Shown one piece after another: positions 1-64,000 of a DNA stretch of 64,000 bases. The DNA comes from Butyrivibrio sp. Su6 (GTDB lineage: Bacteria; Bacillota; Clostridia; Lachnospirales; Lachnospiraceae): positions 248,001 through 312,000 of the forward strand of contig NZ_FNUR01000003.1 in assembly GCF_900108105.1 (NCBI RefSeq). Reading direction: 5' to 3'. Each line of letters opens with the position of its first letter. Positions within the stretch are counted from its first letter, which is position 1. Below the pieces are notes generated by a model, which saw only the letters and a program-made list of their open reading frames with translations, did not search any database and was not told the origin of the DNA. A program made the translations under genes and the position numbers.

Positions 1-619
1 AGAAGTTGCAGGAGACTTCTATGACTTCTTTATGATCGACGAGGATCATCTTGCCATGATCATAGCCGATGTATCCGGAAAAGGCGTACCTGCGGCCCTC
101 TTTATGATGAAAGGAAAAGAACTCCTTAAGATCAGAGCCGAGAAAGGTGGAAAACCATCAGAAATACTTGGATATGTCAACAATGCTCTCGCAAAAGGTA
201 ACGACAATGCCATGTTCATAACTGTCTGGCTTGGAATACTTGAAATAAGTACAGGTATAATTACTGCCTCTAATGCTGGGCACGAATACCCATTTATTGC
301 CGATGAAAATCAGGTCTTTAGCATATATAAAGACCCTCACGGCGCTTTTTGCGGTGCCTTTGAGGGCCTTGAATACGAAGACTATGAGATTAAAATCACG
401 AAAGGCGGAGGCATATTCCTCTACACCGATGGCGTTGCCGAAGCTAAAAGAGCTGATGATAAGATGTTCGAGACAGATCGCATTGAAAGCTGCCTAAACG
501 CTCATAAAGGCTCATCTTCTCAGGAGCTACTGACCGCTATCACCGAAGCTATCAACGACTTCACCTCAGGCGAAGAGCAATACGATGACATTACTATGCT
601 GTGCCTTTTACTAAAGTAA
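1..619 (+). CDS. SpoIIE/RsbU-type PPM serine phosphatase, C-terminal part (5' truncated)
   Basis: The reading frame is open from base 2, so the gene begins upstream of the window. The visible 205 residues form the catalytic half of a PPM-type (PP2C-like) serine/threonine phosphatase of the SpoIIE/RsbU class. The metal-binding motif GDFYDFF is at the very start, followed by DVSGKGVPAALFMM, GHEYP, LYTDGVAEA and a terminal QYDDITML. These enzymes usually dephosphorylate anti-anti-sigma factors in partner-switching stress or sporulation pathways. In many homologues a sensor or HAMP domain precedes the phosphatase, but that part lies outside the window, so the input signal is unknown. The family call is firm; the partner is not identifiable here. 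Confidence 0.9.
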   Translation, partial: EVAGDFYDFFMIDEDHLAMIIADVSGKGVPAALFMMKGKELLKIRAEKGGKPSEILGYVNNALAKGNDNAMFITVWLGILEISTGIITASNAGHEYPFIADENQVFSIYKDPHGAFCGAFEGLEYEDYEIKITKGGGIFLYTDGVAEAKRADDKMFETDRIESCLNAHKGSSSQELLTAITEAINDFTSGEEQYDDITMLCLLLK

Positions 620-683
620 TGCCGTCTTTGATAAGCCAACACCAGCATTAAGCCAATCCATTTTCACAATTATTCCCAGGCTT

Positions 684-863
684 TTACTTCCCACCTGTAA
701 AGTAGTCGTCATTCTTACCGGGGTTACTCTTCGGCCCCATTGGTTTTGGAGCATTTTTAAGATGCTCCATCATTTTTTTATATTCCTCAGAATCGACACC
801 GCCTGACACAAATTCAAGGTCATTATCAGAAATCTTTTTCATTTCCATCTCCTTATTAGCCAT
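684..863 (-). CDS. Double-glycine leader peptide 1 (putative bacteriocin/RiPP or signal precursor)
   Basis: A 59-residue peptide. The ATG at 863 is chosen because GGAGG lies seven bases upstream; a longer reading from 950 has no such site. Residues 10-23 (KKISDNDLEFVSGG) form a typical double-glycine leader, the kind cleaved by C39-peptidase ABC exporters. The mature part after GG is charged, has no cysteine and carries the segment GPKSNPGKNDDYF. The next peptide (956-1168) has the same leader and a related segment, so the two are paralogues. No exporter or modification enzyme is in the window, so maturation would have to be encoded elsewhere. Class is inferred from the leader; activity is unknown. 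Confidence 0.7.
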   Translation of the reverse strand: MANKEMEMKKISDNDLEFVSGGVDSEEYKKMMEHLKNAPKPMGPKSNPGKNDDYFTGGK

Positions 864-891
864 AATAATTACCTCCATCGTAACTTTTTTG

Positions 892-919
892 GTTACCATT
901 ATATACGAGGCATTTTCCT
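892..919 (-). promoter_or_regulatory. Duplicated upstream box of peptide 1
   Basis: A 28-bp block that recurs at 1199-1226 with one mismatch. It sits 29 bp upstream of the peptide 1 start (31 bp for peptide 2). On the minus strand it contains a perfect -10 hexamer TATAAT (898-903). No convincing -35 is seen, which suggests activator-dependent expression. Confidence 0.6.
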
Positions 920-955
920 CTATACTGTGCCTTATTCTAATGTAAAGCACGCCAC

Positions 956-1168
956 TTACGCCAGTCCTGCGCCTTCATTCTCACCCTCTTTATTCTTAAG
1001 GGCACTAAAACAGTCATTGCCGCCAGGACTATTCTTTGGTGCCAGTGCATCCGGTATTCTCTTCATCTTTGCATTGTTATTAAGGATAGTCTCCATACCG
1101 ACTCCGCCGGTAACATATTCAAGATTACTATCAGAAATAACTTTCTTATCTATATCCATATTATTCAT
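956..1168 (-). CDS. Double-glycine leader peptide 2 (putative bacteriocin/RiPP or signal precursor)
   Basis: A 70-residue peptide. The ATG at 1168 follows GGAGGTAAAGATC, a good ribosome binding site. The leader (KVISDSNLEYVTGG, ending near residue 22) closely matches that of peptide 1. The mature part contains APKNSPGGNDCF, which aligns with GPKSNPGKNDDYF of peptide 1, and one cysteine. The gene is tandem to and co-oriented with peptide 1, each with its own copy of a conserved upstream box, so the pair arose by local duplication that included the promoter. It is probably secreted by a C39-type exporter encoded elsewhere. A bacteriocin, a quorum peptide or a modified RiPP are all possible. Confidence 0.7.
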   Translation of the reverse strand: MNNMDIDKKVISDSNLEYVTGGVGMETILNNNAKMKRIPDALAPKNSPGGNDCFSALKNKEGENEGAGLA

Positions 1169-1198
1169 GATCTTTACCTCCATCATATCTTTGTTTCT

Positions 1199-1226
1199 GT
1201 TACCATTATATACGAGCCATTTTCCT
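1199..1226 (-). promoter_or_regulatory. Duplicated upstream box of peptide 2
   Basis: Copy of the 28-bp box at 892-919 (27 of 28 bases identical), with TATAAT on the minus strand at 1205-1210. Conservation at the same distance from both peptide starts argues for co-regulation. Confidence 0.6.
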
Positions 1227-1271
1227 ACATGGCAAAAAAGAATCATAAAAAAGTATTACCAATTTATAAAC

Positions 1272-1311
1272 AAAAACTTCCCTTGCAGCCGCGGGGCGGC
1301 TACAAAGGAAG
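1272..1311 (-). terminator. Intrinsic terminator of lysC
   Basis: Long inverted repeat 1277-1311 (arms start CTTCC and end GGAAG around a GCCGC/GCGGC core). On the minus strand it is followed by five T residues. It lies just downstream of the lysC stop at 1331. Confidence 0.85.
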
Positions 1312-1330
1312 TCTATTTTTACAAAATGTC

Positions 1331-2650
1331 TCAGACCTGTGTTGTTACAAAGATGTCGTAGATGGCGCTTATGGCTTTTTCAAAGTCGCGGGTTTCTACG
1401 CCGATGATGATGTTAAGCTCTGATGAGCCCTGGTCGATCATACGGACGTTTACGCTGGCATGTGCAAGTGCTGAGAAGATTCTTCCGGCAGTGCCTCGTG
1501 TTGATTTCATGCCGCGGCCTACTACTGCGATGAGTGCAAGGTCTGATTCGATCTCGAGCATGTCAGGTCTTGCAAGTCTGTGAATCTCTGATACTACTGC
1601 CTGCTCTTTTTCAATGAACTCATCCTGCTGAACAAATACTGTCATAGTATCAATTCCTGATGGAACATGCTCAATTGAAATATTCTGATCTTCAAATGCC
1701 TGAAGTACTTTTCTTACAAAGCCAACCTCAGAGTTCATCTGATCCTTTAAGATATTTACGCAGCAAAAACCTTTTTTGCCGGCAATACCGGTGATAACAT
1801 ATTTGGACTTTTTAGCTGTTGACTCTACAATCCATGTTCCTGGATCCTCAGGCTTATTGGTATTTCTGATATTGATCGGGATTCCTTCTTTTCTGACAGG
1901 GAAGATTGCATCTTCGTGAAGAACTGAAGCACCCATGTATGCAAGCTCTCGAAGCTCTGTGTAAGTTATTGTCTCGATGTGCGGTGGCTTCTCAATGATC
2001 CTTGGATCAGCAACCAAAAATCCTGATACGTCTGTCCAGTTCTCATAGACATCTGCCTTTATGGCCCTTGCTACGATAGAACCTGTAATATCTGAGCCTC
2101 CTCTTGAGAAGGTCTTGATGCTTCCATCAGGATAAGCTCCATAAAAGCCAGGGATAACAGCCTTTGGAGATTTCTCAAGCTTTTTGGCCATCTGCTTGTT
2201 GGTCTTTTCTCCATCGAACTCTCCGTTCTTATCAAAAGATACTACTGTTGCAGCATCAATAAATTCATAGCCAAGGTATGCAGCCATGATAATACCGTTC
2301 AAGTACTCGCCGCGGCTTGCAGCGTAGTCCTTTCCGGCTGCTGCCTTAAAGTTCTTTTCTATGGTCTTAAACTCGTTTGAAAGGTTGAGCTTGAGTCCAA
2401 GTCCTTTTATGATCTCATCATATCTTGCTTTGATGTCTGATAGCTGTTTTGAAAAGTCTTTTCCTGCCTCTGCAAGAGCATATGTCTTGTAAAGCATATC
2501 CGTAACTTTAGTGTCCTTGGAATTTCTTTTTCCTGGTGCTGAAGGAACCACATAAACCCTGTCAGGATCAGACTTTATGATATTTCCTACTTTTTCAAAC
2601 TGTTCGCTGCTGGCAAGTGAACTTCCGCCAAATTTAACTACTTTTTTCAT
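1331..2650 (-). CDS. lysC: Aspartate kinase
   Basis: A 439-residue aspartokinase that phosphorylates L-aspartate, the first step toward lysine, threonine, methionine and diaminopimelate. The N-terminal kinase domain opens with KFGGSS at residues 6-11 and has FSRGGSDITGS near residue 182. Two ACT domains (about residues 290-439) form the allosteric end, normally the site of feedback inhibition by lysine or threonine. It is last in a minus-strand group with hom (gap 29 bp) and an ACT protein, and is closed by a strong terminator. The monofunctional kinase next to hom suggests threonine/methionine-branch supply, while the dap genes lie apart under a lysine riboswitch. Confidence 0.95.
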   Translation of the reverse strand: MKKVVKFGGSSLASSEQFEKVGNIIKSDPDRVYVVPSAPGKRNSKDTKVTDMLYKTYALAEAGKDFSKQLSDIKARYDEIIKGLGLKLNLSNEFKTIEKNFKAAAGKDYAASRGEYLNGIIMAAYLGYEFIDAATVVSFDKNGEFDGEKTNKQMAKKLEKSPKAVIPGFYGAYPDGSIKTFSRGGSDITGSIVARAIKADVYENWTDVSGFLVADPRIIEKPPHIETITYTELRELAYMGASVLHEDAIFPVRKEGIPINIRNTNKPEDPGTWIVESTAKKSKYVITGIAGKKGFCCVNILKDQMNSEVGFVRKVLQAFEDQNISIEHVPSGIDTMTVFVQQDEFIEKEQAVVSEIHRLARPDMLEIESDLALIAVVGRGMKSTRGTAGRIFSALAHASVNVRMIDQGSSELNIIIGVETRDFEKAISAIYDIFVTTQV

Positions 2651-2679
2651 AATATTCTCCTAAAAAATAATAGCTATTT

Positions 2680-3888
2680 TTAATACATTCTTATATAACC
2701 TTTAACACTATCAAGCTTCCAAAGCTTCTCTTCAAAATCCTTTTCAGAAATAAGATCTGTAACAAATGCAAATTCACCGGAAATGCTGTTTCTTTTTACA
2801 ACGTCGATATCTGATCCAAAGAGCTCAATTGCCTGGTCCTTAAGGGATTCAGAAACTCTCACAAAGAATCTTCTGACAGCGTTGTCCTTTGAAGTGAGCT
2901 TAGCCTTTTCAGAATTCATGTTAACTTCGATATGTTTGCCCTTATGCTTGACCATATCGATAACATCGGCAACTACAGCGCTTGCTGTGGCGTTTTTACC
3001 TGCGCCCTTTCCATAGAACATTACATCACCCAGCATGTTTCCATGAACATTTATCGCATTAAATACACCATTAACATTGGCAAGCGGATGCTCATAAGGA
3101 ATAAGGAATGGCGCAACAATAGTAAAGAAGCCATTCTCATTTCTTTTACACATAGCAAGGAGCTTGATGGCCATATTAAGTGCACGCGCATACTCAAAAT
3201 CTTCAATTGAGATGTGTGTGATGCCCTCAGTGTAGATATCTTCATAATCCACATGTTTGCCACTCATAAGGCTTGAAAGGATGGCAATCTTACGGCATGC
3301 ATCATATCCTTCTACATCAGCTTCAGGATTTCTTTCTGCATATCCCTTTTCCTGAGCCTTTTTAAGGACTGTTGCAAAGCCTACTCCCTCTTTATCCATC
3401 TTGGTAAGAATATAGTTTGTAGTGCCGTTTAAGATACCTGTAATTGAGTCAATCTTCTCATGCTTAAGGGAATCATTTATTGAACGAAGAACCGGTATTC
3501 CACCACCCACACTTGCTTCAAAAAGATAGCTTACTCCATTTTTCTTTGCAAGCTCCACAAGTTCCGGTCCATGAGCTGCAACAAGCTCCTTATTGGATGT
3601 GCATACACATTTGCCCTTGGAAAGAGCCTGTTTTTCAAAAGTAAATGCGGGTTCAATACCACCCATGGTCTCGCAAATAACGTCTACTTCAGGATCATCC
3701 AAAATAGTATTGATATCGTGAACTACCTGTGATTCATGCTTATCCCCAGGGAAATCGCGCAAATCAAGAATATACTTAAGTTCTATCTTTTCACCGGCGC
3801 TTTTTGCAACTTCATTTGCATTAGTATCCAATACTTCAACTACGCCGCTACCAACTGTGCCATATCCTAATACTGCTACTTTTGCCAT
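2680..3888 (-). CDS. hom: Homoserine dehydrogenase
   Basis: A 402-residue enzyme reducing aspartate-semialdehyde to homoserine with NAD(P)H, at the branch to threonine and methionine. The ATG at 3888 is preferred: GGAGG lies five bases before it, and the reading from 3900 would begin with a TTG inside that site. GYGTVGSG at the N terminus is the nucleotide-binding loop, GGGIPVLRS and GILNGTTNYILTKM are the catalytic-domain signatures, and a C-terminal ACT-like segment (about 315-402) completes the long allosteric form. It lies between the ACT protein (23 bp upstream) and lysC. Confidence 0.95.
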   Translation of the reverse strand: MAKVAVLGYGTVGSGVVEVLDTNANEVAKSAGEKIELKYILDLRDFPGDKHESQVVHDINTILDDPEVDVICETMGGIEPAFTFEKQALSKGKCVCTSNKELVAAHGPELVELAKKNGVSYLFEASVGGGIPVLRSINDSLKHEKIDSITGILNGTTNYILTKMDKEGVGFATVLKKAQEKGYAERNPEADVEGYDACRKIAILSSLMSGKHVDYEDIYTEGITHISIEDFEYARALNMAIKLLAMCKRNENGFFTIVAPFLIPYEHPLANVNGVFNAINVHGNMLGDVMFYGKGAGKNATASAVVADVIDMVKHKGKHIEVNMNSEKAKLTSKDNAVRRFFVRVSESLKDQAIELFGSDIDVVKRNSISGEFAFVTDLISEKDFEEKLWKLDSVKGYIRMY

Positions 3889-3911
3889 GTCTTCCTCCAA
3901 AATTGTATCTA

Positions 3912-4367
3912 TTATGTAAAAGTTGCACTTCGTCCCGTAATGTGTACCTTGTGGACTCCGTCAGCTTTTTCCATCTTATTTATCATGTCCATGATATCTC
4001 TTGTGGTGGGAAGGACCTGAATAGTTATAGAAATGGATGCCACACCATTAAGTGGGATTGATTGATGAATCGTAAGTATATTGGCTCCAAACTCAGCGAT
4101 GAGTCCAAGCACATAAGATAACAGCCCCACCTCATCATTCATCTGGAAAGTGAGTGTCAGGGTAGTTCCCTGCAGGCTATCGTGGAATTCATAGATATCT
4201 TCTTTATATTTGTAAAAAGAACTTCTGCTGATTCCGACTCTGTCAGCAGCTTCATTTACAGTTTTTACTTTACCGGATTCCAGAAGCTTTTTGGCATCTA
4301 CAACCTTTAAAAGCACCTCTGGCACCGCTTGCTTTTTAATTACATAAAAACCGGTATCCTGCTCCAT
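3912..4367 (-). CDS. ACT domain protein of the UPF0735/PheB family
   Basis: A 151-residue protein. About residues 25-60 contain a helix-turn-helix-like stretch (VNEAADRVGISRSSFYKYK). Residues 70-147 form an ACT domain (TLTFQMNDEVGLLSYVLGLI). This architecture is typical of the UPF0735/PheB family, which is commonly found next to hom in Firmicutes. It probably senses an amino acid of the aspartate family, but the ligand and any DNA target are unproven. It is first in the ACT-hom-lysC group, which supports a regulatory role for these two enzymes. The ATG is preceded by AAGGAAA. Confidence 0.85.
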   Translation of the reverse strand: MEQDTGFYVIKKQAVPEVLLKVVDAKKLLESGKVKTVNEAADRVGISRSSFYKYKEDIYEFHDSLQGTTLTLTFQMNDEVGLLSYVLGLIAEFGANILTIHQSIPLNGVASISITIQVLPTTRDIMDMINKMEKADGVHKVHITGRSATFT

Positions 4368-4489
4368 TTTCCTTCTCGCTTACATTTTTTAATATTTGTT
4401 TTTCTACCACGGACATTTGTATGTACTGGAAAGAATTTTAGCACATTAAAGTTTTAAAGACAAGAGGCAAAATTAAATTTTTAGTTTTT

Positions 4490-4993
4490 TTACTTCAAAG
4501 AATCAAGCTTTTCTTTATTTATCTTTCCTTCAGCTATTGTGCCATTAACCCAGAGCTTGAGTGCCTCAACTGTAGCATCTATATGTTCAAGCTGCTTCTG
4601 GATATTTGCAAAATCTTCAAGCTCGTCATCAGATATCTGTCCATCGGCTGTTATCTCTATGAGTCTGTCTTTCTGACGTTCAAGCGAATTGAGAGATGAA
4701 AGCATTCCAAGTACTATCTCTGAAAGTGATGATATTTTTACCTCAGGCACAGATGTCTTTCCAATAGCACATTCATGAGTGCAGTAATAATTACAAAGAT
4801 CAGGTCTCTTATAGGCTTTGGCCATAAGAACAACGTCCTCAGGATATATATTTGTTTTGCCTGTTTCCATCTTCTCAAGACTGCTCTCTGAAATGCCTTC
4901 CATAAGTTCACTGGCCTGAGCTCTTGACAATCCAAGATTATCCCTGCATTCAAAGTAAATGTTTTTATTTTCCTTAATAGATCTTTTTCCCAT
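4490..4993 (-). CDS. XRE-type helix-turn-helix regulator
   Basis: A 167-residue protein. The ATG at 4993 follows GGAGG with five bases spacing; the longer frame starts with TTG inside that site. Residues 15-60 contain a Cro/CI-like helix-turn-helix (LGLSRAQASELMEGISESSLEKME). Residues 65-90 hold several cysteines and a histidine (PDLCNYYCTHECAIG), a possible metal-binding cluster. The C-terminal half is predicted to be helical and coiled-coil-like. It is an unlinked single gene between the amino-acid genes and a sugar transporter; its target is unknown. Confidence 0.75.
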   Translation of the reverse strand: MGKRSIKENKNIYFECRDNLGLSRAQASELMEGISESSLEKMETGKTNIYPEDVVLMAKAYKRPDLCNYYCTHECAIGKTSVPEVKISSLSEIVLGMLSSLNSLERQKDRLIEITADGQISDDELEDFANIQKQLEHIDATVEALKLWVNGTIAEGKINKEKLDSLK

Positions 4994-5119
4994 ATAAACC
5001 TCCAACTAACACACTGCTTGAATCCATTTCTACTAATTCTACAATACATCTTAGCCCATGTCACCACTTACAGACGCAATCTCACTTATTTCGTATCTTT
5101 TTTCACATATTAATGCAGA

Positions 5120-5148
5120 AAGCCATGACACGGGGAATGTCATGGCTT
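5120..5148. terminator. Perfect 11-bp hairpin downstream of the sugar ABC operon
   Basis: AAGCCATGACA and TGTCATGGCTT are separated by seven bases. There is no clear T tract on either strand, so this may be a processing or pausing hairpin rather than a complete intrinsic terminator. Confidence 0.4.
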
Positions 5149-5246
5149 CCTAAACGCTTATAAAAGGAAAGAGTAAAATATGAAGATAAACTTATAAAAA
5201 ATAAGTCACCTCATCAAATTAAAACAACGAATTGTTGTACAAAAAA

Positions 5247-6110
5247 TCAACCTTTTACTGCTCCAGCTGAAACTCCTCCTACAATATACTTAGAAAGGAT
5301 AAGGTATATTACGATAACAGGGAAAATAGATGCTGCAATCATAATGTATATCTGACCCATATCAAATCTAAGCCAGTCAGCTCCTCGAAGCTGAGCGATC
5401 ATAACAGGCAAAGTCTTCTTTGTGTCTGTATGTAAGATAAGAGCTGGTGTGAAGTAGTTATTCCAGCTACCTACAAAGCTGAATATCATCTGAACGCTGA
5501 TAGCAGGCTTTATAAGCGGAATAATAATTGTGTTAAATGTTCTGAACTCACCTGAGCCGTCAATTCTCGCCGCCTCAACCAGTGATAATGGAAGGTTACT
5601 CTCCATGTACTGTTTAAGGTAGAAATAAGTAATAGGTGAAGCAATTGCCGGTAAGATAAGTGGAATAATTGAGTCATCCAGTTTCATTCTGTTAATGAGC
5701 TGTAAGAAACCAAGTGCTGTAACCTGTCCAGGAATCATCATAATTGCCAGGATGAATGCAGCAATCGCATCTCTTCCTTTAAATCTGTATGTATTAATCG
5801 CATATGCTGTCATAGCTGAGAAGTATACGCAAAGAATACTTGTACAAACTGAAACTGTAATACTGTTTGCAAAACCTCTTGCAATAGGAATAGTTCCTGT
5901 TATAAGGCTATTCCAGTTATCTAAAAGATGTGTGCTTGGAAGAACTGTAAATCCAAGTGTCATCTCTGAATGTGATCTTGTTGAATTAATAAGCAATATA
6001 TAAAACCAAATGAGACATAAGAATGAGAAGAAAACAAGCACAATATATGCAATAGTTCTTCTTGCTCCTATAGGAAGTCCATGGGTTTTAGCCGCTGTCT
6101 GATTTTCCAT
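5247..6110 (-). CDS. Sugar ABC transporter permease, MalG type
   Basis: A 287-residue inner-membrane protein with six predicted membrane segments. It has the CUT1 permease signature EAARIDGSGEFRTFNTIIIP near residue 180, the EAA loop that contacts the ATPase. It is the last gene of the operon regulator - binding protein - MalF-type permease - MalG-type permease, with 15 bp between the permease genes. No ATPase is encoded here; as in many Firmicutes, a shared MsmK-like ATPase elsewhere probably energises it. The divergent cellobiose phosphorylase makes cellobiose or short cellodextrins the likely substrate, an inference from context. Confidence 0.9.
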   Translation of the reverse strand: MENQTAAKTHGLPIGARRTIAYIVLVFFSFLCLIWFYILLINSTRSHSEMTLGFTVLPSTHLLDNWNSLITGTIPIARGFANSITVSVCTSILCVYFSAMTAYAINTYRFKGRDAIAAFILAIMMIPGQVTALGFLQLINRMKLDDSIIPLILPAIASPITYFYLKQYMESNLPLSLVEAARIDGSGEFRTFNTIIIPLIKPAISVQMIFSFVGSWNNYFTPALILHTDTKKTLPVMIAQLRGADWLRFDMGQIYIMIAASIFPVIVIYLILSKYIVGGVSAGAVKG

Positions 6111-6125
6111 AATCCCTTTTCCTCC

Positions 6126-7043
6126 TTAGTCTTTGTCCTTTGAGCTGTTAATTCTAAATACAACCAGACTCAAAATACCAGTTACTATGAATAAGAATAC
6201 TGACAAGGCACCACCACGGCCAACGTCCTTACTTGTAAGGTATCTGTTGAGCAACATGATAACTGTGGTAAGAGAATCTGTAGGATTACCTCTACCATTT
6301 GTCAGGATCTGAGGAACATCAAACATCTGCAGACCACCGATAAGAGATGTTATAAGTACATATGTGAAAATAGGCTTAAGGATAGGCATTGTGATCTTAA
6401 AGAATACCTGTGAAGCTGTTGCCCCATCCACCTGCGCTGCCTCATAAAGTGAAGCATCAATACCAAGCATTCCAGCCATCAAAAGAATTGTTGTATTACC
6501 GAACCACATAAGGAAGTTCATAAGCATTACAAGAGCTCTTGATGCAACTACGTACTGGAAAAATTTAAATGGTTCTTTAATAAAACCAACGCTTAAAAGA
6601 ATCTGATTTACAGGGCCTGAATCTGAGAACAAAGCAAAGAACAACATAGAGAATGCTGATGCCATGATCAGGTTAGGCATGTAAATTACTGTCTTGAAGA
6701 ATCTCTGTCCCTTAAGACGAAGAGATGGATCAGAGAACCAGTAAGCAAGTAAAAGAGCTATAGTGATCTGTGGAATAAAACCACCAACCCACATGATCAG
6801 TGTATTTATCAAATATTTCCAAATTTCCGGTGAGTTAAGAAGATTAATATAGTTGTTGATTCCAACAAAGTTAGGTCCTATCTGCTTAAGACCGGAACGA
6901 TAATTTTCAAAGAAACTGTTATAAATTGTTGAACATAGTGGAATTAAACTAAAAATTACATATGTTACAAAGAATGGTATAAGAAAGATGTATCCCCATC
7001 TGTTAAACTTAACCACGTTAGAATTGGACTTCTTTTTGTCCAT
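6126..7043 (-). CDS. Sugar ABC transporter permease, MalF type
   Basis: A 305-residue CUT1 permease. The start is set at 7043 (MDKKKSN): GGAGG lies nine bases upstream, and the longer frame begins with an unsupported TTG. Six hydrophobic segments are visible, beginning with GYIFLIPFFVTYVIFSLIPL. The EAA-loop motif EAAQVDGATASQVFFKITMP lies near residue 205. It pairs with the MalG-type protein to form the channel for the binding protein encoded upstream. It is separated from the binding-protein gene by a strong hairpin that may lower its expression relative to that gene. Confidence 0.9.
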   Translation of the reverse strand: MDKKKSNSNVVKFNRWGYIFLIPFFVTYVIFSLIPLCSTIYNSFFENYRSGLKQIGPNFVGINNYINLLNSPEIWKYLINTLIMWVGGFIPQITIALLLAYWFSDPSLRLKGQRFFKTVIYMPNLIMASAFSMLFFALFSDSGPVNQILLSVGFIKEPFKFFQYVVASRALVMLMNFLMWFGNTTILLMAGMLGIDASLYEAAQVDGATASQVFFKITMPILKPIFTYVLITSLIGGLQMFDVPQILTNGRGNPTDSLTTVIMLLNRYLTSKDVGRGGALSVFLFIVTGILSLVVFRINSSKDKD

Positions 7044-7097
7044 ACTCCCGTACCTCCGCGATATTTTACTCTTTAAACCCAAAGCGTTTTAAAGAAT

Positions 7098-7121
7098 TGC
7101 CTGCCGGCGAACCGGCAGGCA
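7098..7121 (-). terminator. Intercistronic hairpin with TTCG tetraloop
   Basis: A 10-bp GC-rich stem (TGCCTGCCGG / CCGGCAGGCA) whose minus-strand loop is TTCG, an exceptionally stable tetraloop. It lies between the binding-protein stop (7150) and the permease start (7043). The T tract is weak, so it probably stabilises the upstream mRNA or terminates partially, a common way to make more binding protein than permease. Confidence 0.75.
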
Positions 7122-7149
7122 GTTTATTAGGCAATAATCTTAAGAATGA

Positions 7150-8586
7150 TTATCTTGTAAGTTCAGGATATCTCTGAAGTGCTAATGTGTAGAACTGCTC
7201 AAGAGCTTCATCATATGTAGCGAAGTTGCCGTTGATGTAGTCGCCCATAGCTGTCTGGAAGTCACCAAGAAGACCCTGATCATAAGCTGTAAGGTTAGCC
7301 ATATCGATGTTATCAGCACCAGCGCAGAACATCTTAAGAGGGTTCTGTCCGCCAAGAACTGCATTTGAGTATGATGTATCAGCTGCAAGACCTTCCATAA
7401 CTGGTCTGTTGTTTACGAAATCATTGTCCTTAAGAACGATGTCCTTCATAACTTCTGGATCGCATGTCATCTTTCTCATGATATCTGCTACAAGGTTAGC
7501 ATTATCTGTTCCAGCTGCTGCGCAGATCCATGTACCGCCCCAATAGAAGCCCTGAGGTCCTTCTGTAGCAGCCCAGCCGCCATCATGTGCAACAGAACCT
7601 TCTACATCAGCTGCCATACAGAAATCGATAAGCCAAGCTGGTCCAAAGTAAGCAAATACCTTTCCTTCAGGATAGAAGCCCTTGTTCCAGTCTTCGCCCC
7701 ACTGTCCCCAAGTGTTGCAGTAGCCAGCGTCAGCAAGTTTCTTAGAATCTTCAACCCATTTCTTAAGGTTGTCATCAACCTGGATCTTTGTTCCGTCTAC
7801 CCAAGGAAGTTTAGCATTGTTCTGATATACACGGAATGTATCAGCTGTTGAAGAAATTACATCGTAGCCAGCCTTATCAAGTTCGCCTGCTGACTCAAAG
7901 AACTTATCCCAATCTGAGAACTTAGCCTGGATATCTGCAGGTTCGTCTGTTCCGAATACTTCTTTTGCAATTGCTCTGTTGTAGATCATAACGCCAGGGC
8001 AGCCCTGCCATGATGTTCCCTTAAGAACTCCGTTAGAATCTGTAACAACTGCCTGTGTGTATGCATACTGATCCTTAAGATCATCATCTGTGATTCCAAG
8101 ATCCTTTACAGGAAGTGTGTAATCTGTATCTGTGTACTTAACAGCGTAGTCAGCTTCTACAAGGAAAAGGTCAACCTTATCATCTGCTGCTGCACTATCC
8201 TGTGCAAGAAGAAGCTCATCAAGTCTGTTCTGGTAAGCGTTCTCTTCGTTAGGAGTAATGAGCCAGTTAACTGTTACATCACCGATCTTACCTGTTGTTC
8301 CATCGATTACCTCATATCCTGGATAGTGATCTGTAAGACGAGACTTAAACTCTTCGTTCCATGCTGAAATGTTAAGAACTTTTCCCTCATCTGCTGGTAA
8401 TTCAGCAGCTGCTTCTGTTGTTGCCTCAGCTGCAGGTGTCTCTGCTGCTGGAGCTTCTGTTGTTGTCTCAGCTGCAGGTGTCTCTGCTGCTGGAGTCTCT
8501 GTTGTAGTAGCTGTGCTACCGCATGCTGAAAGCATACCTGCTACCATAGTTGTTGAAAGTAACAATCCAAGTACTTTCTTCTTCAT
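7150..8586 (-). CDS. Sugar-binding lipoprotein of the ABC transporter (extracellular family 1)
   Basis: A 478-residue lipoprotein. The N terminus is a signal peptide with lipobox LSAC (Cys22). Residues about 27-68 form a low-complexity linker of repeated PAAE/TTTE units, which tethers the domain to the membrane. The rest has the family 1 solute-binding fold, with aromatic-rich segments (WGQWGEDWNKGFYPEGK, FYWGGTWI) likely to stack on sugars. It follows lacI with 70 bp between and precedes two permeases. Together with the divergent GH94 gene it is best read as a cellobiose/cellodextrin receptor; specificity is inferred from context only. Confidence 0.92.
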   Translation of the reverse strand: MKKKVLGLLLSTTMVAGMLSACGSTATTTETPAAETPAAETTTEAPAAETPAAEATTEAAAELPADEGKVLNISAWNEEFKSRLTDHYPGYEVIDGTTGKIGDVTVNWLITPNEENAYQNRLDELLLAQDSAAADDKVDLFLVEADYAVKYTDTDYTLPVKDLGITDDDLKDQYAYTQAVVTDSNGVLKGTSWQGCPGVMIYNRAIAKEVFGTDEPADIQAKFSDWDKFFESAGELDKAGYDVISSTADTFRVYQNNAKLPWVDGTKIQVDDNLKKWVEDSKKLADAGYCNTWGQWGEDWNKGFYPEGKVFAYFGPAWLIDFCMAADVEGSVAHDGGWAATEGPQGFYWGGTWICAAAGTDNANLVADIMRKMTCDPEVMKDIVLKDNDFVNNRPVMEGLAADTSYSNAVLGGQNPLKMFCAGADNIDMANLTAYDQGLLGDFQTAMGDYINGNFATYDEALEQFYTLALQRYPELTR

Positions 8587-8631
8587 AACTAATGTACCTC
8601 CCTTTTATATGAGTGTTTTTTAGTATTATCT

Positions 8632-8650
8632 AAAACGGCTTTGCCGTCTT
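8632..8650 (-). terminator. Hairpin between lacI-type gene and binding-protein gene
   Basis: AAGACGGC-AAA-GCCGTTTT on the minus strand, just after the regulator stop codon (8656). The T-rich 3' arm makes it terminator-like. It could limit read-through from the regulator into the transporter genes. Confidence 0.6.
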
Positions 8651-8655
8651 AAACC

Positions 8656-9690
8656 TTATTTAACTGTTTCAATACGCCCTACGGACTCACCCTTCTCAAG
8701 AGTCCCTTCTATAACTATCTGCTCGATCAGCGTTCCTTTCGGATTATTTATCAGATCAATCAGCTTGGCTGCTGCTGTCCTTCCAATTTTGTCTGTATTC
8801 TGAACTATTGTTGTCATCAAAGGACTTATTCGCCTTGCCAGCTCAATTCCATCATAACCGGCAATGGAAATATCTTCCGGGATGCGCAAGTTCCTCTCTC
8901 TGACTGCATTAAATCCGCCAAACGCTGCAAAGTCATCAGGATAAAGAATACATGTCGGTGGATCAGGAAGATCAAGAAGCTTTTTGGTAGCTTCATAAGC
9001 CTTCTCAGTATCTCTGTAAGGACTTCCCACAATATATTCATCCGGAACGTTTATACCAAGTTCCTGCAATGTATTGTAGAAACTTGCCAATCTGCTCTGT
9101 GTAACGGCGGTATTTTCATAACCGTGTACATAAGCTATCTTCCTATGTCCCATTTCATATATATAAGTAACTAAATCCTTAATACCTTTTATATTGTCAG
9201 ACATGATCGATATTCTATTGAAGAAAGAGTGGTCGATAGTGACAACAGGAATGTTGCTCTTAATAAGCTCATCCACTTGCGGATCTGAAAAATCAACACA
9301 GGCAATTACCACACCGTCAAATCCTCTGTAGATTGCGTGAGATAAATAGCTCATATTGTTGCGGGTCTTATCACCATTAATAAAGGTGATATCGAAACCT
9401 TCCTGCTCCGCTTTCTTTTTGAAACTATCAAGAACATGTGAAAAGTAATCATGCGTAAGGCCGCTGTTTGCCTCATCAACAAAAAGGACTCCTATGTTAT
9501 TGGTTCTGTTTGTCTTGAGCGCCTGGGCCGCAGCATTGGGATGATACCCAAGCTGTTCAGCGATTTCTCTGACACGTTCTTTTGTTTCTTTACTTATATC
9601 ACTATGATCATTAAGGGCCTTGGAAACGGTCGCAACCGACACTCCGCAAGCCTTAGATATGTCTTTGAGTGAAACCATTCTCTTTGTCAT
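8656..9690 (-). CDS. LacI-family transcriptional regulator (cellobiose locus)
   Basis: A 344-residue repressor. The ATG at 9690 is preferred because AAAGG lies just upstream; a longer frame has no such support. Residues 5-30 hold the LacI helix-turn-helix (SLKDISKACGVSVATVSKAL), followed by the hinge helix (NAAAQALKTNRTNNIG) and a periplasmic-binding-protein-like sensor domain. It heads the transporter operon and faces the GH94 gene. Palindromic sites in the shared 370-bp gap (10035-10048, and weaker ones at 9872-9885 and 9710-9723) are likely operators, so it probably regulates both directions and itself. The inducer is probably cellobiose or a relative, by context. Confidence 0.9.
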   Translation of the reverse strand: MTKRMVSLKDISKACGVSVATVSKALNDHSDISKETKERVREIAEQLGYHPNAAAQALKTNRTNNIGVLFVDEANSGLTHDYFSHVLDSFKKKAEQEGFDITFINGDKTRNNMSYLSHAIYRGFDGVVIACVDFSDPQVDELIKSNIPVVTIDHSFFNRISIMSDNIKGIKDLVTYIYEMGHRKIAYVHGYENTAVTQSRLASFYNTLQELGINVPDEYIVGSPYRDTEKAYEATKKLLDLPDPPTCILYPDDFAAFGGFNAVRERNLRIPEDISIAGYDGIELARRISPLMTTIVQNTDKIGRTAAAKLIDLINNPKGTLIEQIVIEGTLEKGESVGRIETVK

Positions 9691-9709
9691 TTGTACCTTT
9701 TCACATACA

Positions 9710-9723
9710 CTTAATCGTTTTCG
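9710..9723. promoter_or_regulatory. Operator-like site in front of the lacI-type gene
   Basis: CTTAATCGTTTTCG shares the CTTAANCGTTT half of the perfect operator at 10035. It lies about 20 bp upstream of the regulator start, downstream of its predicted promoter, which would fit autorepression. Confidence 0.45.
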
Positions 9724-9730
9724 TGATTTC

Positions 9731-9759
9731 AATATACATCATTTTGACTTTCAAATCAA
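9731..9759 (-). promoter_or_regulatory. Predicted promoter of the lacI-ABC operon
   Basis: Minus strand -35 TTGATT (9754-9759) and -10 TATATT (9731-9736), spaced by exactly 17 bp, about 40 bp ahead of the regulator start. Confidence 0.55.
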
Positions 9760-9871
9760 GTATCATTAATACTTTTTTGTGCACATTATATAATTTTGTT
9801 TGTTTTTTACAAATTCATTATCGCTTTTTCATACATTATTCTGAACTTGTACATAGTTTGTTCATTTTTGA

Positions 9872-9885
9872 TTTAAACGTTTTCG
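9872..9885. promoter_or_regulatory. Second operator-like site in the divergent gap
   Basis: TTTAAACGTTTTCG resembles the perfect palindrome at 10035-10048 at its AAACGTTT core. Two sites 160 bp apart would allow looping repression. The remaining gap (9760-10063) is AT-rich and shows no other gene. Confidence 0.4.
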
Positions 9886-9989
9886 ATATAATTCAGGTTC
9901 TACGCTTCTTTTGTGGAAACGATTTATCTATTTTAATTACCCTTAGGTTTTGTGCGGCATTCAGGTGAATCTTTTTTCGATTTTTTCTA

Positions 9990-10018
9990 TTGCATTCCAT
10001 CAACTTGCCATATATAAT
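9990..10018 (+). promoter_or_regulatory. Predicted promoter of the GH94 gene
   Basis: -35 TTGCAT (9990-9995) and consensus -10 TATAAT (10013-10018) with a 17-bp spacer. The perfect operator lies just downstream. Confidence 0.7.
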
Positions 10019-10034
10019 GTCACTAGGAAATTAT

Positions 10035-10048
10035 CTTAAACGTTTAAG
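10035..10048. promoter_or_regulatory. Perfect LacI-type operator upstream of GH94 gene
   Basis: The 14-bp palindrome CTTAAACGTTTAAG has the CG-centred symmetry of LacI-family operators. It lies right after the predicted transcription start and just before the AGGAGG ribosome binding site, a position suited to blocking transcription. Confidence 0.7.
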
Positions 10049-10063
10049 TATTAGGAGGTCGAT

Positions 10064-12514
10064 ATGAAATACGGTTACTTTGACGACGCAGCTCGTGAAT
10101 ACGTCATCACTACCCCAAAGACTCCCCTTCCCTGGATCAACTACCTCGGGAATAAAGAGTTCTTTTCACTAATATCCAACACTTGTGGCGGTTATACATT
10201 CTATAAGGATGCCAAGCTTTTAAGACTCACAAGATATCGCTATAACAACGTGCCTTATGACAACAATGGTAAATACTTCTATATTAAAGATGTAACAGAT
10301 GCCGCTAACACTGTTGTATGGAATCCGGGTTGGCAGCCGGTCAAGACAAAGCTTGACAGCTACGAATGTCGTCACGGCCTTGGATATAGCAAGTTCACAT
10401 CATCCAAAAATGATGTTGAAGCAAAGCTTTTAACATTCGTTCCTATGAATGACAACTGTGAGATTTCAAAGCTCACTATCACAAATAACAAGAGCACAGC
10501 AGCTAAATTGTCACTCTTTTCTTATGTAGAATGGTGCCTTTGGAATGCTGACGATGATATGAAGAACTTCCAGAGAAACCTTAGCACAGGTGAAGTTGAA
10601 GTTATTGACGGCGGATCTTTTATCTTCCACAAGACAGAGTACAGAGAGCGTCGTAACCACTATGCTATCTACGGTGTAAATGCTAAAGTTGATGGATTCG
10701 ACACTAGCAGAGATGCTTTCCTTGGTGCATACAACGGCCCTGACAGCCCTGATGTAGTTGCAGAAGGAAAGGCAACAAACTCAGTTGCAAGCGGATGGTC
10801 TCCTATTGCATCTCAGCAGATCAACCTTGAGCTTGCTCCTGGCGAGTCCAAGACTTTCATCTTTACACTCGGTTATATCGAGAATCCTGAAGATGATAAA
10901 TGGGAAGCTCCTTCTGTTGTTAATAAAAAACCTGCATTCAAGATGCTTGACAGCTACAAGACAGAGGAAGCTGTTGATAAAGCTCTTAAAGAGCTTTGTG
11001 ATTACTGGGATAACCTCCTTGGAATCTACCATATTTCTTCTAAGAATGAGAAGGTTGACAGAATGGTCAACATTTGGAACCAGTATCAGTGCATGGTTAC
11101 ATTTAACATGTCACGTTCTGCTTCCTATTATGAGTCAGGAATCGGCCGTGGAATGGGCTTTAGAGATTCATGTCAGGATCTTCTGGGCTTTGTTCACCTT
11201 ATTCCGGACAGAGCAAGACAGCGTATAATTGATATCGCTTCTACTCAGTTCCAGGATGGTAGCGCATATCATCAGTATCAGCCACTTACCAAGAAGGGTA
11301 ACTCCGATATCGGATCTGGCTTCAATGATGATCCACTCTGGCTCATTGCAGGAACAAGCGCATATGTGAGAGAGACAGGTGATCTTTCTATATTAAAAGA
11401 GATTGTGCCTTTCGATAACGATATGAGTGTTGCAAAGACACTTATGGAACACTTAAAGTGCTCACTTAACTTCACTATCACTCACAAGGGACCTCATGGA
11501 CTTCCTCTTATCGGAAGAGCTGACTGGAACGACTGCCTGAACCTCAACTGCTTCTCAGAGCACCCAGGTGAATCATTCCAGACATTCGGACCTTCTGAAG
11601 GACCTGTTGCAGAATCTGTATTCATTGCCGGAATGTTCGTTAAGTACGGTGAAGAGTACGCTCAGCTCGCTGAACTCTTAGGCGATGATGCTGAAGCAAA
11701 GCGCGCAAGAGACGAAGTTAAAAAAGTTTATGACGCTGTGCTCGATGCAGGTTGGGACGGCGAATGGTTTGTTAGAGCATATGATGCTTACAGCAACAAA
11801 GTTGGTTCAAAAGAATGTGAAGAAGGTCAGATCTACATCGAGCCTCAGGGCTTCTGCGTTCTCGCAGGAATCGGTGTTAAGGAAGGCCTTGCAGCTAAGG
11901 CTCTTAAGAGCGTTGAAGAAAGACTTGATACCAAGTATGGCGTAATGATCCTTCAGCCTGCTTACACAAAATATCACCTTGAACTTGGTGAAGTAAGCTC
12001 ATATCCACCGGGATACAAGGAAAACGCAGGTATCTTCTGTCACAACAATCCTTGGGTTTCTATTGCTGAGACAGTTCTTGGCCACGGAAACAGAGCTTTT
12101 GAGATCTATAAAAAGACATGTCCTGCTTATATTGAAGACATCAGCGATGTTCACTGCACTGAGCCTTATGTATATTCTCAGATGGTTGCAGGAAAAGATG
12201 CTAAGTTCTTCGGACAGGGTAAGAACAGCTGGCTTACAGGTACTGCTGCCTGGACATTTGTTAATATCTCACAGTACATCCTTGGTGTATATCCTACTCA
12301 CAACGGTCTTTCAATAAACCCTTGTGTACCTGAGGACTTTGGTGACTTTACACTCACAAGAAAGTACAGAGATGCCGTTTATACAATCGATGTTAAGACA
12401 AATGGTTCACAGAGCGGAGTTAAGAAGCTCACTGTAAATGGCAAAGAGATTGAAGGAACTGTAATTCCTTACGAAGCAGGAGTAAAAGAATACAAAGTTG
12501 AAGTTATCATGTAA
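10064..12514 (+). CDS. GH94 cellobiose phosphorylase
   Basis: An 816-residue intracellular enzyme (no signal peptide) that splits cellobiose with phosphate into glucose 1-phosphate and glucose, saving one ATP. Length and sequence fit GH94 cellobiose phosphorylases. The N-terminal sandwich domain starts [20 protein letters not shown]. The alpha-barrel contains [20 protein letters not shown], whose aspartate region carries the catalytic acid, and [11 protein letters not shown], followed by EPYVYSQM near the end of the barrel. A strong RBS (AGGAGG), promoter and operator precede it and a terminator follows. The divergent ABC operon would supply the substrate. Cellodextrin phosphorylase is less likely given the length and start of the protein. 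Confidence 0.92.
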
Positions 12515-12598
12515 TCTTATTTCATAAAAACTATCGACCACAAAACTTAATTTTCATAAAAAAATTATACTTTTTTATACCTCTTTTAAGAAGTGCCT

Positions 12599-12644
12599 AA
12601 AAGCCGCATGAATTCTGATTCAAAACAGATTTGTGCGGCTTTTT
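12599..12644 (+). terminator. Intrinsic terminator of the GH94 gene
   Basis: AAAAGCCGCA pairs with TGCGGCTTTT, followed by T residues. It lies about 85 bp after the stop codon. Confidence 0.85.
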
Positions 12645-12711
12645 GCATATCGACTTTATCTACTTTTTTTTGATAAAATTACTTCGCCGATAAGTTATCA
12701 GGAGGGGTAGT

Positions 12712-15216
12712 ATGGTAACACATGACGATTCTTTTGTAAGCGGATTTAAGGTCTACAATGGCTTAACTTCTTTTGATGATGACTCTTTTGAAAAAGAGCT
12801 TACTAAGTGTGAATCTTTAGGACTGAAACCGGAGGTCCTTCGCAAATATAATTTCAACGCACTTCAGCTTGCAGAGATCAGAAAAGGTCTGGAAGCTGAT
12901 ATTGATGTAAAAAAATATCTGAATCCCAAATTATCCTGGCTCGAAATGGAGGAAATGCGTCTTGAAGCTATTCAGGGAATAGACATGACCTCCTATCGTG
13001 AGCAGAACTTTAACAGCAGTCAGATATACCAGATAAGGCGCGGCATTTATGAAAATGTCGATGTATCTCTTTATGCAAAAAAAGAATTTCTTGCTGAACA
13101 GATGAAGCAAATAAGAAAAGGTCTTGTTTTCTCTAAAAATTTCCCGGTGATCTTCTATCTCGATCCTGAATTTGATTTTCTTCAGATGAGAGAAATAAGA
13201 AAGGGCCTTGAAGCACAGATCGACGTTGCAGATTACGCTCACGTTGATATTCCTTACCTCAAAATGCGTGTTGTCCGCGAAAGCGCTGAAGATGGATTTT
13301 TCCTCACTGAAGAACAGATCAAGAATTATTCCTATGGAATCCTGGACCAGCTCCATAAGGCTTTCCTTGATGGCGTTGATCTTACAGATTATATTGCCCA
13401 GAAATATGACGCAGACCAGTTGGAGGAAATCCGCTCTGCCCTTGTTGAAAACCTCCCGATCGATGATTATATTTCGCCGGATATCAGAAGTGATGCCATC
13501 CACGAAATACGTCTCGGCATAGAAAATGGTGTCATTGTAGACCAGTATGCAAATGTTGCCTTTAACTGGCAGCAAATGCGTGAGATGCGACTTGGTCTAG
13601 AGCACGGCATTGATATTACGCCTTTATGCCAGCCACTTTACTGGGCAGACCAGATGCACGAGCTAAGGCTCGGCCTTGAGGAAGGCATTGATATATCCAA
13701 GTATTCATCAATGATGTACACAGCAAAAGACATGCGCCGTGTCCGTCAACAGTTGATGCTTGGCACTTTTGTTGATAAAGCGGATGCTACTTTAAAAGCC
13801 AAAGAACCTGCCGCAAAAAGTAGTAAAGAAGAAGTCCTTCTCTATATGCTTGAGCATAAGGATGACTTTATTTCTTTTACCCACGAAAGAATGCTGTGCT
13901 GGTTCAAGCCGATAGATGTCCCGCAGATAAAAGAGTATACCGAAGATATCATCATGAGTTTTCTGACAAAATGCGGTATTTCTTTTGGTATAAACAGGCA
14001 GGAAATAAAAAGGATCGCAAAAGAAGGAAAAACAGGCAAAGAACAACTGGTTGCATCCGGAATTGATGCCGTCAACGGAAATGACGGCTACTACGAGTAC
14101 TTTTTTGACCTGCCAAAAGAATGCGAGCTGTCTGAAAATGAAGATGGAACCGCTGATTTTTCAAATTTAGACTCTCTGATAAAAATAAATGTAGGCGATG
14201 TAATTGCCAAATATCACCGCTCTACCCTTGGTACGGACGGCTTTGACGTATTCGGAAAGAAGCTCTTTGCCAAAAAAGGCCGTGAGATTCCTATGCTAAA
14301 AGGCGCAGGTTTCATGGTATTAAACGACAAAGTTACTTATGTTTCCAGATATACCGGCGCTCTCTCAATGCACGATGGCAATATATTCATAAAGAAAATT
14401 CTTGTAATGAGTGAAGTTAAGATTACAGACAAGGTCGTAAGATACGATGGAACTGTGTTCATTACAGGTGATGTCAACTCAGGTTCAGAGATCCGTGCAT
14501 CAGGAGATATTGTCATAAGTGGCCACATGGAGAGCTCTCTTCTTGTAAGCGGAGGAAATGTCTCCATTAAGGGCGGCGCCACATGCCCTGTCCGCGGAGG
14601 TATTGACGCAAAAGGCAATGTATCTGCCAAATTCCTGGAGGGTGTGAAAGTTAATGCCATGAATGTCTATGCCAACTCTTTTGTAAACTGCAATATTCTC
14701 GCAAAAGGAATAGTAAAGACTTTTGGAAAAGACGGAGTAATATACGGCGGAACAACACAGAGCTTTTTAGGTATTGAAACGGCCAACCTAGGAAGTAAGG
14801 GCGGCGCTAAAACCATAGTAAGTCTTGGAGCTGTTGACAATCTTTATGCTGACCATATGCAGAGAAAAAAAGAGCTTGAAAGAGACAACGAAGAGCTGCA
14901 GACTCTTGAAACAGAAAAGATAAGACTCAATGAGCTTGGCGTAAAAAACAGGGAAATGCTCCAATGGAAAATCAGGATAAGTGCAGCTGTCGATGTAAAG
15001 AAAAAAATGATAAATGAGCGTATTGCTGAAATAAAAGCTATTGAAGAGACGCTAAATAAAAGTGCGAAAGCAACAGCTTCTATCAGCAACCATATATATG
15101 CAGGTGTTATTTTTGTTATCGGTGGGGTTATCCACAAAATTGATCAGGATAAGCCACTTTACTCCACAACTACGGTAAGAGTAGACGGCAAACGCGAGAA
15201 TATAATTATTGTTTAA
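12712..15216 (+). CDS. FapA (DUF342) protein with N-terminal helical repeats
   Basis: An 834-residue cytoplasmic protein. From about residue 370 on it is a FapA-type protein: a beta-helical core (GTVFITGDVNSGSEIRASGDIVISGHME around 585-610), then a coiled coil (715-790), ending in the family's C-terminal segment. The first 345 residues are different: about a dozen degenerate repeats of 23-25 residues with the consensus QM-EIR-GLE-GIDVS-YA-P-F, for example MREMRLGLEHGIDIT and MHELRLGLEEGIDIS. The repeats look like short helical hairpins and probably bind a protein partner. FapA proteins are linked to flagellar assembly or cell-surface scaffolding; the role of the repeats is unknown. RBS is AGGAGGGG. 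Confidence 0.88.
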   Translation: MVTHDDSFVSGFKVYNGLTSFDDDSFEKELTKCESLGLKPEVLRKYNFNALQLAEIRKGLEADIDVKKYLNPKLSWLEMEEMRLEAIQGIDMTSYREQNFNSSQIYQIRRGIYENVDVSLYAKKEFLAEQMKQIRKGLVFSKNFPVIFYLDPEFDFLQMREIRKGLEAQIDVADYAHVDIPYLKMRVVRESAEDGFFLTEEQIKNYSYGILDQLHKAFLDGVDLTDYIAQKYDADQLEEIRSALVENLPIDDYISPDIRSDAIHEIRLGIENGVIVDQYANVAFNWQQMREMRLGLEHGIDITPLCQPLYWADQMHELRLGLEEGIDISKYSSMMYTAKDMRRVRQQLMLGTFVDKADATLKAKEPAAKSSKEEVLLYMLEHKDDFISFTHERMLCWFKPIDVPQIKEYTEDIIMSFLTKCGISFGINRQEIKRIAKEGKTGKEQLVASGIDAVNGNDGYYEYFFDLPKECELSENEDGTADFSNLDSLIKINVGDVIAKYHRSTLGTDGFDVFGKKLFAKKGREIPMLKGAGFMVLNDKVTYVSRYTGALSMHDGNIFIKKILVMSEVKITDKVVRYDGTVFITGDVNSGSEIRASGDIVISGHMESSLLVSGGNVSIKGGATCPVRGGIDAKGNVSAKFLEGVKVNAMNVYANSFVNCNILAKGIVKTFGKDGVIYGGTTQSFLGIETANLGSKGGAKTIVSLGAVDNLYADHMQRKKELERDNEELQTLETEKIRLNELGVKNREMLQWKIRISAAVDVKKKMINERIAEIKAIEETLNKSAKATASISNHIYAGVIFVIGGVIHKIDQDKPLYSTTTVRVDGKRENIIIV

Positions 15217-15309
15217 TTTTTTGGTCATTTCTTTTTAAGTTAAATTTTAGGTTCAAGCTCCATAATGCATGCATAAACAAAAAGCAAATCATTTAGGAGA
15301 TTACTTAAG

Positions 15310-16842
15310 ATGAAAAAGAATTATGTCAAAAAACTGATATCTACTGCAGCTATAACAGTAATGTGCGCATCACTTGCTGCCTGCGGTCAGGAAAGTACAG
15401 TTTCAACTCAGGATGCCCAGGCTGAAAGCAGTGTTGAAGCACCTGCAGAAGCTGGTGAAAAAGACATGGCTCAGGGCGAAGCGCCTGCAGATAATAAGGA
15501 AGGTGAAAAGCCTGAAGGCGAAGCACCTGATGGAGAAAAGCCTCAGGGCGAAGCGCCAGACGGAGCACCTGGCGGCGGCCCCGGAGGAGAAGGCGGTGGT
15601 GGCTTTGGCGGCGGAAGCAGCAGCGCTGATATAGATTATTCAGGTGCAGTTGAGATCACATCAGCCGACTCTCAGGATTCAAAGACATATTCAACAAGTA
15701 CAGTTGATCAGAGTGCTCTTTTGATCGCAACTTCTGAAGACGTAACAATAACTAATCCAACTGTAGAAAAGACAGGAGATTCAGACGGTGGCGACAACTG
15801 TAACTTCTATGGACTTAACGCTGCTGTCCTTGTAAAAGACGGATCAACAACTACTATTACAGGTGGAACTATCACTTCTGACGCAGACGGCGCAAACGGC
15901 GTATTTTCTTACGGCGGTAACGGCGGACAGAACGGCGCTTCAGGAGATGGCACAACAGTTATCATTTCAGATACATCCATTACAACAACTGGTGACGGTT
16001 CAGGCGGTATCATGACAACAGGTGGCGGTATAACAAAAGCTTCCAACCTCACTGTTGAGACCTCAGGCCAGTCTTCTGCTGCTATCAGAACTGACAGAGG
16101 AGGCGGAACTGTTACAGTAGATGGCGGAACTTATACAACAAACGGACTTGGATCACCTGCAATCTACTCAACTGCAGATATCACCGTTTCTAACGCAACA
16201 CTCACTTCAAATCTTTCAGAGGGTGTATGCATAGAGGGTATAAACTCCATTACACTTAACGATTGTGACATGACCGCAAATAACACTGACACTAATGGTA
16301 ATGCGACATTCTACGACACTATTATGATCTACCAGTCAATGTCAGGTGATGCAGACAGCGGAACATCTACATTCACAATGAACGGCGGCTCACTTACAAG
16401 TAAAAATGGTCACGTATTCCACGTTACAAATACAAACGCAGTTATCAATCTTTCAAGCGTAAGCATCAACAACAAAGATTCAGATAACATCCTTCTTTCT
16501 GTATGTGCAGACGGATGGACCGGCGACAATAATATAGCTACACTTAATGCAGATGACCAGATTCTCTCCGGAACAATTCTTGTTGGAGACGATTCTGAAT
16601 TCACACTAAACCTCACAAACGGATCAACCTTTGAAGGAGCTATCGACGGTAACATAACAAACGCAGACGGCGAGACAGTGTCAACAAAGGTCGGCACAGT
16701 ATCAGTAAGTATCGACTCAAGCAGTACCTGGACACTTACCGCTGACACTTATATCACATCCTTCGACGGCGACGCATCAAGCATCATCAGTAATGGCTAC
16801 ACTCTTTATGTAAATGGCACCGCATTAACAGGCACAAAATAA
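15310..16842 (+). CDS. Secreted lipoprotein with beta-helix repeats and Gly/Pro linker
   Basis: A 510-residue surface lipoprotein. The signal peptide ends in lipobox LAAC (Cys25). Residues 30-105 are a low-complexity linker with repeats of EGEAPDGEKPQ and a glycine-rich run (GGGPGGEGGGGFGG). The remainder has Thr/Ser/Asn/Gly-rich turns such as TTTITGGTITSDADG and GTVTVDGGTYTTNG, which is typical of right-handed parallel beta-helix adhesins or carbohydrate-binding modules. No catalytic motif is recognised. It is a single gene with a strong terminator. Adhesion to plant material or a shielding role is possible but not shown. Confidence 0.8.
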   Translation: MKKNYVKKLISTAAITVMCASLAACGQESTVSTQDAQAESSVEAPAEAGEKDMAQGEAPADNKEGEKPEGEAPDGEKPQGEAPDGAPGGGPGGEGGGGFGGGSSSADIDYSGAVEITSADSQDSKTYSTSTVDQSALLIATSEDVTITNPTVEKTGDSDGGDNCNFYGLNAAVLVKDGSTTTITGGTITSDADGANGVFSYGGNGGQNGASGDGTTVIISDTSITTTGDGSGGIMTTGGGITKASNLTVETSGQSSAAIRTDRGGGTVTVDGGTYTTNGLGSPAIYSTADITVSNATLTSNLSEGVCIEGINSITLNDCDMTANNTDTNGNATFYDTIMIYQSMSGDADSGTSTFTMNGGSLTSKNGHVFHVTNTNAVINLSSVSINNKDSDNILLSVCADGWTGDNNIATLNADDQILSGTILVGDDSEFTLNLTNGSTFEGAIDGNITNADGETVSTKVGTVSVSIDSSSTWTLTADTYITSFDGDASSIISNGYTLYVNGTALTGTK

Positions 16843-16848
16843 AATCTA

Positions 16849-16902
16849 AAACTCCCGCGCCCTGTGGCTCAATTAGAGCCCTACGGTGTAGGGAGTTTTT
16901 TT
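16849..16902 (+). terminator. Intrinsic terminator of the beta-helix lipoprotein gene
   Basis: AACTCCC pairs with GGGAGTT around an inner GGCTC/GAGCC hairpin, followed by a run of seven T residues. Confidence 0.85.
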
Positions 16903-16993
16903 GCATAGATTTGTGAATTACGCTGGGGATTTGCGCAAAATTTGCCATTTTACTGGCATATATGATAGAATATTTAGTCAGTCGGAGGTGAAT

Positions 16994-17776
16994 ATGAGCG
17001 CAGATAAAAAGCCCAGAAAGCACAGGCATAAGAGACATTATACTTTTATGATCATTTCAGGAGATTCTGATGGAAGCACAAAGCGACTCCATCTTAATCA
17101 TTTTAAGACCCAGCTGCTTGCCTACTGTTCTTTTGCAATAGTTCTTGCACTGGTCTGCTACATTATCTACTCGGCAATGACCATAAATACTCTTAGGTCC
17201 ATACAGGCTGAGCAGAAAAAACAGATTGAAGATCTCAAAGTAGAAAACAGTACTTTGGAAGCATCGAATGAGACTCTCGTAACAGAGGAACAACAACTTA
17301 GAGCAGCTCTTAATCTGAGACTGGAAAACGAACAGCAGTCAGCTGAAGAAGCTGAGACTCTGGCTGTCCCAACAGGTTTTCCGCTTACAGCGGGAGCTTC
17401 AGCACCTATTGCAGCAGTTGACGATACGAATTCTACCACTGTTACCAAGCTTACAGATGAGAATAAAGATACTGCTACCGGCAATCCTATTGTTTTATTT
17501 GAAGCTGCAGCCGGCAGCAATGTAATTGCAACAGGTACAGGCACAGTTTTATCAGTAACTACTGATGCCAAATTTGGCAATATGGTCACCATTGACCATG
17601 GCAACGGATATATCACTTTCTATAGAAACGCAGGCGATCCACTTGTTTCTGAAGGCGATGCCATAGACAGAGGTGATATAATCTTTGTGGTAAGCGATAA
17701 TACCACCCTTGGATATCAGATTCAGCAGGATGATAAATTTATCGATCCTGAAGAACTAATAGAGATTAATGGTTAA
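16994..17776 (+). CDS. Membrane-anchored degenerate LytM (M23-like) protein
   Basis: A 260-residue protein. The ATG at 16994 is fixed by GGAGG five bases upstream; earlier in-frame ATGs lack a site. A basic cytoplasmic start is followed by one membrane segment (LLAYCSFAIVLALVCYIIYS, about 37-56), a coiled coil (65-115) and a LytM-type domain (about 170-255). The fold is recognisable (GNMVTIDHGNGYITFYRNAGD), but the zinc ligands are gone: the usual HAH/HLHF positions read TFYRN and GYQIQQ. It is therefore probably non-catalytic, like EnvC- or SpoIIQ-type proteins. The following gene (15 bp away) is a bactofilin, a frequent partner of M23 proteins in cell-shape control. Confidence 0.85.
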   Translation: MSADKKPRKHRHKRHYTFMIISGDSDGSTKRLHLNHFKTQLLAYCSFAIVLALVCYIIYSAMTINTLRSIQAEQKKQIEDLKVENSTLEASNETLVTEEQQLRAALNLRLENEQQSAEEAETLAVPTGFPLTAGASAPIAAVDDTNSTTVTKLTDENKDTATGNPIVLFEAAAGSNVIATGTGTVLSVTTDAKFGNMVTIDHGNGYITFYRNAGDPLVSEGDAIDRGDIIFVVSDNTTLGYQIQQDDKFIDPEELIEING

Positions 17777-17790
17777 ATCGGAGGATAATC

Positions 17791-18252
17791 ATGTTCGGAA
17801 ACAAAAAAGACTCAGCCGAAGACAACGCATTACTGGAACAGGTTGGAACTATCATTGGCCCCGGCGCAGTAATTGAAGGCCCACTGACAACTAAAGATTC
17901 AACCAGAATTGACGGTATCATTAAGGGAAACGTAACCATCTCTGGTGCACTTATCATTGGACAGGATGGCAAGATTACCGGTACTGTATCAGCACTTAAT
18001 GTATATGTTGCCGGTGAGGTTACAGGTAATATCACTGCTCCACAGGGCAAAATAGAAATAAGTGATACCGGAAAAGTTTACGGCGACATTTCCTGCAAAG
18101 GAATCATCATCGATGAAAATGCTGTTTTCCAGGGTAAATGTGAGATGACCGGTCAGGACAAGTCTTCTGCTTCTATAGCAAAAGAAAGAGCAGTTGCTGA
18201 CAAGGAATCAAAAGAAGAAACAGCTGAAGAAAATAAGACAGAAACAAACTGA
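17791..18252 (+). CDS. Bactofilin
   Basis: A 153-residue bactofilin (polymer-forming cytoskeletal family). The core at residues 20-115 is made of short beta-helix rungs (IIGPGAVIEGPLTTKDSTRIDG, KGNVTISGALIIGQDGKITG split over successive turns). The tails are disordered and charged, typical of the family, which assembles into nucleotide-independent filaments under the membrane. It is encoded 15 bp after the degenerate LytM protein, so the two probably act together to place wall remodelling. A bidirectional terminator follows. RBS is GGAGG. Confidence 0.92.
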   Translation: MFGNKKDSAEDNALLEQVGTIIGPGAVIEGPLTTKDSTRIDGIIKGNVTISGALIIGQDGKITGTVSALNVYVAGEVTGNITAPQGKIEISDTGKVYGDISCKGIIIDENAVFQGKCEMTGQDKSSASIAKERAVADKESKEETAEENKTETN

Positions 18253-18271
18253 TAATGAATTAAATAAAAAA

Positions 18272-18312
18272 CGCTTGCCCACGGAAATTATCCAAGGCAA
18301 GCGCATTTTTTT
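18272..18312. terminator. Bidirectional terminator between bactofilin and YerC-type genes
   Basis: CGCTTGCC (18272-18279) pairs with GGCAAGCG (18296-18303), with A residues before and T residues after, so it can serve the convergent genes on both strands. Confidence 0.85.
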
Positions 18313-18315
18313 GTT

Positions 18316-18600
18316 TTATTTCATTCTCTCGAAAACTAACTCGTAACCATCATCACCATAGTTAAGTGAACGGTTAACTCTGCTTATGGTTGCGGTAGAC
18401 GCACCGGTCTTCTCCGCTATCTCCAGATAAGTCTTATGTTCTCTCAACATAGAAGCAACTTCAAATCTCTGTGAAAGAGAAAGAAGCTCGTTAACAGTAC
18501 ACAGATCTTCAAAGAAGCTGTAACACTCCTCTTTATTCTGAAGGCAAAGAATTGCATCAAACAGGTGATCTACTGCATCTGTTCTTATTTTTTTGTTCAT
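18316..18600 (-). CDS. TrpR-like/YerC-YecD family regulator
   Basis: A 94-residue helix-turn-helix protein of the TrpR-like YerC/YecD group. The ATG at 18600 has GGAGG nine bases upstream. The core ELLSLSQRFEVASMLREHKT and the recognition region GASTATISRVNRSLNYG match the family pattern. Target and ligand of this group are poorly known. It is convergent with the bactofilin gene and divergent from the cold shock gene; the 270-bp gap to the latter (18601-18870) holds only promoter sequences. Confidence 0.88.
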   Translation of the reverse strand: MNKKIRTDAVDHLFDAILCLQNKEECYSFFEDLCTVNELLSLSQRFEVASMLREHKTYLEIAEKTGASTATISRVNRSLNYGDDGYELVFERMK

Positions 18601-18777
18601 ATGCCATGTCCTCCAATTCAATATTTTTTCTGTCGCCACAACTTATCAATATTTCGTATAAAACACTTTCGTGCTTAAACATTTTATCACTCTAAATTTG
18701 TAAAGTAAAGAGGTAATTTTAATATCGGAAAAGCACTAAAAATTGTAATGATTATACGCAAAATACAAAATATGCGC

Positions 18778-18806
18778 TTTACTTTTGTTTTTTACTGTGC
18801 TATTGT
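18778..18806 (+). promoter_or_regulatory. Predicted promoter of the cold shock gene
   Basis: -35 TTTACT (18778-18783) and -10 TATTGT (18801-18806), spaced 17 bp. It leaves a 5' leader of nearly 60 nt before the ATG at 18871, in keeping with leader-regulated csp genes. Confidence 0.5.
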
Positions 18807-18870
18807 AAATATGTTGTCATAGACTAGACAACAGAACGAATATTTTTTTATTTTTAGTGGAGGTATTACA

Positions 18871-19071
18871 ATGAACAAAGGTACTGTTAAGTGGTTCAAC
18901 AACCAGAAGGGTTACGGCTTCATCTCAGACGAGGCTGGAAATGATGTATTCGTACATTATTCAGGACTCAACATGGAAGGTTTCAAGTCTCTCGAAGAGG
19001 GCGCTTCTGTAGAGTATGATGTAATCCAGGGCGAAAAGGGACCTCAGGCCGTAAACGTAAACAAGCTTTAA
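18871..19071 (+). CDS. Cold shock protein (CspA family)
   Basis: A 66-residue single-domain CspA/CspB protein that binds single-stranded RNA and DNA and melts RNA structure. RNP1 (KGYGFIS, residues 14-20) and RNP2 (VFVHYS, 26-31) are intact, and the start [14 protein letters not shown] is typical. It is preceded by GGAGG and a predicted promoter, and followed by a hairpin terminator. It is a stand-alone gene. Confidence 0.96.
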
Positions 19072-19165
19072 TTCTGAATTAGAGCAATTAATCAGACTAC
19101 AAAGTGCCTTATTCTAATATATATATATTGAATTTGCAAGATTGTAACAATGATTAATAGAAAAA

Positions 19166-19196
19166 GCCATCTGACATTAGTCAGATGGCCTTTTTT
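19166..19196. terminator. Terminator between csp and hisA
   Basis: GCCATCTGA pairs with TCAGATGGC, with a T run on the plus strand and an A run in front, so it can act for both convergent genes. Confidence 0.85.
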
Positions 19197-19205
19197 AGCC
19201 TTGAA

Positions 19206-20000
19206 TCACTCACATGCTGTGATCACATCTTCCATCTTCAGCTTCCCACCAAATATATCAAGCGCAGATCCAACAGTAACATCTATCTTTTCTTTTCCAA
19301 GCTTTTTCAAAGTTTTAATATCAGATATACTGCCAACACCGCCGGCATATGTGATAGGTCTTTTCCCCCAATCGGCCAGGAGCTTAACCACATTCTTTTC
19401 TATTCCGTTTTGCTTGCCCTCAACATCTGCTGCATGAACCAGAAACTCATCGCAATACTCTGAAAGTTCATCCAAAGTTTCGCTGCAAAGTTTCACATCG
19501 GTCATCTTCTGCCATCTATCAGTGACAATATAGTAAGCTGCAGGCTCATCCTTGCTTTCATCTTCTCCTGCTTTACAGGAAAGATCAAGAACTATCCTTT
19601 CTTTACCAACAGCCTTAACGAGCTTTTTCAGGTTCGTATAGCTGACCTTGCCATTTTTGAACACATATGAAGTGACTATAACATGAGAAGCACCTGCATC
19701 AATGAATTCCTGCGCATTGTCAGCAGTTATCCCGCCGCCAACCTGCAAAAGACCAGGATTAGCTAAAAGAGCTCCAAAAGCCTGTTTTTTTGTCATTTCA
19801 TAATAAGGACTGTCCACAGAATTAAGAAGAATCACATGACCGCCTGAAAGCCCCAGTTCTCTATACATATTGGAATAAAATGCCGCTTCCCTTGTAGACA
19901 CATAGTTCTCACTGGCCACATCTCCGGCATCTCTAAGACTGCTACCCACAATCTGTTTAACTTTTCCGTTATGAATATCAATACATGGTCTAAGCTTCAT
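19206..20000 (-). CDS. hisA: Phosphoribosylformimino-AICAR-phosphate isomerase, eukaryotic-type HisA
   Basis: A 264-residue (beta/alpha)8-barrel of histidine synthesis, converting ProFAR to PRFAR. The ATG at 20000 follows GAGAGG; longer readings run back toward dapB without a site. The start KLRPCIDIHNGKVKQIVGSS and the 264-residue length resemble fungal/plant-type HisA rather than the usual 240-residue bacterial form. The usual catalytic Asp pair seems to be present (CID near residue 8; VLDLS near 129). No other his gene is nearby; instead it follows dapB, so it may be co-transcribed with lysine genes. Confidence 0.85.
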   Translation of the reverse strand: MKLRPCIDIHNGKVKQIVGSSLRDAGDVASENYVSTREAAFYSNMYRELGLSGGHVILLNSVDSPYYEMTKKQAFGALLANPGLLQVGGGITADNAQEFIDAGASHVIVTSYVFKNGKVSYTNLKKLVKAVGKERIVLDLSCKAGEDESKDEPAAYYIVTDRWQKMTDVKLCSETLDELSEYCDEFLVHAADVEGKQNGIEKNVVKLLADWGKRPITYAGGVGSISDIKTLKKLGKEKIDVTVGSALDIFGGKLKMEDVITACE

Positions 20001-20020
20001 GATCATTCCTCTCATAAATA

Positions 20021-20079
20021 ATGGCTGAAGTCCTGCTGCACATACATCCCAAAAGAGTGTGTAGTATAACTTCAGCCAT
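20021..20079 (-). other. Intercistronic inverted repeat between dapB and hisA
   Basis: An 11-bp perfect stem, ATGGCTGAAGT (20021-20031) and ACTTCAGCCAT (20069-20079), just after the dapB stop. No T run follows on the minus strand, so processing or pausing is more likely than termination. Confidence 0.55.
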
Positions 20080-20083
20080 ATCA

Positions 20084-20839
20084 TCAGGCAAGTACGTCAC
20101 TCATGTCATACATTCCGGCAGGCTTTCCAGCAAGGTACTTGGCTGCCTCTATAGCTCCTTTTCCAAAAATAGCTCTGGAATAAGCCCTGTGAGAAAGAGT
20201 TACAACTTCGTCGTGTCCCGCAAAGATAACATCGTGATCCCCAACGATCGTACCGCCACGTACCGCTGAAATTCCTATCTCTTTTTCAGGTCTCTTTTCT
20301 CTTCTTGTGCTTCTGTCATATACATACTCGTATTCATTGCCAAGAGAATCGTTGATGCTGTCAGCAAGGGCTATTGCTGTTCCACTAGGTGCATCAAGTT
20401 TCTGATTGTGGTGCTTTTCTACTATCTCAATGTCAAATCCTGCTGCCGCAAAAAGTGGAGAAACCTCTTTTAAAACCTTCATAAGAGCATTAACACCAAC
20501 AGACATATTGGCAGACTTTAAAACTGCAACTTTCTTAGATGTCTCTTTTACCTTAAGAAGCTGCTCCTCAGAAAGGCCTGTGGAACACAAAACAACAGGT
20601 GTTGATGTCTTTTCACAATAAGCCAGAAGGCCTTCTGCCGCAGAAGCATTTGAAAAATCAACAATGACATCTGCTGCCACATTGCACTCCTCAAGGCTTT
20701 TAAAAACAGGAAAATCGTAGGAGCTCTCTCCATATGCATCTACTCCTGCAACAACTTCTATATCCTTATCTTCCTTAACAAGGTCGATAATTACATGTCC
20801 CATGCGGCCATTACAGCCGTGCATTATCATTTTTGTCAT
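20084..20839 (-). CDS. dapB: 4-hydroxy-tetrahydrodipicolinate reductase
   Basis: A 251-residue enzyme of the lysine/diaminopimelate route. The N terminus has the nucleotide-binding GCNGRMGHV loop. The substrate-binding and catalytic segment EKHHNQKLDAPSGTA (about 150-164) is intact, as is the C-terminal AVRGGTIVGDH. It follows dapA with a gap of about 95 bp and shares its lysine riboswitch. DAP supply also feeds peptidoglycan synthesis. Confidence 0.96.
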   Translation of the reverse strand: MTKMIMHGCNGRMGHVIIDLVKEDKDIEVVAGVDAYGESSYDFPVFKSLEECNVAADVIVDFSNASAAEGLLAYCEKTSTPVVLCSTGLSEEQLLKVKETSKKVAVLKSANMSVGVNALMKVLKEVSPLFAAAGFDIEIVEKHHNQKLDAPSGTAIALADSINDSLGNEYEYVYDRSTRREKRPEKEIGISAVRGGTIVGDHDVIFAGHDEVVTLSHRAYSRAIFGKGAIEAAKYLAGKPAGMYDMSDVLA

Positions 20840-20935
20840 ATTTACTCCTCTGAAATCGTATGTTTAAACTGAGTTATACACAGATCAATTGTGGATATCT
20901 TACTTTTTTGAGCACGTTCCTGGTGATAAACGCGA

Positions 20936-21820
20936 TCAGATAAGTCCAAACTTCTTCATCTCTGCGCGAAGCTTCTCCTGATTCTCAGGTTCCATCTCTG
21001 TAAGAGGAAGGCGAAGAGGGCCTGCCGCAAAGCCTACCATTTTAAGGGCACTCTTAACAGGGATAGGATTAACCTCAGAGAAAAGAGCTTTCACGAGAGG
21101 AAAAGCTTTGAACTGAAGCTCTCTTGCAGCTGCATAATCCCCCTCAAGACACTTCTGGCAAATCTCATGTGTCTGTCGTGGAGCGATATTTGAAAGAACT
21201 GAGATGACACCAAGACCACCAATTGACATGATAGGTACAATCTGATCATCATCACCTGAGTAAAGATCGATGCATCCTTCTGCAAGCTGCATCATCTTGG
21301 TTGTCTGTGAAATATTGCCTGTAGCATCCTTGATACCAACAATATTTTTGTATTCACGCGCAAGCTTAACAGCTGTCTCGGGAAGGATATTGCAGCCTGT
21401 TCTGCTTGGTACATTGTAGAGAATGATCGGTATATTTACCTCTTTTGCTACTGCTGAGAAATGTGCGATGAGACCGCCCTGTGTAGCTTTGTTGTAATAA
21501 GGAGTAACAAGCAGTAATCCGTCAGCACCATACTCCTCGGCAAGCTTTGAAAGCTTAACAGCTGTCTCTGTGCAATTAGAACCTGTTCCTGCGATAACAG
21601 GAATTCTTTTTGCTACCTTGTCTATACAAAACTTTACAACATCCATGTGCTCTTCCTCGCTCATGGTCGCTGCCTCTCCGGTGGTTCCGCATACGATTAT
21701 GGCATCTGTTCCGTTCTCGATCTGGAACTCGATAAGACGCTCGAATTCTTCGTAATTAACCTCTCCGTTTTCCTTAAATGGTGTTGCGATTGCAACTCCT
21801 GCTCCCTTAAAAATAGCCAT
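20936..21820 (-). CDS. dapA: 4-hydroxy-tetrahydrodipicolinate synthase
   Basis: A 294-residue TIM-barrel aldolase condensing pyruvate with aspartate-semialdehyde. It has GTTGEAATMSEEEH (46-59), the tyrosine motif YYNKATQGG (about 133), the Schiff-base lysine in GIKDATGNI (about 162) and GDDDQIVP. The first gene of dapA-dapB-(hisA), it lies directly behind a lysine riboswitch, so transcription should fall when lysine is plentiful. RBS is AGGAGG. Confidence 0.97.
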   Translation of the reverse strand: MAIFKGAGVAIATPFKENGEVNYEEFERLIEFQIENGTDAIIVCGTTGEAATMSEEEHMDVVKFCIDKVAKRIPVIAGTGSNCTETAVKLSKLAEEYGADGLLLVTPYYNKATQGGLIAHFSAVAKEVNIPIILYNVPSRTGCNILPETAVKLAREYKNIVGIKDATGNISQTTKMMQLAEGCIDLYSGDDDQIVPIMSIGGLGVISVLSNIAPRQTHEICQKCLEGDYAAARELQFKAFPLVKALFSEVNPIPVKSALKMVGFAAGPLRLPLTEMEPENQEKLRAEMKKFGLI

Positions 21821-21871
21821 TTTGCCCTCCTTTTGGCTTTTGGTGCGCTAATACTGTTTTTTCAAAGAAAA

Positions 21872-21898
21872 AGGCTCAACAGAAAATCTGATGAGCCT
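21872..21898 (-). terminator. Riboswitch-controlled terminator before dapA
   Basis: On the minus strand AGGCTCATCAG pairs with CTGTTGAGCCT (one mismatch), followed by TTTTTC. It lies between the lysine aptamer and the dapA start and is the expected expression platform for attenuation. Confidence 0.85.
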
Positions 21899-21930
21899 AT
21901 AACAATCCTGGTTAAAGCATTTGTATTGTT

Positions 21931-22091
21931 GATAGCGCCCCATCTTTCGATGACAGTCATACAGCTGTTTACTGCATGCCCAAGTATCCAATCCTCAGGT
22001 AATTGAACCTTTCGGCGTATTTACCTTTTTTCCTGATTCATCTGTGCCTGACACATCCACAGAAATACTCATTAAATACGCAACCTCTATC
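21931..22091 (-). promoter_or_regulatory. Lysine riboswitch (L box)
   Basis: The minus strand from 22091 carries the L-box hallmarks in order: GATAGAGGTTGCG at the 5' end, GAGTAT, GGAAAAAAGG, ACGCCGAAAGG, TTGGGC, CTGTATGACTGTCA, and the closing GGGGCGCTATC, which pairs back with the 5' GATAG. It sits upstream of a terminator hairpin and dapA. Binding of lysine should favour the terminator. Confidence 0.93.
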
Positions 22092-22219
22092 TAAACCGTC
22101 TTTAGTTGTTTTAAATACTACAACACGAAGAAAAGCGTGTCAAGAGCGCCGCACGTTTTCCAATAAAGTAGCCACTATAAACATTTTATTATTACTTTCT
22201 TAAGGAAATGAAAATGGGG

Positions 22220-22248
22220 TTGAACTAGAAAAAAACGCGTGCTATACT
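22220..22248 (+). promoter_or_regulatory. Predicted promoter of typA
   Basis: -35 TTGAAC (22220-22225) and -10 TATACT (22243-22248) with a 17-bp spacer, about 55 bp before the start codon. Confidence 0.65.
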
Positions 22249-22303
22249 ACTAAAGTTTTGAGAAATAATTGTTAATTGTATTAATTATAAGAAAGGTTTA
22301 TTT

Positions 22304-24133
22304 ATGAAGCAGACTAGAAATGATGTAAGAAACGTTGCTATTATCGCTCACGTTGACCATGGTAAAACAACTCTGGTTGACGGACTTTTAAGACAGAGTG
22401 GTGTATTCCGTGCCGGTCAGGAAGTTGTAGAACGTGTTATGGACTCCGGGGATATCGAAAAAGAGCGTGGTATTACCATCATGTCTAAAAACACAGCTAT
22501 CACATATAAAGATATCAAGATCAACATCATTGATACTCCAGGTCACGCAGACTTTGGTGGTGAGGTTGAGCGAGTTCTTAAGATGGTTAACGGCGTAATC
22601 CTTGTCGTTGACGCTTTCGAAGGTCCTATGCCACAGACCAAGTTCGTTCTTGGTAAGGCAATGGATCTTGGTCTTCCTGTTATTGTATGTATCAACAAGA
22701 TTGACCGTCCTGAAGCAAGACCAAACGATGTTATCGATGAAGTACTTGAGCTCCTTATGGATCTTGGTGCCGATGATAACCAGCTTGACTGCCCATTCGT
22801 ATTTGCATCAGCCAAGGCTGGAACATCATCACTTTCACTTGATGAACCCGGCACAGATATGAAGCCACTTCTTGATACAATCGTTAATTATATTCCAGCT
22901 CCTGTTGGTGATCCTGATGCGAGCACACAGGTACTTATCAGCACAATCGATTACAACGAGTACGTTGGACGTATCGGTGTAGGTAAGGTTGATAACGGTG
23001 TCGTTAAGGTTAACCAGGAAGTTGTTGTTGTTAACCACCACGAGCCAGCCAGACGTATCAAGACCAAGATCAGCAAGCTCTATGAGTACGATGGCCTTGG
23101 AAGAGTTGAAGTTCAGGAAGCAAAGATTGGTTCAATCGTTGCTATTTCAGGTATCGAAGATCTGAAGATCGGTGATACACTTTGCTCAGTTGATAATCAG
23201 GTTGCTATTCCATTCCAGAAGATTTCAGAGCCTACTATTTCAATGAACTTCATTGTAAATGACTCTCCACTTGCTGGTCAGGAAGGTAAATATGTAACCA
23301 GCCGTCACCTTCGTGACAGACTTTATAAGGAACTTAACACTGACGTTTCTCTTCGTGTAGAAGATACAGATACAACAGAGACATTCAAAGTTTCAGGACG
23401 TGGTGAGCTTCACCTTTCAGTTCTTATTGAGACAATGCGTCGTGAAGGCTTTGAGTTCGCTGTAAGTAAGGCAGAGGTTATCTACCACACAGATGAACAG
23501 GGTCACAAACTTGAGCCTATGGAAAAATGCTACATTGATGTTCCTGATGAATTCTCAGGAAGCGTTATCCAGAAGCTCGGTGAGAGAAAAGGTGAGCTTG
23601 TAAACATGGGTGCCGGAAACGGTGGATACACTCGTCTTGAGTTCAACATTCCTTCACGTGGACTTATCGGATACAGAGGTGAGTTCATGACTGATACAAA
23701 GGGTAATGGTATCATCAACACAATCTTCGACGGATATGCTCCTTATAAGGGAGATATGAATTACCGTAAGACAGGTTCAGTCATCGCTTTCGAGACAGGT
23801 GAAGCTACAGCATACGGTCTTTTCAATGCTCAGGATCGTGGACAGCTCTTCATCAAGACAGGTGATAAGGTTTACTCAGGAATGGTTATCGGAACAAGTG
23901 GTAAGTCTGAGGACGTTGAGGTTAATGTCTGCAAGACAAAGCACCTTACAAATACAAGAACATCATCTTCTGATGAAGCTCTTCGTCTTGTTCCACCTAG
24001 GATCATGTCCCTTGAGCAGTGCATCGAATTCATCGATAACGATGAGCTTTTGGAGGTAACACCTACAAGCCTTCGTATCAGAAAGAGAATCCTTGATCCT
24101 ACTCTTCGTAAAAGAGCTGGCTTCAAGAAATAA
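22304..24133 (+). CDS. typA: Ribosome-binding GTPase TypA/BipA
   Basis: A 609-residue translational GTPase that binds the 70S ribosome and helps 50S assembly and growth under stress. The G domain is complete: G1 AHVDHGKTT (15-23), G2 EKERGITI (51-58), G3 DTPGHADFGGE (76-86), G4 NKID (near 130), G5 SAKAG. The domain order with EF-G-like domains and the BipA-specific C-terminal domain is full length. It has its own promoter and the RBS AAAGG. Its terminator is a hairpin that also forms the outermost part of the repeat element that follows. Confidence 0.97.
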   Translation: MKQTRNDVRNVAIIAHVDHGKTTLVDGLLRQSGVFRAGQEVVERVMDSGDIEKERGITIMSKNTAITYKDIKINIIDTPGHADFGGEVERVLKMVNGVILVVDAFEGPMPQTKFVLGKAMDLGLPVIVCINKIDRPEARPNDVIDEVLELLMDLGADDNQLDCPFVFASAKAGTSSLSLDEPGTDMKPLLDTIVNYIPAPVGDPDASTQVLISTIDYNEYVGRIGVGKVDNGVVKVNQEVVVVNHHEPARRIKTKISKLYEYDGLGRVEVQEAKIGSIVAISGIEDLKIGDTLCSVDNQVAIPFQKISEPTISMNFIVNDSPLAGQEGKYVTSRHLRDRLYKELNTDVSLRVEDTDTTETFKVSGRGELHLSVLIETMRREGFEFAVSKAEVIYHTDEQGHKLEPMEKCYIDVPDEFSGSVIQKLGERKGELVNMGAGNGGYTRLEFNIPSRGLIGYRGEFMTDTKGNGIINTIFDGYAPYKGDMNYRKTGSVIAFETGEATAYGLFNAQDRGQLFIKTGDKVYSGMVIGTSGKSEDVEVNVCKTKHLTNTRTSSSDEALRLVPPRIMSLEQCIEFIDNDELLEVTPTSLRIRKRILDPTLRKRAGFKK

Positions 24134-24186
24134 TTCTTTTTTGCAAGCAGGACACAGTAAACTGTCAAAATATACATTGTAAATTA

Positions 24187-24239
24187 GGGAGAGTGTTCTG
24201 ATGGATGCAATTAGCATACATCAGAGTACTCTCTTTTTG
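24187..24239 (+). terminator. Terminator of typA, inverted twin of the hairpin at 25802-25849
   Basis: Long stem: GAGTGTTCTGATG...CATCAGAGTACTC around ATGCAATTAGCAT, followed by TCTTTTT. An inverted, similar hairpin lies beyond the other end of element A. The similarity continues for about 25 bp inward (TGTATATGCGTAAGT). Confidence 0.8.
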
Positions 24240-24290
24240 TATATGCGTAAGTATTGCTTTGAATAACTTTTAAGAAATAGGTAGGTAATC

Positions 24291-24540
24291 GGCTACGTAC
24301 GCCACCATTGACTGAACCTGAGGAAAACGCCTTGGTCTGCAAGCCGACGGTGATGATGATGGGAACAGTAAAATTTCACGCACCGTCGGAACCAGCATTG
24401 TAGCGTTTTCCTCAGAACCCGTCAATGGCAAGCACCTTCGGTGTGGCTGGTTTTTATGCCTCAGGATCCAATTCCGAGAACAGTAGGGATGGCTACTTTC
24501 AAGAGCGTGTAGGGCTATATTTTCATTTTACTGTGAGAAT
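24291..24540 (+). repeat. Element A left terminal inverted repeat
   Basis: Inverted copy of 25498-25748, about 250 bp, clearly alignable with few gaps. It folds on itself: CCATTGAC (from 24305) with GTCAATGG, GAGGAAAACGC (24320-24330) with GCGTTTTCCTC (24403-24413), and CCGACGGTG (24344-24352) with CACCGTCGG (24381-24389), plus a small CACC-TTC-GGTG hairpin further in. Confidence 0.85.
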
Positions 24541-24571
24541 TTATTATGATACGCCTTGCGATTACAGAATC

Positions 24572-24832
24572 CATGGCCTAATCAGCAGATTTCAAATGTC
24601 TAGGTCATGTTTTTTGTCATGATACGCCCTGCTATTACAGAATTCATGACCTAATCAACGGATTTCATAAGTCTAGGTCATGTTTTTTGTCATGGAATCG
24701 CTCTGCCATTACAGAATCCATGACCTAATCAACGGATTTCATAAGTCTAGGTCATGTTTTTTGTCATGGAATCGCTCTGCTATTGCAGAATCCATGACCT
24801 AATCAGTGGATTTCATAAGTCTAGGTCATGTT
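24572..24832 (+). repeat. Element A module I: four tandem ~74-bp hairpin units
   Basis: Units start at 24572, 24645, 24719 and 24793 (periods 73, 74, 74). Each has the stem ATGACCTA...TAGGTCAT; the first three stems are followed by GTTTTTT, so they look like intrinsic terminators on the plus strand. The linker GTCATG...CATGAC can pair instead, which gives mutually exclusive folds. Confidence 0.85.
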
Positions 24833-24856
24833 TAGATAGCTCGTCCACCCGGCTTT

Positions 24857-25099
24857 GGGCATATAGCATGATATCGAGCTTGCAGCCACCCCTCATCATA
24901 GCTTTTATCGCAGGCATTTGGGCATATACGGCGATTATCCGTCCGCAGCCACCATTTTAACGGGTGGCTCGAGTCTTGAAATCGGCCTATATGCCCAGTT
25001 GACCTTCATGAGGGGTGGCTGGCCTCGCAAAAAGTTGCTATAAGGACAAATTAGTAAAAATCTTAGGTGGCTGGAAGCTCTAAAAAGCGCTATATGCCC
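24857..25099. repeat. Element A module II: nested symmetric inverted repeats
   Basis: Outer pair GGGCATATAGC (24857-24867) / GCTATATGCCC (25089-25099). Then AGCCACCCCTCAT (24884-24896) / ATGAGGGGTGGCT (25008-25020), a perfect 13-bp stem. Then GGGCATATACGGC (24920-24932) / GCCTATATGCCC, and innermost AGCCACC (24947-24953) / GGTGGCT (24963-24969). Almost the whole module is a palindrome of palindromes. Confidence 0.85.
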
Positions 25100-25156
25100 A
25101 AAGCAATTTCTATTGGTTGCCGATTCAAATTGGATAAATGTGAGATTAACTGAGAT

Positions 25157-25467
25157 GTGGGATAAGATCAAAAAAACTGTAACGTTTATCCTATTATGTC
25201 CTAGTGATACTGCTGTGATGTAGGATAAAAGCGAAAGAATTATAATACTTATCCTATTCTATCCAAGCCGATTTTCAGAGACGCGGGATAAAACCAGGAA
25301 TTCTATTGAAGTTATCCTACATTTTCAGCCTTTGAGCACTGCGCTTGAATGAAAAATAGGATAAGCGCGATAAAAACCACCGAATTATCCCACAAATCAG
25401 CAGAATTGTTAACAAAAATGATAAGAATAGTGGGATAAAAAGCGCTAAAATCAAGCAGTTATCCTAC
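25157..25467. repeat. Element A module III: five GGATAA/TTATCC hairpin units
   Basis: Five units of about 35 bp, each with GGGATAA or AGGATAA at one end and TTATCC at the other. They start near 25157, 25221, 25284, 25356 and 25429. Their loops differ, but the ends are constant. The first and last units contain GTGGGATAA. Confidence 0.8.
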
Positions 25468-25497
25468 ATCCTCTCCTACATCAGTTCCTATCTCCAG

Positions 25498-25748
25498 ATT
25501 GTCACAGTGAAATGAGCATATAGCACTGCACACTCTTGAAAGTAGCCACTCCTACTGTTCTCGGAGTCAGAGCCCGAGGCAATAACACCCAGCCACACCG
25601 CAGGTGCTTGCCATTGACGGGTTCTGAGGAAAACGCTACAATGCTGAATCCGACGGTGCGATAGAATCTACTGTTCCCATCATCCTCACCGTCGGCTCGC
25701 AGGCCAAGGCGTTTTCCTCAGGTTCAGTCAATTGTGGCGTACGTAGCC
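25498..25748 (-). repeat. Element A right terminal inverted repeat
   Basis: Inverted copy of 24291-24540. It starts internally with ATTGTCACAGTGAAAT (25498-25513) and ends with GGCGTACGTAGCC. It retains the same internal stems (GAGGAAAACGC/GCGTTTTCCTC, CCGACGGTG/CACCGTCGG). Confidence 0.85.
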
Positions 25749-25801
25749 GCAATCTAAAATTTTTAGAGAGTTAAAGAAGTCACTTACGCATATACAAATA
25801 A

Positions 25802-25849
25802 AGAGTATTCAGATTTATGCTAATTACATTTATCTGAATACTCTCCCTT
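25802..25849 (-). terminator. Terminator of yigZ, inverted twin of the typA terminator
   Basis: On the minus strand AGTATTCAGAT pairs with ATCTGAATACT around an ATTAGCAT core, followed by a T-rich stretch. It lies downstream of the yigZ stop. Its loop and flank match the typA terminator in inverted orientation. Confidence 0.7.
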
Positions 25850-25942
25850 AATCTTCAGCATAAAATTTTGTAAATGGCTCTGAAAATGAGAAAAATATTA
25901 TTCACAGTGCCTCCGAGCTTACGATGTTAATATAGAATACAT

Positions 25943-26575
25943 CTACTGCCGAAAATAGTCCTTATCCCCTTCTATAATGCTTATCTGGCCTTCACATTTT
26001 TGGGTAAGGCCGTCAGTTATGCGTTTTACATCTGCTTCTTTTACGCAGATATCAAACTGAACGTTAGCTTCATAACGGGAGTCTGCGATGGTGATATTGT
26101 TCTGCCCAAGGTAATACTGAACATTATTTACCATGTTATAGGCAACTTCCAAGGTGAGCTTCTGTGAATATACCATTTCACCAATCCGGGCATCTGCGAT
26201 TCCTGCCTGTGCAGCCTGGGTATAAGCCCTTACAAGGCCACCTGTTCCAAGTAATACCCCACCAAAATATCTGGTTACTATTACAAGGGTATTGGTAAGG
26301 CCCTCACCTTTTATTACCTCAAGTATTGGCTTTCCTGCTGTTCCTGAAGGCTCGCCATTATCACTGCATCTTGTATTCTCGCTATTTTTTCCAATAACAA
26401 AAGCGTAGCAGTTATGACGTGCATCCCAATATTTTTTGGAAATCTCTGCTATTTTTTCTTCTGCCTGCTGCTGGTTTTCCACAGGAAAAACATTTGCGAT
26501 AAAGCGGGATTTTTTCTCGACAATCTCTCCGCATCCATTTGAAATTACTACTTTATAAGAATCTCTTTCACTCAT
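25943..26575 (-). CDS. YigZ/IMPACT family protein
   Basis: A 210-residue protein of the YigZ (UPF0029/IMPACT) family. The N-terminal domain carries the family signature: KSRFIANVFPV, ARHNCYAFVIG, DNGEPSGTAGKPILE and TRYFGGVLLGTGGLVRAY (about residues 22-120). The C-terminal ferredoxin-like domain (about 140-205) is present. In eukaryotes IMPACT modulates Gcn2; in bacteria a translation-related role is suspected but not established. It is a single gene facing typA across element A. Confidence 0.93.
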   Translation of the reverse strand: MSERDSYKVVISNGCGEIVEKKSRFIANVFPVENQQQAEEKIAEISKKYWDARHNCYAFVIGKNSENTRCSDNGEPSGTAGKPILEVIKGEGLTNTLVIVTRYFGGVLLGTGGLVRAYTQAAQAGIADARIGEMVYSQKLTLEVAYNMVNNVQYYLGQNNITIADSRYEANVQFDICVKEADVKRITDGLTQKCEGQISIIEGDKDYFRQ

Positions 26576-26704
26576 GTGCTAAATTATATCAGAAATGTGG
26601 CATAATTGTTACAATTCTTAATTTTCGCCCCATTTCTTTATTATCCCTTGGATTCATGTTATACTTTATTGGTTAAAATGGACTAAGTATAGGAAGGTTA
26701 ATGT

Positions 26705-29416
26705 ATGAATTACGGAAAAAGAGGTATCGTAAATCAAGCCAAAGAGCTTAACTCCGGTACCGATAAATGGGGAAAGAAATTTAGTCTCTTCGGATTCTAT
26801 ATTCTGCTTTCTCTTATAATAGGCTTCTTTATTATTGGAGCAAGCGCCGGAATAGGTGTTTTCAACGGCATCATTGCAACAGCGCCTGATATCACAAATA
26901 TTGATGTCACTCCATCCGGTTTCTCAACTTTTGTATATGACACAGAAGGAAACCAGACTGCAAAGCTTGTCTCCACAGATTCTAACCGTATTCCTGTAAC
27001 TATGGATATGGTTCCCGAGAATCTGGCACACGCTTTTGTAGCCATTGAGGACGAAAGATTTTATGAGCACAATGGTATTGATATTCAGGGTATTATCCGT
27101 GCCGCAGTAAGAGGTATCACAACCGGTAATTTCTCTGAAGGTGCCAGTACCATAACGCAGCAGCTTCTTAAGAACAACGTTTTCTCAGGTTGGACAAACG
27201 AGACAAAGCTCCAGAGTGTCAAGCGTAAGATCCAGGAACAGTATCTTGCAATACAGCTTGAAAAGAAAATGAGCAAGGATGATATTCTGATCAACTACAT
27301 GAACACTATCAACCTTGGTTCTAACACTCTTGGCGTTCAGGCTGCATCACTTCGCTACTTTAATAAATCTGTCAGTGAGCTTACTCTTTCAGAGTGTGCT
27401 GTTATCGCCGGAATCACTCAGAACCCTAGCAGATTTAACCCTATCACTCACCCTGAAAACAACTCAGAGCGCCGTAACAAGGTTCTTAGAAAAATGCTTG
27501 AGCAGGGTTATATTTCACAGATTGAATATGATTCGGCCATGGCAGATGATGTATATGCAAGGATCCAGAATGTAAACCAGGAGACAGGCGGCGATTCAAC
27601 TGTTAACTCCTACTTTGTAGATGCACTTACAAATGAAGTCTTAGAAGACCTTATTGATGCGGGCTACAATGAAACTCAGGCTTATACACTTCTTTACAGC
27701 GGTGGCCTTAAGATTTATTCAACACAGGATCCTAAGATCCAGGCAATCTGTGATGAAGTCTACACAGACGAAAGCAACTATCCTGAAGGAACTAAGTACC
27801 TTCTTGCTTATGAATTATCTGTACAGGCAGCTGATGGTACTGTTACAAACTACAGCAGCGAGATGTTTACAAGCTACTTCAAAGAGCAAAAGAGCAGCTT
27901 CAATATGCTCTTTAATTCCTCAGAAGAAGCAGACGCTGCTATAGAAGAATACAAGGCAGCTGTTATGTCAGATGGTGACACAGTCCTTGGTGAAAAGATA
28001 AATCTCACACCTCAGCCTCAGGTATCACTTACTATTGAGGAACAGAGCACAGGTTACATCGTTGCAATGGTCGGAGGTCGTGGTACCAAGACAGCCAGCA
28101 GAACTCTTAACAGAGCTACTGATTCTTACAGACAGCCCGGTTCAACATTTAAGGTTATATCAACTTATGCTCCCGGTATTGACAGTGCAGGTCTCACACT
28201 TGCTACAGTATTTAATGATGCTCCATTTGCTTATTCAAACGGAACTCTTGTAAGAAACTGGTGGGGTTCTGAATACAGAGGACTCAACAACGTAAGAGCT
28301 GCGATCAGAGATTCAATGAACGTTATCGCAGTTGAAGCTATTACGCTCATCACTCCTCAGCTTGCATTTGATTACCTAAAGAACTTCGGATTCACAACAA
28401 TTGTTGAAAAAGAAGTGATCAACGGCAAGACATATTCAGATATTCAGCAGTCAACTGCTCTTGGTGGTCTTACAAAGGGTGTTAAGAACTTTGAACTTAA
28501 TGCAGCATACGCTGCTATCGCTAATGGCGGTGTCTATATTGAGCCTAAGTTATACACTAAGGTTGTGGATCACGATGGAAATGTTATCCTTGATAATACA
28601 CAGGCTAACTCAAAGAGAATTTTAAAAGAAACAACAGCATTCCTTCTCACAAGCGCAATGCAGGACGTTGTTACAAGTGGTACCGGTGGTTCAGTTAACT
28701 TTGGTACAACAGCAATAGCAGGTAAGACCGGTACAACTTCAGACTATGTAGATGTATGGTTTGCAGGATTTACTAACTACTACACAGCAACAACCTGGAC
28801 CGGTTATGACAACAACGAAAAGATGACCAATTCAGCTGAAAAGAACCTCTCCAAGACAATGTGGAGAAAGGTAATGGAAAAGATCCACGCTGATCTTCCA
28901 TACTCCTCCTTCAGCATACCAGATGGAATTGTTTCAGCAACGGTTTGCTCAAGATCAGGCAAACAGCCGATTGCAGGCCTTTGTGACGGAACTCTTTATA
29001 CTGAGTATTTTGAAGAAGGCACAGTACCTACAGAAAGCTGTGATGTTCACTATGCAGGAACAATGTGTGCAATAGATGGTTGTCCATCCACTGAAAGCTG
29101 TCCATTTAAGACTGCCGGAGTATTTGAACTTACTCCTGAAGTACCTGCAGCTCTTCAGTCAGGATTTGTAAATTATACACCTACCAATTCTGCATATACG
29201 ACTGTTACAGACGAAAACGGAAATACTACTACTGTTCTCAACACCTGTCACCATACAGCCGAATTTATGGCTCAGGAAGGCATAGACGAGATAATCGCCG
29301 CAGAACAGGCTGCAGCTCAGGCCGCTGCCGCAGCAGCTAACCCAGAAGCCGCTGCAGAAGCTGCACCGGAAACTGTAGTCGACACAGTTCCTGAAAACGT
29401 AGCTGCCGGCAACTAA
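26705..29416 (+). CDS. Class A penicillin-binding protein (PBP1A type)
   Basis: A 903-residue bifunctional wall synthase. A cytoplasmic start is followed by one membrane segment (FGFYILLSLIIGFFIIGAS, about 29-47). The GT51 glycosyltransferase has EDERFYEHNGID (about 116-127) and GASTITQQLLKN (about 146-157). The transpeptidase has SXXK within RQPGSTFK (about 477-484), the SMN motif in RDSMNVIAVEA and KTGTTSDY (about 676-683). A cysteine-rich segment and an Ala/Glu-rich tail end the protein; the tail is low-complexity and probably disordered. It polymerises and cross-links peptidoglycan at the outer face of the membrane. It is a single gene with a terminator. Confidence 0.95.
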   Translation: MNYGKRGIVNQAKELNSGTDKWGKKFSLFGFYILLSLIIGFFIIGASAGIGVFNGIIATAPDITNIDVTPSGFSTFVYDTEGNQTAKLVSTDSNRIPVTMDMVPENLAHAFVAIEDERFYEHNGIDIQGIIRAAVRGITTGNFSEGASTITQQLLKNNVFSGWTNETKLQSVKRKIQEQYLAIQLEKKMSKDDILINYMNTINLGSNTLGVQAASLRYFNKSVSELTLSECAVIAGITQNPSRFNPITHPENNSERRNKVLRKMLEQGYISQIEYDSAMADDVYARIQNVNQETGGDSTVNSYFVDALTNEVLEDLIDAGYNETQAYTLLYSGGLKIYSTQDPKIQAICDEVYTDESNYPEGTKYLLAYELSVQAADGTVTNYSSEMFTSYFKEQKSSFNMLFNSSEEADAAIEEYKAAVMSDGDTVLGEKINLTPQPQVSLTIEEQSTGYIVAMVGGRGTKTASRTLNRATDSYRQPGSTFKVISTYAPGIDSAGLTLATVFNDAPFAYSNGTLVRNWWGSEYRGLNNVRAAIRDSMNVIAVEAITLITPQLAFDYLKNFGFTTIVEKEVINGKTYSDIQQSTALGGLTKGVKNFELNAAYAAIANGGVYIEPKLYTKVVDHDGNVILDNTQANSKRILKETTAFLLTSAMQDVVTSGTGGSVNFGTTAIAGKTGTTSDYVDVWFAGFTNYYTATTWTGYDNNEKMTNSAEKNLSKTMWRKVMEKIHADLPYSSFSIPDGIVSATVCSRSGKQPIAGLCDGTLYTEYFEEGTVPTESCDVHYAGTMCAIDGCPSTESCPFKTAGVFELTPEVPAALQSGFVNYTPTNSAYTTVTDENGNTTTVLNTCHHTAEFMAQEGIDEIIAAEQAAAQAAAAAANPEAAAEAAPETVVDTVPENVAAGN

Positions 29417-29439
29417 CTACATAAAACTTTTCAAAAATT

Positions 29440-29475
29440 AAGACCACCGGTTAATCCGGTGGTCTTCTTAGTTTT
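29440..29475. terminator. Terminator between the PBP and MATE genes
   Basis: AAGACCACCGG and CCGGTGGTCTT form an 11-bp stem with a five-base loop, followed by a T-rich stretch on plus. It serves the convergent genes. Confidence 0.85.
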
Positions 29476-30846
29476 TTAAAGTCTGTGTTTTTTGGTGTAA
29501 TAAATATAATAAATTGTGAATAAGATTGTGGTTGTTATCCAGGTTAGTGGATAACTGAATTCTATAGTTTCAATCGTCTTATTGAGAGGAAATGCGATAA
29601 GTATCCAGGCTACACGAAGAACACATATACCGCTCAAGGTAATGAGCATCGGAACCACAGCTGTTCCCATCCCACGAAGCACTCCGGATAAAACTTCCAC
29701 GCCTATATAAGTGAAGTAGAACGGAGCAAGATATTTTATCATTTGTATTCCTACCTCAATTACTTCTCTGTCTGCTACGAATATTTTAAGGAAGATATCA
29801 CCATAACAATACAATAATGTACTTAAAGGAATTGTAATTATAAATGCGATGACAAAGGCGTACCGTGTGCTTTTATGAACTCTGTCATTTTTGCCTGCAC
29901 CGAAATTCTGCCCTGCAAAGGTCGTTACCGCTGTTCCTAAAGAGCTTATAGTCATCCAGAAAAGTACATCGATCTTTCCATATGCTGCCCATGCTGCTGT
30001 AGCATTTTTCCCAACCTCATTTATAGCAGTCTGTATAAGCATATTTGAAATAGTATACATGGTTGTCTGAATACCTGCAGGAAGTCCGATACTGATGATT
30101 CTGTGAAGCATATCAGGGTCAATCCTTATCTCTTTTAGATACAGCTTGTATGAACCAATACTTTTCATCAGCATAAAAAGAACTATTGCAGCACTTAATA
30201 TCTGACACATAACTGTGGCTATGGCAACACCGATAACTCCCATCGTTACGCTCATGCTGCCCATTTTAAAGCCTATAACAAACAAAAGATCAAGAAATAT
30301 GTTTACAAAGCAGCTGATAATAAGAACGTAGAGAGGTCTTTTTGAGTCTCCTATTGCTCTTAATATTCCTGCGCCCATATTGTAAACCAGATTGGCTACC
30401 ATACCAAGGAAATATATCCTTAAATAAGCCGTAGAGGCGTCTATAATCTCCTCTGGAGTCTTCATAATATAAATGACCCATGAGGCAGATAAAAGGCCTA
30501 TTACAGTGATTATAATGCCTCCAATGACAGCCATGGCAATTGAAGTATGTACAGCTCTTTTAACCTCATCATCTCTTGAAGCGCCATAGAACTGGGCAAT
30601 TACTACAGAAGCTCCTGTCGAAAGCCCTTGGAAAAAGCCAACAAAAAGGCTTACGATCATAGCTGCGGAACCACCTACTGCCGCAAGTCCATCTGCGCCA
30701 ACTACACGCCCTACTATGACAGCGTCAACCGTGTTATAGAACTGCTGGAAAAAAGCGCCTAAAAGAAGGGCTGCAAAAAAGGAAAGCATTCCGGAAACTA
30801 TTGGTCCTTCAGTTATTTTATTCATTGATTTATCACTAGTTCTCAT
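29476..30846 (-). CDS. MATE family efflux transporter
   Basis: A MATE/DinF-type exporter of about 456 residues with twelve predicted membrane segments. Such proteins use Na+ or H+ gradients to export drugs or metabolites. The protein is clearly homologous to the second MATE gene at 32070, sharing FFQQFYNTVDAVIVGRVVG versus LLQQLYNVVDSVVVGNVLG. The start is uncertain: no Shine-Dalgarno site is seen. An ATG at 30846 is used here; ATG at 30825 fits the family alignment, and a GTG at 30864 is also possible. It is divergent from an unknown membrane gene. Confidence 0.9.
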   Translation of the reverse strand: MRTSDKSMNKITEGPIVSGMLSFFAALLLGAFFQQFYNTVDAVIVGRVVGADGLAAVGGSAAMIVSLFVGFFQGLSTGASVVIAQFYGASRDDEVKRAVHTSIAMAVIGGIIITVIGLLSASWVIYIMKTPEEIIDASTAYLRIYFLGMVANLVYNMGAGILRAIGDSKRPLYVLIISCFVNIFLDLLFVIGFKMGSMSVTMGVIGVAIATVMCQILSAAIVLFMLMKSIGSYKLYLKEIRIDPDMLHRIISIGLPAGIQTTMYTISNMLIQTAINEVGKNATAAWAAYGKIDVLFWMTISSLGTAVTTFAGQNFGAGKNDRVHKSTRYAFVIAFIITIPLSTLLYCYGDIFLKIFVADREVIEVGIQMIKYLAPFYFTYIGVEVLSGVLRGMGTAVVPMLITLSGICVLRVAWILIAFPLNKTIETIEFSYPLTWITTTILFTIYYIYYTKKHRL

Positions 30847-30919
30847 AAGGATGTATTTTATCACAGTTTGACCGTTTTGACATTGTTGAAGTAAGATTAA
30901 TCATAGTGAGGTTGTAAAA

Positions 30920-31684
30920 ATGTACATTAGTATAAAAAAGCACATTCTCTCAAGGGCAATTCTTTCAGTTGCCATAATAAAAATAATTGCCGCTCTGATC
31001 GAAGGTGCCATAAGGATATTCTTAAGCAGCAATTCATCTGACTCTCCAAGCATGCTCGATTCAATGCTTTGGACCTGTCAGATAATCAGCTCCATGCTGC
31101 AGATTCTTTTAATTTTTATAATTTTTTATTTATCCTGGAAAAAGCTTTGGCATTACATGAATCTTGTTCCGAAGGATGATCAGAATGAGATAGGTCTTTT
31201 ACAGCAGGAGTACCTTGGAAAAAATCTTGCCACATTATCAGCAAGCTCTGTAAGCAGACTTTTGCAGCTCTGGGCAGTAATTTTTATCTGTGCAGAACTG
31301 ATCTATGATTTTACTTCGATCATGTACAGGAGATTTATCGCTATACTGATGAGCCTTTTTGATCAGGCCAGCGACTTAACAGACAGCACCTTTATTCTCC
31401 TATATAACATGACTCACGGATTTAAATATATCGAGATCCTCGTGGCGATTCTTTTAGGAATTGTTATGACAGGTATTTTTCTTAACGACAAGTACCTAAA
31501 GATTGCATCCCTTATCATACTGATATTATTTTTACTGTCTTTTTCCATATTACAAATGCAGACAGTGTATCTGATGGGTCATGAAATAGGAATAGTATGG
31601 ACATCCATAATTTATCACTTCACGGAAACCCTTGGACTGATACTTCTGTCTGCATATTTGGCAAAAAGATATAAAGGTTTATAA
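30920..31684 (+). CDS. Unknown six-segment membrane protein
   Basis: A 254-residue protein with about six hydrophobic segments (near residues 12-33, 49-66, 110-130, 165-185, 193-212 and 221-243). I do not recognise a family. The ATG lies just after GAGGTTGTAAAA, an acceptable site. It is transcribed away from the MATE gene and has no partner on its strand, so context gives no function. The small reading frame at 31692-31829 is convergent with it. Confidence 0.7.
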   Translation: MYISIKKHILSRAILSVAIIKIIAALIEGAIRIFLSSNSSDSPSMLDSMLWTCQIISSMLQILLIFIIFYLSWKKLWHYMNLVPKDDQNEIGLLQQEYLGKNLATLSASSVSRLLQLWAVIFICAELIYDFTSIMYRRFIAILMSLFDQASDLTDSTFILLYNMTHGFKYIEILVAILLGIVMTGIFLNDKYLKIASLIILILFLLSFSILQMQTVYLMGHEIGIVWTSIIYHFTETLGLILLSAYLAKRYKGL

Positions 31685-31691
31685 ATACTTT

Positions 31692-31829
31692 TTATACGGA
31701 AAGAATAAGCTTGCTATTGTTTGCCTTTCTTTCCTCTTTCATATACTTGTGAACATCAATCATCATGGAGATAACAAATATTGTGTTCATATAAAGGTCT
31801 GCCATAAAATTTGTAATAAAGTTGTTCAT
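31692..31829 (-). CDS. Small protein, 45 residues, unknown
   Basis: A short frame starting at ATG 31829, preceded on the minus strand by AAGGGGG eight bases upstream, a strong site. The product has a hydrophobic, methionine-rich N-terminal half (NTIFVISMMIDVHKY) and a basic C-terminal half (KEERKANNSK). It could be a membrane-associated small protein. It lies between the tRNA-Leu terminator and the 3' end of the membrane gene. The call rests on the ribosome binding site and composition. Confidence 0.5.
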   Translation of the reverse strand: MNNFITNFMADLYMNTIFVISMMIDVHKYMKEERKANNSKLILSV

Positions 31830-31896
31830 ATCAATTACCCCCTTAAAAATATTGTGGATAATTATTTATACGAACAGAAATAAAAAAGGGCAAAAG

Positions 31897-31936
31897 AAAA
31901 GACTAATCATGAAAATATCATGAATAGTCTTTTTTA
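31897..31936 (-). terminator. Terminator of tRNA-Leu
   Basis: AAAGACTA-TCATGA pairs with TCATGA-TAGTCTTT, just downstream of the tRNA on the minus strand, ending in TTTTC. Confidence 0.8.
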
Positions 31937-31937
31937 A

Positions 31938-32018
31938 TGCGGATGACAGGACTTGAACCTGCACGTCGGAGACACTAGAACCTAAATCTAGCGCGTCTGC
32001 CAGTTCCGCCACATCCGC
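31938..32018 (-). tRNA. tRNA-Leu (anticodon TAG)
   Basis: The acceptor stem GCGGATG pairs with the 3' arm CATCCGC. The anticodon stem CTAGA/TCTAG encloses loop TTTAGGT, anticodon TAG. A long class II variable arm is present, as expected for leucine. CCA is not encoded. Confidence 0.95.
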
Positions 32019-32069
32019 ATATCCGCTTCACACGAACAAAATTGATTATACAAAGTTTATAAACTAATT

Positions 32070-33401
32070 TCAAGTATTATTCTCAAAAACCTTGGTGAGC
32101 CAGTTGCCTTTGAAATAGTAGATTATAAAGATTATGGCACTGACAGACCAGGTAAGTGGATAAGCCCAGAATATAACATTGACCACAGGAATTATCCTGA
32201 CAATTATAGTTATATAGGTAATTCTCAGAAGACACCAGCTAGAGAGCATGACAACCATTGGTACTGTTGTCTTACCTGCTCCTCTGTATATTCCTGCCAG
32301 ACAATGATTTAAGGCCAAAAGGCAGTAGAATAAGCTCTCTGTTCTTGCCTGAGTTGCTCCTATCAAAAGAACCTCCGGCTCAGATGAAAACATTCTGAGA
32401 AATACCGGTGCAAACAAAAATACCATGAGGCCTATAAATTCAGCACAGCTGACGCTGATAACACTTCCGATAACAGCGCCTTTCTTTACCCTCGCAAGTT
32501 CTTTTGCTCCTACATTCTGACTTACGAAAGTGGTCAAAGCCATGGACATACATGTTATAGGCAAAAATACAAAACCTTCAAGTTTAAAGTAGCTTCCGCA
32601 TCCTGCCATTGCAGCTGAGCCAAATGCGTTGATATTGGACTGAACCACAACATTTCCGATGGCAATAACACTATTCTGTATTCCTGTAGGAAAACCTATC
32701 ATAAGCTCTTTTTTAATAGTCTCAGGATCCATTCTAAGTTTCCTTATATTGATCCTGTGAGGCCCCTGAACCTGTGTTAGCTTAATAAACGCAAGCAGTG
32801 CACTGACAAACTGAGCAATAACCGTGGCAAGAGCTGCCCCTGCGATTCCAAAACCAAGATCTCTTACAAATAAAAGATCCAGTACCGTATTAAGCACCGT
32901 GCTGACCATCAGATAGTACAAAGGCCTCTTGGAATCACCCATGGCCTGAAATACGCCGCAGCAGGCGCTATAAAGTACATTTCCAAGTCCGCCAAGGAAA
33001 TATATCTTAAAATACATGATCGAATTGGGCATTACATCTTCAGGAGTTCCCATCCATCCAAGCAGCACCGGTGTAAAGAAATAACCAAATACTGTAAGTA
33101 CAAGTCCCATAAGGATTGAGAATGTTATCCCTGTATGAGCAGCAATTGATACTCCCTTTTCATCTCCGGCTCCGTATCTTTTTCCGATGATAACACTGCT
33201 TCCCATAAAAAGACCATTTATAAAGCCAACCATCAAAAAAATAAGGCTACCTGTGGTACTAACAGCAGCCAGAGCTTCTTTACCAAGAACATTACCAACT
33301 ACAACTGAATCGACTACATTGTACAGCTGCTGTAAGAGCTGTCCTAAAAAAAGTGGAATTGCAAATAAAATCAGATTTTTGGAAATAGAACCCTTTGTCA
33401 T
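32070..33401 (-). CDS. MATE family efflux transporter
   Basis: A 443-residue exporter with twelve predicted membrane segments, related to the MATE gene at 29476. The start MTKGSISKNLILFAIPLFLGQ is typical, with AGGTG upstream as ribosome binding site. It exports cationic drugs or metabolites by ion antiport; the substrate is unknown. It lies between tRNA-Leu and the tRNA-Lys cluster, all on the minus strand. Confidence 0.93.
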   Translation of the reverse strand: MTKGSISKNLILFAIPLFLGQLLQQLYNVVDSVVVGNVLGKEALAAVSTTGSLIFLMVGFINGLFMGSSVIIGKRYGAGDEKGVSIAAHTGITFSILMGLVLTVFGYFFTPVLLGWMGTPEDVMPNSIMYFKIYFLGGLGNVLYSACCGVFQAMGDSKRPLYYLMVSTVLNTVLDLLFVRDLGFGIAGAALATVIAQFVSALLAFIKLTQVQGPHRINIRKLRMDPETIKKELMIGFPTGIQNSVIAIGNVVVQSNINAFGSAAMAGCGSYFKLEGFVFLPITCMSMALTTFVSQNVGAKELARVKKGAVIGSVISVSCAEFIGLMVFLFAPVFLRMFSSEPEVLLIGATQARTESLFYCLLALNHCLAGIYRGAGKTTVPMVVMLSSWCLLRITYITIIVRIIPVVNVIFWAYPLTWSVSAIIFIIYYFKGNWLTKVFENNT

Positions 33402-33495
33402 AACACACCTAAAAAATTAAGAACAATTAAATCATGCACATGCATGTGGCAAAACAAAAACCTTGCAAACATACCGTTTACAAGGCTTCTTGAAA

Positions 33496-33568
33496 TGAGA
33501 CACGGGGGAATCGAACCCCCGACAACTTGATTAAAAGTCAAGTGCTCTACCGACTGAGCTAGTATCCC
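33496..33568 (-). tRNA. tRNA-Lys (anticodon TTT)
   Basis: Acceptor GGGATAC/GTGTCTC, T-stem GGGGG/CCCCC with TTCGATT loop, anticodon loop CTTTTAA. First transcribed base at 33568. CCA not encoded. Confidence 0.96.
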
Positions 33569-33620
33569 ATGTATTACTATGAACAAATTTCGACGCAAAA
33601 TCACATCCTGTTACGCCTAA

Positions 33621-33692
33621 CTGGGCTAGCCGGATTCGAACCGTCGTATGCAGCAGTCAAAGTGCTGTGCCTTACCGCTTGGCGATAGCCCA
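33621..33692 (-). tRNA. tRNA-Gln (anticodon TTG)
   Basis: Acceptor TGGGCTA/TAGCCCA, anticodon stem CAGCA/TGCTG with loop CTTTGAC, anticodon TTG. Starts with T as is usual for tRNA-Gln. Confidence 0.95.
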
Positions 33693-33708
33693 ACGCACTT
33701 TCGTGCAG

Positions 33709-33783
33709 GGTGGCTAGAGGGACTCGAACCCTCGGTCTCCAGAACCACAATCTGGCGCGTTAACCAACTACGCTATAGCCACC
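33709..33783 (-). tRNA. tRNA-His (anticodon GTG)
   Basis: Acceptor GTGGCTA/TAGCCAC with the extra G at -1 (33783) opposite C73, a histidine hallmark. Anticodon stem CCAGA/TCTGG, loop TTGTGGT. Confidence 0.96.
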
Positions 33784-33877
33784 ATATTGCGGTGCTACAC
33801 TAACGATGGAACTGTCAGTGTCCACCAATGGCTCGCACTAGCCATAAAACCGGCAAGTACTCTGCTCATAAAAAAGA

Positions 33878-33951
<74 letters not shown>

Positions 33952-33955
33952 ATGA

Positions 33956-34026
33956 AGCGGGTGATGGGAATCGAACCCACGTATCTAGCTTGGAAGGCTA
34001 GTGTTCTACCATTGAACTACACCCGC
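33956..34026 (-). tRNA. tRNA-Gly (anticodon TCC)
   Basis: Acceptor GCGGGTG/CACCCGC, anticodon stem CTAGC/GCTAG with loop CTTCCAA, anticodon TCC. Short, 71 nt, as is usual for tRNA-Gly. Confidence 0.96.
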
Positions 34027-34099
34027 AAAACATTTCATAATGAAATTGTCTTGCTTTTACGTTTTCGGCAAAGCTGACGTTTCAAGTTGAAAACTTGAG

Positions 34100-34174
34100 T
34101 CGGGGTGACAGGATTCGAACCTGCGACCCCCTGCTCCCAAAGCAGGTGCTCTAGCCAAACTGAGCCACACCCCG
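34100..34174 (-). tRNA. tRNA-Pro (anticodon TGG)
   Basis: Acceptor CGGGGTG/CACCCCG, anticodon stem CCTGC/GCAGG with loop TTTGGGA, anticodon TGG. First gene of the minus-strand cluster Pro-Gly-Arg-His-Gln-Lys. Confidence 0.96.
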
Positions 34175-34268
34175 TCTTGCTTTATTGCCTTTCGCCGTAA
34201 CGCGAGATTTATTATATAATGATTCGGGCCGAAATGTCAACAAGTTTTTTGCAATTTTTTTAACGTTT

Positions 34269-34751
34269 TTATAAGTACTTTATTTCATAGTTTATTATAT
34301 CACTGTCATCTGTCGTAAGTATGATGTAGCTTGGTCTTCTGCCCTCCTGCCTGGGGTATGATAAACTGCCAGGATTGAACAGGTAAACTCCTCCCATGGT
34401 CTTGGCAACAGGTTTATGAGTGTGACCAAAAAATACAACTTCGGCTCCTCTGGCAATTCCTTCACTGCGAATATAATCAAGATCCATAGATACCATATAG
34501 TTATGTCCATGGGTCAAAAAAGCTTTGTGACCATCAAATGTAAATTCCAATTCTCTATTCAGGTCAGAGAAAAAATCATTATTTCCGGCAACGAAATATA
34601 CAGGGCAGTTTGCAGCTATGGCAAATTTGCCCTCAGAGCCTTCAAAATCCCCACAGTGAATAATTCCATCCAAAGGTTCTTCAAGGTCTAAAACATCGTA
34701 AAAATTATTATCTCTGCCATGAGTATCACTCACAACTAAATACTTATGCAT
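34269..34751 (-). CDS. YfcE/MJ0936-type metallophosphoesterase
   Basis: A 160-residue calcineurin-like phosphoesterase. All metal-binding blocks are present in order: VVSDTHGRD, IHCGDFEG, VAGNNDF, LTHGHNY and FFGHTHKP. Small proteins of this family hydrolyse phosphodiesters in vitro, with uncertain natural substrates. It starts three bases after the rdgB stop, so the two are translationally linked; the pair rdgB-yfcE is common in Firmicutes. It is last in a four-gene operon. Confidence 0.93.
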   Translation of the reverse strand: MHKYLVVSDTHGRDNNFYDVLDLEEPLDGIIHCGDFEGSEGKFAIAANCPVYFVAGNNDFFSDLNRELEFTFDGHKAFLTHGHNYMVSMDLDYIRSEGIARGAEVVFFGHTHKPVAKTMGGVYLFNPGSLSYPRQEGRRPSYIILTTDDSDIINYEIKYL

Positions 34752-34754
34752 AAA

Positions 34755-35372
34755 TCAAATTCCTTCCCCAAGTAACTTTGCCATTTCTCTGAGAGCTTTT
34801 CCCCTGTGGCTGATAGAGTTCTTTTCCTCCGGACTAATCTCTGCGGATGTCTTTCCAAATTCAGGTAAAAAGAAAATAGGATCATATCCAAAGCCGTTCT
34901 CTCCGGCAATCTCATAGCCTATTCTGCCCTCCATGGTTCCCTGGCAGGAATAGGTCTTTCCATCAGGAAGTACCGCTGAAATAGCACATACAAAGCGCGC
35001 TGTTCTCTCTTCATCAGGCACTCCTTCAAGTCTTTCAATGATCTTATTATTCTTTATAGTATAGGATGTATCCTCTCCCATGTATCTTGCAGAGTAGATT
35101 CCGGGTTCCCCGTTTAAATAATCAACCTCAAGCCCCGAATCATCGGCAAGAACAATTGTCTCCCCCGCTTCTTCCGAGCTTTTTTCCCTTATCATTTCAT
35201 AGACAGCTTTGGCCTTTATCATGGAGTTTTCAGCAAAAGATGTTCCATTCTCCACAATATCTCCATCTACGCCTGCTTCTTTCATAGAGAGAATTTCCAT
35301 ACCAAGTCCGCCAAGTATCTCGCGGATCTCTCTCATCTTATTCTTATTGCCTGTCGCAAATACTATCCTCAT
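34755..35372 (-). CDS. rdgB: XTP/dITP diphosphatase (RdgB/HAM1)
   Basis: A 205-residue house-cleaning nucleotide pyrophosphatase that removes XTP and dITP before they enter nucleic acid. It has the start FATGNKNKMREI, the substrate-binding ENSMIKAKA, VLADDSGLEVDYLNGEPG (about 76-93), GFGYDPIF and SHRGKAL near the end. RBS is GGGAG. It lies 16 bp after the degenerate amidase gene and three bases before the phosphoesterase gene. Confidence 0.96.
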   Translation of the reverse strand: MRIVFATGNKNKMREIREILGGLGMEILSMKEAGVDGDIVENGTSFAENSMIKAKAVYEMIREKSSEEAGETIVLADDSGLEVDYLNGEPGIYSARYMGEDTSYTIKNNKIIERLEGVPDEERTARFVCAISAVLPDGKTYSCQGTMEGRIGYEIAGENGFGYDPIFFLPEFGKTSAEISPEEKNSISHRGKALREMAKLLGEGI

Positions 35373-35388
35373 ACCAGATATCTCCCAA

Positions 35389-36390
35389 TTATTTATTTAC
35401 AGCTGCTTCCGCTTTTAATATAGCCTCATAAAGCCCCTCAGCTGCCTTTTTTTCATCCCCGTTGGACTCATATTCAATGTATAACCTTGCAGATGGTATA
35501 GTAGCTGTATTCAGCAGCATATCGTCTTCTTTGGCCTCATAGATTCCTTCAGCCACTGCCCCAAGCTTTTCTGCCGTGCTTCTTTCAAGCATATCAGCAA
35601 ATTCCGCGTTATTTAGGCTTCGTAAAAAGAACTGACTATTATAGTAGGCTGATACGTTTGCTCCGTTCGTATCATCCTTTTTCGTAGCATTTAAAGCTAC
35701 TAAAAGGTCAGCCTGAGCTTCATTAACAAACTCTGCCGCACGCTGTTGTGTAACAGTATCTCCCGAAAGATCTGTAAAGTATATCTTTAAGTTGTTTTCT
35801 TCATCTTTTGCAGAAATATCTTTTAACTCACGGGCAATCTCTATTGCACCACCCATACCGTATATATCGCTGGCACACGGATCAACAACAACTACGCCGT
35901 CATATATGTCTGAAGGCTTATTAAACTCAACCTCAATAGTACTTGACTCCGTAAGAGAGATTGAACTTGCATACAGTCCATCAAGCACAAAGTCAAGGCA
36001 AACACTTCCGCTGTCATTTTCAGCAACACACACCGCGCTTCTTAAAATATCAATATCCGTAACCACTGCATTGTCGAGGTAAAATCCCTCTTCTCTGCTG
36101 TCTATATAAATCCTCAGTTCATGATCAATATACCTGTCTTCGAGTACGATGTCATCAGAACTTACAGTCCTGGACAATGGTATTATAAGCTTGCCAGACT
36201 GTCCTTTTTGGACATTCCGGTCAATCAGTATATTATAAGAATCCACAGTAGTTGCCCTGTCTATATGCGTTCCTGCGGCATCCGTGATCAGAATATGCTT
36301 GGTGGCAGCCCTTTGAAGCATGACCACAAGGGAAATTGCTCCAAAAATCCCGGCTTTTATAGCCACCCTTTTCATCTGCTCGTTATTCAT
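35389..36390 (-). CDS. Membrane-anchored, degenerate N-acetylmuramoyl-L-alanine amidase (Amidase_3-like)
   Basis: A 333-residue protein. An N-terminal signal anchor (AIKAGIFGAISLVVML, about 10-25) is followed by a beta-rich domain resembling AMIN (about 55-160), then an Amidase_3-like domain (about 165-325). The domain order and landmarks fit, but zinc-binding residues are missing: the DPGHGG motif reads DPCASDIYG, SIHAN reads ALNAT, and the final catalytic-Glu segment reads ARLYIEYESN. It is probably non-catalytic and may bind glycan or regulate another hydrolase. The assignment rests on pattern similarity, not on a profile search. It sits between an RNA methyltransferase and rdgB in the same operon. 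Confidence 0.65.
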   Translation of the reverse strand: MNNEQMKRVAIKAGIFGAISLVVMLQRAATKHILITDAAGTHIDRATTVDSYNILIDRNVQKGQSGKLIIPLSRTVSSDDIVLEDRYIDHELRIYIDSREEGFYLDNAVVTDIDILRSAVCVAENDSGSVCLDFVLDGLYASSISLTESSTIEVEFNKPSDIYDGVVVVDPCASDIYGMGGAIEIARELKDISAKDEENNLKIYFTDLSGDTVTQQRAAEFVNEAQADLLVALNATKKDDTNGANVSAYYNSQFFLRSLNNAEFADMLERSTAEKLGAVAEGIYEAKEDDMLLNTATIPSARLYIEYESNGDEKKAAEGLYEAILKAEAAVNK

Positions 36391-36427
36391 AGATCTTTTT
36401 CCCCATCATAAGAGGCCTCCAAAAAGC

Positions 36428-37576
36428 TTAGCTGTTCTTTCTTGGAGGCTTTGGCCCCATAAACTGATAAAAATATGTTTTGATCATACCGTTATAGATC
36501 TTCCTGTTTTTATCAGCTTTTTTGCCAATATATTTCTCAGCCTGTTCAAATCCTGTAATAAGGTACATTGACCAGGCGTCAAGTGCTTTGTATCTCTCAC
36601 CAATAGTCCTATAAAGAGAAGGAAGCTCCTTCTGGTCACCAATTCTCTCACCATAAGGAGGATTAGTTATAATAAAGCCGTATTTTTTCCTGTGACTAAG
36701 TTCAGCAATGTCTCTGGCCTGGAAATGGATCAGATGATCAACACCGGCCTTTTTGGCATTTATCCTGGCTATTTCAACCATTTCAGGATCAAGATCATAC
36801 CCCTGAATGTCAGTTTCAATATCGGGCAGGATTTCTTCTCTGGCCTCTTCACGGACATCCTCCCAGTTCTTGGGATCTATCAGATTGGTCCACTTCTCAG
36901 CTGTGAAATGCCTGTTTATACCAGGTGCGATATGAGCCGCGATCATGGCCGCTTCAATAGGAATAGTTCCACTTCCACAGAAAGGATCCACCAAAATCCT
37001 GTCCCCGTGCCATGGAGTGAGCATTATAAGAGCAGCCGCAAGGTTCTCTGCGATAGGAGCCTTGGACTCAAGCTTTCTGTAGCCTCTTTTGTGAAGAGAA
37101 TCACCTGTAGTATCAAGAGCTACCGTAACCTCATCCTTCATTAAAAAGACTCTGATAGGGTATTCTTCAGCGTCCTCTTTGAACCAGTCAGTATTGTAGC
37201 TCTGCTTCATTCTTTCAACGATAGCTTTTTTCACAATGGACTGAATGTCAGAAGGGCTAAAGAGCTTACTCTTAACACTGGATGCTTTTTTTACCCAGAA
37301 CTTGCCTCTCTCCGGAATAAACTCTTCCCAGGCAAGCGCCTTAACTCCCTGATAAAGATCCTCAAAGGTCTCAGCGTGAAAGCTTCCGACTTTAATAAGG
37401 ACTCTTTCTGCAGTTCTCAGGCAGATATTGGCGCGACATACAGCATCTGCATCTCCGGCAAAAGAAATCCTTCCGTCTGAGACTTCTGTGATATCATAGC
37501 CAAGGTCTATTATTTCTTTTTTCAAAACGGATTCCAGGCCAAAATGACATGGACAAATTAAATCATATTTTTTCAT
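36428..37576 (-). CDS. THUMP-domain class I RNA methyltransferase (RlmL-N/YpsC type)
   Basis: A 382-residue enzyme. The start at 37576 has CGGAG five bases ahead. The N-terminal ferredoxin-like and THUMP domains span about 5-150. The methyltransferase domain has DPFCGSGTIPIEAAM (about 190) and the N6-adenine/N2-guanine-type NPPYGER (about 295). It belongs to the group of 23S rRNA m2G methyltransferases (RlmL/YpsC). It is first in the operon with the degenerate amidase, rdgB and yfcE genes. Confidence 0.93.
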   Translation of the reverse strand: MKKYDLICPCHFGLESVLKKEIIDLGYDITEVSDGRISFAGDADAVCRANICLRTAERVLIKVGSFHAETFEDLYQGVKALAWEEFIPERGKFWVKKASSVKSKLFSPSDIQSIVKKAIVERMKQSYNTDWFKEDAEEYPIRVFLMKDEVTVALDTTGDSLHKRGYRKLESKAPIAENLAAALIMLTPWHGDRILVDPFCGSGTIPIEAAMIAAHIAPGINRHFTAEKWTNLIDPKNWEDVREEAREEILPDIETDIQGYDLDPEMVEIARINAKKAGVDHLIHFQARDIAELSHRKKYGFIITNPPYGERIGDQKELPSLYRTIGERYKALDAWSMYLITGFEQAEKYIGKKADKNRKIYNGMIKTYFYQFMGPKPPRKNS

Positions 37577-37611
37577 CATAACTCCGATTATAACAAACAA
37601 AAGGGCACAAA

Positions 37612-37648
37612 AAAAGATGCATCTAATGTTAAACTAGATGCATCTTCC
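37612..37648 (-). terminator. Terminator of tRNA-Arg (ACG)
   Basis: AAGATGCATCTA pairs with TAGATGCATCTT immediately downstream of the tRNA, followed on the minus strand by a run of T residues. Confidence 0.85.
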
Positions 37649-37650
37649 AG

Positions 37651-37724
37651 TGTGCGTGACAGGATTCGAACCCACGACCTTCTGGTCCGTAGCCAGACGC
37701 TCTATCCAGCTGAGCTACACGCAC
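37651..37724 (-). tRNA. tRNA-Arg (anticodon ACG)
   Basis: Acceptor GTGCGTG/CACGCAC, anticodon stem TCTGG/CCAGA with loop CTACGGA. ACG is converted to ICG by TadA in bacteria and reads CGU/C/A. Single gene with its own terminator. Confidence 0.96.
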
Positions 37725-37790
37725 ATGTGCCATATCGACAACAAAATATATTATATGCATGGCACAGTTCTTTGTCAACATTATTTTTAA

Positions 37791-38942
37791 TTATTTGCCA
37801 ACAGGTTTTCCGTATGGAGAATAACCGCCCTTTTCAGCTGCTTCTTCAGCCTTCGTCTCAGCAATGAGCTTTTCCATATCAGTTCTTGCAAATTCAAAGC
37901 AGGCCATAAGGCTTGGAGAAAATACTCCGCATTCACCATTTTTGATCATATCATAGGCTTTATCCACAGGGTAAGCTGCCTTATACACTCTGTCACTTAC
38001 AAGAGCATCATATACATCCGCCAAAGCTGTAAGCTGGGCTGCAATAGAGTTTTCTTTTCCCTTAAGTCCGTCAGGATAGCCTCTTCCATCATATCTTTCA
38101 TGATGATGCCTGCAGATATCAAGGCACACCTCATAATACTCTTTATCCTGGATATCTTTGAGCATCTCTATGATCTCACCCCCTCTTGTGGTGTGGGACT
38201 TCATGACTTCAAATTCCTCTGTGGTCAGTCTTCCAGGTTTTAAAAGAATAGAGTCTGGAACAGATATTTTTCCTATATCATGCATGGCTGACGCCTGAGT
38301 TATAACCTCTATCATATGGGGAGTAAGGCCAAGCTCAGGATAATTATTCATAGCAACAAGAGCCAGTATACGCACGATGCCCTTTATTCGCTTTAAGTGG
38401 TAAACTGACTCCATGCTCCTGAATTCAACAATTGTCGCTATGGTATCAATAACCCTTTCGTTGCTGTTTTTAAGTTTCTCCTCCTGCTTTTTCAGGTACA
38501 GAAACTGCTTTTTCAAAACTCTGGACTGATCATCGACTTTCTCTTCGAGGTTATTCTTGTGATCGTAAAGCTCTATAGTTCTGGAAACCCTTCTGTCAAC
38601 GATAACAGGGTCAAATGGCTTATGTATAACGTCCGCTGCACCTTTCTGATAACTGGTTCTCTCAGCTTCGGTGGATGTGTCTGCTGTGATCATAAGAACA
38701 GGGATACTTTCATTTAAATTGTCCTTATTTGTCATGGCCTCCAGCACTGCGTAACCATCCATCTCAGGCATGACAATATCAAGCAGAATTGCCGCGAGCT
38801 TATCCTCATTCTGCTCCATGATCTTCATAGCCTCAACGCCGTCTCCAGCCTCAAGAATATTGTACTTGTCCTTAAATATTTCTCCTAAGATGCCTCTGTT
38901 TATCTCATTGTCATCTACAACAAGTATTGAGCGATCCGCCAT
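37791..38942 (-). CDS. Response regulator with HD-GYP domain
   Basis: A 383-residue protein. A receiver domain (1-125) has the acidic pair in VVDDNE, phospho-acceptor Asp in LLDIVMPEMDG (about 56) and Lys in IHKPFDP. A coiled coil (130-165) links it to an HD-GYP domain with HDIGKISVPD (about 228-237), HHERYDGRGYPDGLKG (about 287-302) and LADVYDAL. The HD and GYP motifs are intact, so it should hydrolyse cyclic di-GMP (or a related cyclic dinucleotide) when phosphorylated. No kinase is adjacent. It ends in an Ala/Glu-rich tail. Confidence 0.93.
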   Translation of the reverse strand: MADRSILVVDDNEINRGILGEIFKDKYNILEAGDGVEAMKIMEQNEDKLAAILLDIVMPEMDGYAVLEAMTNKDNLNESIPVLMITADTSTEAERTSYQKGAADVIHKPFDPVIVDRRVSRTIELYDHKNNLEEKVDDQSRVLKKQFLYLKKQEEKLKNSNERVIDTIATIVEFRSMESVYHLKRIKGIVRILALVAMNNYPELGLTPHMIEVITQASAMHDIGKISVPDSILLKPGRLTTEEFEVMKSHTTRGGEIIEMLKDIQDKEYYEVCLDICRHHHERYDGRGYPDGLKGKENSIAAQLTALADVYDALVSDRVYKAAYPVDKAYDMIKNGECGVFSPSLMACFEFARTDMEKLIAETKAEEAAEKGGYSPYGKPVGK

Positions 38943-38975
38943 ATGCCCTCCGATTTAAATGCTTTTTAAAAAAAC

Positions 38976-40157
38976 TTATCTTTCAACTATAGCTGCGCAT
39001 CCCATTCCGCCGCCGACGCAAAGAGTAGCAAGGCCTCTGTGAACGTCTCTTCTCTGCATTTCATACAAAAGAGATACAAGGATTCTGTTGCCTGAGCATC
39101 CAACAGGGTGTCCAAGTGCGATAGCGCCACCATTCACATTGAGGATATCACTGCTAAATCCAAGGTCGTGCTGAACTGCAACAGACTGCGCTGCAAAAGC
39201 TTCATTTGCCTCAATAAGATCAAAGTCACCAATTGAAAGGCCTGTCTTTTTCATAACCTTCTGTGTTGCAGCAACAGGTCCGATACCCATGATGCTTGGC
39301 TCAACGCCTGCAAGTTCTCCTGCAATCCATGTTCCAAGAGGCTTAACACCAAGTTCTTTTGCCTTCTCCTCGCTCATAACGATTATTGCAGATGCAGCAT
39401 CGTTGATTCCTGAAGAGTTAGCAGCTGTAACAACACCGCCATCCTTCTTGAATGCAGGCTTAAGATGTGAAATGCCTTCAACTGTAACGCCTTTTCTTGG
39501 TCCTTCATCTGTATCAAAAATGATTGTCTCTTTCTTTTTCTTAATTTCTACAGGAACAATCTCTTCCTTGAATTTTCCTTCTGCAATTGCCTTCTCAGCC
39601 TTGTTCTGTGACCAGGCTGCAAACTCATCAAGCTGCTCCCTTGTAAGATGCCACTGCTCAGCGATGTTTTCAGCTGTGATACCCATGTGATATCCGCCAA
39701 ATGCATCCGTAAGGGCATCCTTGATCATTGCATCCTGAAGTTCTCCTGAACCCATTCTGTATCCGTAACGGCCCTGCTGCATAAGGTATGGCGCCATTGA
39801 CATGTTCTCCATGCCGCCTGCTACGATAATATCAGCATCGCCCATTCCAATAAGCTTTGCTGCAAGGTTTACGCAGTGAAGTCCTGATCCGCAAAGTACA
39901 TTTATTGTTGTTGCAGGAACTTCAACAGGGATTCCTGCATTTATTGCTGATTGTCTTGCAGGGTTCTGTCCAAGGCCTGCCTGGATTACGCAACCCATAT
40001 ATACTTCATCAACCTGCTCCGGTTTAACTCCGGCTCTTTTAAGCGCTTCCTTTATAACAATAGCGCCAAGTGCCGGTGCCGGTGTTGTTGATAATGTTCC
40101 ACCCATTGTTCCTATTGCTGTTCTGCATGCTCCCGCCAAAACTACTTTTCTTGCCAT
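38976..40157 (-). CDS. Acetyl-CoA acetyltransferase (second thiolase)
   Basis: A 393-residue thiolase that condenses two acetyl-CoA into acetoacetyl-CoA. The acylated cysteine is in [10 protein letters not shown] (about 88), with GHPVGCSG and CVGGGMGCA as the other active-site blocks. It is close to the thiolase at 45187, differing mainly in scattered positions. It lies downstream of etfA behind a terminator, so it is probably transcribed separately. The imperfect palindrome at 40189-40210 lies just before its RBS. Confidence 0.94.
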
Positions 40158-40188
40158 AACTTTTCCTCCAGTTTTTTTATAAATAAAA

Positions 40189-40210
40189 AGAAGTAGTGTA
40201 TACCACTTCT
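40189..40210. other. Imperfect 22-bp palindrome before the second thiolase gene
   Basis: AGAAGTAGTGTATACCACTTCT, with two mismatched positions, 30 bp upstream of the start codon. It may be an operator or a 5' leader hairpin. Confidence 0.4.
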
Positions 40211-40301
40211 ATTTTATCATTTTAATAACGCACACTCAACGTAATATAATTTGTTTTTTAGCATTTTATCATCCAGTGATTCCTGTTAGTTTCTAGAAAA
40301 A

Positions 40302-40328
40302 AGACCGGCACCAAAATGGCACCGGCCT
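40302..40328 (-). terminator. Terminator of the butyrate operon
   Basis: AGGCCGGTGCC and GGTGCCGGTCT form an 11-bp stem on the minus strand, followed by TTTTTT. It lies 16 bp after the etfA stop. Confidence 0.9.
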
Positions 40329-40343
40329 TTAATGATCAATTTA

Positions 40344-41393
40344 TCAGTTCTTTGCTGCAAGAGCTTCCTTGATCTTCTTTGTAAGAGCAGGAACGATCTT
40401 GTTAAGATCTCCAACTACACCATAATCAGCTACGTCAAAGATAGGAGCATTCTCATCTTTGTTGATAGCGATGATGATATCAGACTCTTCCATACCTGCA
40501 ACGTGCTGGATAGCTCCGGAAATACCGATTGCGAAGTAGAGCTGTGGTCTAACTGTCTTACCTGTCTGTCCAACCTGAAGATCCTTTGGCTTCCAGCCTG
40601 AATCTACAACTGCACGTGAGCAGGAAACTGTTCCATTAAGAGCCTCTGCAAGATCATCAAGAATCTTGAAGTTCTCAGCGCTGCCAACTCCACGGCCGCC
40701 TGATACAAGGATCTTAGCTGCCTGAATATCAGCAACTGAAGAAGCCTCTTTAACGATCTTAAGGATTTCTGTGTAGCAGTCGTTCTCTTCGAATCCAGGA
40801 TTGAATTCAACAACTTCTGCCTTAGCACCCTTGATAGGATCGATCTTCTGCATAACACCAGGACGAACTGTAGCCATCTGAGGACGGAAATCAGGGCAAG
40901 CGATTGTTGCGATTGTATTTCCACCAAATGCAGGTCTTGTCATAAGGAGCTGTTTGTGCTTTGTCTCTCTAACTGGTGAAGGCTCAAGAGGGAAATCACC
41001 GATATCAAGACTTGTACAGTCAGCTGTAAGACCTGTATGTACTCTTGATGATACTCTAGGACCAAGGTCTCTTCCGATAGCTGTAGCGCCAACAAGAAGG
41101 ATCTCAGGCTTAAACTCATCGATTACAGATGCAAGAGCATGTGTATAAGGTTCTGTTCTGTAATCCTTAAGAGCAGGATCATCAACAACGATAACTCTAT
41201 CTGCGCCATACTCAGCAAGCTTGTCTACAAGCCCCTTAACATCACTACCAAGAAGTACGGCTGTAACTTTTTTCTCATCAAGGTCTTCTGCAAGACTCTT
41301 TGCTTTGCCCAGAAGTTCAAGTGCGATACTTGAAAGTTCATTGTCTACCTGCTGAGCAAATATAAATACACCTTTATATTCTTCTAAAGACAT
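40344..41393 (-). CDS. etfA: Electron transfer flavoprotein alpha subunit
   Basis: A 349-residue FAD-binding subunit. The ATG at 41393 is chosen because GGAGAAAAGTC precedes it. The C-terminal FAD domain is clear: SGGRGVGSAENF (about 230), GQTGKTVRPQLYFAIGISGA (about 285) and the final INKDENAPIFDVADYG. With EtfB and butyryl-CoA dehydrogenase it forms the bifurcating complex that couples crotonyl-CoA reduction by NADH to ferredoxin reduction in butyrate producers. It is last in the operon, 27 bp from etfB. Confidence 0.96.
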   Translation of the reverse strand: MSLEEYKGVFIFAQQVDNELSSIALELLGKAKSLAEDLDEKKVTAVLLGSDVKGLVDKLAEYGADRVIVVDDPALKDYRTEPYTHALASVIDEFKPEILLVGATAIGRDLGPRVSSRVHTGLTADCTSLDIGDFPLEPSPVRETKHKQLLMTRPAFGGNTIATIACPDFRPQMATVRPGVMQKIDPIKGAKAEVVEFNPGFEENDCYTEILKIVKEASSVADIQAAKILVSGGRGVGSAENFKILDDLAEALNGTVSCSRAVVDSGWKPKDLQVGQTGKTVRPQLYFAIGISGAIQHVAGMEESDIIIAINKDENAPIFDVADYGVVGDLNKIVPALTKKIKEALAAKN

Positions 41394-41420
41394 GACTTTT
41401 CTCCTTTTCAATTAAAAATA

Positions 41421-42212
41421 TTAGATGACGTGCTTTTCTGTAAGCTTACCTACGATATAATCTACTGCTTCTTCAGCTGAATCAGGAGCAACTTTTTCTC
41501 CCTGACCCTTCTTAACCTTATCAGAAGCTTTAGCAATCTGTGTAGGTGATCCCTTAAGACCAAGGTTTGAATCGTCAACGTCCTTAAGATCTGCTCTTCC
41601 CCAAACAGTAACTTCCTTTTCGAAAGCATCGAAAATTCCGCCTGGAGTCATATATCTGGGCTCATTGAGCTCAGAAAGAGCTGTAACAAGGCAAGGCATC
41701 TTAGCCTTTACGATGTGATATCTGTCTTCAAACTGTCTCTTTACTTCTACAGTACGAGCCTTCTCATCAACTTTGATCTCTTCTGCATATGAGATTACAG
41801 GAAGGTGAAGGTGCTCAGAAATCTGAGGACCAACCTGAGCTGTATCTCCATCGATAGCCTGACGGCCAGTGATGATAAGATCATACTCAAGATTTCTAAG
41901 TGCTCCAGCAATAGTAGAAGATGTTGCCCATGTATCTGCGCCGCCGAGTACTCTATCTGTGACAAGGATTGCCTTGTCTGCGCCCATAGCAAAAGCTTCT
42001 CTAAGAACAGCATCAGCCTTAGGAAGTCCCATTGTAAGAACTGTAACCTCTGCTCCATACTGATCTTTTAATCTAAGTGCTGCCTCAAGTCCTGCTTTGT
42101 CATCAGGATTCATGATAGCGAGCATTGCACCTCTATCCAATGTTCCATCGGGTTTGAACTTAACGCCGCCCTTTGTATCAGGGACCTGCTTAATGCAAAC
42201 AACTACTTTCAT
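41421..42212 (-). CDS. etfB: Electron transfer flavoprotein beta subunit
   Basis: A 263-residue ETF beta subunit. The start MKVVVCIKQVPDTKGGVKF and the segment GRQAIDGDTAQVGPQISEHL (near 117) are family signatures; in bifurcating ETFs this subunit binds the NADH-oxidising FAD. It lies between bcd and etfA in the usual order. RBS is AAGGAG. Confidence 0.97.
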   Translation of the reverse strand: MKVVVCIKQVPDTKGGVKFKPDGTLDRGAMLAIMNPDDKAGLEAALRLKDQYGAEVTVLTMGLPKADAVLREAFAMGADKAILVTDRVLGGADTWATSSTIAGALRNLEYDLIITGRQAIDGDTAQVGPQISEHLHLPVISYAEEIKVDEKARTVEVKRQFEDRYHIVKAKMPCLVTALSELNEPRYMTPGGIFDAFEKEVTVWGRADLKDVDDSNLGLKGSPTQIAKASDKVKKGQGEKVAPDSAEEAVDYIVGKLTEKHVI

Positions 42213-42247
42213 TGTATTTTCTCCTTATATTTTTCTTCGCTAACTGA

Positions 42248-43408
42248 TTACTTAAGTAATGCTCCGGAAATAACCATTCTCTGAACTTCAGATGTACCTT
42301 CGTAGATCTCTGTGATCTTAGCATCACGCATCATACGCTCTACTTCGTACTCTCTGATGTATCCGTAACCACCGTGAAGCTGTACAGCCTTTGTAGTTAC
42401 ATCCATAGCAGCTTCTGCAGCAAAGAGTTTTGCCTTTGCAGCTTCAACGCCATAGTAGTCTTTATTCTTCTTTGCATCAGCAGCCTGGTAAACAAGGAGT
42501 TTAGCAGCTTCGCACTGTGTAGCCATGTTTGCAAGCTGGAACTGTGTATTCTGGAATGCTCCGATAGATCTTCCGAACTGCTTTCTCTCTTTTACATACT
42601 CAACTGTTCTGTCAAGGGCGCCCTCAGCAATACCAAGTGCCTGAGCAGCGATACCAATACGTCCACCATCAAGTGTGTGCATAGCGATAGGGAATCCCTT
42701 TCCTCTTGCGCCAAGAAGGTTCTCTGCTGGGATATGGCAATCCTGGAAAATAAGTTCATATGTTGATGAACCGCGGATACCCATCTTGTTTTCTTTTGTT
42801 CCGAAAGTGAATCCAGGAGTATCTTTCTCAACGATGAATGCTGAGAACTTCTTCTGTTTTCTGCCCTTCTTATCTTCTACGATATCTGTGTAAGCGATGA
42901 TGATATAAATATCAGCTTCCTTACCGTTTGTGATAAAGCACTTTGAACCGTTAAGGATCCACTCTTTACCATCTTCTGAAAGAACAGCCTTTGTCTGAAC
43001 GCCCTGAGCGTCTGTACCAGCCATAGGTTCTGTAAGACCGAAAGCACCAAGCTTCTCACCCTTAGCAAGAGGTACAAGGTATTTCTGCTTCTGTTCTTCT
43101 GTACCATAAGTCATGATAGGATCGCAGCAAAGTGATGTGTGAGCAGATACGATAACTGCTGTTGTACCACAAACCTTTGCAAGCTCCTCTACACACATAA
43201 CGTATGTAAGAGGATCACAACCCTGTCCACCGTACTCCTTTGGAATCGGAATACCCATGAATCCATATTTCTGCATCTTTGCAACTGTTTCCCTAGGGAA
43301 TACTTCTGTCTCGTCAACGTCTATTGCATGTGGCTTAACTTCTTTTTCTGCAAACTCTTTGAAAAGAGCTCTAGCCATTTCATGTTGCTGATCAAGCTGA
43401 AAATCCAT
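42248..43408 (-). CDS. bcd: Butyryl-CoA dehydrogenase
   Basis: A 386-residue short-chain acyl-CoA dehydrogenase reducing crotonyl-CoA to butyryl-CoA. The flavin and substrate segments FGLTEPMAGTDA and FITNGKEADIYI are intact. The catalytic base is in the C-terminal IYEGTSEVQRM. Its place directly before etfB-etfA supports the NADH-dependent, ferredoxin-reducing Bcd-Etf complex. RBS is GGAGG. Confidence 0.97.
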   Translation of the reverse strand: MDFQLDQQHEMARALFKEFAEKEVKPHAIDVDETEVFPRETVAKMQKYGFMGIPIPKEYGGQGCDPLTYVMCVEELAKVCGTTAVIVSAHTSLCCDPIMTYGTEEQKQKYLVPLAKGEKLGAFGLTEPMAGTDAQGVQTKAVLSEDGKEWILNGSKCFITNGKEADIYIIIAYTDIVEDKKGRKQKKFSAFIVEKDTPGFTFGTKENKMGIRGSSTYELIFQDCHIPAENLLGARGKGFPIAMHTLDGGRIGIAAQALGIAEGALDRTVEYVKERKQFGRSIGAFQNTQFQLANMATQCEAAKLLVYQAADAKKNKDYYGVEAAKAKLFAAEAAMDVTTKAVQLHGGYGYIREYEVERMMRDAKITEIYEGTSEVQRMVISGALLK

Positions 43409-43454
43409 TATTTTTTCCTCCGAATCATATTAATCATTTAAATCTATAATGTAG

Positions 43455-44330
43455 TTAGGCGCGATCTGTAGGAACCTTGTTTCCATCTGCATAGTTGTAG
43501 AAACCAATTCCAGTCTTAACGCCAAGCTTCTTACCACGAACCATCTTACGAAGAAGTGGGCATGCGCGATACTTTGAATCGCCTGTCTCTGAATAAAGAA
43601 CGTCCATGATAGCAAGAACGATATCAAGTCCGATATAATCGCCGAGCTCTAATGGTCCCATAGGGTGGTTACATCCAAGCTTCATAGCTGTATCGATACC
43701 CTGGATATCTGAAACACCTTCTGAATATACGAAGATACCTTCGTTGATCATAGGAACAAGAATTCTGTTTACAACGAATCCTGCTGCTTCATTAACCTGT
43801 ACAGGTGTCTTTCCAAGATCTTCTGAGATCTTCTTGATCTTCTCTACCATGTCATCAGGAGTGTTAGCACCCTGGATAACCTCAACGAGCTTCATAACAG
43901 GAGCTGGGTTAAAGAAATGCATACCGATAATAGGCTTTGCAAGACCTGAACCGATCTCTGTGATTGAAAGAGATGATGTGTTTGATGCAAAGATACAATC
44001 AGGATTCTTTACGATATTGTCCTGAAGTTCTTTGAAGAGGTTCTTCTTGATATCCATAACTTCAAGAGCAGCCTCAACTACAAGATCAGCATCAGCACAG
44101 ATGTCATTAAGACCTGTCTGGATCTTGCCGATGATCTTATCAGCTTCTTCCTGAGTTTTCTTTCCCTTAGCAACCTGCTTATCAAGACCTTTTTTGATCT
44201 TTGCAAATCCGCCCTCAGCAAACTCAGTCTTGATATCGCAAAGATAAACCTTCTCTACAGACTCAGCCTGAGCAAATGTCTGAGCAATTCCTGAACCCAT
44301 TGTACCTGCGCCAATAACAGCTACCTTCAT
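43455..44330 (-). CDS. hbd: 3-hydroxybutyryl-CoA dehydrogenase
   Basis: A 291-residue NAD(P)H enzyme reducing acetoacetyl-CoA to 3-hydroxybutyryl-CoA. It has the Rossmann loop [14 protein letters not shown] (7-20), the catalytic histidine in [17 protein letters not shown] (about 138) and the C-terminal [18 protein letters not shown]. Third gene of the operon, between crt and bcd. Confidence 0.97.
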
Positions 44331-44371
44331 TTTAAAATCCTCCTAAAAAAAATTTTTTTATTTATGAAAAA

Positions 44372-45166
44372 TTAGGTATTTTTAAAAGCTACAACTTTAA
44401 CTTTTGCAGGATCATCTTTCTTTCTGAGGAAGTTAGCCATTCCTTCTTTCTGATCCTCTGTCTCGAAGCAAGAACCAAAGAGCTTTTCTTCGATAACGAT
44501 TGCTTCATCTATATCTGTCTGAAGTCCATCATTGATTGCTTTCTTGCATGCACGAACAGCGATAGGAGCATTAGCTGCGATCTGAGAAGCCATCTTCTCT
44601 GCAGCTGCCATGAGCTCTTCCTGTGGATAAACTGCATTAACAAGACCAATTCTAAGAGCTTCATCAGCCTTAATATTGCGAGCTGTGTAAATAAGCTGCT
44701 TAGCCATTCCTGCACCAATAAGACGAGCAAGTCTCTGTGTTCCGCCAAATCCAGGTGTGATTCCCAGACCAACCTCAGGCTGACCAAACATAGCGTTCTC
44801 TGAGCAGATACGAATATCGCAGCTCATTGAGATCTCACATCCACCACCAAGAGCAAATCCATTTACTGCAGCAATTACAGGAACAGGGAACTGCTCGATC
44901 TTGCGGAAGATATCATTTCCTTTTTTACCAAAAGCTTCGCCTTCAGCCTTTGTAAGTGTGCTCATCTCTCCGATGTCAGCACCGGCAACAAAAGATTTCT
45001 CTCCTGCGCCTGTAAGAACAACTGCTCTTACTACATTTGTGTCGATTGCATCGAATGTAGCAGCAAGGTCATCAAGAACCTGTGAATTAAGAGCATTGAG
45101 TGCTTCAGGACGATTGATTGTAACGATTGCTACGTTGTCTTTTAACTCACAATTAACAAATCCCAT
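44372..45166 (-). CDS. crt: 3-hydroxybutyryl-CoA dehydratase (crotonase)
   Basis: A 264-residue crotonase-fold enzyme that dehydrates 3-hydroxybutyryl-CoA to crotonyl-CoA. The oxyanion-hole segments VAGADIGEMS (about 58-67) and NGFALGGGCEISMSCD (about 103-118) are intact, and FGQPEVGLGITPGFGGTQRL carries the catalytic glutamate pair region. Second gene of the operon. Confidence 0.96.
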   Translation of the reverse strand: MGFVNCELKDNVAIVTINRPEALNALNSQVLDDLAATFDAIDTNVVRAVVLTGAGEKSFVAGADIGEMSTLTKAEGEAFGKKGNDIFRKIEQFPVPVIAAVNGFALGGGCEISMSCDIRICSENAMFGQPEVGLGITPGFGGTQRLARLIGAGMAKQLIYTARNIKADEALRIGLVNAVYPQEELMAAAEKMASQIAANAPIAVRACKKAINDGLQTDIDEAIVIEEKLFGSCFETEDQKEGMANFLRKKDDPAKVKVVAFKNT

Positions 45167-45186
45167 TTTGTTTTCCCCCTATTAAA

Positions 45187-46374
45187 TTAGTACTTCTCTA
45201 CTATAGTAGCGCAGCCCATTCCGCCGCCGATGCAAAGTGTTGCAAGACCTTTCTTTGCATCTTCTCTCTTCTGCATCTCATGAAGAAGAGTTACAAGGAT
45301 ACGGCATCCTGACGCTCCAACAGGGTGTCCAAGTGCAATAGCACCACCGTTAACGTTAACCTTATTCATATCAAATCCAAGGTCCTTGGCAACTGCAACT
45401 GACTGAGCTGCGAATGCTTCGTTAGCCTCGATAAGATCGATATCATCAAGTGAAAGCTCTGTCTTCTTAAGAACTTTCTTTGTAGCTGCAACAGGTCCGA
45501 TACCCATTACTTCAGGCTCAACACCTGCAAGTGCTCCGCCTACCCATGTAGCCATAGGCTTGATTCCAAGTTCTTTTGCCTTCTCTTCGCTCATAACAAC
45601 TACTGCAGCAGCACCATCATTGATACCTGAAGCATTACCAGCTGTTACAAGTCCGCCCTCTTTACCAGAGCAGCATTTAAGTTTTGAAAGTGTCTCTACT
45701 GTTGTGCCGGCACGAGGACCCTCATCAACCTTGAACTCAACCATTTCCTTTTTAACCTTTACAGGAACAGGAACGATCTCGTCGTTGAATCTGCCTTCTG
45801 CCATAGCCTTCTCACATTTCTGCTGTGAGTTTGCTGAGAACTCATCAAGTTCCTGTCTTGTAAGTCCCCATCTATCGCAGATATTCTCTGCTGTGATCAT
45901 CATGTGATAGTGATTGAAAGCATCTGTAAGAGCATCGTTTACCATTGTATCTACAACTGTTCCGTTGTTCATACGATATCCGAAACGTGCATTAGGAAGT
46001 GCATAAGGAGCCATAGACATGTTCTCCATACCACCAGCAACAACTATATCAGCCTCGCCAGCCTTGATAAGATCAGCTGCCATGTTGACACAGTTAAGAC
46101 CAGAACCGCAAACTACGTTGATTGTAACTGCAGGAGTCTCGATTGGAAGACCAGCCTTGATTGAAGCCTGTCTTGCTACGTTCTGTCCAAGTCCAGCCTG
46201 GATAACGCATCCCATCAGTACCTCGTCAACCATCTCAGGCTTAACACCTGCACGGTTAAGTGCCTCTTTGATTACGATTGAACCAAGTTCTGCTGCAGGA
46301 GTGTTGCTGAGGGCTCCACCCATTTTGCCGATAGCTGTTCTCACTGCACCCGCTAAAACTACTTTCTGTGCCAT
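45187..46374 (-). CDS. thl: Acetyl-CoA acetyltransferase (thiolase)
   Basis: A 395-residue thiolase and the first gene of thl-crt-hbd-bcd-etfB-etfA. The nucleophilic cysteine lies in [11 protein letters not shown] (about 89), with GHPVGASG and CIGGGMGCA toward the end. It feeds the butyrate pathway with acetoacetyl-CoA. A promoter and a Rex-like palindrome precede it. It is a close paralogue of the gene at 38976. Confidence 0.96.
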
Positions 46375-46443
46375 AAAGTATTACCTCCGTTTTTTGGGAC
46401 ATGTCTATGTCCATATTTTATTTAGTTTTGACTTTAGAATCGC

Positions 46444-46461
46444 TTGATAAATTTTTATCAG
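46444..46461. promoter_or_regulatory. Rex-like operator at the butyrate operon promoter
   Basis: TTGATAAATTTTTATCAG is a near-perfect 18-bp inverted repeat with Rex-like TTG...CA(A/G) ends. It overlaps the expected transcription start. Rex senses NADH/NAD+, and its sites often control butyrate genes in Clostridia; the match is by eye. Confidence 0.5.
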
Positions 46462-46464
46462 AAC

Positions 46465-46493
46465 AGAATAATTTTAGCACACCATATAGTCAA
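46465..46493 (-). promoter_or_regulatory. Predicted promoter of the butyrate operon
   Basis: Minus strand -35 TTGACT (46488-46493) and -10 TATTCT (46465-46470), spacer 17 bp, about 90 bp upstream of thl. Confidence 0.6.
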
Positions 46494-46502
46494 ATGCAAT
46501 AA

Positions 46503-46530
46503 AAAATAGCTCCCCTCAGGGAGCTATTTT
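46503..46530. terminator. Terminator after hpf
   Basis: AAAATAGCTCCC-CTCA-GGGAGCTATTTT, a perfect 12-bp stem 55 bp downstream of the hpf stop. Confidence 0.85.
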
Positions 46531-46585
46531 ATAAAATCTCAATAAATTGATATTAAATTAACGAATTGTTATTTAATTAACAAGT

Positions 46586-47116
46586 TCACACTTCAGGTTC
46601 AATTATTCCGTATGTGTTTCCTTTTCTCTTATAAACTACGCTTACCTGATCAGTTTCAGCGTTAACAAATACGAAGAAATTGTGTCCTAAAAGTTCCATC
46701 TGTACACAGGCATCTTCCGGATACATTGGCTTTGGATCAAATTTTTTCATACGTTCGATCCTGATCTCATCATCATCAACGTATTCACTCTCAATGTATT
46801 CTTTTTTGAAGTTGCTGGCTTCTGCCTGCTGCTTATCAACAAGCTTGCTCTTGTACTTCTTAAGTTGTCTCTCAATAACTTCTTCAACAAGATCGATTGA
46901 AACATACATATCATTACTGATCTGCTCAGCACGAATGATCTTGCCTTTTACAGGAATGGTCACCTCAATCTTATGTCGCTCCTTATCGACGTTTAGTGTG
47001 ACGTTGGCATTAGTATCAGGAGTAAAATACTTTTCAAGCTTACCAATTTTCTCCTCTACTGCTGCACGTAGCCCTGGTGTAACATCAATGTTCTTTCCTA
47101 CGATTGTAAATTTCAT
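46586..47116 (-). CDS. hpf: Long-form ribosome hibernation promoting factor
   Basis: A 176-residue protein. The N-terminal RaiA/YfiA domain (1-98) has VTPGLRAAVEEKIGKLEKYF and binds the 30S decoding region. A linker leads to the C-terminal dimerisation domain (about 120-176, ending YKRKGNTYGIIEPEV) found in long HPFs, which join two 70S ribosomes into inactive 100S dimers. It is a single gene with a promoter at 47152-47181 and a terminator. Confidence 0.95.
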   Translation of the reverse strand: MKFTIVGKNIDVTPGLRAAVEEKIGKLEKYFTPDTNANVTLNVDKERHKIEVTIPVKGKIIRAEQISNDMYVSIDLVEEVIERQLKKYKSKLVDKQQAEASNFKKEYIESEYVDDDEIRIERMKKFDPKPMYPEDACVQMELLGHNFFVFVNAETDQVSVVYKRKGNTYGIIEPEV

Positions 47117-47151
47117 GCAATCATCCCCTTTGCTACTAAAATGTATAACAT

Positions 47152-47181
47152 ATTATAGCATTTATCTGACAATTTATCCAA
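47152..47181 (-). promoter_or_regulatory. Predicted promoter of hpf
   Basis: Minus strand -35 TTGGAT (47176-47181) and perfect -10 TATAAT (47152-47157), spacer 18 bp. The rest of the gap to 47439 is AT-rich and shows no gene, terminator or repeat that I can support. Confidence 0.55.
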
Positions 47182-47439
47182 CACATAACACACTTTGAAT
47201 CCTAATCTTTTTATAAACAACTTCATTTTAGCAATAATGCACAAAAAAATATCTGTTGCTTTCTATTGTGTAAAATTCACTTGCAAAACACCCTTTATGT
47301 GGACAATGTGGATAAGTTCGTGTATAAGTCGAAAAATAGCCATTCTTAAAAAGCATCCTGTGGATAACTTTTTATAAACAAACTATAAAATATTTATTAA
47401 TTTATGTTGACTTTTGGCTTTATGTGCACATTGGAGAAA

Positions 47440-48948
47440 TTAGGAAAGTTTTATCCTCAGGGAAACAAGGCTGCATGGTGGAAGGGCTACTTTAAGCATA
47501 TTTCCGCTGCTTTCAAAGTTTTCAAAGTTCTTTTCCATAACTTTTTCCGGGTCATCAAAGCTGTTATAATCATCCATTTTTCCTGAAAGGATTGTTCCTG
47601 TAACTTCACCAATCGAAGAATTTCTAAAATCGATATCCACAATGTTTTCTTTTTCCACATCGATGTTGTTCAAAGTAACTGTCACAATTCCATCTTTATC
47701 CACAGAAACGGATTCATTTACATTCTCTGCTGTATCTTCGCCTTCTCCTATTCTTTCTGTTCCCTCAAGGTAGCTTTCCAAAAGATCTGCATCCTGATGA
47801 TGGCGGAACATATGAAATACATGATAGGTTGGTGTAAGAACCATCTTGTCATCCTCTGTAAGGATCACCGATTGAAGTACATTTACTATCTGGGCAAGAC
47901 ATCCCATCTTTACTCTGTCTGAATGCTTGTTAAAGATGTTAAGGGTAGCGCCTGCCACCTGTGCATCGCGCATTGAATTCTGCTGATACAAAAATCCCGG
48001 ATTTGTTCCTTCTTCCACATCGTGCCAGCAACCCCATTCGTCTACCAGCATCGCAATTTTCTTTTCAGGATCGTACTCAGACATGATATGGTCATTTCTT
48101 GTAATGATCTCATCCATGTACACAGCCTTTCTCATGGCCCTGTAATATTCTTCTTTCGAGAACTCTTTTGCGCTTCCCTTGTGCTCCCAATTGTTGACAA
48201 CAACATAGTAATGAACAGAAAGCCCATCCATAAAACCGTGGGCAGCTGCTGGTGCCGGATGTCTGAAGCACACTTCCATAACTTCACTTGTCCACTTATA
48301 ATCATCGGCATTTGGGCCGCAGCAAATTTTCTTTATAGGCTTATTTCCATTGTAGCAGCGCACATAGGTCTGATAATTCCTATACTTGTTGCCATAATAG
48401 TCTGCAGTCATATTTCCGCCGCATCCCCAGTTTTCATTGCCAACGCCAAAGTAATCCACAGTCCATGGTTTTTCATGACCATTTTCTTTTCTGAGCTCCG
48501 CCATAGGTGAAACACCGTCGAATGTCATGTACTCCACCCATTCGCTCATTTCTCTTACGGTTCCGCTTCCAACGTTCCCATTTACGTATGTTTTACACCC
48601 AAGCTGTTTGCAAAGTTCAAAGTACTCATGTGTGCCAAAGCTGTTATCCTCAATCACTCCGCCCCAATGAGTGTTGATCATTTTCTTTCTTTTTTCCTTG
48701 GGGCCGATACCATCCATCCAGTGGTACTCATCAGCAAAGTTTCCTCCCGGCCATCTAAGTACCGGCACCTTTATCTCTTTTAGTGCATCCACAACGTCCT
48801 TCCTCATGCCGTTCTCATTCTTTATCTGAGAATTCTCACCGACATAGAGGCCTCCGTATATACATCTTCCAAGATGCTCGCTGAAGTGCCCATAAACTTC
48901 AGGCTCAATATGACTTAATTTTCTGTTCTCGTTAATATGTAATTTCAT
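47440..48948 (-). CDS. GH51 alpha-L-arabinofuranosidase
   Basis: A 502-residue intracellular enzyme (no signal peptide). The ATG at 48948 is fixed by AAGGGGAACG just before it. The catalytic acid/base glutamate is in GVGNENWGCGGN (about 162) and the nucleophile in MLVDEWGCWH (about 280). GH51 enzymes remove arabinofuranosyl units from arabino-oligosaccharides imported from arabinan or arabinoxylan. It is last in the operon LacI - binding protein - two permeases - GH51, starting 10 bp after the permease stop. Confidence 0.94.
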   Translation of the reverse strand: MKLHINENRKLSHIEPEVYGHFSEHLGRCIYGGLYVGENSQIKNENGMRKDVVDALKEIKVPVLRWPGGNFADEYHWMDGIGPKEKRKKMINTHWGGVIEDNSFGTHEYFELCKQLGCKTYVNGNVGSGTVREMSEWVEYMTFDGVSPMAELRKENGHEKPWTVDYFGVGNENWGCGGNMTADYYGNKYRNYQTYVRCYNGNKPIKKICCGPNADDYKWTSEVMEVCFRHPAPAAAHGFMDGLSVHYYVVVNNWEHKGSAKEFSKEEYYRAMRKAVYMDEIITRNDHIMSEYDPEKKIAMLVDEWGCWHDVEEGTNPGFLYQQNSMRDAQVAGATLNIFNKHSDRVKMGCLAQIVNVLQSVILTEDDKMVLTPTYHVFHMFRHHQDADLLESYLEGTERIGEGEDTAENVNESVSVDKDGIVTVTLNNIDVEKENIVDIDFRNSSIGEVTGTILSGKMDDYNSFDDPEKVMEKNFENFESSGNMLKVALPPCSLVSLRIKLS

Positions 48949-48958
48949 CGTTCCCCTT

Positions 48959-49855
48959 TTAACCCTTAACTCCACCAAGAGTTATACCTTTCACAAAATT
49001 TCCCTGAATAAATGGATATGATACAAGTATAGGTAATACGCCAACCGTGGCCATGGCCATACGAACTGAAACTGAAGGAATGGACGCAAGACCAACTCCC
49101 GCATCCTGCACTCTTGCGCTGTTCTGTGACAGATACTGGATGTTCTGCATCATTCTGTTAAGAAGATTCTGAACAGAATACAGGTCAGTTCTCTTTGTAA
49201 GATAGATGTATCCGTTCATCCAGTCATTCCAATATGCAATTCCTGCAAAAAGACCTATTGTAGCCACTATTGGTTTTGACAAAGGCAATACCACACTCGA
49301 AAATGTCTTGTATTCAGAAGCGCCGTCAATGTAAGCTGCATCTAGAATCTCAGTCGGTATACTGCTGCAGAAATATGATTTCATCAGCATTACGTTAAAG
49401 CCATTCATCAAAAGCCCCGGAACTAAAAGTGCCCAAAAACTATTTTTAATGTTCAGCATATTGGAATACACGATGTAAGTCGGAACCAGTCCGCCATTAA
49501 ACAAAAGTGTAAAGAATACCAGAAATAAAAGGACACTTCTAAATGGCAAATCAGGTTTTGAAAGAGCGTAGGCCAAAAGCGTTGTGATGGAAAGAGCCAG
49601 CGCTGTTCCCACCAAGGTAAGCACTATCGATATTCCATAGGCATGAACTACTGAATTTCCTGTTTTAAAAATATATTCATACGCATAGGTGCTCCATTTT
49701 GCCGGAGTAAAAGAATATCCGTTAGCAATAAGTACATCGTTGTCCGTAAATGAAGAAATAACCAGCAGCACAAACGGAACCACAGCAAGGAGCGATAATA
49801 TGATCATCACAACATGCGCAAATATTTGAAAGTTTCTCTCTTCTCTTGTTCTCAT
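48959..49855 (-). CDS. Oligosaccharide ABC transporter permease, LplC/YtcP type
   Basis: A 298-residue permease with six membrane segments. The ATG at 49855 has AGGGG nine bases upstream; a GTG two codons earlier is too close to that site. The EAA-loop motif is LDAAYIDGASEYKTFSSVVL (about 185). Together with the LplB-type permease it makes the import channel for the binding protein encoded upstream. No ATPase is encoded in the cluster. Confidence 0.9.
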   Translation of the reverse strand: MRTREERNFQIFAHVVMIILSLLAVVPFVLLVISSFTDNDVLIANGYSFTPAKWSTYAYEYIFKTGNSVVHAYGISIVLTLVGTALALSITTLLAYALSKPDLPFRSVLLFLVFFTLLFNGGLVPTYIVYSNMLNIKNSFWALLVPGLLMNGFNVMLMKSYFCSSIPTEILDAAYIDGASEYKTFSSVVLPLSKPIVATIGLFAGIAYWNDWMNGYIYLTKRTDLYSVQNLLNRMMQNIQYLSQNSARVQDAGVGLASIPSVSVRMAMATVGVLPILVSYPFIQGNFVKGITLGGVKG

Positions 49856-49876
49856 TGTCACTCACCCCTTTAATGC

Positions 49877-50791
49877 TCAGAATAATGCATAATCCGGGTC
49901 TATCTTTTTCACGATCAGATTAGAACCAAGAACCAAAATAAATCCAACAAGCGACTGATAAAGACCTGCTGCCGAGGACATGGACATATCACCAAGCTCC
50001 AAAAGTCCTCTGTAAACATAGGTATCAATTGTATTTGTCACGCTAAACAGTGCTCCCTGATTCTGAGGCACCTGATAAAAGAGCCCGAAATCCGAGTAGA
50101 ATATTCTTCCAATTGCCAAAAGAGTAAGCATCACAATTGTTGGTTTCAAAAGAGGAATAGTTATCTTGAAGATCTGCTGCCACTTGGATGCACCGTCTAT
50201 TGACGCAGATTCATAGATGCTTCTGTCTATTCCTAAAATACTCGCCAGATAGATAACGCAGTTATAGCCAACACCCTTCCATGCACTTACGAACACAAGG
50301 ATAAAGGGCCAGTATTTCTTTTCCATATACCAGGAGACAGGGTCCATCCCCAATGGCTTTAATATTGAATTGTTGATAAATCCGTTTTCTGTGGATAAAA
50401 AACCAAATACAAGATAACTTACGATTACCATGGAGATCATATATGGCAACAGGATAAATGACTGATAAGCCTTTTTTATCCTGGAAGTCATCTCTGCCAG
50501 AAGAATCGCTACAAAGATTGCCATAATGGTATTAACGATAATAAACACCAGATTATAAAGAATAGTATTTCTCGTGATTACAAAGGCATCCTTTGTGGCA
50601 AAAAGATATTTAAAATTCTTAAAGCCAACAAAGGGAGAACCATATATTCCTTTCTTGGCATTAAACTTTTTGAAAGCAAGAATAAGTCCGGGCAATGGCA
50701 GATAATTGTTTATAAAAAGATAGAGCAAGCCCGGAAAAGCCATGACATAAAGAGGAATATACCTCTTAAAGTTTTTCCTTTTATTTTTCAT
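49877..50791 (-). CDS. Oligosaccharide ABC transporter permease, LplB type
   Basis: A 304-residue permease with six membrane segments. It has YVMAFPGLLYLFINNYLPL at the first segment and the EAA-loop motif YESASIDGASKWQQIFKITI (about 190). It lies 21 bp before the second permease and 72 bp after the binding-protein gene. This LplB/LplC subgroup usually imports complex oligosaccharides. Confidence 0.9.
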   Translation of the reverse strand: MKNKRKNFKRYIPLYVMAFPGLLYLFINNYLPLPGLILAFKKFNAKKGIYGSPFVGFKNFKYLFATKDAFVITRNTILYNLVFIIVNTIMAIFVAILLAEMTSRIKKAYQSFILLPYMISMVIVSYLVFGFLSTENGFINNSILKPLGMDPVSWYMEKKYWPFILVFVSAWKGVGYNCVIYLASILGIDRSIYESASIDGASKWQQIFKITIPLLKPTIVMLTLLAIGRIFYSDFGLFYQVPQNQGALFSVTNTIDTYVYRGLLELGDMSMSSAAGLYQSLVGFILVLGSNLIVKKIDPDYALF

Positions 50792-50863
50792 ACGTTTTTC
50801 GCTCCCAAATGCTATAAAAGCCCCGGCTATCCTTCCCCGATAGCCGGAGCTCTTTAAAAGATC

Positions 50864-52522
50864 TTAGTTAATTCCGTTCTCAGCTGCCCAAGCATCAAGA
50901 GCTGCCTGTTTTCCAGCCATGTAGTCATCAAGTCCTGCTGCCTTAAGAGCCTGCTCAAGCTCTGCAATTCCTGTTTCAGGATCAACAAAACCGTAAACTA
51001 CCTTAGGTCCAAATTCATCATATGCATTCTTAAGTGCTGTATACTCAGATGCATAGTCTGTGTTATCCCATGTAAATCCAAGAGCCTTTGACTTACATGT
51101 ACAATTGTCGTTGAAATCTGCGATCTGCTGTCCAAGATCAAGCGGATCACCTTCCCATACATATGTTACATATGGGTTTGGCATAAGCCAGAGAACATTT
51201 GGATAGTACTCAGAATTATTGGCATCTACGCCATCTGCGTAGGAAATAGTTCCGTCAGAATTAACCTTAAACTCTTTTCCTTCCTGTCCCCAACACATAA
51301 GAGTTTCAATTGTTGAATCTGTATAAAGGGCATTAAGAACCTGAATTGTTGCTACAGGATCTTCTGTGTTCTGGTTAACACACCAAGGGAATGATGATAC
51401 TGATGAAGAACTCATAAAGCTCTCACCAACATCAAATACAACCATATCTCTTCCGCACTCACCTGAGATTTGAGTCTTGTAACCAGGCTTACTGCAAGCC
51501 ATCATAGCCATGTAAGCTCCTGATTTAACCTTTGCAGAAGCACCTGTTGTATCTGTAAGAGCATCCTGTGAAATGAATCCTGCCTGATTCCAGTCATAAG
51601 CTCTCTGAGCCCATTCCTTGAAAGTATCAGATGCATATACATCTTCAATCTTAAGTGAGTTCTGAGGGTCAAGAAGTGTTCCGAAATAATCACCTGCAAT
51701 ATTGTCAACTGAGCTTCCCTGTGTTAGTTCATTGTCCTGAATAGCCATTACATACTTGTCAGGGAACTGAGCATGGAGCTGTGTGAAAATATCATTGATA
51801 TCATCCCATGTAGCCTTTGGATATCCAAGCTCACCTGTTGGCAGTGCAGTAACATCGTATCCGATAGCATCAAGATATTCCTGACCTACACATACAGCAG
51901 CTGTCTCAATAGCATAGTCCTTAATTGGAGGTGTTCCGTATAATACGCCGCCAACTCTGCAGGCATCAAGGTAATCAGCTCTTATCTTTTCCTTTATTCC
52001 GCTGCAGTAATCATCAAACATTCCATCTTCTTCAAGGTCGAGAACATAACCATTATTTATTGATGGGTTATATCCCAGGATACATGTTGAGAAAAGATCT
52101 ACCTGCTCACCTGATGAAAGCATAAGCTTCATATCTTCTCCATATGCAGCTGAGTCTATGATCATAAGCTCTACATCAAGACCAAGGGTCTCTTCTGTAT
52201 AAGCAGACAATGCTTCGTTGATCCTGTCAAGACCCGCAGGTCTTCCTGTCCAGTCAAAAAATGCAATAACAACCTTCTCGTACTTGCCATCCTTTTCAGC
52301 CTTGGCTTTTCTGTCTGCTATAGCCTGAGCAGCCTTATCTGACGCAGCCTCGCTGCTTCCCCCGTCATCTTTCTGCTCTGCATTTGACTGCTCAGTAGCT
52401 TCCTGCTTTGTAGTCTGAGTATCACTCTGAGCAGGTGTCTGTGTTGCCGCGCTTCCACATCCGCTGAAGATCATAGCTGCAGTTGTTGCGCTTAGTAATA
52501 AAGAAGCAATTTTCTTTTTCAT
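50864..52522 (-). CDS. Oligosaccharide-binding lipoprotein (LplA type)
   Basis: A 552-residue lipoprotein. The ATG at 52522 follows GGAGG with five bases spacing. The signal peptide ends in lipobox FSGC (Cys22), then comes a Gln/Thr/Ser-rich linker (about 25-65). The large mature domain fits the long family of oligosaccharide binders that partner LplB/LplC permeases. The GH51 gene in the same operon points to arabino-oligosaccharides. A perfect LacI-type palindrome lies 44 bp upstream. Confidence 0.92.
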   Translation of the reverse strand: MKKKIASLLLSATTAAMIFSGCGSAATQTPAQSDTQTTKQEATEQSNAEQKDDGGSSEAASDKAAQAIADRKAKAEKDGKYEKVVIAFFDWTGRPAGLDRINEALSAYTEETLGLDVELMIIDSAAYGEDMKLMLSSGEQVDLFSTCILGYNPSINNGYVLDLEEDGMFDDYCSGIKEKIRADYLDACRVGGVLYGTPPIKDYAIETAAVCVGQEYLDAIGYDVTALPTGELGYPKATWDDINDIFTQLHAQFPDKYVMAIQDNELTQGSSVDNIAGDYFGTLLDPQNSLKIEDVYASDTFKEWAQRAYDWNQAGFISQDALTDTTGASAKVKSGAYMAMMACSKPGYKTQISGECGRDMVVFDVGESFMSSSSVSSFPWCVNQNTEDPVATIQVLNALYTDSTIETLMCWGQEGKEFKVNSDGTISYADGVDANNSEYYPNVLWLMPNPYVTYVWEGDPLDLGQQIADFNDNCTCKSKALGFTWDNTDYASEYTALKNAYDEFGPKVVYGFVDPETGIAELEQALKAAGLDDYMAGKQAALDAWAAENGIN

Positions 52523-52566
52523 AGCATCCTCCATCTTTGCAACTGATATTCATTATTCTGTTTTAT

Positions 52567-52580
52567 GTTAATCGATTAAC
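52567..52580. promoter_or_regulatory. Perfect LacI-type operator before the arabinoside transporter genes
   Basis: GTTAATCGATTAAC, a 14-bp perfect palindrome with CG centre. Related sequences GTTTAATCGTTTAAC (near 52690) and GTTAATCGTTTTA (near 53796) lie at the regulator's stop codon and in front of its start, so the regulon is probably local and autoregulated. Confidence 0.65.
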
Positions 52581-52719
52581 TTGATGATTAAAATATAAGA
52601 CAACTCAACCTGAGTTGTCAACATATTTTCAATGATTAGATGTGCATTTTGTTAATAAAGTATGATTTATATATTGCTTTACTGTGCATTTTTCACAGTG
52701 TTTAATCGTTTAACCATTT

Positions 52720-53748
52720 TCATACATTGCTAACAGAGGCTCTTTCTATCAATCGACAAGGCATCTTGATCTCTCTTGATACTTCCTTGCCTTCCATCTT
52801 GTCAAAGAGCATCTCTATGGCTTTTTTGCCGATTCCAAGAAGATCGATCCTCATAGTGGTAAGTCCGGGAGTCATGAAATCCGAGATCATCTCATCGTCG
52901 AATCCTATTATAGAAATGTCTCTGCCTGCCTGTTTACCATGTTCAAAGAGATATTTATAAATTCCTCCGGCATTTCTGTCACTCATGCTGAATATTGCAG
53001 TGATATCTTTTTGCAAAAGAGCTTCTGCTGCATTATAACTAAGCTCCTTCCCCCAACCGGCATATGTCACAAGTTCAGGATTGTACAAAATACCTGCATC
53101 ATAAAGAGCTTTCTGATAGCCAAGGATTCTGAGCTTGGTGTGGATGTTTTCCTGTTCACCCGCCATAACGCCGATCTTGGTATGTCCTCTTTTTATAAGA
53201 TAATCAACAGCCACTCTTGCGGCCTCTTCGTCGTCTATTACTACAGATGGAACCTCCTCTTCCTGAGAGTAAGCATATGCAAGAACTGAAGGTATCTGAT
53301 TGTCGTTAGGGAAGCGATGTATCTTACGGGCATGGCCGGCAACATATACTATTCCATCAACTCTGATGGAAGCCATCTCTTGCACTGCAGGGTTCATAAC
53401 AGAGTAATACATCTTGTCATTGTCAAACCACAGGTCCTGCCATCTGGCATAGAGACGGAGGTTCTGAACTATGGTCCTGTAACCTCTCTCCTCACATACC
53501 TCCATGATACCCTCTATGATCTCAGGAGTCGTGAACTGGGCTATATCCTCTGCTATTACGCCAATAGTCTGGGTCTTTTGTTTTCTAAGCCCCTGGGCTA
53601 CGTAGTTTAGCTTATAGCCCCTTTCGTTAACTACCTTCAGAACTCTGTTTCTGGTCTCTTCACTTACTTTATTTTTGCCATTTAATATATTGGATACAGT
53701 AGCAGTGGATACGCCACACTCTTTTGCGATATCTTTTAAGGTTATCAT
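52720..53748 (-). CDS. LacI-family transcriptional regulator (arabinoside locus)
   Basis: A 342-residue repressor. The helix-turn-helix is TLKDIAKECGVSTATVSNIL (3-22), with the hinge YVAQGLRKQKTQTIGVI and a sugar-binding-type core. RBS is GGAGG. It lies directly upstream of the binding-protein gene, with operator-like palindromes in both promoter regions. The effector is probably an arabinoside, by context. Confidence 0.92.
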   Translation of the reverse strand: MITLKDIAKECGVSTATVSNILNGKNKVSEETRNRVLKVVNERGYKLNYVAQGLRKQKTQTIGVIAEDIAQFTTPEIIEGIMEVCEERGYRTIVQNLRLYARWQDLWFDNDKMYYSVMNPAVQEMASIRVDGIVYVAGHARKIHRFPNDNQIPSVLAYAYSQEEEVPSVVIDDEEAARVAVDYLIKRGHTKIGVMAGEQENIHTKLRILGYQKALYDAGILYNPELVTYAGWGKELSYNAAEALLQKDITAIFSMSDRNAGGIYKYLFEHGKQAGRDISIIGFDDEMISDFMTPGLTTMRIDLLGIGKKAIEMLFDKMEGKEVSREIKMPCRLIERASVSNV

Positions 53749-53795
53749 ATTAACCTCCGTATATATTTTAATGCTATTTCCTCAATTTATGAGGG

Positions 53796-53808
53796 GTTAA
53801 TCGTTTTA
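53796..53808. promoter_or_regulatory. Operator-like site in front of the arabinoside regulator
   Basis: GTTAATCGTTTTA shares GTTAATCG with the perfect palindrome at 52567, about 48 bp upstream of the regulator start. Confidence 0.45.
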
Positions 53809-53838
53809 TTTATTGTACAATATTTTGAATTTTGTGTC

Positions 53839-53973
53839 AAAATGAGAAATGCATAAATAAAAAGAAGTGACAATATGAGCTTGCTCATATATTGTCACTT
53901 TTCTTTTTATTTATATATGGCGAATGCCATGAAACGAGGAATCGAAGATTCCGAGTGTGCATTTCTCATTTTT
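53839..53973 (-). terminator. Structured 3' region/terminator of the NlpC/P60 gene
   Basis: GTGACAATATGAGC and GCTCATATATTGTCAC (53868-53898) form a strong hairpin with A/T-rich flanks, suitable as terminator. It is nested, together with two small hairpins (GGCGAATGCC; GGAATCGAAGATTCC), inside an outer pair AAATGAGAAATGCA / TGCATTTCTCATTT, giving a closed multi-branch fold. Confidence 0.65.
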
Positions 53974-53980
53974 AGAATGT

Positions 53981-55312
53981 TTAGAAGATCCTTCTTACAG
54001 CAAGGACTGTACGGTAATCTGCGCTTGAAATCTTGATACCGGTCTTAGCTGTTGAAGCGTGTACAATCTGTCCATTGCCGATATAAATAGCTACATGACC
54101 TGAATAACAGATAATATCACCAGGCTGTGCATTGGCAAGTCCATCAACCGCTGAACCAACACTTCTGTCGGCACCGGAAGAATGTGGAAGGCTTACACCA
54201 AAGTTAGCGTATACACTCATTACAAAGCCTGAGCAGTCAGCACCGTTTGTAAGAGATGTTCCACCATATACATAAGGATTACCAACAAACTGCTGAGCAA
54301 ACTGAGCAACTGCAGATCCGATTGAACTTGTAGCAGTTGTATATGAGCTTGCTGCATTGTAGCTTGATGAACCTGATGACTTGGATGTACCTGTCTTAGC
54401 TGCTGCATTAGCTGCTTCTCTTGCTGCCTTCTCCTTGGCAAGACGAGCTTCCTCTTCTGCCTTGGACTCAGCCTCTACGAACTCAGTTGAAAGTGTTACG
54501 TAGTCAAGTGATACATAACCATCACCTTCCTCGATACTAACCTTAACCCAGCCGTCAAGCTCTTCCTCTACAACAAGTTCGTCCTCGATAGGAACAAGAC
54601 CAAGCACTTCCTGATCAAGTCCAGGGCCGCTTCTTACTTTAAGAGTTGTAGTAGTAACTGTTGCGATTCTGGTTCCTACTTCCTTGGCAAGTTCTACTGC
54701 ATCCTCACCTGTGACACAGTATTCAGCCTTAACATATCCTTCTACGGATCCTGACTTGATCTTATACCAGCCATTCTCCTCTTCGATAAAATAACCAACT
54801 GACTTATCGTACAGTTTACCGATTATCTCGCCATCTTCCTCACTTGGAAGATCACGAACATTGACGTAATCATTAACTTTAGCGATAACAAGGGACTTAA
54901 AACTCTCTTCCTCAGAAACCTCTTCGGATTCCTCACCCTCATTGCCTTCCTTATTACTGATAACTGCACCTGTGGCATTCTGAATATCCTTAAGAATATT
55001 ATCGGTAATTGTAGAAGCACTAGGTGTCTCATTAGTTACAGCTGAAGAAGCTTCAATATCTTTCTCAGCTGTGCTGCTTGCAGACTCTACTGAAGATTCC
55101 TCTTTAGATTCTGCATCAGAAGCTTCCTCACTTGCAGACTGCTGAAGATTTGAAAGAGATACCTGATTATTACCAAGAGCATATGTTATTCCTGCCTGTG
55201 GCAGAACACTTGTCACCTTGTTGGAAGATGCATAAGCATCTATACTCAAACTTGAAAAGGTTATTGCAGCTACAACACTTAAAGCCATTAGCTGCTTGCT
55301 AGCTTTTTTCAA
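53981..55312 (-). CDS. Secreted NlpC/P60 endopeptidase with two SH3 domains
   Basis: A 443-residue wall hydrolase. A TTG at 55312 is the likely start: GGAGG lies six bases upstream and the signal peptide (KKASKQLMALSVVAAITF...) then begins properly. Two bacterial SH3 domains (about residues 145-205 and 215-275) bind peptidoglycan. After an Ala/Ser-rich linker, the NlpC/P60 domain has the catalytic cysteine in NGADCSGFVMSVY, histidine in GHVAIYIGNG and the third residue in QIVHAST. It cleaves stem peptides, probably at cell separation. The region at 60-130 is low-complexity and acidic. Confidence 0.92.
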   Translation of the reverse strand: MKKASKQLMALSVVAAITFSSLSIDAYASSNKVTSVLPQAGITYALGNNQVSLSNLQQSASEEASDAESKEESSVESASSTAEKDIEASSAVTNETPSASTITDNILKDIQNATGAVISNKEGNEGEESEEVSEEESFKSLVIAKVNDYVNVRDLPSEEDGEIIGKLYDKSVGYFIEEENGWYKIKSGSVEGYVKAEYCVTGEDAVELAKEVGTRIATVTTTTLKVRSGPGLDQEVLGLVPIEDELVVEEELDGWVKVSIEEGDGYVSLDYVTLSTEFVEAESKAEEEARLAKEKAAREAANAAAKTGTSKSSGSSSYNAASSYTTATSSIGSAVAQFAQQFVGNPYVYGGTSLTNGADCSGFVMSVYANFGVSLPHSSGADRSVGSAVDGLANAQPGDIICYSGHVAIYIGNGQIVHASTAKTGIKISSADYRTVLAVRRIF

Positions 55313-55462
55313 AATGGGCCTCCAATTGTTACATAAATTGTTACAAAAAAATTCACATCTTTTAACAATATACGCCCATTCTTCATTTTTGTCAAATTTT
55401 ATCAATTTTTAATCTTTAAACGCTTGCTTTTTGTGGACTTTTTGGAACACCCACATCAGTAC

Positions 55463-56401
55463 TTATTTTTCCTTTCCAACAAGGAAATCCTGCACGCTGG
55501 TTACTGCATTTGCGCCATCTGCAACGGCTGTAACTATCTGGCGAAGCCTCTTTTTCCTGGAGTCACCTGCTACAAATATGCCAGGTGCTGAAGTTCTGCC
55601 ATCCTCACCTGCGATAATGTAGCCGCCTTCGTCACATTCAACAATATCAGCAAAAAGATCTGTTGAAGGATGTATACCTATGGCAATGAAAATACCATCA
55701 ACATCTACATCTTTCATCTCTTTTGACTTAACATTCTCAACCTTTAAATGAGTAACCTTGTCCTCACCCTTGATCTCTTTTACAACGCTGTCCCAGATAA
55801 CTTCTACATTATCAAGTCCAAAGAGCTCATCCTGAAGGATCTTAGTTGCTCTAAGCTCATCTCTTCTGTGGATGAGATATACTTTTTTACTAAATCTTGC
55901 AAGGAAAATAGCATCCTCTACAGCTACATCACCGCCGCCGTTAACAGCTGTAACCTTGTCACGGTAAAATGCTCCGTCACATGTAGCGCAGTAAGAAACG
56001 CCCTTTCCGATATACTCTTCCTCACCCGGAACACCAAGCTTTGAATGATGTGCTCCTGATGCAATGATAACTGTATGAGTCTCGTACTCGCCGTTATCAG
56101 TCTTTACTTTGTAAATAGGAGCCTTATCATCTGAGCCCTTGTCTACGCATTCAATTCCTGTAACTGTTCCGTCAACGAACTCAGCTCCAAGCTTATCAGC
56201 GTGCTCTCTGAACTTCATTCCGAGGTCAAAACCATTCACACCCGGAATTCCAAGGTAGTTATCAACTTCATATGTGTCTATGATCTGTCCTCCGCTCACG
56301 GGATTTTTTTCTATAATGATCATATTCAAACCTGCTCTTTTTGCATAAACTGCAGCAGATAAACCAGCAGGGCCAGAACCAATAATTACTAAATCGTACA
56401 T
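55463..56401 (-). CDS. trxB: Thioredoxin reductase
   Basis: A 312-residue flavoenzyme. The ATG at 56401 follows GGAGGTATTCT. FAD-binding GSGPAGLSAAVYA (8-20), redox-active CATCDG (about 135-140) and NADPH-binding GGGDVAVEDAIFL (about 152) are all intact. It reduces thioredoxin. It lies downstream of an SDR gene on the same strand. Confidence 0.95.
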   Translation of the reverse strand: MYDLVIIGSGPAGLSAAVYAKRAGLNMIIIEKNPVSGGQIIDTYEVDNYLGIPGVNGFDLGMKFREHADKLGAEFVDGTVTGIECVDKGSDDKAPIYKVKTDNGEYETHTVIIASGAHHSKLGVPGEEEYIGKGVSYCATCDGAFYRDKVTAVNGGGDVAVEDAIFLARFSKKVYLIHRRDELRATKILQDELFGLDNVEVIWDSVVKEIKGEDKVTHLKVENVKSKEMKDVDVDGIFIAIGIHPSTDLFADIVECDEGGYIIAGEDGRTSAPGIFVAGDSRKKRLRQIVTAVADGANAVTSVQDFLVGKEK

Positions 56402-56482
56402 AGAATACCTCCTATTCATAAATACATTTGATTGTGTACAATTTAATTGTAACATCTTTTTGTTTTTTGTAAAGTACTTTTT

Positions 56483-57205
56483 TTAAATCCATCCGCCATC
56501 AATTGTTATTATCTGTCCCGTCATATAAGAAGGCGCCTCAGAAACCATTAAAACAAGCTCCGCAACTTCCCCGGCCTGCCCCATTCTCCCCATGGGGATC
56601 TCATTTTCAAGCTCTTCCAGATCTTCACTGGTAAGATGCCTTCTGTTCATATCTGTATCGATGACGCCGCAGGATATGGCATTAACCTGAATATTGCTGG
56701 GCGCTAGCTCTTTTGCAAGGGCCTTGGTAAAAGAATTCACACCGCCCTTAGACGCAGAGTAAGCCACCTCACATGATGCCCCGACACTTCCCCATACTGA
56801 CGTAATATTGATGATCCTTCCACAATGTTTTTTTACCATGAGAGGCACAGCAAATTTGGAAGTATTAAACAGCCCATCCAGATTGGTCTCCATAAGTCTC
56901 TTCCAATCCTCTTTCTCCATATCTGTCAAAAGACCTATCCATGCAATCCCGGCGTTATTTACCACTATATCAATGTCCTTTATCTGTGAAAAGAGCTCTT
57001 TTACCTCTTCATAGCTTCCCACATCGCATTTAAATACGTGGCAGGTGGCGCCGTACTTCTCTGTTAGCTCATCCCCAAGGCGTCTTAACTCATCTATGCT
57101 ATTTATGCAGGTCAGAAACAGCTCATCTTTTTTACTGGCGAAAGAAATAGCGATTTCTCTGCCAATTCCCCTTGAAGCACCTGTTATCAATACTTTTCTG
57201 TTCAT
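56483..57205 (-). CDS. Short-chain dehydrogenase/reductase (FabG-like)
   Basis: A 240-residue classical SDR. The ATG at 57205 has AAAGGG upstream. It has the cofactor loop TGASRGIG (about 8-15), NNAGIAW (about 84) and the catalytic S/Y/K with YSASKGG (about 147). Similarity to FabG is clear, but it is not in a fatty-acid cluster, so the substrate is uncertain. It lies upstream of trxB with an 80-bp gap. Confidence 0.88.
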   Translation of the reverse strand: MNRKVLITGASRGIGREIAISFASKKDELFLTCINSIDELRRLGDELTEKYGATCHVFKCDVGSYEEVKELFSQIKDIDIVVNNAGIAWIGLLTDMEKEDWKRLMETNLDGLFNTSKFAVPLMVKKHCGRIINITSVWGSVGASCEVAYSASKGGVNSFTKALAKELAPSNIQVNAISCGVIDTDMNRRHLTSEDLEELENEIPMGRMGQAGEVAELVLMVSEAPSYMTGQIITIDGGWI

Positions 57206-57262
57206 AATCAAAACCCTTTCAAAAACATGGTTACATTATATATTACATTCTCACATGAAAAA

Positions 57263-57298
57263 AGCATATAAAAACGCATTTCAGCGCTTTTATATGCT
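57263..57298 (-). terminator. Terminator of the CheX-like/CheY operon
   Basis: AGCATATAAAAACGC pairs with GCGCTTTTATATGCT (one mismatch), followed on the minus strand by TTTTTTC. Confidence 0.8.
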
Positions 57299-57314
57299 CT
57301 ATAGGTTCAAAATA

Positions 57315-57668
57315 TCAGCAGCGTTTAAGTGCATCCAAAACAGCTTCTTCGATAAAAGGTTTGGAAACAAACTCAACTGCACCTATTTTCAGTGCTTCCA
57401 TCATTTTTTCTTTTTGCCCTGCTGCGGTTATCATCACAACCTTCGCATCAGGGTTATTTCTTTTTATAAGTTTAAGGGCATCAATGCCGTCCATAACAGG
57501 CATTGTTATATCCATAGTCACAATATCCGGACGGAGCTTAACATACTGATCAAAGCCCTCCTGACCATTAACTGCTTCACCAACTATCTTATATCCAGCT
57601 CTTTCAAGTATATCTGATAAAAATCTTCTGGAAGTTCTTGAGTCATCTACTATCAAAACACTTTTCAT
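57315..57668 (-). CDS. CheY-like single-domain response regulator
   Basis: A 117-residue receiver. The acidic pocket (IVDDSRTSRRF), phospho-acceptor in VTMDITMPVMDG (about 53), threonine in MITAAGQ and lysine in FVSKPF are all present. It has no output domain, so it acts by protein contact. It follows a CheX-like gene by 30 bp, which suggests that the latter dephosphorylates it. RBS is GGAGG. Confidence 0.94.
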   Translation of the reverse strand: MKSVLIVDDSRTSRRFLSDILERAGYKIVGEAVNGQEGFDQYVKLRPDIVTMDITMPVMDGIDALKLIKRNNPDAKVVMITAAGQKEKMMEALKIGAVEFVSKPFIEEAVLDALKRC

Positions 57669-57698
57669 TTAATTCGCCTCCAAAGCTTAAGTTTATGA

Positions 57699-58568
57699 TC
57701 AAACAATCCTGACAGTTAACTTTATCTCGCCGCCGCTGATATAAACCGGCATTACTACAATACCTTCATAGTCTATACCCTGAAAAGCCACAGAAAAATC
57801 CGGTGGATTCAGTTCAAGCTTCACCTCTTTTTTGCTCTCCTCCGTGGCGTACAAACCATTGATACAGTTTATAAGCTCACAGATTGCATCAAGGGCATCT
57901 TCCCTGGTTTCAATAAATTCTTCCTTGGTATAGGCAATTGCCATTTTCTTTATACTGTCATATTTTCCCGAGATAGCAAGCACCCCGCTTATATCCCCGT
58001 GAAAATGCTGATATCCTATTACTTCCTCTCTTACGGTATCGACAGTATACGTTTTCCCTATATAAACATGGGTATCTACAAGCCTGTACAGAGCTTTAAT
58101 AGCCATGGAAAAGATACTCTTATAGGTTTCATTCCCTGTATGTAAAAAAAGCGGGACAATACTATCGATATTACCCGTCTTAAGCTCAACCATGTCTATG
58201 GCAGTAGCCCCGACGTATGTTTCATATTCTTTTTCAATTTCAGATATTTTCTCCATTGGGAGAATTCCAAGGTCAACCACGGCCTGAACAAATGCCATGT
58301 AACTATTTCCCTGGAGCTTTAGAAGCCGCTCAACCTGTGCATCAGTAAGATATCCCTTTTCTACGGCAATATCTCCGAAACGCATATCCATAGAAGCCTG
58401 AAGTGCATTGACCTGCTCAGCCTGAGCAATCGTCATCAGCTTTTCAGATACCGCTACCACACCAAGTTTAGCTCTATTAGATTCCTGTGCCTTAATGACC
58501 TGATCGAGCTGATTCTTTGTCATCAGTCCTCTCTCAACCATGAAAGCACCCATAAGTCTGTCTAACAT
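57699..58568 (-). CDS. CheX-like protein with N-terminal MshEN-like region
   Basis: A 289-residue protein. The ATG at 58568 follows GGAG. The N-terminal 90 residues are two helical repeats of the kind GAFMVERGLMTKNQLDQVIKAQ and GDIAVEKGYLTDAQVERLLK, as in MshEN/GSPII_E N-terminal domains, some of which bind cyclic di-GMP. Residues about 135-289 resemble CheX/CheC-like domains (GDISGVLAISGKYDSIKKMA, EDALDAICELINCINGLYA). The CheX active-site E-N pair may correspond to ELINCING. The next gene is a CheY-like receiver, so a phosphatase-target pair is likely. The domain calls rest on pattern similarity. Confidence 0.7.
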   Translation of the reverse strand: MLDRLMGAFMVERGLMTKNQLDQVIKAQESNRAKLGVVAVSEKLMTIAQAEQVNALQASMDMRFGDIAVEKGYLTDAQVERLLKLQGNSYMAFVQAVVDLGILPMEKISEIEKEYETYVGATAIDMVELKTGNIDSIVPLFLHTGNETYKSIFSMAIKALYRLVDTHVYIGKTYTVDTVREEVIGYQHFHGDISGVLAISGKYDSIKKMAIAYTKEEFIETREDALDAICELINCINGLYATEESKKEVKLELNPPDFSVAFQGIDYEGIVVMPVYISGGEIKLTVRIV

Positions 58569-58591
58569 CACACCACTCCTTATAAAAAAGG

Positions 58592-58639
58592 AAACGGACA
58601 ATAGCCTACTATACTACTATTTTAGACTATTATCCGTTT
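58592..58639 (-). terminator. Long inverted repeat after the SseB-domain gene
   Basis: AAACGGATAATAG and CTATTGTCCGTTT form the stem on the minus strand, followed by CCTTTTTT. It reaches almost to the ribosome binding site of the CheX-like gene. Confidence 0.7.
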
Positions 58640-58647
58640 ATTAACAA
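58619..58647 (-). promoter_or_regulatory. Predicted promoter embedded in the inverted repeat
   Basis: Minus strand -35 TTGTTA (58642-58647) and -10 TAAAAT (58619-58624), spacer 17 bp. It would transcribe the CheX-like/CheY pair from within the terminator repeat. Confidence 0.4.
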
Positions 58648-58652
58648 GCTTA

Positions 58653-59984
58653 TTATTGTTCTTCAGACTCTTTAAAATCTTCTGTGTTTCTTTTTTCGTT
58701 CATCTTGGCCATTGCCTGGTTAAGTGCTGCCTGAACTGCTGCATCTTCACTCATTGAAGCTGCAGACCCTGTCTGCTGAGGCTTAACGCCGGCCTTGCCT
58801 CTCATGATAGCTGCCTGCTGTGCTGCGATCTCGATGGCCATCATTCTGTCTTTTGGAAGGACAATGCCCTGTCCGTTTGGATTGATCCTGATACCTTCCT
58901 TGTCCTGTACAAACTTAAGGATATCCTGATATTTGAACACTGCCGCATTCCACTCTGTGCCAGTGAGCTTTTTGCTAAACTCAATGGCATCAGTATAAAC
59001 AGGAAGGAACTGCTTATCATCCTTGGTCTTCATAACAAGGAATTTGAGCTTAGTGTCCTTACCCATCCTGATCCTGCCATCTTCCATGACTTCTGCAGGG
59101 CCTTCATGCTGCATAGGAATGATATAGTTAGCATTTCTGATAAGTGAAAGCATTCTCACTTCTTTTGCCTTTAATACATCAGCTCTTTTCTCGTATTGTA
59201 CAGGCCAGCGAAGTTCCTCAAGGAAGTCGATCATAGCAAAGTTGAGCTCAGGGTTAACAGGTGAAGCATCCTTCTTTTCGCTGTTCCAGTCCATAGGAGA
59301 AACAACTATCTCATTTCTCTTAAATCTTGCCCTGTAAGCACCATTATCCACAATAAGATTCTCAATACCAATGTAGTAGAGATAATCAAAGAATCCACGC
59401 CTTACACTTGCAGGTGCTTCTTCATTTTCTACCTTTACTTTTCTGACAACCAGCTTTCTGTACTGGCCTTCAAACATGCCTCTTGCTTTTTCAGCGAGGT
59501 CTTCTTCAAAGTAAACATTGGCAAATCCGTGGTCGATGAAAGGATAGCCTGTTGATGTATCATAAAGAACATACAGCTCTTTTGAATCACGAAGTCTTCC
59601 AAGAATCTCGTTGTAAACCTTTCTGTGATTCTTCTCAAAGTCAGGAAGAGGCGCTGTCTTATTAAAGACTTCCATAGCTGTCAAAAGAAATAACAATTCC
59701 TGCCCTGAAAGATCAACCAGAGCATCAATTGAGATGTCAGGCTCATAAATAAGCTGACCAACCTCGCTCTTTCTCTCAGGAGACACTGTTTCCTCCATCT
59801 CATGAGTCTCAGCATCCTTTATGTTCACAGGGTTGAGCCTTGGAATAGTAGGCCATGTCAGCTCAGCGTGAGCCTTTCTGGCTGCCTCTATTTCTTTTTC
59901 CTTACTGGATAAAAGCTCCTGTTCCTTGGAAGCTTCATCATCAGCCCCGTTCTTTTTCCCACCAAATAAATCAAATAATCCCAT
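58653..59984 (-). CDS. SseB-domain protein
   Basis: A 443-residue cytoplasmic protein. The start GLFDLFGGKK is followed by a charged, helical stretch (20-50). A middle region (about 80-270) has no family that I recognise. An SseB N-terminal-type domain covers about 275-395 (FLPVYTDAIEFSKKL and GIRINPNGQGIVLPKD). The tail is Gln/Ala-rich. SseB-like domains are widespread in Firmicutes without a clear role. It follows the M18 peptidase by 25 bp. Confidence 0.75.
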   Translation of the reverse strand: MGLFDLFGGKKNGADDEASKEQELLSSKEKEIEAARKAHAELTWPTIPRLNPVNIKDAETHEMEETVSPERKSEVGQLIYEPDISIDALVDLSGQELLFLLTAMEVFNKTAPLPDFEKNHRKVYNEILGRLRDSKELYVLYDTSTGYPFIDHGFANVYFEEDLAEKARGMFEGQYRKLVVRKVKVENEEAPASVRRGFFDYLYYIGIENLIVDNGAYRARFKRNEIVVSPMDWNSEKKDASPVNPELNFAMIDFLEELRWPVQYEKRADVLKAKEVRMLSLIRNANYIIPMQHEGPAEVMEDGRIRMGKDTKLKFLVMKTKDDKQFLPVYTDAIEFSKKLTGTEWNAAVFKYQDILKFVQDKEGIRINPNGQGIVLPKDRMMAIEIAAQQAAIMRGKAGVKPQQTGSAASMSEDAAVQAALNQAMAKMNEKRNTEDFKESEEQ

Positions 59985-60009
59985 TAAAACCTATCTCCTC
60001 TATACTTTA

Positions 60010-61278
60010 TCATAATGAATAAAATTCTTTTGATGCCTTTGCAAGGTACTCAGGATCCTTTGCACCTGCTGACTCATAAGGTGAGTGCATAGCAAGCTGT
60101 GCAAGTCCTATGTCCACTGTATCTACTGCAACCTGAGTTGTAGAAATATTTCCCAGTGTTGAGCCTCCAACTGTATCAGAACGATTAGTAAATGTCTGAT
60201 AAGGAACCTTTGCTTTTTCGCAAACATTCTTGAAGAATGCAGCAGAGAAAGCATCTGTAGTATATTTCTGATTAGCGTTGTATTTGATAACAATCCCCTT
60301 GTTCATTACAGGTCTGTTTACAGGATCAGCCTTCTCAACATGATTAGGATGAACTGCATGCGCGTTATCAGCAGAGACCATAAAGCTGTTTGCAAGTGCT
60401 GTGTAGTACTGCTCTGTAGTTCTTCCAAGGCACTCATTGATCCTTACAAGTGTAGCCTTTAAGAATGTTGAAGCAGCGCCCTGCTTGGTTCCGCTTCCAA
60501 CTTCCTCGTTGTCAAATACACAGTGAACCGGCACATTCTCTTTTTCTTTTCCCTTAAGGAATCCGTCAAAAGAGCTATAAACACATTCCTGGTCATCAAG
60601 TCTTGAGCATGAAATGTACTCGTTGTTTGCTCCCCAGGTTGTCCATTTAACTCTGTTATACAGGAAAAGATCGTGACTTAAGATGTCTTCTTTCTTTACC
60701 CCTGCGCTCTTTGCAATAACATCAAAAAAGCTGTCCTTTGAAGCTTCATCTCCGAAAATAGGAAGCATATCTGTCTGCGCATTGTACTTGTAACCATCAT
60801 TTGCCTCGCGGTTCATGTGGATAGCAAGTGAAGGAAGCATAACGAGATCTCTATCTACATCAACAAGTCTGCTCTCAATTCCTTTTTTACCCTTTACAAA
60901 AACTCTTCCTGCAACAGAAAGTGGTCTGTCAAACCATGGGGCACAGAGCATTCCGCCGTATCTTTCAACGTTGAGCTTAACGTATGCTCCTGCTGCTTCC
61001 ATCTCAGGGTTCTCTTTGATTTTAAAAGAAGGAGAATCGCTGTGGCTTGCGATCATATAAAAGCCCTTGAAATCCTTCTTAGGAATTCTGAAAGAAATAA
61101 TAGAAGAATCATTTCTTGTAACAAAGTATTTCCCCTTTGCCTTAAGGTTCCACTCTTCCTTCTCAGAGAGCTCTACATAACCGTTTTTTACAAGCTCTTT
61201 TTTCAGGTTATCAACAACATGAAAACAAGTCGGTGAAGCATCTATAAAATCAAGCATTTTATTTGTAATATCTGCCAT
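60010..61278 (-). CDS. M18 family aminopeptidase
   Basis: A 422-residue metallopeptidase (aspartyl aminopeptidase-like). It has metal-binding and catalytic blocks ASHSDSPSFKIK (about 78), CVFDNEEVGSGTKQGA (about 254), VSADNAHAVHPNH (about 304) and the C-terminal AMHSPYESAG. These dodecameric enzymes remove N-terminal residues from peptides in the cytoplasm. It is cotranscribed with the SseB-domain gene. Confidence 0.95.
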   Translation of the reverse strand: MADITNKMLDFIDASPTCFHVVDNLKKELVKNGYVELSEKEEWNLKAKGKYFVTRNDSSIISFRIPKKDFKGFYMIASHSDSPSFKIKENPEMEAAGAYVKLNVERYGGMLCAPWFDRPLSVAGRVFVKGKKGIESRLVDVDRDLVMLPSLAIHMNREANDGYKYNAQTDMLPIFGDEASKDSFFDVIAKSAGVKKEDILSHDLFLYNRVKWTTWGANNEYISCSRLDDQECVYSSFDGFLKGKEKENVPVHCVFDNEEVGSGTKQGAASTFLKATLVRINECLGRTTEQYYTALANSFMVSADNAHAVHPNHVEKADPVNRPVMNKGIVIKYNANQKYTTDAFSAAFFKNVCEKAKVPYQTFTNRSDTVGGSTLGNISTTQVAVDTVDIGLAQLAMHSPYESAGAKDPEYLAKASKEFYSL

Positions 61279-61411
61279 TTCAAATACCTCTCAATTCATA
61301 ATAATTTCATCAGAACAGTATACCACACAATTATAAATATGATATAGAAAAAAGAATGTTACAAGTGACATTATCAAGTTTAGAAATTCCAGATCATGCA
61401 AAAAAGAAACA

Positions 61412-61433
61412 GCACACCCCGTAAGGGTGTGCC
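61412..61433 (-). terminator. Terminator of the GH105 gene
   Basis: GCACACCC and GGGTGTGC with a short loop, followed on the minus strand by a T-rich stretch with TTTTTTT. Confidence 0.85.
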
Positions 61434-61463
61434 GCATTATAAACAAATTGATATATTAGCTAT

Positions 61464-62606
61464 TTATTTCAAACGAAGCAGCTCTGTGTATGCAAGAATA
61501 AGTGGTGCCACACCTTTTGCTTCATTTTCAACAACAGGCTCTGAGAAATAATACTCAAGCGAGCCATCTCTGTGCTGTGCTCCGCCAAGTCCTGCTACAA
61601 GACAGATTCCGCCAAGTCTTGGTGAACCATCTTCGTTACGTGAAAGATACTTGTTAACAATTCCGTCAAAGGCTTTGATAGCAATATCTTTGAAACGTTC
61701 AGGCAAATATCCAAGTCTCACGCCCTTCAAAAGTCCATAGGCAATAAGTGCTGTTCCTGAAGTCTCAAGATAATTTCTCTCATCGTCTACCTTGTCTACA
61801 ACCTGATAAAACATCCCGCTTTCATCCTGGAAAGGAATAAGGCTGTCAGCCAGATTCTTGAGCATTGTCTGAAGGTAACGTTTCTCGTAGTACATAGACT
61901 CATCGATTGCTTCTGCTGTATCAACCAAAGCTACTGTGAACCATCCAAGAGCACGGAGCCAGAAGTTAGGACTGCATCCTGTTTCCTTATCAGCCCAGTA
62001 CATTTCTCTGCTCTCATCATATCCATGATAATAGAGACCTGTCTTTTCATCCTTCATAAGAGCTTCAACATTTTTAAACTGCTTGAAAGAATCAAGGCAG
62101 CCCTGCATTTTGTTAAAACGCTTCTCATACTCCATATAGAAAGGCTGTGCCATGTACATGCCATCAAGCCATACCTGATAAGGATAGATATTCTTGTGCC
62201 AGAAGTTTCCTGCCTTAGTTCTTGGCATTGTATCAAGCTGCGCTCTTACAGTATCCATGGCTTTTCTATATTTTTCTTTGCCTGTAAGCTCGTATAATTT
62301 AAAGAGATTCTTGGATGGATTGATATTGTCAAGATTGTACTCTTCTGTACTGTAAGTCTTGATCTGACCATCCTCCTGAACGAACCAGCCAACAAATTTA
62401 TCAGCAAAATCGAGATATTTCTTGTTTGAAGTCTGCTCGTAAAGTGATAAAACAGCTGTGATCATACATCCATCAATGTAGTTCCACTTATTTGGCTTTC
62501 CACTAAGGACATTTTCAATGTTCCAATATGGATGCTCAGCATCAGATTTCTCAAGGAGATAATCAACATATTCATTGAGCATCTCAAAGGTTTCTTCTCT
62601 TGTCAT
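61464..62606 (-). CDS. GH105 unsaturated rhamnogalacturonyl hydrolase
   Basis: A 380-residue (alpha/alpha)6-barrel enzyme, intracellular (no signal peptide). The ATG at 62606 has GGAG six bases upstream. Family signatures include WNYIDGCMI near residue 43 and YPYQVWLDGMYMAQPFY near 145, which carries the catalytic aspartate. It removes the unsaturated uronyl residue from products of rhamnogalacturonan lyases. It extends the plant cell wall theme of the region. A palindrome upstream (62637-62650) may be its operator. Confidence 0.92.
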   Translation of the reverse strand: MTREETFEMLNEYVDYLLEKSDAEHPYWNIENVLSGKPNKWNYIDGCMITAVLSLYEQTSNKKYLDFADKFVGWFVQEDGQIKTYSTEEYNLDNINPSKNLFKLYELTGKEKYRKAMDTVRAQLDTMPRTKAGNFWHKNIYPYQVWLDGMYMAQPFYMEYEKRFNKMQGCLDSFKQFKNVEALMKDEKTGLYYHGYDESREMYWADKETGCSPNFWLRALGWFTVALVDTAEAIDESMYYEKRYLQTMLKNLADSLIPFQDESGMFYQVVDKVDDERNYLETSGTALIAYGLLKGVRLGYLPERFKDIAIKAFDGIVNKYLSRNEDGSPRLGGICLVAGLGGAQHRDGSLEYYFSEPVVENEAKGVAPLILAYTELLRLK

Positions 62607-62636
62607 AAGAATCTCCATTTCTTTATAAACGCAATA

Positions 62637-62650
62637 TGTAAGTGCTTACA
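62637..62650. promoter_or_regulatory. Operator-like palindrome before the GH105 gene
   Basis: TGTAAGTGCTTACA, inverted halves TGTAAG/CTTACA around a two-base centre, typical of LacI-type sites. It lies 31 bp upstream of the start codon. Confidence 0.5.
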
Positions 62651-62748
62651 TTATAAATGATAACACATGCAAAACACAAGACAATTACTTGCTAACATAT
62701 TGATTATATTGTCATGAAAAAAGACATAGCTCTGGAAGCATTTGTAAT

Positions 62749-62985
62749 GGCTCCGTACGCCACCATTGACTGAACCTGAGAAAAACGCCTTGGCCTTAGA
62801 GCCGACGGTGAGGATGATGAGAACAGTAGTTAGATTCATACACCGTCGGATTCAGCATTGTAGCGTTTTTCTCAGAACCCGCCAATGGCAAGCACCTTCG
62901 GTGTGGCTGGGGATTATTGCCTCAGGCTTTGACTCCGAGAACAGTAGGGATGGCTACTTTCAAAGATGTATGTCTGCGTCTTTCA
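62749..62985 (+). repeat. Element B left terminal inverted repeat
   Basis: Aligns with 24291-24530. Its main stem is GAGAAAAACGC (62778-62788) with GCGTTTTTCTC (62863-62873): a change on both sides against element A that preserves pairing. The CCGACGGTG/CACCGTCGG stem is identical. Confidence 0.85.
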
Positions 62986-63075
62986 ATGTAAAGAGAGCGA
63001 AGATTCTGTTTTGGAAATATAGCCTGATTTTTGAGATTACAACACCATTCGACAAGGATTTTGACGTGTGATTTT

Positions 63076-63246
63076 GGGTATATACGGCCTTATTTGAGGT
63101 TACCACACCATTATATAGAGATCATATGTCTAAAGTTCACTCATCCAATGGATGTGGCAATCCATTTTTTCTCATATATGCCCAATTACACTTCCTGAAA
63201 ATTTAGCCGATGGATGTGGTAACTTAAAAAGTATAGCTATATACCC
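63076..63246. repeat. Element B module II
   Basis: Outer stem GGGTATATA (63076-63084) with TATATACCC (63238-63246). The inner pair GTTACCACACCAT with ATGGATGTGGTAAC replaces the AGCCACCCCTCAT/ATGAGGGGTGGCT pair of element A. Confidence 0.75.
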
Positions 63247-63268
63247 ATTTCACTGTGACAATCCGAAT

Positions 63269-63581
63269 GTAGGATAATCGCTTGATTTTAGCGCTTTTTA
63301 TCCTACAGATTTGACCATTCTGATAATGGATTTTGCTCGTGAGTAGGATAAACGTTTGACTTTTACTCATTTTATCCCACAATTCTCATGGTTCTGACTG
63401 AGAATTGTGGGATAAAACAATTGATTTTTTCACGATTATCCTACTTTTTGGACAATTACAGTGCTCAGAAGGCTGAAAATGTGGGATAATCTCAAGAGAA
63501 TTTCAGGTTTTATCCCACACATCTGAAAATCGGCTTGGATAGAGTGGGATAAGTATTACAAATCTTTCGCTTTTATCCTAC
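63269..63581. repeat. Element B module III: five GGATAA/TTATCC units
   Basis: Five hairpin units in reverse orientation to those of element A. The first is the reverse complement of the last unit in A (shared AAGCGCTAAAATCAAGC). Inverted copies of ATTGTCACAGTGAAAT (63247-63262 and 63600-63615) bracket the module. Confidence 0.8.
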
Positions 63582-63693
63582 ATCTTCTCCTAGCTCTGGA
63601 TTGTCACAGTGAAATAGATAAAGTGCTTAAATAATGTGCTTTTTATCTATGGATTTGGTCATCCGTTATTCAATATTCATTCCATAAAGCAAA

Positions 63694-63880
63694 ACATGAC
63701 CTAAGTAAAAGAAACATACTGATTAGGTCATGAATTCTGTAATAGCGAGGCAATATCATGACAAAAACTATGACCTAGACAAATGAAAAATGCTGTTTAG
63801 GTCATGAATGCTGTGATAACAAGGCAATATCATGACAAAAATCATGACCTAGGCAAGTGAAAAATGCTAATTAGGTCATG
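63694..63880 (-). repeat. Element B module I: three TAGGTCATG hairpin units
   Basis: Three units in reverse orientation to module I of element A, with the same CATGACCTA/TAGGTCATG stems, the conserved T-rich tail, and the linker resembling CTGTAATAGCGAGGC. Confidence 0.8.
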
Positions 63881-63921
63881 TTTTTTGTAATAGCACGTTA
63901 TCCGTGCAGGTTATAATAAAT

Positions 63922-64000
63922 AAATTGTCACAGTAAAATGAGAATATAGCCCTACACATTATTGAAACTAGCCACTTCTACTGTTCTCGGAATTGGAACC
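63922..64000 (-). repeat. Element B right terminal inverted repeat, truncated by window end
   Basis: Inverted copy of the inner end of the arms (ATTGTCACAGTAAAATGAG, then the region of CTGTTCTCGGAATTGGAACC). In the frame that is open in the other three arms it has a TAG stop. Confidence 0.75.

What the first reader, a model, noticed from the sequence alone, without database searches (positions are those of the whole stretch)
24291..25748. A previously unrecognised type of structured, gene-free mosaic element (copy A)
About 1.46 kb with no convincing gene is built almost wholly of nested inverted repeats: two terminal arms of ~250 bp and three internal modules, each with its own stem sequence. 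A diverged copy with the same parts lies 38 kb away (62749 onward). This does not match IS elements, group II introns, REP/BIME, CRISPR arrays or the large bacterial noncoding RNAs that I know. It could be a non-autonomous mobile element, a long structured RNA, or a DNA site for nucleoid or recombination proteins.
Basis: partly seen in the sequence, partly recalled or inferred. Interest (0 to 1): 0.92.

Follow-up and report, generated by a model that had tools for sequence, protein, structure and literature searches.

The report
Folded-promoter module in mosaic mobile elements
Gene-free repeats scattered through a rumen Butyrivibrio genome are built from two inverted copies of a structured DNA module that also sits behind the transposase gene of several unrelated insertion sequences, and that folds into the shape of a promoter already opened by RNA polymerase, which suggests a starting point for copying single-stranded DNA.

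Summary
Copy A (24291-25748) has no recognised gene, two inverted arms and three hairpin-array modules. In its own genome I tally 37 places with an arm; modules come in different sets and orientations. The host is Butyrivibrio; related arms occur in other Butyrivibrio and rumen Lachnospiraceae. No Rfam family matches.

The key is the arm. Its core (module M, about 165 nt) occurs patchily across Clostridia. In 28 of 58 loci examined a transposase gene lies upstream in the same sense, 23-62 nt away in 24 of them. The transposases are unrelated: IS6-like, IS3, IS30, ISL3, IS256. The last four are named in the literature as copy-out/paste-in families.

M keeps a promoter (TTGA, mostly 17-nt spacer, TAnnnT) inside a long covarying hairpin (26 of 37 pairs changed on both sides). 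The unpaired bubble runs from -11 to about +2, like an RNA polymerase open complex. Two direct repeats, one beside the stop codon and one in the apical loop, change together between loci.

Best reading: M is a folded single-strand promoter like plasmid sso/Frpo, possibly priming second-strand synthesis of transposon circles; the mosaics are non-autonomous elements with two Ms. Anatomy is shown, function inferred.

The parts
24186..24252 (+). left outer terminator-like hairpin followed by the motif GTATATGCGTAAG, pointing into the element
   Evidence: motif with up to 2 mismatches at 35 places, 30 of them within 140 nt of an arm match
24289..24452 (-). left arm: module M (sense strand is -)
   Evidence: model R1, 190.6 bits, E 5.7e-43
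24420..24425 (-). -35 (TTGACG) of left M
   Evidence: letters checked; conservation
24397..24402 (-). -10 (TACAAT) of left M, 17-nt spacer
   Evidence: letters checked; conservation
24363..24370 (-). left M, direct-repeat copy in the apical loop (GAACAGTA on +)
24478..24486 (-). left M, outer direct-repeat copy (GAACAGTAG on +)
24466..24550 (.). left inner arm, pairs with the right inner arm
24551..24835 (.). module A: 74-bp tandem hairpin array, stem ATGACCTA/TAGGTCAT
24846..25110 (.). module B: nested hairpins with stems GGGCATATA and CAGCCACC
25141..25490 (.). module C: hairpin array, stem GTGGGATAA/TTATCCCAC
25498..25585 (.). right inner arm
25552..25560 (+). right M, outer direct-repeat copy CTACTGTTC
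25587..25750 (+). right arm: module M (sense strand is +)
   Evidence: 187.4 bits
25614..25619 (+). -35 TTGACG of right M
   Evidence: letters checked
25637..25642 (+). -10 TACAAT of right M, 17-nt spacer
   Evidence: letters checked
25668..25676 (+). right M, direct-repeat copy in the apical loop CTACTGTTC
25782..25848 (-). right outer terminator-like hairpin and motif (inverted copy of 24186-24252)
62749..64000 (.). copy B, continues past the window end

Best explanation
Copy A is one of up to 37 non-autonomous mobile mosaic elements in this Butyrivibrio genome. Its two inverted arms are copies of a portable module, M. Unrelated insertion sequences in Clostridia (IS6-like, IS3, IS30, ISL3, IS256) carry M behind the transposase gene. 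M most likely works as a folded single-strand promoter, like the RNA-polymerase-dependent single-strand origins (sso) of rolling-circle plasmids and Frpo of the F plasmid. When its sense strand becomes single-stranded, it folds so that -35 and spacer are duplex and -11 to about +2 is open. RNA polymerase can then start without melting DNA and lays down a primer for the second strand. SHOWN: the repeats, the promoter letters, the covarying hairpin, the bubble position, the coupled direct repeats, the position behind several kinds of transposase. INFERRED: that single-stranded DNA is the active form, that RNA polymerase uses it, that it serves transposon circles, and that M helps the mosaics to move. 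NOT KNOWN: which transposase moves the mosaics, and what the hairpin-array modules A-C do.
For: Covariation on 32 diverse Ms: 96.0% of cells paired against 80.5% in shuffles, 26 of 37 pairs changed on both sides, 0 of 500 shuffles as high; sliding the partner drops pairing to 40.0-43.9%. Promoter score of at least 9/12 with a 16-18 nt spacer in 122 of 137 unique arm cores, spacer 17 in 111. In the 32-row alignment -10 keeps A2 and T6 in 31, and -35 stands 17 nt before the aligned -10 in 29 (16 in L014, 18 in L160, 19 in L157). Position -12 is paired in 26 of 32; the bubble is 13 nt on the 5' side in 21 of 32 (14 in 5, 15 in 6) and 12-13 nt on the 3' side in 32. Transposases upstream: IS3 311 and 307 bits, IS30 92, ISL3 237, IS256 409, all above cut-off; IS6-like 74-79, below the cut-off of 125. 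IS3, IS30, IS256 and ISL3 are named as copy-out/paste-in circle families in PMC7986276, and replication converts the figure-eight to a circle in PMC7780238 (passages). sso and Frpo are described as folded promoters in PMC4595007 and PMC11541004 (passages). Direct repeats match within a locus (mean 10.4) better than under permutation (mean 6.6, maximum 7.5 of 5000) over 50 loci.
Against: No experiment. Nothing I read says that copy-out transposition needs a dedicated second-strand origin. Of 58 M loci examined, 23 gave no match to my five query transposases although upstream sequence was held (one of them, L171, proved to be IS256), and 8 were at contig edges; the match of M itself at L171 is modest (55 bits). 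The 58 loci are not independent: several come from one genome. The single intact IS6-like element of the own genome has no match to the M model. G.U/A.C asymmetry, which would point to the sense strand, depends on the structure used (46:5, 11:11, shared pairs 4:1; 14:9 in the diverse set). Eight of 50 loci do not show clear coupling of the repeats (10 or more of 49 other loops match as well), and the permutation ignores relatedness. The structure was derived from the same alignment, which favours it over the slid controls. The hairpin directs polymerase into the apical loop. The IS3 piece L208 folded poorly (z -1.07), although my range cut off part of its 3' arm.
Confidence: 0.45

Rival explanations
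1. M is an ordinary double-stranded promoter for a small RNA encoded behind the transposase; the RNA begins with the S2 hairpin, presents the direct repeat in its loop and pairs by its 3' part with the transposase mRNA tail, regulating transposition.
For: Conserved promoter; S2 hairpin directly after the start site; terminator-like stem plus T run before the right end in the G115 and G441 elements (by eye).
Against: The covarying stem S1 has its 5' arm upstream of the start, outside such an RNA; no clear terminator seen by eye behind the IS30 and IS3 versions; the bubble limits match an open complex, which a small RNA would not require.
Confidence: 0.22
2. M is a structured 3' untranslated or noncoding RNA of the transposase transcript that guides or scaffolds the recombination machinery, in the manner of the IS110 bridge RNA; the loop repeat acts as a guide matching the DNA at the end of the transposase gene.
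For: Same sense as the transposase and begins near its stop codon; loop repeat varies but matches the flanking repeat within most loci.
Against: Partners are several unrelated DDE-type transposases, not the IS110 recombinase; a promoter inside the stem is unexplained.
Confidence: 0.1
3. M is a 6S-RNA-like decoy: as RNA it imitates an open promoter and binds RNA polymerase.
For: Bubble of 13-15 nt flanked by two stems.
Against: No Rfam match, 6S included; the -35 and -10 letters are kept, which are read in DNA form.
Confidence: 0.06
4. The mosaics are simple MITEs/BIME-like palindromic repeats; the arm structure is kept only by repeated correction of quasi-palindromes, without function.
For: Palindromic, intergenic (11 convergent, 12 tandem, 0 divergent of 23 places with a gene called on both sides), high copy.
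Against: Correction of inverted repeats would not keep an unpaired stretch over -11..+2, a 17-nt spacer or the -10 letters across genera.
Confidence: 0.12

Closest known systems
RNA-polymerase-dependent single-strand origins (sso of rolling-circle plasmids; sso1 of ICEBs1; M13 complementary-strand origin)
   Same: Single strand folds into stem-loops that RNA polymerase reads as a promoter; sso1 is orientation-specific (PMC4595007 passages; M13 recalled)
   Different: Carried by IS elements and gene-free mosaics, coupled pair of direct repeats, bubble limits at -11 and about +2; sequence similarity to known ssos was not tested
Frpo / ssi single-strand promoters of conjugative plasmids
   Same: Folded single strand imitates a duplex promoter (PMC11541004 passages)
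   Different: There the promoter drives leading-region genes; here the start site faces the apical loop
MITEs of IS families
   Same: Gene-free, long inverted arms, many intergenic copies
   Different: The shared part is not the IS terminus: in the G115 element the ends GGTAGTG.../...CACTACC with 8-bp duplications lie some 90 nt further out; no target duplication found for the mosaics
REP/BIME
   Same: Mosaic of palindromic units between genes; no divergent pair among 23 places
   Different: Units are 250-350 bp hairpin arrays between long arms; a RAYT link was not tested
IS6 family clade h (Clostridia, zinc finger, 340-350 aa; PMC7986276 passage)
   Same: DDE match of IS6 type, 8-bp target duplication, weak N-terminal zinc-ribbon matches below cut-off
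   Different: About 485 aa, NCBIfam IS6 score below cut-off, carries M

Membership tests
sso / folded single-strand promoter | strand folds into stem-loops holding -35 and -10 | tested here: met
sso / folded single-strand promoter | host RNA polymerase makes a primer on the single strand | not testable with these tools
   needs in vitro transcription
sso / folded single-strand promoter | carried by an element with a single-stranded replication stage | tested here: inconclusive
   partners IS3, IS30, ISL3, IS256 use copy-out/paste-in by literature; the stage itself not shown
MITE | terminal inverted repeats shared with an autonomous IS of the genome | tested here: not met
   only the IS6-like copy of the own genome was compared: it lacks M and its ends (GGTAGTG..) are not seen at the mosaic ends; other IS families of the genome were not searched
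MITE | target-site duplication | tested here: inconclusive
   none seen by eye in flanks; the unoccupied site in G065 could not be aligned
Known Rfam RNA | match at gathering score | tested here: not met
REP/BIME | short (20-40 bp, recalled) palindromic units with RAYT transposase | tested here: inconclusive
   units far longer; RAYT not searched
IS110 bridge RNA | IS110-type (DEDD) recombinase partner | tested here: not met
   typed partners are IS6-like, IS3, IS30, ISL3, IS256

The most novel reading that the evidence does not exclude
M is a plug-in second-strand origin shared by unrelated copy-out insertion sequences, with a primer-relocation trick. RNA polymerase starts in the folded bubble and copies the repeat in the apical loop. 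The RNA then re-pairs with the matching repeat outside the hairpin, beside the transposase stop codon, and primes DNA synthesis there. This would explain why the two repeats change together, and why 15 of 137 arm cores lack the promoter segment, cleanly so at the repeat in several that I read.
Probability: 0.2. Interest if true: 0.93.

Novelty: new variant of a known kind. Interest (0 to 1): 0.8.

Why it matters
In the passages I read, the conversion of the figure-eight of copy-out transposition into a double-stranded circle is ascribed simply to replication. A module that looks like an opened promoter and sits behind the transposase of four such families makes this directly testable. It also gives a searchable signature for folded single-strand promoters (duplex to -12, bubble -11 to about +2, coupled repeats), and shows how a module shared with IS elements can build gene-free mosaic elements in tens of places per genome.

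Tried and rejected
Known RNA: Rfam at gathering and lax thresholds, nothing credible in the element. Hidden gene: three ORFs in copy A, no Pfam match. Phage or plasmid DNA: no blastn match of copy A in the phage or plasmid collections; the arm pattern has no exact match in viral contigs. Simple MITE of the resident IS6-like element: its ends and tail differ. Reading the arms as an RNA by G.U asymmetry: 46:5 at first, but the result depends on the structure chosen, so I do not rely on it. Strand test on modules A and B: no clear asymmetry; module C had only 2 full copies and was not tested. Outward transcription as in Frpo: geometry does not fit, since the start site faces the loop. Target duplication and exact mosaic borders: not found. 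Literature: the listings (an open-access library; searches returned no paper) showed no title or abstract describing this module; subscription papers are not covered.

Full report
WHAT IS THERE. Copy A (24291-25748) lies between typA (22304-24133, +) and a yigZ-like gene (25943-26575, -); domains, gene names mine. It holds two inverted arms, two inner arms and three hairpin-array modules. A terminator-like hairpin with the motif GTATATGCGTAAG stands on each side, pointing inwards (24186-24252 and 25782-25848). The motif with up to 2 mismatches occurs at 35 places in the genome, 30 within 140 nt of an arm match. Of the other five I looked at four: three stand behind what looks like a gene terminator, one of these (L236) keeps a short stub of the arm end, and one (L237) does neither; the fifth (C7:24262) was not checked.

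HOW OFTEN. The own genome (3.70 Mb, 23 contigs) gave 157 matches to copy A, not all listed. On the fetched stretches there are 37 places with an arm, copy B counted once; 19 have both arms; of the other 18, 12 are at contig ends and 6 are not. Some contig ends may be halves of one element. Modules A, B and C occur singly or together and in different relative orientation: in L015 module A is reversed relative to B and C as compared with copy A. Of 23 places with a gene called on both sides, 11 are between convergent genes, 12 between genes in tandem, 0 between divergent genes (simple ORF calls). At typA-yigZ, G012 carries an element beside yigZ; nine relatives with typA adjacent gave no match to its parts, among them G065, whose yigZ is most similar (99%); in two further relatives typA was not in the held stretch. 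The borders could not be aligned, so no target duplication is claimed.

WHERE ELSE. Viral contigs gave none. A covariance model of 31 arms (R1) hit 25 of 79 genomes of the genus and 17 of 392 of the order. A second model (R2) hit 22 of 391 of the class and 5 of 398 of the phylum. Counts include the own genome and are lower bounds, since only some candidates per genome were scored.

THE ARM IS AN IS PASSENGER. In distant genomes the module sits in multi-copy elements. In G115 six copies of one element of about 1.88 kb have ends GGTAGTG.../...CACTACC and 8-bp duplications, which I read by eye at all six. I examined 58 M loci, chosen from the wide searches and a few Butyrivibrio loci and leaving out the mosaics of the high-copy genomes. 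By tblastn with five transposases, 20 matched the IS6-like protein, 4 IS3, 2 IS30, 1 ISL3, 23 none, 8 were at contig edges. One of the 23 (L171) has an IS256 transposase. Of these 28, 24 end 23-62 nt before M, in the same sense; in four (L102, L166, L199, L217) the match ends 310-318 nt away. Several loci come from one genome. Family scans put IS3 (311, 307 bits), IS30 (92), ISL3 (237) and IS256 (409) above cut-off, and the IS6-like protein at 74-79 bits, below its cut-off of 125. Other neighbours are ordinary genes (rlmD, trpC, infC) or a relaxase-like frame below cut-off, so solo modules exist. The own genome has one IS6-like match: a 518-aa open frame, 62% identical, with ends of the same type but no match to M.

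ANATOMY OF M. Read in the transposase sense: outer direct repeat, hairpin S4, hairpin S3, then one long hairpin. Its 5' arm holds -35 and the spacer. Then come -10 and start region (unpaired), stem S2, and an apical loop with the second copy of the direct repeat. Then follow the other strand of S2, a fast-varying 12-13 nt segment, and the 3' arm. In the arms of copy A the promoter points outwards. On 32 diverse sequences 26 of 37 pairs show changes on both sides, 20 of 24 in the long stem; cells paired 96.0% against 80.5% shuffled (the structure came from the same alignment). -10 keeps A2 and T6 in 31 of 32. The aligned spacer is 17 nt in 29 of 32. -12 is paired in 26 of 32. The 5' side of the bubble is 13 nt in 21, 14 in 5 and 15 in 6; the 3' side 12 or 13 nt in all 32. 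These are about the limits of an open complex (recalled). Among 137 unique arm cores 122 keep the promoter (no shuffled control was run). The other 15 lack it, in several that I read by clean absence of the segment between the two repeats, in one (L046) next to an IS insertion.

COUPLED REPEATS. Over 50 loci the best match between upstream segment and loop is 10.4 within a locus against 6.6 under permutation (maximum 7.5 of 5000). Examples: CTATCTGTTTTT twice in L160, TAGCTTGCTTT twice in L208, CCTTTATATCTGTT twice in L224. Eight loci (L057, L116, L157, L158, L193, L202, L203, L226) do not show it clearly.

MECHANISM. An RNA started at this promoter would not contain the 5' arm of the long stem, so the stem must matter in another molecule. 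A single DNA strand folded as drawn offers RNA polymerase a duplex -35 and spacer and an already open start region. This is how sso and Frpo are described (PMC4595007, PMC11541004; passages). The typed IS families share copy-out transposition through circles (PMC7986276, PMC7780238; passages), in which replication turns a figure-eight into a circle. I therefore think M primes the second strand. That step is inference. The primer-relocation idea is the boldest form and would explain the coupled repeats and the promoter-less arms; it is not tested. In the mosaics two Ms in opposite sense would let either strand be primed.

LIMITS. The mover of the mosaics, the role of modules A-C and the use of M in cells are unknown. 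The G.U asymmetry is not decisive. The literature library is open access only.

Noticed in passing
L034, L041, L044, L046 (contig ends of the own genome); same ends also at L023, L048, L049, L050: An IS element with ends CAATGTCATTTAGTTAAGG has inserted into arms at four contig ends, three times directly behind GAACAGTAG (L034, L041, L046). Its body was not read in full.
   Followed up: partly
L194 (G000:C5:40256-41689): The IS6-like element of the own genome has the same type of ends and duplication TATTTATC (by eye) but a different non-coding tail, which may hold another structured module.
   Followed up: no
L183 and L190: Head-to-tail tandem copies of the IS6-like (1880 bp period) and IS30-type (1935 bp period) elements, as might come from copy-out dimers.
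   Followed up: partly
L061, L059, L127: In other Butyrivibrio genomes arms adjoin what look like hairpin arrays with other stem sequences (ACTACGTC, GCGGCAG, CGGGTAA; by eye).
   Followed up: no
window 21925-22097: Lysine riboswitch ahead of a dapA-like gene (gene name by eye).
   Followed up: no
window 31938-37724: Eight tRNA genes on the minus strand.
   Followed up: no
L149: A solo M overlaps by a few bases the end of a relaxase-like frame (44.6 bits, below cut-off), in opposite sense.
   Followed up: no
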